Virus record (IMG/VR): IMGVR_UViG_3300044953_000085
Coordinates: 1 to 23,940 of that record
DNA: 23,940 nt
DNA from: a virus
Reading direction: 5' to 3' (one strand)
The notes beneath the pieces were generated by a model. The model had not been told where the DNA came from and ran no database searches. It saw nothing but the letters and a program-made list of their open reading frames with translations. Each line of letters begins with the position of its first letter. Positions within the stretch are counted from its first letter, which is position 1. This document shows positions 1-23,940 of this stretch, piece after piece. The translations under genes and the position numbers were made by a program.

Positions 1-19
1 ACCCCCAAGTTTTAAGCTC

Positions 20-48
20 TTAAGACATTATATATTATATAATATAAT
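20..48 (+). promoter_or_regulatory. Candidate sigma70-type promoter of the modification cassette
   Basis: A TATAAT box at 43-48 lies 17 bases after TTAAGA at 20-25, which matches the TTGACA consensus at four of six positions. A second TATAAT at 38-43 overlaps it. The -10 region sits in a perfect 16-base A/T palindrome at 31-46. Transcription would start near base 55, which is the ATG of the first gene, and there is no Shine-Dalgarno sequence in front of that ATG. Together these fit a leaderless mRNA. The region is very A/T-rich, so chance matches are easy and the call is tentative. Confidence 0.4.
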
Positions 49-54
49 AAGTCA

Positions 55-471
55 ATGGCTAAAAACCCCGTAAAATTCTTGATTTATAAAGCGATGTGTG
101 AAGTAATAAAAGCCATGGAGATGCAAAAAATTAGCGATAACTGCCGCACATTCATCAGCGTTTTATGGCAGTTTGAAGGCCTTCACTACTACGTAAATGC
201 CCCAAACGAGGTGGCATTTCTGCGACTTGCGCATAGGCACTTGTTTAAGTGCAGGGCCGAAATCGAAGTATTTCACGATGATAGAGAAATCGAATTTTTG
301 CTGGCAAAACGCTATCTAATCCAGCAAAGCAAGTATGAATGGGAAGGCAACTCTTGCGAAGGCATAGCAAAGTATTTTGTTACAAAGCTAATAACAAAGT
401 ACGGCGACCGCACAATCAGAGTTGAAGTTTCGGAGGATGGGGAAAATTCTGCCATCGTTAAATACAGATGA
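55..471 (+). CDS. QueD/PTPS-fold (T-fold)-like protein lacking the catalytic Cys
   Basis: This 138-residue protein has no function I can name. Its motif order parallels the true QueD encoded at 2434-2868: EGLH with H44 (QueD AGHR), HRH at 60-62 (QueD HGH), IEF at 79-81 (QueD IDF), SCEGIA at 100-105 (QueD TAENMA), and a strand ending in SEDGEN at 126-131 (QueD YETENC). The three histidines that bind zinc in this fold (H44, H60, H62) are therefore present. The cysteine that precedes HGH in QueD and the later Asp-His pair are absent. It may be a T-fold ligand-binding or divergent enzyme rather than a carboxytetrahydropterin synthase. The ATG at 55 is the first start after an in-frame stop at 40-42; internal ATGs at 115 and 121 are possible. 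It overlaps dpdA by 4 bases, which suggests a role in the modification pathway. The gene is clear; the fold is inferred from motif order only. Confidence 0.72.
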   Translation: MAKNPVKFLIYKAMCEVIKAMEMQKISDNCRTFISVLWQFEGLHYYVNAPNEVAFLRLAHRHLFKCRAEIEVFHDDREIEFLLAKRYLIQQSKYEWEGNSCEGIAKYFVTKLITKYGDRTIRVEVSEDGENSAIVKYR

Positions 472-1271
472 AGATTCATTTTGCAGATTCAGGAAATTTT
501 GACTGCGCGAATTTATTATATAAGGCAGGAGTAAGATATACGCTCCAAACTTTTTTTTCGATCGAGCCAGCAATCAGGAATGGCGACAGAACTAATTATG
601 AGCTTCTGAATAAGTTTAGCCATATAATTATCGATTCAGGTTTATTCTCGATTATGTTTGGATGCGCTAAAGACAAACCCTTCAACGCGCAGATATGTAA
701 TGAATGGAAGGAAAAATACATTTCATATATCAATGCCTCAAAATTTATCAACGCTCATTTCGTTGAGCTTGATGTTCAAAAAAAATTAGGCGTTGAGGCT
801 GCATGGGAGTTACGATTAGAGATGAAGGCCAGAATCAATAAGGGCGGAATGATTACTCCTTATCATCTTGAAGACGATAATCCTGATAAGCTAATTGATT
901 TCGCAGACTATATTGCTGTTTCAATTCCTGAGCTTCGCTTTAATGTTAGTCGCAAAGAACTTGAAAGCATAACTACATATATCACTCGAAAGGCAAGCTC
1001 GAAGGGTAAGAGGATTCACCTTCTTGGATGCACAGAAAAAAAATTAATAAAGCAGTTCAATTATTGCTACTCTGCTGACTCTACAAGCTGGAAGTCAGCG
1101 ACACGATACGGGCATTTTAAGTCAGAGATTGCAGGCAATCATAAAACCAATGATCTTTATGCCGCTAACGATAAGATAGGCCCTTTCGAAAAGAAGGCTG
1201 AAAAAGTTAATTACCTATCTGCTTGCTTGTTGCTTGCAGAATATAAAAAATATGCAGGAGACCAAACATGA
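468..1271 (+). CDS. dpdA: DpdA-like DNA-guanine transglycosylase (TGT superfamily)
   Basis: This 267-residue protein resembles phage DpdA, a relative of tRNA-guanine transglycosylase that exchanges guanine in DNA for a 7-deazaguanine base. DSGLFS at 56-61 matches the TGT DSGGFQ substrate-pocket motif, with D56 as the likely general acid/base. The segment 187-208 (LGCTEKKLI, then YSADSTSW) matches the TGT pattern from GVGTPEDL to FDCVLPTR, so D204 is the likely nucleophile. HFVELDV at 97-103 is another core strand. The protein is shorter than tRNA TGTs of about 370-380 residues, and no CxCxxC zinc cluster is visible. The ATG overlaps the upstream stop as ATGA and has no good Shine-Dalgarno, so translation is probably coupled. 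The ParB-domain gene follows with another ATGA overlap. Neighbouring FolE, QueD and QueE supply the deazaguanine precursor and make a DNA rather than tRNA target likely. Confidence 0.85.
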   Translation: MKIHFADSGNFDCANLLYKAGVRYTLQTFFSIEPAIRNGDRTNYELLNKFSHIIIDSGLFSIMFGCAKDKPFNAQICNEWKEKYISYINASKFINAHFVELDVQKKLGVEAAWELRLEMKARINKGGMITPYHLEDDNPDKLIDFADYIAVSIPELRFNVSRKELESITTYITRKASSKGKRIHLLGCTEKKLIKQFNYCYSADSTSWKSATRYGHFKSEIAGNHKTNDLYAANDKIGPFEKKAEKVNYLSACLLLAEYKKYAGDQT

Positions 1272-1954
1272 AACCATTAACACAAATTGCAAAGGCGAAG
1301 GTGCAGGACTTAGTTCATGCACAGTGGAATTATAAAACCGATGGAACTGATGAGCAGATTCAGAAGTTAATGTCTGCCATTGCAAAGCAAGGCTCTTGTG
1401 GCGTTTTAATGGTTAGGGAAATTGAGGTCGATGGAAAAAACGTATTCGAGGTTATGGACGGTAACCACAGACTGACTGCACTGAAGAAGCTGGGATGGGA
1501 AGAATGCCCTATTGAAAACTTTGGAAAAATTTCACAGGCCGATGCGATCGTGTTCACGCGCCAAAGAAACGAGCAATGGTTCGAGGACGATAAACTTAAG
1601 CTGGCTGTGCTTTTTTCAAATGAAGTCTTTGGAGAGTACTCGCCTGAATACCTCGCCACAATATTACCTGATTCCCTTGAGCAATTGCAGAGCTACAAAG
1701 CACTAGCAAACGTTGAATGGGTTCCTCCAGTTCTTGATCAAGACGACACTGGAGACGCGCCGCCTGGCGAGGATAAGTTTAAACTTGTGAAGCTATGGGT
1801 TACTGAGGAAGTATTTAACCTTTGGGAGAAGTGGCTTGAGCGTGCGAGAGAAATAACAGGCTTAGAATCAGACGCTAGGGCCTTTGAGTTCGCAGTCATT
1901 GAGGCGCTGAACGTGCCAGAGGAGCAGTTAGCTGAAGGTCTTGCAGATGAATAG
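1268..1954 (+). CDS. ParB/sulfiredoxin-domain protein, possible DpdB-like partner
   Basis: This 228-residue protein carries a ParB N-terminal/sulfiredoxin-type domain at roughly residues 8-105. The diagnostic loop is VMDGNHRLTALKKLGW at 62-77, with DGNHR at 64-68 in the nucleotide-binding position. The C-terminal part is acidic and mostly helical with no motif I recognise. A strong AGGAGA at 1256-1261 lies 6 bases before the ATG. It overlaps dpdA by 4 bases. In bacterial Dpd islands the transglycosylase DpdA works with DpdB, a ParB/sulfiredoxin-like ATPase, so this may be the phage counterpart. ParB-domain proteins are also common near phage terminase genes without any link to modification, and that is the main alternative. 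The domain call is firm; the DpdB role is inference. Confidence 0.78.
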   Translation: MKPLTQIAKAKVQDLVHAQWNYKTDGTDEQIQKLMSAIAKQGSCGVLMVREIEVDGKNVFEVMDGNHRLTALKKLGWEECPIENFGKISQADAIVFTRQRNEQWFEDDKLKLAVLFSNEVFGEYSPEYLATILPDSLEQLQSYKALANVEWVPPVLDQDDTGDAPPGEDKFKLVKLWVTEEVFNLWEKWLERAREITGLESDARAFEFAVIEALNVPEEQLAEGLADE

Positions 1955-2450
1955 TATTCTTGTCGTTTTTTATCTTGGCGCCATAGTGTTGGCCAATCTT
2001 ATCGTCGGCAAATATGGCTTTAATGGACTGCTATTTACGTCATTCGTGCTTATTCCATTCGATCTTTTCGCGAGGGATATCCTGCATGACAAATGGAACG
2101 GCCATTATCTTAAAGTTAAAATGGCTGCATTGATTTTATCGGGCAGCGTGTTGTCGTACGCAATTAACTCTGACCTTCAGAAAATTGCCATTGCCTCGTT
2201 TGTTGCATTTGCCTTAGCCGGAATAATTGACACTATCGCCTATCAAGTTATGAGCGATTATGTCCCATCTGCACGGATGAATATATCTAATGCGTTCTCG
2301 TCATTTGTTGATTCGCTTGCGTTCCACTCAATCGTATTTGGTTTTGATATGCTGAGCATTATGCAGCAAGCATATATTAAGTTTATTGGCGGCATTATTT
2401 GGGTCGCGCTCTATGTTAGGTACTGGAGAAAATATGTCGTACAGTATTGA
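1947..2450 (+). CDS. YhhQ/VUT-family transporter, predicted preQ0/preQ1 uptake
   Basis: This very hydrophobic 167-residue protein has about six membrane-spanning segments, at roughly residues 2-20, 25-42, 54-71, 80-101, 112-130 and 136-155. DLFARDIL after the second segment and the NAFSSFVDSLAF stretch before the fifth match the VUT/YhhQ family. Escherichia coli YhhQ imports the queuosine precursors preQ0 and preQ1, so the protein would act in the host inner membrane to supply deazaguanine base. E. coli YhhQ is about 220 residues, so this is a compact version. ATG 1947 is preferred because GAAGGT at 1934-1939 lies 7 bases upstream; an in-frame TTG at 1941 would sit too close to it. It overlaps the ParB-domain gene by 8 bases and queD by 17. 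Substrate is inferred from context. Confidence 0.8.
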   Translation: MNSILVVFYLGAIVLANLIVGKYGFNGLLFTSFVLIPFDLFARDILHDKWNGHYLKVKMAALILSGSVLSYAINSDLQKIAIASFVAFALAGIIDTIAYQVMSDYVPSARMNISNAFSSFVDSLAFHSIVFGFDMLSIMQQAYIKFIGGIIWVALYVRYWRKYVVQY

Positions 2451-2868
2451 ACGGAGAATCCAATTTTGCGCCGGTCATCGCGTGTATGGGCATGAGTCGA
2501 AGTGCGCAACAATCCACGGCCATAACTATGTCGCTTATGTTCACGCCAGACCCAAACAGGGATTGGATCCAATTGGGAGGGTAATTGACTTTTCCGTACT
2601 GAAGGAATTAGTCGGGGGATGGATTGACAAGAATTGGGACCATAATTTTATCGTGTACGCAAATGACCTTGAAGTTTTAAAGATGGCCAGTACGATCTCA
2701 AGGAAGAAAGACCCGTATGTAATGGGCGTAAATCCTACAGCAGAGAACATGGCAAATTTTTTGCTTAAGGCAATTTGTCCTGAGCTGTTCAAGGACTATC
2801 CGATAGAGGTTTGGAAGGTCGTTCTTTATGAAACTGAAAACTGTTCCGCGGAGGCGACTCTTGTATAA
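2434..2868 (+). CDS. queD: 6-carboxy-5,6,7,8-tetrahydropterin synthase QueD
   Basis: This 144-residue protein converts dihydroneopterin triphosphate to 6-carboxytetrahydropterin, the second step of 7-deazaguanine synthesis. All expected active-site residues are visible: zinc ligands H15, H28 and H30 (AGHR and IHGH), catalytic C24, the Asp-His pair D69-H70 (WDH), E133 in YETENC, and the PTAEN motif at 101-105. Length is close to the 120-residue E. coli enzyme with a modest extension. The start is ATG 2434, with GGAG at 2425-2428; an in-frame ATG at 2386 would add 16 residues from inside the transporter gene and lacks a binding site. It overlaps the transporter by 17 bases and queE by 8. The complete active site implies a working enzyme. 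Confidence 0.93.
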   Translation: MSYSIERRIQFCAGHRVYGHESKCATIHGHNYVAYVHARPKQGLDPIGRVIDFSVLKELVGGWIDKNWDHNFIVYANDLEVLKMASTISRKKDPYVMGVNPTAENMANFLLKAICPELFKDYPIEVWKVVLYETENCSAEATLV

Positions 2869-3493
2869 GATCAAAGAAATTTTTGGGCCTACAATACAGG
2901 GCGAAGGCAGCCATGCCGGAGAGGCGGTAATGTTTATCCGCTTTACAGGATGCAACAAGTGGAGCGGCAGGGATACAGACAAACCAAAATCAATCTGCAA
3001 ATTTTGCGACACTGACTTCGTTGGTGGCGAGGTTATGAATCCAATTCAGATTGTGATGAAGCTGCAAGAATTATCAAAGAAGGTGACGACCGTTGTTCTT
3101 AGCGGTGGTGAGCCTATGCTGCAAGTTGATGAGCAGCTTCTGAAAAATCTTACGTTAATGGGCTACTCAGTACACCTTGAAACAAACGGCAGCTTGGCGA
3201 TGACGCCAGAGATGCGGAAACTCATTACTCATATTTCATGCTCACCAAAACAGGCGCCAGCAAAAACACTTTTAAAAGAAGTGGACGACCTTAAAATACT
3301 TTATCCATATATCAGCGACGAAATTACATTCGAAGCATTCGCTCAGTCGCAGATTAAATACAAGCAGGGATATGTTCAACCTGTTATGGATAATGATTAC
3401 AGTCTTAACCTGCACAAGGCAGTTAGAAAAGTTCTGTTAAATCCGTGGCTCAAACTAAGCATCCAGCAACATAAAATTATAGGTGTCCAATGA
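2861..3493 (+). CDS. queE: 7-carboxy-7-deazaguanine synthase QueE (radical SAM), TTG start
   Basis: This 210-residue radical-SAM enzyme rearranges 6-carboxytetrahydropterin to 7-carboxy-7-deazaguanine. The iron-sulfur cysteines are C31, C46 and C49, in the CX14CX2C spacing of the QueE subfamily with the inserted WSGRD segment, followed by DTDF. TIQGEG at 11-16 and the SAM-binding SGGEP at 81-85 are intact. The start is taken as TTG 2861: GGAGG at 2850-2854 lies 6 bases upstream, and the resulting N-terminus (YKIKEIFGPTIQGEG) matches family length. An in-frame ATG at 2828 would add 11 basic residues, overlap queD by 41 bases and lacks a binding site. folE follows with an ATGA overlap. Confidence 0.93.
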   Translation: MYKIKEIFGPTIQGEGSHAGEAVMFIRFTGCNKWSGRDTDKPKSICKFCDTDFVGGEVMNPIQIVMKLQELSKKVTTVVLSGGEPMLQVDEQLLKNLTLMGYSVHLETNGSLAMTPEMRKLITHISCSPKQAPAKTLLKEVDDLKILYPYISDEITFEAFAQSQIKYKQGYVQPVMDNDYSLNLHKAVRKVLLNPWLKLSIQQHKIIGVQ

Positions 3494-4113
3494 TTCCATC
3501 ATCGCCGTTAAGAAAAACAAGTTTGACCAATGGGCAAAAAATATCTCTTATTGAAAGCAGGTTCAAAGAAATAATGGAGATATTGGGGCTTGATTTGCAG
3601 GACGATAGCTTGCAAAAAACGCCATACAGAGTTGCAAAAATGTACGTGAATGAATTGTTCGAATCGCTTAAGCCAGAATCCTTCCCAACGATAACAACGC
3701 AAGAAAATAAATTCAACTACGATCAAATGCTCATAGAAGCTGGTATTGAAGTTAATTCTGTCTGCGAGCATCATTTTGTGCCAATCATTGGCAGGTGTCA
3801 CATTGCCTACATTCCAAAGGACAAGCTAATTGGCCTCTCGAAACTAAACAGAGTCGCCAAGTATTATGCAGGCAGGCCGCAGGTGCAGGAGAGGATGACG
3901 GAACAAATCGCCAGACATTTGTGTGATATACTAGGAACAAACGATGTTGCAGTGGTGATTGATGCTGCTCACATGTGCGTAAAAATGAGAGGAGTGAAGG
4001 ATGCGGATTGCATGACACGCACATCATCACTCGGAGGCAAGTTTAAGAATGATGAAAAATGCAGGGCTGAATTTATGGCAGCAATCCCAAGGATGAACAA
4101 TGGCCAAAGGTAA
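3490..4113 (+). CDS. folE: GTP cyclohydrolase I
   Basis: This 207-residue enzyme opens GTP to 7,8-dihydroneopterin triphosphate, the first committed step toward both folate and 7-deazaguanines; here it would feed QueD. The zinc site is visible as C92 and H95 in VCEHHF and C163 in AHMCVKMRG. TPYRVAKMY at 44-52 and the region GLSKLNRV at 115-122 with RPQVQERMT at 129-137 are standard family motifs. Length is near the 222-residue E. coli enzyme. The ATG overlaps the queE stop as ATGA, and the gene overlaps the putative small terminase by 14 bases, tying the modification cassette physically to the packaging genes. A phage copy would raise precursor flux above the host level. Confidence 0.95.
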   Translation: MIPSSPLRKTSLTNGQKISLIESRFKEIMEILGLDLQDDSLQKTPYRVAKMYVNELFESLKPESFPTITTQENKFNYDQMLIEAGIEVNSVCEHHFVPIIGRCHIAYIPKDKLIGLSKLNRVAKYYAGRPQVQERMTEQIARHLCDILGTNDVAVVIDAAHMCVKMRGVKDADCMTRTSSLGGKFKNDEKCRAEFMAAIPRMNNGQR

Positions 4114-4483
4114 AAAGACAGGTGGCAGAGACTTCGTTAAGGGGCAGGTGGCGAATCCTAAGGGCAGAACGCCAATCCCTGAAGAATTAAAAAAAATTCG
4201 CAAGATGAATCGCGACAGGCTTGAGCTTGTTGTTTCGAAATACCTTAATATGAACTTAATCGAACTAAATCAAGTGGTGAAGGATCCAAACACCACGGCT
4301 CTCGACCACATGATTTGCCAAATTATTATTAAGTCAATGGCGACAGGCGACCATGCTCGATTTAACGCGCTCATGGACAGAGTAGTCGGCAAGGTTAAAG
4401 ACCAAATTGAATTGGCCGCAAATCCTCACAGCGAACTGATGGCGATAATCAAGTCAAGGTCATCGCAAAATGACAAACCTTAG
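4100..4483 (+). CDS. Putative terminase small subunit
   Basis: This 127-residue protein begins with a basic, glycine-rich tract (GQVANPKGRTPIPEELKK at 15-32) of the kind seen in phage proteins encoded just before the large terminase, several annotated as small terminase or DUF5681-like. The rest is predicted helical. It would bind the packaging start site and recruit the large subunit. Position is the main evidence: it overlaps folE by 14 bases and terL by 14. No DNA-binding motif could be assigned with certainty. Confidence 0.65.
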   Translation: MAKGKKTGGRDFVKGQVANPKGRTPIPEELKKIRKMNRDRLELVVSKYLNMNLIELNQVVKDPNTTALDHMICQIIIKSMATGDHARFNALMDRVVGKVKDQIELAANPHSELMAIIKSRSSQNDKP

Positions 4484-5936
4484 CTATGATGACTTATTTG
4501 AGAATGTACACGACAGCGATTGGAGATTAACTAATCTCTACATCATAAGGGACAAGGCCGGAAGAACAAGGAACCTAATCCTTAATGACACGCAGAAAGT
4601 TTTGAACAGCTCAAGCTCAAATTTCAACATGACTTTAAAGGGGCGGCAGCAAGGCGTCTCGACCTATTACCTTTTAAAGTACCTCGATCTGGCATTGTGG
4701 AATGAGAACGTGAACGTAGGCATTCTGTCACACGACCAAGACTCCATTGAAAAGTTGTTCCGCATTCCTTCACTGGCCTATAGATCTATGCCGGATGAAA
4801 TTAAGCCAAGAATTGATAAAGGCGGCGGCTCAAAATACGAAATGTATTTCCCAGACATCAATTCTCGAATCTATGTTGACCTTGAAATTCGATCGGAGTC
4901 TCTTACGGCGCTGCATGTTTCAGAGTACGGATTAATGAAGGACAAGGACCGTTTTCTAGGATCCGTGGAAGCGGTAGAAGTTAATAGCGGCATGATAAGC
5001 ATTGAATCGACACCGATGGGCATAAACCACTTCTACCATGATTGGATTGACAGCTCGTTCCCATACAAAAAACATTTTTTCCCTTGGTTCTTCCATAGCG
5101 AGAATGAGATTGCAGGCGTAAATGAAATCGAACTTAATGGCGATGAAGCTAGGCTTGCAGATATGGCCGCAAAAAAATACAACATTATCTTAAAGCCATC
5201 ACAGATCGCATGGCGCCGATTTAAAATTAAAAGTACCGGGAGCAAGGATAAATTTTTTCAAGAGCATCCCGAGGACGATATTACCTGCTTTCTTATCTCG
5301 GGCAAGCCTGTACTTGATAGGCTGCACGTTAAGAGCCTTGAAAGAAAGTGCAAAACTGGCGTTGTTACAAAGGGGATTACTGTTTACGAAAAGGCTAACC
5401 AAGCAGGCAGGTATGTCATTGGGTGTGACGTAGCTGAAGGTGTTGGCGGCGATGAATCTTCATTGACAGTTATTGATACCAATTTAATGGAGCAGGTAGC
5501 GTCCTATTCAGGGCAAGTCAGCCCGTACAACTATGCAGACATTATTAAGCAATGCTCTGAACTTTACACCACTGAGTCGGGCCAGCCCTTAATTGTCGTG
5601 GAGCGTAATAATCACGGCCATGCTGTTATAATGAAGCTCGAAAGGTTTATTGAGGGCTTAAATCTTTATTACTACAAAGACAAACGAGCAGGCCTTCCGA
5701 CCGACAGAATTACGCGCCCTCTTTCCGTTGATGCTTTTCTCGATTCGATTAATAATGAGTCTGTGCTTTACAGGGATAAAAAATTACTAGAGCAATGTCT
5801 CCATCTGGTCGATAATAAGGGTAAAGTTGAAGCCTCTTCAGGTCAAAAAGATGACAGAGTGCTTTCTAATGCCTTAGCGTTGTATGTCATAACACAGATG
5901 AGGGCCGTGCCATTACCAAGGATAGAACTATTATGA
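4470..5936 (+). CDS. Terminase large subunit
   Basis: This 488-residue packaging motor couples ATP hydrolysis to DNA translocation and cuts concatemers. The ATPase half has the terminase Walker A KGRQQGVST at 57-65, a Walker B-like strand LTALHVSEYG at 145-154 with E152 as the catalytic acid, and a motif III-like IESTPMG at 178-184. The RNase H-fold nuclease half has its three acidic positions at D320 (YVIGCDVAEG), E379 (IVVERNNHG) and D461/D462 (KDDRVLSNALA). Domain order and length are normal. The Walker B has SEY where many terminases have DE, as in a subset of the family. It overlaps the small-subunit gene by 14 bases and the portal by 4. Confidence 0.93.
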   Translation: MTNLSYDDLFENVHDSDWRLTNLYIIRDKAGRTRNLILNDTQKVLNSSSSNFNMTLKGRQQGVSTYYLLKYLDLALWNENVNVGILSHDQDSIEKLFRIPSLAYRSMPDEIKPRIDKGGGSKYEMYFPDINSRIYVDLEIRSESLTALHVSEYGLMKDKDRFLGSVEAVEVNSGMISIESTPMGINHFYHDWIDSSFPYKKHFFPWFFHSENEIAGVNEIELNGDEARLADMAAKKYNIILKPSQIAWRRFKIKSTGSKDKFFQEHPEDDITCFLISGKPVLDRLHVKSLERKCKTGVVTKGITVYEKANQAGRYVIGCDVAEGVGGDESSLTVIDTNLMEQVASYSGQVSPYNYADIIKQCSELYTTESGQPLIVVERNNHGHAVIMKLERFIEGLNLYYYKDKRAGLPTDRITRPLSVDAFLDSINNESVLYRDKKLLEQCLHLVDNKGKVEASSGQKDDRVLSNALALYVITQMRAVPLPRIELL

Positions 5937-8104
5937 ACTGGTTTACTCGACTATTCCAAAAACAATCGCCAGCGTCTGCAATTATCTCAATGACAACACA
6001 GAAGGAAGCAATACAATCGCCAAGAAATTTCCAAGGCTTTACCAAAGAAGGCTACAAGAAAAACGTAGTTGTTTTCAGGTGCGTGAATTTAATTGCAGAT
6101 TCGATCTCTACAATTCCGCATATCCTCTACAAGGTTAACGGTAAAAATAAAGTCGAAGTTGAATCACATCAAATCCTTGACGTGTTTTCAAAACCAAATC
6201 CAATGCAGGATAAAGAAGCATTCATCAAATCAGTGATAAGTTATTACTGCCTGACTGGTAACTCATACATTGAGAAGGTAATGCTAGGCTCGAAACTCAA
6301 AGAGCTTTATTCGCGAAGACCTGACCAAATGGAAATTAAGCCAGGCCAAAACGGACTTCCCTCTGAATATGTTTTTACAATCCAAAATCAAAAATACTCA
6401 TTTCCCGTGGACTTCGTTACAGGCGAATCGGACATAAAGCATCTCAAAACATTTAATCCGAATGATGATTGGATGGGAATGTCGCCCATTGAAGCCATGG
6501 CCATGGACGTCGATATAGTGAACGCCATGAACCTGTGGAACCTTTCACTCCTGCAAAATAGTGGCAGGCCATCAGGCGCATTAATTTACAAGCCAGATAT
6601 GGGGCCATCAACATTAACGCCTAACCAGCGCAACGAACTCAGAAGGGAGATTGACGAAAAGGTTACAGGCGCAAAAAACAACGCAAGGCCATTGCTGCTT
6701 GATGGTGGATTCACATGGCAGGAAATGTCTCTGTCGCCCGATGAAATGGATTTCCTTAACAGCAAAGACGTTTCTGAAAAGGATATCGCTCTTGCGTTTG
6801 GAGTGCCAGGCCAATTGATAGGCGTGAAAGATTCACAGACGTTTGCCAATTTTGAGCAGGCACGAGCTGTGTTCTATGAGGACACTGCGGTTCCAATTGC
6901 TAAGATGTTTTATCGCGGCATTACCAATTGGCTTGTAAAAAACATTGACCAGTCTCTTTCTTTGGAGCCTGACATCAATTCCATCGAAGCTCTTTCTATT
7001 CGCAAAATGGAAAAATGGGATAAAATTTCAAACGCAAACTTCCTTTCTGTTGACGAGAAGCGAATGGAGATCGGGTACGGTGCTTATGTTCCCGGAGAAT
7101 CCGCAGGCTCAAAAATCCTAGTCAACTCAGGTTTAATTACTCTCGACATGGCCGCCGATGACAGTTTCAGCGAGGCAGTTCCAACAGAAGAAGAGCCTGA
7201 ACAGGAACCAGAAGATGAGGCAGAAGAAATTCAACAGGACGACGACAGCGAAAAGCGCTTCAAAAAAAAAATTTCAGTAATCGACGGGAAACAATTTAAC
7301 CTGAACTCTAGCCGCGCTAAGAGGCGCTATATGCTAGAGGCTAATAGGAAAAGGGCCAGATTCGAAAAGGTTCTTGTCGCCGCCTTCAAGAAGGCATTCG
7401 CACGCCAAAAAAAGACTATGACTGAGATGGTTCTAGCTGGCGGCGTTTCGACATGGGAGATGCAAATCGTAAAGTCGCTTGAAATAACTCAAGGTTACTT
7501 CATGGAGGTTTACAAAAAAGAAGTGACTGACATATTGAGATCCTTCGCCAAGGACATATTCGGTTTCAGAAAATCCTTCAAGCAAGAAGAGCATGAGCTG
7601 TGGTTTGATTCATTTATGCGCCAATATATAGACTCTCAAACTGGAAAAAAGATTAAGCTAATAGAGCGCACCACATTTAAGAAGGTCACAGCGAAGGTTA
7701 AAGAAGTTGTAGAGGACATGACGACAGGAGTGGAAGCGTTTGGTGTTCAGCCTATAGCCAAGGCCATTGAGGACGTTTACGATGAGTTCACACCGCAGCG
7801 AGCGCTAACAATTGCCAGGACTGAAGTTCATAATGCAGCAAATCAGTCATCTTTAAAGGCAGTTGAAGCATTGGACTTGCCAAACATGACCAAGGAATGG
7901 CTCACTGTAATGGACGGCAGACAAAGGGACGATCACAGCGAAATGGATGGCGAGATCGTGCCTTTCGATGAAAATTTTGAGGTCACAAGTCAAAAAGATG
8001 GTACAGTTATTTTTATGTCAGGCCCCGGAGACCCCACTGCACCCGCGGAGCAGGTTATTAATTGTAGATGCTCAATGGTCTTTTCTCAGGAGTTAGAAGA
8101 ATGA
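5933..8104 (+). CDS. Portal protein fused to a MuF-type head morphogenesis domain
   Basis: This 723-residue protein combines two functions that are usually separate genes. Residues 1 to about 395 form an HK97-family portal, the ring at the capsid vertex through which DNA passes; VVVFRCVNLIADSIS (45-59) and GNSYIE (109-114) are typical. A strongly acidic linker at about 416-440 follows. The C-terminal part, roughly 445-720, resembles Mu gpF/SPP1 gp7 minor head proteins: IARTEVHNAANQ (about 627-638) and a terminal INCRCSMVF are family hallmarks. The fusion would place the MuF domain at the portal in a fixed 1:1 ratio. Translation is continuous with no slippery site or internal stop. It overlaps terL and the protease gene by 4 bases each. 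Confidence 0.9.
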   Translation: MNWFTRLFQKQSPASAIISMTTQKEAIQSPRNFQGFTKEGYKKNVVVFRCVNLIADSISTIPHILYKVNGKNKVEVESHQILDVFSKPNPMQDKEAFIKSVISYYCLTGNSYIEKVMLGSKLKELYSRRPDQMEIKPGQNGLPSEYVFTIQNQKYSFPVDFVTGESDIKHLKTFNPNDDWMGMSPIEAMAMDVDIVNAMNLWNLSLLQNSGRPSGALIYKPDMGPSTLTPNQRNELRREIDEKVTGAKNNARPLLLDGGFTWQEMSLSPDEMDFLNSKDVSEKDIALAFGVPGQLIGVKDSQTFANFEQARAVFYEDTAVPIAKMFYRGITNWLVKNIDQSLSLEPDINSIEALSIRKMEKWDKISNANFLSVDEKRMEIGYGAYVPGESAGSKILVNSGLITLDMAADDSFSEAVPTEEEPEQEPEDEAEEIQQDDDSEKRFKKKISVIDGKQFNLNSSRAKRRYMLEANRKRARFEKVLVAAFKKAFARQKKTMTEMVLAGGVSTWEMQIVKSLEITQGYFMEVYKKEVTDILRSFAKDIFGFRKSFKQEEHELWFDSFMRQYIDSQTGKKIKLIERTTFKKVTAKVKEVVEDMTTGVEAFGVQPIAKAIEDVYDEFTPQRALTIARTEVHNAANQSSLKAVEALDLPNMTKEWLTVMDGRQRDDHSEMDGEIVPFDENFEVTSQKDGTVIFMSGPGDPTAPAEQVINCRCSMVFSQELEE

Positions 8105-8757
8105 AGCTGGATATTAAAACGTTTGCATTTAACTTTAAAGAAGTAACTGAAGGCGACAAAGGTAAGGTGAGTGGATACGCCAGCGTCTTCGAGAACGTTG
8201 ACCTCGGACTGGATGTTGTAGAGCGAGGAGCGTTCGCCAAAACAATTCAAGAGAGCGGCGGCAAATTTCCTATTCTTGCAGACCACAGTCCATCAAAGCA
8301 AATCGGGTGGAACGTGAAAGCAAATGAGGAGAGCGTTGGTCTTTGGGTAGAAGGTGAGTGGGATATTAAAGAAGTAGCACTCGCACGCGAGCGATTCAGC
8401 TTGGCAAAATCTGGCCTTAAACTCGGCGTGCCTGTTGGATTGTCGATCGGCTACAGAACAATTAAATCTGAGCCAGACCGCGATCGTCCTGCCATCACAA
8501 GACTCAAGGAGTTGAAATTGTACGAATACAGTCAAGTTGTGTTCCCGATGAATACTGCCGCCAATGTATCAGGTATAAAAAACTTTGACCTTGCTTTATC
8601 CATGGATTCTGAAATACTTGAATTTGTCCATGGTTTGATTAACAATGGAAAAACGAAGGAAGAAATTCTTTTAAAACTTAAAACCTCAGTGAATGAAAAC
8701 GAGCCGGACGCAATGATTGTTCACTCGATTAAGGAACTGGGAAAAATTTTAAAATAG
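8101..8757 (+). CDS. HK97-family prohead maturation protease
   Basis: This 218-residue serine protease cleaves capsid N-terminal scaffold segments during head maturation. The likely catalytic triad is H62 in ADHS, S115 in GLSIGY and E142 in LYEYS, with the order and spacing of the herpesvirus/HK97 protease fold. GYASVFENVD near the N-terminus is another family signature. ATG 8101 is chosen because AGGAG at 8088-8092 is 8 bases upstream and it overlaps the portal stop as ATGA; an upstream in-frame ATG at 8068 lies inside the MuF coding region. The major capsid gene follows after 9 bases, the usual order. Confidence 0.93.
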   Translation: MKLDIKTFAFNFKEVTEGDKGKVSGYASVFENVDLGLDVVERGAFAKTIQESGGKFPILADHSPSKQIGWNVKANEESVGLWVEGEWDIKEVALARERFSLAKSGLKLGVPVGLSIGYRTIKSEPDRDRPAITRLKELKLYEYSQVVFPMNTAANVSGIKNFDLALSMDSEILEFVHGLINNGKTKEEILLKLKTSVNENEPDAMIVHSIKELGKILK

Positions 8758-8766
8758 GAGAAGAAA

Positions 8767-9984
8767 ATGGATTTGATCGCAGAATTGAAAAAAGTCGGTG
8801 AAGAAATCAAAAAAGATTTCGAAAACTTTAAGTCCGAAAACGACAAGCGCATTCAGACACTAGAAAAGAATCGCGGCGTTGCTGACTTTGATGAAAAGTT
8901 GGCAAAGAACAATGACAGCATTGAAGCTCTCGAGAAGAAGCTCGAAGATATTCAAGTTGCTCTTAAGCGCAAAGGCAGCGAGCAAGCTGAAGTTGCAGAC
9001 TGCAAAGACGTAGTGTCTAGCTATTTGCGCAAAGGCCGCATCTCGGAAAGCCAAGCTGCTGACTATGTAAAGCACCTTGAAACAGTTGGCGCAGGCTACA
9101 AAGGCCTTTCAGTTGACAGTGAACCAGATGGTGGATTCTTGGTTCGTCCTTCTGTTTCTTCAACCATCACCAAGAAAATTTTCGAAAGCTCACCTGTTCG
9201 TCAGCTCGCTTCTGCGGAAACTATTTCTAGCGATCGCTGGGAAGAAATTTACGACAACGACGAGCCAGATGCTGGATGGGTTGGCGAGCGCGAGAGTCGC
9301 GTTGAAACTGGCACAAACCAATTGAACATGATTGCAATTCCTGTTCATGAAATGTATGCAGAGCCAAAGATCACTCAGAAATTGCTCGACGATTCTGCTG
9401 TCGATGTTGAGTCTTGGCACCAAGGCAAAGTTGCTGAAAAGTTTGCTCGCCTTGAAGCATCAGCATTCGTGTCTGGTGATGGCATTAAGAAGCCAAAAGG
9501 TTTCTTGTCCTACGCCAACGGCACAGGCTTCAACCAGCTTGAGCAAGTTAACTCAGGTCACGCTTCTCAATTCACAGCCGATGGTTTGATTAGCTTGCAG
9601 AACGCATTGCTTGAAGCCTTCCAAATGAAGGCCTCTTGGATGATGAAGAGATCAAGCGCAGGAGCAATCCGCAAACTCAAGTCAAACGACGGAGCATACC
9701 TCTGGAACGTTGACCCTGTTGGCGCTTTGAATGGTGGCCCTGTGTTCTCACTCCTCGGCAAGCCTTTGTACTATGCCGATGACATTCCGGCTGCTGCTGC
9801 AAACGCTCTGGCCGCTGTGTATGGTGACTTTTCACAAGGCTACAAAATCATCGACAGAATTGGCATTAGAGTATTGCGCGATTCACTCACCACCAAAGGC
9901 TTTGTGAAGTTTTACACTTGCAAACGCGTTGGCGGCGGTGTTCGCCAGTTCCAAGCTCTGAAGATTCAAAAGTTGGCAGTATAA
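8767..9984 (+). CDS. HK97-fold major capsid protein
   Basis: This 405-residue protein forms the icosahedral shell. Residues 1 to about 80 are a highly charged, Lys/Glu-rich coiled coil acting as the fused scaffold (delta) domain. The protease would remove it somewhere near residues 100-118, where the mature fold begins around DGGFLVRPSVSSTI. Later segments such as KGFLSYANG, WMMKRSS and the C-terminal KFYTCKRVGGGV are typical of the family. The binding site is AGGAGAAGAAA just before the ATG. Arginine codons are 15 CGC/CGT of 18, unlike terL (10 CGN of 26), consistent with selection for high expression. A hairpin follows the stop. Confidence 0.93.
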   Translation: MDLIAELKKVGEEIKKDFENFKSENDKRIQTLEKNRGVADFDEKLAKNNDSIEALEKKLEDIQVALKRKGSEQAEVADCKDVVSSYLRKGRISESQAADYVKHLETVGAGYKGLSVDSEPDGGFLVRPSVSSTITKKIFESSPVRQLASAETISSDRWEEIYDNDEPDAGWVGERESRVETGTNQLNMIAIPVHEMYAEPKITQKLLDDSAVDVESWHQGKVAEKFARLEASAFVSGDGIKKPKGFLSYANGTGFNQLEQVNSGHASQFTADGLISLQNALLEAFQMKASWMMKRSSAGAIRKLKSNDGAYLWNVDPVGALNGGPVFSLLGKPLYYADDIPAAAANALAAVYGDFSQGYKIIDRIGIRVLRDSLTTKGFVKFYTCKRVGGGVRQFQALKIQKLAV

Positions 9985-9988
9985 TTAA

Positions 9989-10008
9989 AGAGGGGAGCAA
10001 TCCCCTCT
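9989..10008 (+). terminator. GNRA-loop hairpin after the capsid gene
   Basis: AGAGGGGA at 9989-9996 pairs perfectly with TCCCCTCT at 10001-10008 around a GCAA tetraloop, starting 5 bases after the capsid stop. The sequence after it (CAATTT) has only a short T run, so it may be a weak terminator or a 3'-end stabiliser that protects the abundant capsid message. Confidence 0.6.
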
Positions 10009-10027
10009 CAATTTAGGAGATTAAAAC

Positions 10028-10405
10028 ATGATGCGCGAATTAAGTTCACACTTGAAACCAAACCAATCATTGGCACCTGCTGCGCGTACAGCTTCGGCAA
10101 ACGGCACAGGCGTTGACCATCAAGGATACAGCTCACAGTTGTATGTTTTTGATGTTGGCACAATCACAGACGGCACTCATACACCTAAACTGCAAGAGTC
10201 AGACGATAATTCTACGTTCACCGACGTAGCTGCCGCTGACCAAGTTGGGACACTTGCCGCACTGGCTTCAAACGTACAGCAAAAGGCTGCCTACATTGGC
10301 AACAAGAGATATTCTAGAGCTGTCGTTACAGTTGCTGGCGCGACCACTGGTGGCGTTTACTCTGCCGCTTGTATTCAAGGCCATGCTCACGCTCTGCCAG
10401 TTTAA
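10028..10405 (+). CDS. Small virion-associated protein next to the capsid gene
   Basis: This 125-residue, beta-rich protein belongs to a type often seen directly downstream of phage capsid genes. The segment around residues 38-62 (VFDVGTITDGTHTPKLQE then SDDNSTF) and YIGNKRYSRAVVTVAGATTG at 89-108 are recognisable. I infer a structural role, perhaps capsid decoration, but have no motif proving it. It has a strong AGGAGA at 10014-10019, 8 bases before the first of two tandem ATGs. It is flanked by the post-capsid hairpin and a clear terminator, so it may be expressed at capsid-like levels. Confidence 0.75.
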   Translation: MMRELSSHLKPNQSLAPAARTASANGTGVDHQGYSSQLYVFDVGTITDGTHTPKLQESDDNSTFTDVAAADQVGTLAALASNVQQKAAYIGNKRYSRAVVTVAGATTGGVYSAACIQGHAHALPV

Positions 10406-10425
10406 TAGTGATGTGACATTAACTT

Positions 10426-10452
10426 AGAGGGCGTCTTTGATGCCCTCTTTTT
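10426..10452 (+). terminator. Rho-independent terminator
   Basis: AGAGGGC at 10426-10432 pairs with GCCCTCT at 10442-10448, with a G-T and a T-A pair extending inward, and is followed by a run of five T from 10448. It lies 21 bases after the stop of the small virion gene, closing the head-protein transcript. Confidence 0.8.
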
Positions 10453-10466
10453 ATTTTGGAGAGACA

Positions 10467-10703
10467 ATGAAAAAATCAGTAAAGATGCTCGAGACAACAG
10501 ATGGCCATGACGAAACAGATAGCGGTCAAGGACTCCCGCTCAAAACTTATTTTAAGGGCGAGGTTTATCTAATCAGCGAATCCCTTTATAATTGCTTTAA
10601 AGAGATGAAGGTCTGCGAGGACGAAGAAAAAGTAAAAGAACCTAAGCCTTCATCTGAAACGAAAGACGCCACGAAGCCTAAGGCGAAGGATAAATCAAAA
10701 TGA
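10467..10703 (+). CDS. Small charged hypothetical protein
   Basis: This 78-residue protein is not recognised. The N-terminal two thirds (KTYFKGEVYLISESLYNCF at 27-45) look folded, while the last 25 residues are a Lys/Pro/Glu tail likely to be disordered. Head-region genes of this size sometimes encode small connector accessory proteins. ATG 10467 is preferred because GGAGAG lies just upstream; the earlier in-frame ATG at 10437 is inside the terminator stem-loop. It overlaps the connector gene by 4 bases (ATGA). Confidence 0.7.
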   Translation: MKKSVKMLETTDGHDETDSGQGLPLKTYFKGEVYLISESLYNCFKEMKVCEDEEKVKEPKPSSETKDATKPKAKDKSK

Positions 10704-11320
10704 ATTTGCAGCTACATGAAGACTCTGGCGAATGTGTGACGCTCGAAGAGCTAAAGGCGCATCTTAGAATCGATTACGATGACCAAGATGCACTTTTAAA
10801 TGTGTCGATATCAGCCGCCAGAGTTTTCATTGAAGAATATTTAAATAGGTCGATCTTGCATAAGACCTTTGACCTTTGGCTCGACAGCCATGAATTTGGC
10901 GCGATTTCATCCAAAGACTGGGCCGGCACTAGACACGGCTCGATTGCTGAGATTGCAGGCAATTCTACAATAAGTCTTCGCACTGCAAAGATAGATTCAA
11001 TCACGCATGTAAAATCCTATGGCCAAGGGAATGATGAGCTTGATTTCGATGCCTCGAATTATTTTCTCGACAGCGCGAGCGAGCCTGGAAGAATAGTTCT
11101 TAACTACGGTTCAACTTGGCCTACCGATCTGAGGCACATTAATGCGCTCAAAATTCGATTTAAAGCAGGATATGGAACAAAGCCATCAAGTGTCCCTGCA
11201 CCGCTTTTAAATGCAGTAAAATTTCTCGCCGCGCACTTCTACGATGAAGGCTGCGACGATTGCAATGTTCCCAAGAGTGTTTTTATGCTTCTAAATCCAT
11301 ACAGAGTTTTCCTTCTTTAG
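10700..11320 (+). CDS. Head-tail connector (HK97 gp6-like adaptor)
   Basis: This 206-residue protein resembles adaptor proteins that form the ring beneath the portal. The N-terminal stretch VTLEELKAHLRIDYDDQDALL, then AARVFIEEYLNRSI at 40-53, is the usual start of the gp6/gp15-like family: a helix pair with a short acidic loop. A central region around 100-150 with SYGQGN and LRFKAGYG-like pattern (IRFKAGYG) also fits. It would join portal and head-closure protein. It overlaps the preceding gene by 4 bases. Family assignment is from pattern recognition. Confidence 0.83.
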   Translation: MNLQLHEDSGECVTLEELKAHLRIDYDDQDALLNVSISAARVFIEEYLNRSILHKTFDLWLDSHEFGAISSKDWAGTRHGSIAEIAGNSTISLRTAKIDSITHVKSYGQGNDELDFDASNYFLDSASEPGRIVLNYGSTWPTDLRHINALKIRFKAGYGTKPSSVPAPLLNAVKFLAAHFYDEGCDDCNVPKSVFMLLNPYRVFLL

Positions 11321-11329
11321 GAGTTTTTT

Positions 11330-11647
11330 ATGTTCAAGATTACTCAAGGTGAAGACGTAAAGTTGCCAATAACACTGAAATACGAAAGCAAGGTAAGATA
11401 TTCTCTCGAAGGCAAAACAGTATCCGCGAAATTAAAAATCAACAATGCCACCGTTACTTTAACTGGCCCTACGTCGGTAGTCGTCGTGAATGAGATCGAT
11501 GGAATAATCGAAATTAACTTGACCGATACTCAGTCAGCCCAACTCGCTAAAGGTGATTTGCCAATCGACATTTATGTCGATGAAGGTTCCGACACAAAAA
11601 TAGTTAGGATTAGGAACAAAGTCTTAGTCTCAGAGAGGATTGTGTGA
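11330..11647 (+). CDS. Beta-rich hypothetical protein before the collagen-like fibre
   Basis: This 105-residue protein starts [17 protein letters not shown] and continues as alternating beta strands ([23 protein letters not shown]), suggesting an Ig-like or BppU-N-terminus-like sandwich. No catalytic motif is visible. Genes of this pattern commonly precede fibre genes and may form a base to which a fibre attaches. AGGAG at 11319-11323 lies upstream. Its stop overlaps the GTG start of the collagen-like gene, indicating coupled synthesis and a possible partnership. Function is inferred. Confidence 0.72.
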
Positions 11648-12996
11648 GCGACGATTGCGAAGTAATTGCAGAGATATCGGACGACCAGATTGAAGCAGTC
11701 GTTGAGTGCGGGCCATATATTCCCATTCAAGGGCCTGCTGGTCCTACAGGACCACAAGGGCCTGCTGGGCCACAAGGACCACAAGGTATTCAGGGTATTC
11801 AAGGTGCCGATGGTGCTGATGGGCCACAGGGACCACAAGGCCTGCAAGGTGTGCCAGGACCACAAGGTGATACGGGTGCAGATGGCCCACAAGGAGCTAC
11901 AGGCCCACAGGGATTAACTGGTCCTCAAGGTGACGTCGGTCCACAAGGGCCGCAAGGTTTAACAGGTCCAATAGGAGACACAGGGCCACAAGGCAACGTT
12001 GGTCCTCAGGGAGCGCAAGGAGACACAGGGCCTCAGGGCGCAACTGGACCGCAAGGCAGTGCAAATAAATGGATACATGGTGCTGGTGCGCCTACGAGTG
12101 GGATTGGGGACGTTGATGATTATTACGTCAATACTTTGAATGGAAATTATTTTAAAAAGGTTGACTCGATAACATGGGCGTCTATTGCTAGCTTTGAAAA
12201 TTTAATTAATTTTCCCGCGCTCACAAGTATTGATGGTGCTTCATTGGCGACCACCGACGAGCTTGTGCTTTATGATATTTCAGCTCCACAAGTCAAAAAA
12301 ATTGGCGTTGAGGAATTTTATAAAAGAAGATTAACACCAAGAAATGTCCATGTCATTGAGGAGTTTTTGTCAAATGTATCATCCATCCTCTTAGTCGATA
12401 ACACAACATCAGGCACACTCGCAAGCGTTCAGGTAGGCACTTATGGCATTGATGCCGTTGAAAAGTGCTTGGGTGTTTGGGAGGCCGACACAGGGACAAC
12501 AGCAACAGGGAGAGCTTCATTCCACAGTGCCATAACATCAATGATGAGCGGCCTTTGCGAAATGAATGTCAAATGGAGAATTGCGACCGATATTCTTAGC
12601 ACAGTCTCTGAAAGATACACAATGCGAATTGGCTTTGGTGACGTAACATTAGCAGGTGAGTTTGTTGACGGTATGTTCTTCCGATATACTGACAACGTAA
12701 ACGGCGGGCGCTGGGAATGCGTAACAAGAAATAACAACATAGAGACCGTCACCGACTCAGGCATTTTGGCTCAAACAACTTACAGTGTTTTTGAAGTTGA
12801 AATAAATGCCGCTGGAAACTCGGTCAAGTTCTTAATTGATGGCGTACAAGTCGCCACTCATACGACTAACATTCCGACCGGTTCGGCGAGGGCGTATGGG
12901 ACAATTGCTAAAATTGAAAAATCAATCGGCTTATTACAGCGTAATATGTATGTCGATCATTACTCTCTACAACTACTCTACTCGGGAGACAGATAA
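11644..12996 (+). CDS. Collagen-like fibre protein
   Basis: This 450-residue protein begins with a short acidic head (1-29), then a Gly-X-Y stretch at 30-138 with 37 glycines at perfect three-residue spacing, rich in Pro-Gln. Such tracts form a collagen triple helix in phage fibres, so the protein is probably a trimer. The remaining 310 residues are beta-rich; about 225-445 reads like a jelly-roll/lectin-like domain (for example [10 protein letters not shown] and [13 protein letters not shown]) that could bind a ligand. It starts at GTG 11644 in a GTGA overlap. Its place among head-tail connector genes, not with the tail-tip genes, suggests a head or neck fibre. Receptor or environmental binding is inference. 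Confidence 0.85.
11731..12057 (+). repeat. Collagen-like Gly-X-Y coding repeat
   Basis: These bases encode 36 consecutive Gly-X-Y triplets plus a closing Gly without interruption. GPQG units dominate. The DNA is made of imperfect nine-base units centred on GGNCCACAAGG, and such tracts can expand or contract by slippage or recombination. Confidence 0.9.
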
Positions 12997-13337
12997 TGCA
13001 GCCAATGACACCTGCTCAAGTTGGCGACTATGAATCTGGAGTGGTTTTTGCCAGAAAGATATTCATGGAATACAAGCAGAAAAACAAAGACGAGGGCATA
13101 AATGGGGCGCAAGCTATCTGGCTTCACCACAGGGTCAGGGCATGGCAAGTCAACTTTAGGGGCATTCCTTATACTGTGGACTTGATCAACATGGCCGCAT
13201 CTGGAGATCTTGAGACTGCCTGCCTGTCGCTGATGTACGGCCAGCCTGATGACATGACTCAGCCTTATCACTGGTTCACACAGGAGCGCATTGATTGCCT
13301 TGTAACGGAAATTAAGGGCTTCTTGGGGTGGGCATGA
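12996..13337 (+). CDS. Hypothetical protein in the connector region
   Basis: This 113-residue protein is not recognised. It is predicted helical with aromatic-rich segments (IWLHHRVRAWQVNFRG at 41-56 and YHWFTQERIDCL at 91-102). No signal peptide or membrane span is seen. The start overlaps the upstream stop as TAATG and it is followed by the small membrane protein in an ATGA overlap. Conserved position suggests a neck or assembly accessory role, but nothing in the sequence proves it. Confidence 0.75.
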   Translation: MQPMTPAQVGDYESGVVFARKIFMEYKQKNKDEGINGAQAIWLHHRVRAWQVNFRGIPYTVDLINMAASGDLETACLSLMYGQPDDMTQPYHWFTQERIDCLVTEIKGFLGWA

Positions 13338-13543
13338 ACGCAACACTGATCTTTATTGCCATTATCATAATCCTAATCGTCGCCTTTGATTTTTACATTA
13401 TTATTAAGAAGGGCAAAAAAGAATCGATCTCAGCGCACATTATTAGACTGTCGCACGAGTATCCTTCAATACCTTTTCTGCTTGGTTTTCTGTGTGGGCA
13501 TTTATTTTGGTCGATGAAAACATCGGACTGGATGCTTAAATGA
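13334..13543 (+). CDS. Small membrane protein
   Basis: This 69-residue protein has a strong N-terminal membrane helix (about 3-23), a short Lys-rich segment (KKGKKE), and a second weaker hydrophobic stretch at about 45-58 (YPSIPFLLGFLCGHLFW). Small proteins with this IPFLLGFLCGHLFW-like end occur in other phage structural clusters. A holin is conceivable but there is no adjacent endolysin. The start is ATG 13334 (ATGA overlap); an in-frame GTG at 13328 adds two residues. Function unknown. Confidence 0.7.
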   Translation: MNATLIFIAIIIILIVAFDFYIIIKKGKKESISAHIIRLSHEYPSIPFLLGFLCGHLFWSMKTSDWMLK

Positions 13544-13866
13544 AGTGCAATTACAAACCAAACAGAAAAATTTCAATTGAAAAGCTGGTTATTGAATCAG
13601 ACGGCCAAGGCGGCAAATCCCAAGAGTGGGAAGAAGTTTTCTCTACGGTCGCAGAAATTAAACCACTCTCCGCAAACCAAGTTCTATTCGCATCGAACCT
13701 TCAGCACAGAGTTACGCATAAAATTTACATTCGCTACAGGAAGGGGCTGGCGATATCACAGCGCATAATTTATGACTCGAGAATCTTTCAAATTAAAGGT
13801 ATCATCAATATTGATGAGGCAAACAGATGGCTTGAAATCCTAACAGAGGAAGGAGCTGCATCGTGA
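13540..13866 (+). CDS. Head-tail joining (head closure) protein
   Basis: This 108-residue protein matches the phage head-tail adaptor family. It has ESDGQGGKSQEW near the start, then the strand FSTVAEIKPLSANQ, HRVTHKIYIRYRKG at 64-77, and a closing segment with IKGIINIDEANRWLEI. This is a small SPP1 gp16-like beta barrel that plugs the connector after packaging. It overlaps its neighbours by 4 bases on each side and is followed by gp10-like and tail-completion genes, the usual neck order. Confidence 0.85.
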   Translation: MKCNYKPNRKISIEKLVIESDGQGGKSQEWEEVFSTVAEIKPLSANQVLFASNLQHRVTHKIYIRYRKGLAISQRIIYDSRIFQIKGIINIDEANRWLEILTEEGAAS

Positions 13867-14294
13867 AAATCTTTGGAGAAATATCAGGTCTGGCAGCGCT
13901 AGAGGCGAAGCTGATAGATATCCAAAAGAAAAGCAAGTCCTCTATGCTCAACAATGTAAAGGTAGCAACACTCGAGATCCACTCCAACGCGAGACGCAGC
14001 CTTCAGAAAATTTCTAGGGGCGAGGTAGTTACGCGGTATTCACCTAAGAGAACGCATACGGTTTCAAGGCCTGGCGACCCTCCGAACAGTGATACAGGAC
14101 GGGCGCTGTCCTCAATTGCATTCGAGATTAACGAATCGCAAATTGAGGGAGTCGTCGGGTCCAATTTGAACTATCTTAAGTGGCTCGAGTTTGGCACTCT
14201 GTCTGTAGCTGCACGGCCATGGCTATCTGTAGCCTTTCAGAAGTTCAGAACCAAGTTTAAGAAGGTTTTTAAAGTGAAGATTACGGAGTATTAA
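13863..14294 (+). CDS. HK97 gp10-family neck/tail protein
   Basis: This 143-residue protein shows the gp10-like pattern: an N-terminal helix of Leu/Lys character, YSPKRTHTVSRPGDPPNSDTG at about 57-77 (compare the common SRPGEPP-DTG motif), YLKWLEFGT at 105-113 and ARPWLSVAF at 117-125. This family takes part in joining head and tail. It starts with GTG in a GTGA overlap with the head-closure gene. Confidence 0.87.
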   Translation: MKIFGEISGLAALEAKLIDIQKKSKSSMLNNVKVATLEIHSNARRSLQKISRGEVVTRYSPKRTHTVSRPGDPPNSDTGRALSSIAFEINESQIEGVVGSNLNYLKWLEFGTLSVAARPWLSVAFQKFRTKFKKVFKVKITEY

Positions 14295-14698
14295 TGGCGG
14301 TCCATATTTCAAACCTATTACAGAAAAGGCTTTATGAAATATTAACGCAAGATCTTGAATTGATGGAACTTGTGACAGGTGTTTTTGATGTAGTACCCGA
14401 TGAGCAGTCATTTCCATTTATTATGATCGGCAAGGACACGCTAAACGATTTTGGCAGCCATTCAACCTCGGGATTCGAGGGGAGCTGTGATGTTGACGTA
14501 TATAGTCAAGCTCACGGATTAAAGGAAGCCAAAGAAATAGCAAGCAAGGTCTATACTCTGCTGCATGAAATTGACCTTGCGCTAGAGGGATTTCCCACAT
14601 TATCATTTCGTTGTGATATGCTTGATATATTCAAAGAGCCGGACAACAGGACAATTCGCGCTCTATTGCGCTTTAAATTATTGATCGGAGGTAATTAA
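14294..14698 (+). CDS. Tail completion/terminator protein (DUF3168-like)
   Basis: This 134-residue protein fits the tail-terminator family that caps the tail tube at its head-proximal end. LLQKRLYEIL at the N-terminus, FPFIMIGKDTLNDFGSHS at 40-57, and the strand CDVDVYSQAHGLKEAKEIA at 65-83 are recognisable. It precedes the major tail protein, the expected gene order. The start overlaps the gp10-like stop as TAATG. Confidence 0.86.
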   Translation: MAVHISNLLQKRLYEILTQDLELMELVTGVFDVVPDEQSFPFIMIGKDTLNDFGSHSTSGFEGSCDVDVYSQAHGLKEAKEIASKVYTLLHEIDLALEGFPTLSFRCDMLDIFKEPDNRTIRALLRFKLLIGGN

Positions 14699-15109
14699 AT
14701 GAGTGGTGAAAAGGGCGGTAAAGATTTGTTGCTTAAGATTGAAACGTCAACTCCTGGCACATATGCCACACTTGGCGGCCTTCGTGCAAAAACAATGTCG
14801 ATCAACGCTGAAGAGATCGACGTAACAAACCACGAGTCAAACCAGCTCAAGACGCTGTTGGATGGCGCAGGGATTGTTTCATTTGCGCTTAGTGGGTCTG
14901 GTATCCACAACGGTGACGGTGCTACACTGAACCGCGCTGAAGACAGATGTCGCTCACAGTCTTTGACTAACTTCCAAATCGTCGATGCGAACGGACGCAC
15001 CTATCAAGGCCTATTTAAGATTGTCACATTTGAACGGACAGGTGAGTACAACGGCGCACAGACCTACTCAATCTCATTGTCTTCATCTGGCGACTTCGCA
15101 GTAATCTAA
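14699..15109 (+). CDS. Major tail tube protein
   Basis: This 136-residue protein resembles TP901-1/HK97-type tail tube subunits: GGKDLLLKIET at the start, AKTMSINAEEIDVTNHES at 30-47 and a C-terminal beta strand pair (YSISLSSSGDF). It polymerises around the tape measure. GGAGGT at 14687-14692 is a strong binding site, and arginine codons are mostly CGC/CGT with one AGA and one CGG, consistent with high expression. It sits between the tail terminator and the assembly chaperone. Confidence 0.88.
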   Translation: MSGEKGGKDLLLKIETSTPGTYATLGGLRAKTMSINAEEIDVTNHESNQLKTLLDGAGIVSFALSGSGIHNGDGATLNRAEDRCRSQSLTNFQIVDANGRTYQGLFKIVTFERTGEYNGAQTYSISLSSSGDFAVI

Positions 15110-15120
15110 TCGGAGGATAT

Positions 15121-15483
15121 ATGGCGCAACTTTCAATTCAAAAAATCGTAGAGGCTGGAATTCTTCACACGTTCGCAAACGCCGACACAGTCAACGGCGA
15201 TAAGTTTAAAAACTTCAGTGGCAAGGTTTTTTTGCTAGTAAAAAACACAGGAGCAAGTGCGGCCACTGTGACCATCAATGCAATCCCAACGTCAAAAAAC
15301 GACCCTGACCTTGGCGTTTTGAGCAAGACTGACCCCGTTATTTCCCTAGCTGCTGGCGACGAGAAACTGGTAGGGCCATTCAAGAAGGGAGCCTTTAACG
15401 ATGGCGCTGGCGATGTGTCAGTCGCATATGGTGGATTAGGCGCGGCAGACGTTGATGTTGCTGCCCTAGAATTAAGTGAATAG
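15121..15483 (+). CDS. Small virion-like beta protein
   Basis: This 120-residue protein is beta-rich, with LLVKNTGASAATVTINAIPT at 39-58 and LAAGDEKLVGPFKKGAFND at 76-94. This VKNTGASAATVTI ... GPF pattern is common in small phage proteins that may decorate capsids or tails; I know of no proven function. It has a strong GGAGGATAT binding site and sits between tail tube and chaperone genes, so a tail-tube ornament is one possibility. Confidence 0.75.
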   Translation: MAQLSIQKIVEAGILHTFANADTVNGDKFKNFSGKVFLLVKNTGASAATVTINAIPTSKNDPDLGVLSKTDPVISLAAGDEKLVGPFKKGAFNDGAGDVSVAYGGLGAADVDVAALELSE

Positions 15484-15832
15484 TTACGTTGGCGAAAAGG
15501 AGCTTCAAATCTGTGGCGTGACTCTTTTGTTGCGTCCCAGCTTTGAAGCCCTTGTCGAAATTGAATCAAAGAGCAGACCGCTAACGCAAATTGTGTCGGC
15601 ATTTGCAAAAGGTGATTTCAAAATCTCTGACGTTACTGCAATCATTTATTGCACGGCCAAGGCTTCTAATAAAAATCCAATACTCAGCTTCAACGAAATT
15701 GGCGAGATGGTATTAGCTGATGGGCTTATGAATATCGCTCCTATCGCCTTCGATGTAATTTCAAACGTGCTGTCAGGCGATGAAGAACGCAAAAAAAAAA
15801 TCGCAAGCACTCTCACAGAAAAGAGCAAGTAA
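15476..15832 (+). CDS. Tail assembly chaperone, unshifted product (GTA-gp10-like)
   Basis: This 118-residue protein starts at GTG 15476 and matches the tail assembly chaperone family related to GTA gp10: VGEKELQICGVTLLLRPSF followed by EALVEIESKSRPL at about 23-35, and a helical rest. It would hold the tape measure during tail assembly. Codons 106-108 are three AAA within a ten-adenine run, after which ten more codons lead to a TAA at 15830-15832. It overlaps the preceding gene by 8 bases and lacks a strong binding site. The frame-shifted form is annotated separately. Confidence 0.85.
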   Translation: MNSYVGEKELQICGVTLLLRPSFEALVEIESKSRPLTQIVSAFAKGDFKISDVTAIIYCTAKASNKNPILSFNEIGEMVLADGLMNIAPIAFDVISNVLSGDEERKKKIASTLTEKSK

Positions 15833-16017
15833 AAGAGTCAATAGAGTGGAATAGGTTTTTCAAGCTAGCGGTTAATGAGTTTAAAATTCAGCCCGCCGAG
15901 TTTTGGAAGCTAACGCCAATCGAATTCTGGTTCTTGCTCGAGGAGCCTGAAGAGAGTTATCCTAATATTGAATGGCTTGAGGAAATGCAGAAGAAATTTC
16001 CCGATAAGGGGCAATAA
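15476..16017 (+). CDS. Tail assembly chaperone, predicted -1 frameshift fusion product
   Basis: If ribosomes slip back one base on the A run at 15791-15800, translation leaves the GTG-started frame and continues to TAA 16015-16017, giving about 180 residues. The extension of 72 codons includes FKIQPAEFWKLTPIEFWFLL, which matches the short chaperone family (rcc01693/DUF2376-like, with AEFWxLTPxE) usually encoded right before the tape measure. The -1 frame is open only from 15784, so the shift must occur between 15784 and 15829, exactly where the A run lies. The extension has no ATG, GTG or TTG before base 15934, so it cannot be initiated as a whole on its own. Frameshifted chaperone pairs (lambda G/GT type) are well established. 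Confidence 0.82.
15791..15800 (+). other. Programmed -1 frameshift slippery site
   Basis: Ten consecutive A residues read as AAA AAA AAA A in the zero frame allow tandem slippage by one base. The site lies in the 48-base stretch where both frames are open. Transcriptional slippage on the same run is an alternative mechanism. Confidence 0.8.
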
Positions 16018-18029
16018 TGGCAACGCTCGAAGAATTGGTCGTAAGGCTCAAAGGTGATATAGCTGACTTTCAATCAAAGATGCAGAAAGCATGGGGGATT
16101 GCCTCTACATATACCAGCAAAATTAGTGGTTCATTTAAGAAGGTTTCTAGCTTCATTGGTGGGGAAGCAAGTCAGATTAATTCATTTCAAGCAAAAATTG
16201 CTGGCCTGGCCGGAGCTGCGGGGCTTGTTGCTTTAACGAAGAGCGCATTTGATACCGCCGGAGCATTGAACGACCTTTCAACTAACACAGGTCTTTCGAC
16301 TGGCTTTATCCAAGAAATGAGGTACGCCGCCAAGCTCGCTGGAATAGAACAAGAGGAACTTAATGCTTCATTTTTAAAATTCAGCAGGAACATAGGCGAG
16401 GCCGCATCAGGCAACAAGGCGTTCCTTGACCAGTTCAAACAGATTGGCGTTAGCGTTAGAGACGCCAATGGGAACCTAAAATCCAATCAAGAATTATTCC
16501 TTGAGGTTTCACAAGCAATAAAAGAATCAGGCAGTGAAGCCGAGCGAAACGCCATCTCTATGAGCCTTTTCGGAAAGGCAGGCGGCAAGTTCGGTGTTTT
16601 GTTTTCTGAAGGTGCAGCGGGCATTGAGAAGATGCGCAAGAATGCTCAAGAGCTTGGGATTGTAATCGACGCTGAGTTGATAAAAAAAGCAGATGACGCA
16701 GGCGATGCATTTGACACTCTTAATACCGTACTTACAGCAAAGGTTAACACCACATTACTTAAGCTGGCACCGACCATAGTCTCAGTCTCAAATAAATTAT
16801 TAGACCTCGTAGGAATTGCAGGCGCAGGATTTCAAGGCACACTGTTCGAGGATACAGACGCTGAGAGAATAGAAGCCATCAAAGAACGTCTGACTGAGCT
16901 TAATGCAGAAATTGCCAAAGGCCCTAAGCAAGCACTATGGACTCAAGGTGCAGCGAATATCGGGAGACTTGAGGAAATATTCGAGGGGATGAAGCTCGAA
17001 GTAGTTGCCCTTGAAGCCGAACTCAGTGGTCTTGAGTCGAAAACAAAATCAACAGCAGAAGCAGATAAACAGGCATCACAAGCTGCTAGTGAGCAGGCTG
17101 CAGCAACAGCAAAGAAGATACTAGAGACTAAAAAGCTAAACGAAGCTCTTGAGAAAAGACAAAAACTCGAGGAAGACGCTGCCAAAATAGTTGGTCAGGC
17201 TACAGGACAAGGCAAAGTTGCCCTCATTGAGGACGAATTAAAAACTCTCCAAAAGGCAAAAGAACAAAAAATTGGCATTGAGGAAGAGACCAATAAAGCA
17301 ATCCTTGAAAAGCAAAATGAACTGCACGCGGCACAGAGAGAAGCGCGGCAAATGGAAATCGAATCACTGCTTGAAAGGAACGAGCAGCTTAGAGAAATCG
17401 ACGCAGCAAAATTTGAAACAGAGATAGAGCAAAATGCAGCGCGAGCAGAGGAGCTCTCGGCCATCGAAGAAGGGATGGAACAGCGCAAGATTGAGAGCAA
17501 AGGAAGACTAGCACAAGCAAATGAATTTTTTGCAAGTCAAGAAATGATGACGGTGCAAGATGGCCTAACCAATCTGACCGCATTAATGCAGACAAAAAAC
17601 AAGGAACTGTTCGCCATCGGAAAGGCCGCCGCACTTGCCAACGCAGTTATTAACACAGCTCAAGGTGTTACAAAGGCACTTGCTCAGGGTGGTATTTTGG
17701 GGCCTGCGCTTGCCGCGACAGTGGTCGCCGCTGGCGCTGTTCAAATAGCAGCAATCTCAGCGCAAAAACTTGCCACGGGCATTGATGAAGTGCCAGGAGT
17801 TGGAACTGCTGACAATTTCCCTGCATTATTGCAGCCAGGAGAGAGAGTAGTGCCTAAGCAGACAAACAAGGACTTGAAGGCTTTTCTTGCCAATGATAGC
17901 AAAAAATCCAGTCAAGTAGTTGTAAACATATCAATCGGCACAGTGCTTGGCAGTGAAGAATCGGGAATGATGATTGTTGACATGCTGAATAACGCAATTG
18001 AGAAAAATGGAGCTAAACTCTTAGTATGA
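16017..18029 (+). CDS. Tail tape measure protein
   Basis: This 670-residue protein sets tail length. It has an N-terminal EELVVRLKGDIADFQSKM helix, a hydrophobic stretch at about 60-77, a long helical and coiled-coil region with Ala/Glu/Lys bias at about 275-500, and a hydrophobic segment at about 540-583. The C-terminal DEVPGVGTADNFPALLQPGERVVP (585-608) is a common tape-measure ending. At about 0.15 nm per residue the tail would be near 100 nm, which supports a siphophage form. No peptidase or muralytic motif was seen. It overlaps the frameshift extension by one base (TAATG) and the next gene by 4. Confidence 0.93.
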   Translation: MATLEELVVRLKGDIADFQSKMQKAWGIASTYTSKISGSFKKVSSFIGGEASQINSFQAKIAGLAGAAGLVALTKSAFDTAGALNDLSTNTGLSTGFIQEMRYAAKLAGIEQEELNASFLKFSRNIGEAASGNKAFLDQFKQIGVSVRDANGNLKSNQELFLEVSQAIKESGSEAERNAISMSLFGKAGGKFGVLFSEGAAGIEKMRKNAQELGIVIDAELIKKADDAGDAFDTLNTVLTAKVNTTLLKLAPTIVSVSNKLLDLVGIAGAGFQGTLFEDTDAERIEAIKERLTELNAEIAKGPKQALWTQGAANIGRLEEIFEGMKLEVVALEAELSGLESKTKSTAEADKQASQAASEQAAATAKKILETKKLNEALEKRQKLEEDAAKIVGQATGQGKVALIEDELKTLQKAKEQKIGIEEETNKAILEKQNELHAAQREARQMEIESLLERNEQLREIDAAKFETEIEQNAARAEELSAIEEGMEQRKIESKGRLAQANEFFASQEMMTVQDGLTNLTALMQTKNKELFAIGKAAALANAVINTAQGVTKALAQGGILGPALAATVVAAGAVQIAAISAQKLATGIDEVPGVGTADNFPALLQPGERVVPKQTNKDLKAFLANDSKKSSQVVVNISIGTVLGSEESGMMIVDMLNNAIEKNGAKLLV

Positions 18030-18799
18030 GCATCACTACAAGATCGCAATTTTTTTACGGCCACACAATCACAGAAGAAAATCAGTGGGTCGATTTCGAT
18101 GAGGGCGGGCCAGAGTTAAGCGTCCAGTTGGATATTGGAGATTACACACTCACTGAATTTGCACTAGAGGTGGCCTCAAAAATGTCGCAGGAGGGCGCGT
18201 TAACTTATACGGCGGCAGTCAATAGAGCAACGCGCAAAATAACATTATCGGCAAGCGGAACGTTCGCACTAAGAGTGACAACTGGAATGCACCTTGCTTC
18301 GAGCGCATTTAGCCTAATAGGCTTCACATCAAATAAATCAGGCTCTAGTTCGTATTTGGCCGACGTCGAATCTGGGAGCGTTTACAAGCCTCAGGCAGTG
18401 GTTCGCGATTATGTGCCATTCGAGGATAATTATTCTGCGCTTAGTAGCGTAGTGAATGAGTCGGAATCCGGCATTATTGAAACAGTTTCATTTGGAACAA
18501 AGCGCATTGCGCAAATGAATATATGGCTCATCACGGACAAGGCTCAGCAATCCTATTCAAGCGTGGAGAACAATCCAGCCGCAAGAGCTCAGGCCCGTGA
18601 GTTTATGGAATACATAATCACCAAGGCAAAATTTGAATTCATGCCCGACAGGAATACGCCAGCAACATTTTACAATGTAATCCTTGAGAAAACCCAAGAG
18701 GGCGACAACGGCACTGCCTATCGTTTAAAAAAAATGTTCAACAATGGCGTGGAAGGTTATTATCAAACAGGTGAGATAGAATTAAGGCAGGTGACGTAA
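18026..18799 (+). CDS. Tail protein, possibly distal tail
   Basis: This 257-residue beta-rich protein directly follows the tape measure, where distal tail or tip proteins are encoded. Segments such as GDYTLTEFALEVASKM at 38-53 and TYTAAVNRATRKITLSASGTF at 60-80 form a pattern of strand-helix-strand seen in phage tip proteins. VVRDYVPFEDN at 126-136 and a C-terminal strand EGYYQTGEIELRQ are also visible. No catalytic motif is present. Start overlaps the tape measure stop as ATGA. Assignment rests mainly on position. Confidence 0.75.
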   Translation: MSITTRSQFFYGHTITEENQWVDFDEGGPELSVQLDIGDYTLTEFALEVASKMSQEGALTYTAAVNRATRKITLSASGTFALRVTTGMHLASSAFSLIGFTSNKSGSSSYLADVESGSVYKPQAVVRDYVPFEDNYSALSSVVNESESGIIETVSFGTKRIAQMNIWLITDKAQQSYSSVENNPAARAQAREFMEYIITKAKFEFMPDRNTPATFYNVILEKTQEGDNGTAYRLKKMFNNGVEGYYQTGEIELRQVT

Positions 18800-19302
18800 T
18801 GACTGTCGCAAATGGCCAGATTGGCAACGAAACAACTTTTAACGCTGCATTCGGCAGTCGAACGAACGATTGGGACACACTTGCAAAGGTCGATCTTAAG
18901 AATACAGACGTATTATCCGGCCCTAATGTAATCAATCTTCAGGCTTCAGTTAATGGCAAAAGAAGCCTTGTAACGAACCACCTTGCTCTCGCCAATGGAT
19001 CTCAAATTCAGCTCGACGAAAGAATTGGGATGCATACAGTCATAGTACAAGGAAACACCGGCGCTATATCTCTCAATGCAGTTCCTTTCAACACTGTCGG
19101 AATTTTTGGCGGTGCGTACCTCAACGGCACAATCGTTGAAGTGATTGGAAATGATGACACAAATACTGTTACAATTGCCAACAATGATGCCGCAGGTGGA
19201 GCGATCGCCAATGGCGATGCGCTTCATAAAAAATACAGTTCATCATGCTGGCGGTACCTTTCACACTTCAATAGGTGGGTTGAGATATGTCGAAGTTTGT
19301 AG
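18799..19302 (+). CDS. Tail appendage-like protein
   Basis: This 167-residue beta-rich protein has repeated strand-forming Asn/Gly/Val segments (VIVQGNTGAISLN and GTIVEVIGNDDTNTVTIANND). It ends with a WRYLSHFNRWVEI segment, the RW-V closing strand common at the end of phage appendage domains. It likely belongs to the tail tip or fibre base. TAATG overlap joins it to the preceding tail gene, and its last 16 bases overlap the next gene. Function is inferred from composition and place. Confidence 0.7.
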   Translation: MTVANGQIGNETTFNAAFGSRTNDWDTLAKVDLKNTDVLSGPNVINLQASVNGKRSLVTNHLALANGSQIQLDERIGMHTVIVQGNTGAISLNAVPFNTVGIFGGAYLNGTIVEVIGNDDTNTVTIANNDAAGGAIANGDALHKKYSSSCWRYLSHFNRWVEICRSL

Positions 19303-21470
19303 CTCTTATTTTATTGCTGGCATTTGCCCTAGACGCTCATGCCAAAGGCTCAACGAATCATCAGATAAACGCTTCAACTGAAATTGAAGTTAGACCAGCA
19401 AATTATGTAGAGTTCTACGGCGACACAAAAATAATGGCCAACAACGAGCTACGTTTTTTGGAGCTGTCGGGAGCAGATTATATCTCCCTGAAATCCCCCT
19501 CATCACTTGCCTCTGTTTTAGATTTCATTCTACCAAGCTCATACGGAACGTCTGGCCAGTGCTTGAAAGGCAACGGCTCTGGCACGTTTTCATTTGGAGA
19601 CTGCTTAACAGTATCGCCGATATTGGCAGCAGATACACAGGTCGTTTTCGGAATAGGAAATGGAAGCGGTTCTGGAAAATCCTCTTTGACATTTGTCTAT
19701 GGAAGCGACGAGTTAAACCTTAATGGGATACTCAATCTCCAGGCCCAGACACAGGCACGATTTCAAGATGCATCAGGTGGCGAGTATGTGGCACTGCGAT
19801 CTCCAAGTGTACTTGCAGGGAATTTGACATTCACACTGCCAGGCCTTGATGGTGCCTTGAATGAATGTCTCAAAACGAATGGCTCTGGCGTACTGTCTTT
19901 TGGAGCATGTGGCTCGAACTTTGCGCCAAACGTAGCAGACCAACAGGTTGTCTTCGGTGTTGGCCCTGGCTCTGGTTCTGGTAATGCAAATTTAATTTTT
20001 GACTATCCCAACAATGAGCTTGAGCTGAAAGGTTCTCTGTTCTTGTCAGGTAATACATCTGGCTCTGGTACAGGTACATTCGGCCAAATAGTTTCACAGA
20101 ATGATGTGTACGGCTCTGGCTCAGGCAACTTTGAAAACGTAATAGCGCGAGGATTTTTCTTTGGCTCTGGCTCTGGTGAGTTCACTGGAAAAGTTGTCAT
20201 TAAAAATCAAAATCCGATCGAGCTTCAGGACTCGGCAGGCGGTGACTATGTTCGCATAAGAGCTAATGCCACCACAACGAACTACACGCTGACGATGCCT
20301 GCGACACAAGGCTCTGCTAATCAGGTTCTCGTTAATGACGGTTCAGGTAACTTCTCATGGGGAACAAGCGGCGGAACGCAGCTCGCGCCTGTTGTAAAGT
20401 ATAGAATAGGGTCAGGGAACACCATCTCGAATAATACGCTGACCTTTTTGGATTTCTCAACCAAAGTATATGACGACAATGACGATGTACTTGGCGAGGG
20501 CGGCGGGCCTGTAACTACGCAAGGCACTGGCTGGCGATATCCATGCCCTAATTCTGGTTACTATTTTGTGTTTGCCGGCGTTTCTTTTAACGGTGCCGCA
20601 TGGACAGATGCAGAGCAAATCAGGCCAAAGATTTACGTTAACGGCGTTGAAACCGGCGAGTCACAAAGTGAAGTTTCTGGAGTAGCCGCTGGCGATGAGG
20701 ATACACAGCGCGGCATACCTGACCTTGTTTACTGCGCAGCCTCTCAGCTAATTGAGATTGCAGTCTTGCAAACTTCTGGCGGCAACTTATCAACGCGCAC
20801 AGGGACAAATTCGTACGTAACGATAATGCAAATCCCCACGAACGTAGCCGCCGTCTCAGAGAACAGGTACGACATATATTCGACGGCAGTCGATTACACA
20901 GTACTGGACAGCGACGGCTATTCAATCATAAATGTAACTGACTCTGACCCTGCCAAAACAATCACACTTCCAACGGCCGCCGATAATACAGATCGGTGCA
21001 TAACAATTGTAAATAATTCTACAGAGCAGGCGGCTGCGGCGAGAGTAATTGTTGATGGCGAGGGAGCAGAAACAATCAGCGGATTGACTACAGTTTCACT
21101 TCGATGGCGTGGGAGAGAAACAACAGTATGCTCAACAGGCACTGCATGGATAGAGCGAAGTACAAATAGAACTGAGCCAGTGTCAGTTACCATCGAGCAG
21201 ACAGGCACGCACTCAGTTATATCTTGTAGCACATCACCATGTTGGGTCAGTTCTACAGTGACCGATCTTGGCGTTGGTCGCTCACAAGTGGATATCTTTG
21301 GTGGATTTTCTGTTGTTCCACATTGCCGATGCGAGAATGCGGCGGTGTCTGGTGCGGTTTGTACCAGAGGCACGAGCAACACTACAAACTTCTCTGTTTT
21401 CGCATACAACACTTCTTTTTCACAAACTGACTCGGATGATGTCGTCATTACTTGTAATGAGGCATATTAG
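19287..21470 (+). CDS. Repeat-containing fibre-like protein with signal-peptide-like leader
   Basis: This 727-residue protein begins with a Sec-type leader: positive N-terminus, a hydrophobic core FVALILLLAFAL at 4-15 and an AHA-K cleavage context at 17-20. Repeats of about 50 residues follow at 57-106, 159-208 and 312-361, each with a YVxL strand, an LP segment and a GSGxxSxG closing motif; a second unit at 111-149 and 214-251 shares QVVFGxGxGSGSG. Residues 365-727 are beta-rich; the last 100 contain several Cys. There are 14 Cys overall. Similar YVALKAP...GSGNLSW repeats occur, from memory, in surface and fibre proteins of Bdellovibrio-like bacteria and their phages. AGGTGG 8 bases before the ATG supports this start. 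It may be a tail fibre, or a secreted cargo protein; a leader on a virion protein is odd. Confidence 0.8.
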   Translation: MSKFVALILLLAFALDAHAKGSTNHQINASTEIEVRPANYVEFYGDTKIMANNELRFLELSGADYISLKSPSSLASVLDFILPSSYGTSGQCLKGNGSGTFSFGDCLTVSPILAADTQVVFGIGNGSGSGKSSLTFVYGSDELNLNGILNLQAQTQARFQDASGGEYVALRSPSVLAGNLTFTLPGLDGALNECLKTNGSGVLSFGACGSNFAPNVADQQVVFGVGPGSGSGNANLIFDYPNNELELKGSLFLSGNTSGSGTGTFGQIVSQNDVYGSGSGNFENVIARGFFFGSGSGEFTGKVVIKNQNPIELQDSAGGDYVRIRANATTTNYTLTMPATQGSANQVLVNDGSGNFSWGTSGGTQLAPVVKYRIGSGNTISNNTLTFLDFSTKVYDDNDDVLGEGGGPVTTQGTGWRYPCPNSGYYFVFAGVSFNGAAWTDAEQIRPKIYVNGVETGESQSEVSGVAAGDEDTQRGIPDLVYCAASQLIEIAVLQTSGGNLSTRTGTNSYVTIMQIPTNVAAVSENRYDIYSTAVDYTVLDSDGYSIINVTDSDPAKTITLPTAADNTDRCITIVNNSTEQAAAARVIVDGEGAETISGLTTVSLRWRGRETTVCSTGTAWIERSTNRTEPVSVTIEQTGTHSVISCSTSPCWVSSTVTDLGVGRSQVDIFGGFSVVPHCRCENAAVSGAVCTRGTSNTTNFSVFAYNTSFSQTDSDDVVITCNEAY
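19455..20369 (+). repeat. Internal fibre-domain repeats
   Basis: The span encodes three copies of a roughly 50-residue unit (19455-19604, 19761-19910, 20220-20369), the first two each followed by a 38-residue unit (from 19617 and 19926), so about 100 residues are duplicated in tandem. Copies differ in DNA sequence, pointing to old duplications. Confidence 0.75.
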
Positions 21471-21477
21471 GAGCCGC

Positions 21478-21705
21478 ATGATTAAGGAACTGATAGCTGG
21501 TGGGATATTAAGTGCAATCATGATTGGATTGTACGCTGAAGCTCGCTATCAGATTAAAGACAACACAAGGGACATTTTGCAAGTCGAAAAAGAAGTAGAG
21601 GTGGTCAAGGTACATCAGGCCTATAACACCAACTACTTCATAGAGATAAAAAAATCAATCGACGAGGTTAAGTCAGAGTTGAAGCTGATCAAAAGGCAGA
21701 AATGA
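21478..21705 (+). CDS. Small membrane-anchored coiled-coil protein
   Basis: This 75-residue protein has one N-terminal membrane helix (about 4-19, LIAGGILSAIMIGLYA) followed by a charged helix with heptad-like Leu/Val spacing (ILQVEKEVEVVKVHQ, then IKKSIDEVKSELKLI). That layout resembles small spanin-like or tail-associated membrane proteins, but I cannot assign one. ATG 21478 is chosen because AGGAG lies just upstream at the end of the previous gene; longer in-frame starts lie inside that gene. It lies between the repeat protein and the tail hub gene. Confidence 0.7.
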   Translation: MIKELIAGGILSAIMIGLYAEARYQIKDNTRDILQVEKEVEVVKVHQAYNTNYFIEIKKSIDEVKSELKLIKRQK

Positions 21706-21706
21706 T

Positions 21707-23940
21707 ATGGCCTTTGAATTATCCGTCAAAGCAGAATTATTATCCCAAAAAATAAATATCAATCCACAGATTATACTTGAGATTGATGGCATCGATTTAA
21801 TCTTCGGAGCAATCACTGTCACCGAGTACGTTAGAATTGGTGATGAAATAGTCATCGGTGAATTTATTATTGGTGGCACAAAAGAAATGTCAAACAGCAG
21901 GGAGCTGATTTCTCTCTCTGGTACATCAACTCGAATTACAAATCAAATCCTCCCAGACAAAGGTGGCGTTGGTTCGGTAACAAGAATGACGATAAAGCTC
22001 GTAGACAAGAATAAGGAATTGTCTCGAGTATTTTCCCCAGGCCAACAGGTGCCAGACATTCTAAATAGGAGAGCGAGCGTCTACATAGGCTTCAAGGGTG
22101 GTGGCCATCCTGAGGACTCGATTGCAATATTTCATGGGTACATCGACGACACTGAATTTGGTGCAGGCAATGTGTCTCTCGTTATAGGCTCGCCAGACAG
22201 TAAAAAACGCCAAGAGATTTATCGCAAAGTTGAGGGAAGGCTAACAGCACCAATGGATTCATCACAGACAAGTATGAGCGTTGACAATGCTGACGGCCTT
22301 ATTATCCCTGCCGACATAATTCAATGCTATGTTCAAGTTGATAGCGAGATAATGAAGTACACCGCTGCCTCTGGTACCACGATCTCAGGTCTAACAAGAG
22401 GTCAGCTCGGAACAGTCGCAGCAGCTCATAGTGCCACAGCAAAATTCAAGTCATTCTACAGAGTCACTGATCTTCCAATTGATATGGCTTTGAAAACAAT
22501 GCTATCGAATGGTGGCTCTGCATTTGCTACGAATGTGAAAGCCACAAGGTTCAGAGAAGTATTCCCCGCTGTGATTGTTGAGGGAGCAATACTATTCCCC
22601 TCAATAGACGTTAGGAAGAAATATGGTCTAGTCATTGGGGACAAGATTTCAATAACTGGCTCCACATCAAACAACATAACCGATGCAATAATAACTGACT
22701 TTGGCGAAAACAGTCTTGGCACCTACGTCGTAACAGATGCGGCCATAGTTAATGAAACAAGTCTAACCGCAGTCGCATCTTTTAAAAGCAAGTACAATGT
22801 TCTGCCAAGGGAAGCAGGGATGGGAATGTCTCCGCAAGACGTTGATGTTGACCAACACGAGTTTCTTAAAAGCATCTTAGCTACAGCACTGCCAACGCAG
22901 GACTTCTATCTCAAAAAATCCATAAAAGCCAAAACTTTCATTGAAGATGAAATATACTTCACTTCAGGTTTGTTCGCGGTTCCGAGAAAAGGCAGGAGTT
23001 CAGTCAATACAAACTTGCCTCCTCTTGTAGTCAATGGCGTTAATGTAATTAACAGCGACCACGTCGTAAACCCCGAGGACTTGCAAATCTCACGAAGTGT
23101 CGCAAAGGATTTTTATAATACGATTAAAGTTGAATACGATGAAGACGCGCTTAATGAGGACACAAGAGAGATCTATATTAATGAGAGCGCGAAATCAAAG
23201 GCTCGCATTACTGACGACGAGAGGCCGCTAACCATAAGAGCAAGAGGCTTAAGAGCAAGCGTCTCAACTACAAACGCGCTCCAAATTATTACTAAGAGAC
23301 TGCTAGACCGCTACCAGTTTGCGCCAGAGTCAATTAAGAACGTAAGAACATTATTTAAAACTGGATTCAAATTAGAGGTCGCAGACAGTGTTATTTTTGG
23401 CGATTCAGATTTACAGATAACAGACACAACACAAGGGAATAGGAAATTTGCTGCTCGTGTAATGGAAATCCGAAATAAAGAGCTGGACCTCAAGGGCGAG
23501 GTTAGCATCGAATTAGCCGACACAGCTTATGGCCTAAACGTAAAGTACGGCGTGTTTGGTCCAGGAAGCTACATCATAGCCGGGAGCACTTCATCGTTGC
23601 TGGTTCTAAGGAAACTATGGCCTAACCAGATAAAGAAGGAGCGCAAGAAGTGGGAACCATACGTTGGACAATTGGTACAAGTGAGGAGTCCTAACTTTAC
23701 TCAGGTGGCAGAGACTTATTTGGTCGGGTTTAACAATGCCTACGACTCAGCTTTGAAATTGGATCCCCCGCTGCCCTTTACGCCATCTGCAGAAGACATT
23801 GTTGAGATGCCTCCATACTCTGGTAATAAAGAAGAAAAGGCACTGTGGAAGGCTGCCCATTGCTTTATGGGTGAGCAGCTAGCAGTGGTCTCTGGGATTT
23901 CTCAAACACAATTTACAGTCAGTGCTGGAGATGTTTTAAA
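21707..23940 (+). CDS. Large tail hub/tip protein, 3' end outside the window
   Basis: Reading from ATG 21707 gives 744 uninterrupted codons to the window edge, so the gene is partial at its 3' end. The N-terminus (ELSVKAELLSQKINI, then PQIILEIDGID) and the beta-rich body look like central tail hub or tip proteins. The element SGLTRGQLGTVAAAHS, near residue 230, is a short motif widespread in phage tail-tip proteins. No muramidase or peptidase motif was seen. It starts one base after the stop of the small membrane protein. The size and position downstream of tape measure and tip genes favour the host-contact hub over a side fibre. Confidence 0.83.
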   Translation, partial: MAFELSVKAELLSQKININPQIILEIDGIDLIFGAITVTEYVRIGDEIVIGEFIIGGTKEMSNSRELISLSGTSTRITNQILPDKGGVGSVTRMTIKLVDKNKELSRVFSPGQQVPDILNRRASVYIGFKGGGHPEDSIAIFHGYIDDTEFGAGNVSLVIGSPDSKKRQEIYRKVEGRLTAPMDSSQTSMSVDNADGLIIPADIIQCYVQVDSEIMKYTAASGTTISGLTRGQLGTVAAAHSATAKFKSFYRVTDLPIDMALKTMLSNGGSAFATNVKATRFREVFPAVIVEGAILFPSIDVRKKYGLVIGDKISITGSTSNNITDAIITDFGENSLGTYVVTDAAIVNETSLTAVASFKSKYNVLPREAGMGMSPQDVDVDQHEFLKSILATALPTQDFYLKKSIKAKTFIEDEIYFTSGLFAVPRKGRSSVNTNLPPLVVNGVNVINSDHVVNPEDLQISRSVAKDFYNTIKVEYDEDALNEDTREIYINESAKSKARITDDERPLTIRARGLRASVSTTNALQIITKRLLDRYQFAPESIKNVRTLFKTGFKLEVADSVIFGDSDLQITDTTQGNRKFAARVMEIRNKELDLKGEVSIELADTAYGLNVKYGVFGPGSYIIAGSTSSLLVLRKLWPNQIKKERKKWEPYVGQLVQVRSPNFTQVAETYLVGFNNAYDSALKLDPPLPFTPSAEDIVEMPPYSGNKEEKALWKAAHCFMGEQLAVVSGISQTQFTVSAGDVL

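Follow-up and report, generated by a model that had tools for sequence, protein, structure and literature searches.

The 138-aa protein encoded at positions 55–471 on the plus strand of the window, a complete 23,940-base IMG/VR contig that is probably itself a fragment, has a QueD-like T-fold and, judged from its residue pattern, is a member of a distinct and highly conserved family, PHROG 17812, and no decayed QueD. Within the records tested, this family and QueC are mutually exclusive. We favour the reading, which we consider probable though well short of certain, that the protein is a zinc-site T-fold enzyme decarboxylating 7-carboxy-7-deazaguanine (CDG) to 7-deazaguanine for DpdA, the exact reaction being suggested by the genomic context.

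The cassette and the fold of its leading protein

The gene leads a single-strand cassette, all on the plus strand. It is followed by genes for a DpdA-like DNA-guanine transglycosylase of 267 aa (468–1271; PHROG 887, E 4e-14), a ParB-N-like protein of the kind commonly partnering dpdA (1268–1954; Pfam ParB_N, E 3.5e-6), a Vut_1 (YhhQ-type) transporter-like membrane protein whose exact start is uncertain (1953–2450; Pfam Vut_1, E 5.6e-7), a canonical QueD, or 6-carboxytetrahydropterin synthase (2434–2868; Pfam PTPS, E 1.5e-26), the radical SAM enzyme QueE, or 7-carboxy-7-deazaguanine synthase (2828–3493; PHROG 2076, E 1e-27), and FolE, or GTP cyclohydrolase I (3490–4113; Pfam GTP_cyclohydroI, E 7e-63); terminase- and portal-type packaging genes come next. 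As the first-pass annotation had stated, the downstream QueD is authentic, with the full catalytic and zinc set (Cys24, HGH, Asp69-His70 and the final Glu). The closest phage relative of the window DpdA is found in Faecalibacterium phage Roos, there too beside a gene of the PHROG 17812 family, and a ParB-like gene adjoins dpdA in Bipper and phi47:1 as well.

The nearest relative of the window, contig L169, has an identical cassette order, with open reading frames on the opposite strand upstream of it. Between the 55–471 product and its L169 counterpart we found 68.5% amino acid identity, with dN 0.24 and dS 1.5, and 55–471 is therefore a real coding gene under purifying selection. Its start codon is uncertain: the candidates are ATG55, TTG79 and ATG115, of which ATG55 is not conserved, a stop codon in L169 lying shortly before the site equivalent to window position 79.

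An AlphaFold2 model built on an alignment of 99 homologs reached a mean pLDDT of 94.7 and placed two strands, two helices and two strands in the order of a T-fold, the fold that the first-pass annotation had anticipated. Searched with Foldseek against the PDB, it ranked Escherichia coli QueD (4ntk) first (probability 1.00, TM 0.63/0.72), with QueF-like and dihydroneopterin aldolase structures far behind, the QueF-like ones at ranks 35–46. At the sequence level, residues 34–137 matched the profile of PHROG 17812 (E 6.9e-21), whose function is unknown, and the match to PTPS/QueD (PF01242) was weak, its 12.9 bits falling below the Pfam gathering cut-off of 22.4. A PDB sequence search did not recover QueD with either the protein or the profile as query, the window QueD was not matched in a pairwise BLASTP and an NCBIfam search was negative; the kinship with QueD was recovered by fold search and profile–profile comparison only. 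By fold, the family domain is also matched by two longer predicted viral proteins in BFVD, A0A6J5LEZ6 (459 aa, named alcohol dehydrogenase) and A0A8S5V119 (300 aa, named AAA domain), which suggests fusions.

When the family and phage QueD were aligned profile to profile (hhalign; probability 88, E 3e-6), H44, H60 and H62 paired one to one with the QueD zinc histidines, and all three are invariant in the 99 homologs. The catalytic Cys position of QueD, four residues ahead of HxH, is occupied by an equally invariant Leu, L56, and the segment bearing the Asp-His pair is missing, so that the first-pass annotation was right both on the retained ligands and on the absent residues. The motif order it had read as that of QueD stood in large part, with HxH, the I-D-F strand (DREIEF in the family), xxE (S-C-E paired with P-T-A-E) and the final Glu (E127) all aligning, but the first motif is E-G-x-H and not AxxH; similarly, the protein lacks the Cys of QueD but has an invariant Cys, C101, elsewhere. 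Fourteen positions are invariant in 99 of 99 homologs (H44, L56, H60, R61, H62, R77, E80, S100, C101, E102, R119, E127, D128 and E130), and in a more divergent 13-member set H44, H60, H62, R77, C101, E102 and E127 remain so, while D128 and E130 vary. Since the family has invariant residues of its own (R77, S100-C101-E102, E127), the earlier description of a degenerate QueD-like gene does not hold.

Among phage QueD proteins proper, we observed a subgroup that keeps the Cys and the Asp-His pair but in which AHR is replaced by Tyr/Phe-Arg-Gln and HGH by HGY (L001:3808-4284, L002:5478-5972, L164:6163-6630, L165:5512-6009, L166:3478-3969 and L004:4235-4702). Two of its three zinc histidines look lost, and its members mostly carry a GCE motif resembling the SCE of the family.

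Distribution and gene neighbourhood

The family is nearly confined to phages. Using tblastn, we found it in 27 phage records, mostly annotated as hypothetical protein and including ACP17, phiST, PA5oct and relatives, Phosso, X1, BUCT-ZZ01 and Roos, and in more than 590 viral contigs; a search of plasmids found none, and prokaryotes contributed only 12 loci in genomes of about 85,000 species. Four loci on contigs of Magnetospirillum genomes (L150, L151, L152 and L156) carry members, and in L150 genes for a DpdA-like protein, a glycosyltransferase and QueD stand alongside, perhaps as a prophage or a bacterial island.

To describe the neighbourhood, we scored genes within 10 kb in 51 dereplicated loci whose flanks extend for at least 7 kb in both directions. 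The first-pass annotation had staked its reading on homologs lying beside dpdA or 7-deazaguanine genes, and at least one of FolE, QueD, QueE and DpdA was present in all 51 loci (separately, FolE in 44, QueE in 34 and QueD in 27). A transglycosylase-like gene was found in 47, counting three DpdA-like types and a 270-aa protein, c12, whose profile match to the window DpdA (probability 69, E 4e-5) supports with moderate confidence its assignment as a DpdA-like transglycosylase. The DpdA types that accompany the family are mutually very distant. One of them, a 513-aa protein found in L013, L037, L100 and relatives, has no Pfam or PHROG match and carries a D-S-G-G-F-Q transglycosylase motif; from this motif and the gene context we regard it as a putative DpdA.

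The DpdA types differ in their surroundings. Of 36 full-flank loci whose DpdA is of the 513-aa or the ACP17 type, 35 have a gene for a GT-B type glycosyltransferase close to the family gene, against none of 11 c12-type loci (p = 7e-10), and the window class has none; loci bearing the gene include L001, L003, L004, L005, L007 and related ones. Nucleotide-sugar epimerase and phosphoribosyltransferase genes also recur near the family. The deazaguanine, or some other base, may thus be glycosylated in the 513-aa/ACP17-type class.

Among 48 family-positive records, QueE was present in 43 and a separate QueD in 33, isolated phages being among the latter. Several large family-positive records, those of Vibrio phage D479 (L012) and of contigs L040, L095 and L118, have QueE and usually FolE and no convincing QueD. 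The smallest arrangement was seen in Roos (L011, record positions 51706–53622), where ParB, the family gene and DpdA alone form a minimal cassette; its record gave no QueD or QueE match, and its CDG would therefore have to come from the host.

Exclusion of QueC and the proposed reaction

QueC turns CDG into preQ0 (PMC13329287), and the pathway of phages devoid of QueC therefore stops at CDG, the base that Hutinet et al. had proposed for the QueC-less phage Bipper (PMC6884629). None of the 48 family-positive records contained a strong QueC: no match was better than E 6e-9, and two records gave weak partial matches just reaching the cut-off. As a control, we drew viral contigs by a QueE DNA motif regardless of the family and required a true QueE. 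In this sample, whose records are fragments related to one another and whose counts are not independent events, QueC (E at or below 6e-12) was present in 17 of 25 contigs without the family and strong QueC in 0 of 7 with it (Fisher p = 0.0019); pooling in the family-selected records gave p = 5e-11, a descriptive value only, as those records were picked for the family. Seven of eight comparison phages have QueC and lack the family, and Bipper lacks both. QueF was likewise absent, no match rising above the Pfam cut-off, and at least one weak match falls inside an annotated FolE.

A phage with FolE, QueD, QueE, DpdA and the family protein but without QueC therefore needs a use for CDG. FolE, QueD and QueE make CDG, and we propose that the family protein would stand in for QueC as the exit from it. 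The zinc at H44, H60 and H62 would bind the 7-carboxylate, E102 and E127 would hold the guanine face as in other T-fold enzymes, and a conserved acid, for which H74, D76 and C101 are candidates, would protonate C7; CO2 would then leave, and the resulting 7-deazaguanine would be swapped for guanine in phage DNA by DpdA (468–1271). Such a decarboxylation fits a pocket that holds zinc as in QueD and keeps the guanine-anchoring glutamates but has lost the acid/base set of QueD, and the T-fold itself, the tight linkage to FolE, QueD, QueE and DpdA and the exclusion of QueC add to the support. The first-pass annotation had suggested a T-fold protein repurposed to bind a pterin or deazaguanine, or to act on the base after insertion; the context supports action on a deazaguanine, and the absence of QueC, which it did not mention, points to the free base CDG. 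The division of labour it had envisaged with an ordinary QueD is supported as well.

Three observations count against a CDG decarboxylase. Bipper lacks both QueC and the family, so the absence of QueC does not require the family; Roos has the family, DpdA and ParB but neither QueE nor QueD; and the commoner gene context includes a glycosyltransferase, which unsubstituted 7-deazaguanine does not obviously need. The last of these, with the recurrent epimerase and phosphoribosyltransferase genes, speaks for a rival reading in which the family turns CDG, either as the free base or after its insertion into DNA, into a different 7-substituted deazaguanine, such as one with a handle on which the neighbouring glycosyltransferase of some phages could act. 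We consider this unlikely: the window and c12 classes lack the glycosyltransferase yet have identical invariant residues, and the shared reaction should therefore not depend on glycosylation. It is rather more doubtful still that the family makes a novel 7-substituted deazaguanine, glycosylated in phages with the larger DpdA types, and no plain 7-deazaguanine; if true, this would mean a sugar-bearing guanine of a new class in DNA.

The shared fold and zinc site, and the large records in which QueE and FolE occur and QueD was not detected, could also indicate an alternative 6-carboxytetrahydropterin synthase with a different active site, but the catalytic Cys, Asp and His are all missing from the family, which mostly coexists with a separate QueD (33 of 48 records, and an intact one in the window), which makes this very improbable. 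Just as slight is the chance that the protein is no catalyst but a carrier, or a subunit of DpdA, which would bind the deazaguanine and deliver it to DpdA, for although the family gene immediately precedes the DpdA-like gene in the window, Roos and the c12 class, the invariant three-His site with R77, C101 and E102 suggests catalysis and the partner DpdA types are very distant from one another.

Relation to known enzymes and implications

Cui et al. (2023, NAR) are reported to have detected both dDG and dCDG in the DNA of phages and to have predicted an enzyme, DpdL, that decarboxylates CDG. The PHROG 17812 family is probably DpdL: the two share the predicted reaction, the phage setting and the base that would be explained, dDG, and the family occurs in a DpdL-type context, with FolE, QueD, QueE and DpdA and without QueC. 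Neither the residue pattern nor the QueC-exclusion test depends on that prediction. What is new is the residue pattern, the anti-association with QueC, the wide distribution and the glycosyltransferase tied to one DpdA type.

Compared with known enzymes, the family shares with QueD/PTPS (PF01242) the T-fold, the three zinc histidines and the final substrate-anchoring Glu, but it differs from these enzymes in missing both the catalytic Cys and the Asp-His pair, in its S-C-E motif and invariant Arg, and in coexisting with QueD. With QueC (PF06508) it would share the substrate CDG and the position in the pathway, whereas fold and chemistry are unrelated, QueC carrying out an ATP-dependent amidation and dehydration to preQ0. 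QueF and QueF-like enzymes (PF14489) likewise use a T-fold on a 7-deazaguanine base, as proposed for the family; unlike it, QueF acts on a nitrile through a thioimide Cys, and QueF-like structures match the family much more weakly than QueD does.

The family presents a T-fold protein in which the chemistry of QueD has been lost and the metal site kept, and this large family, which almost all of the phage records found list as a hypothetical protein, is a marker of 7-deazaguanine DNA. If the decarboxylase reading is true, it would provide a concrete gene and active-site residues for the exit from CDG in QueC-less phages and would predict which phages carry dDG instead of dPreQ0 or dG+.
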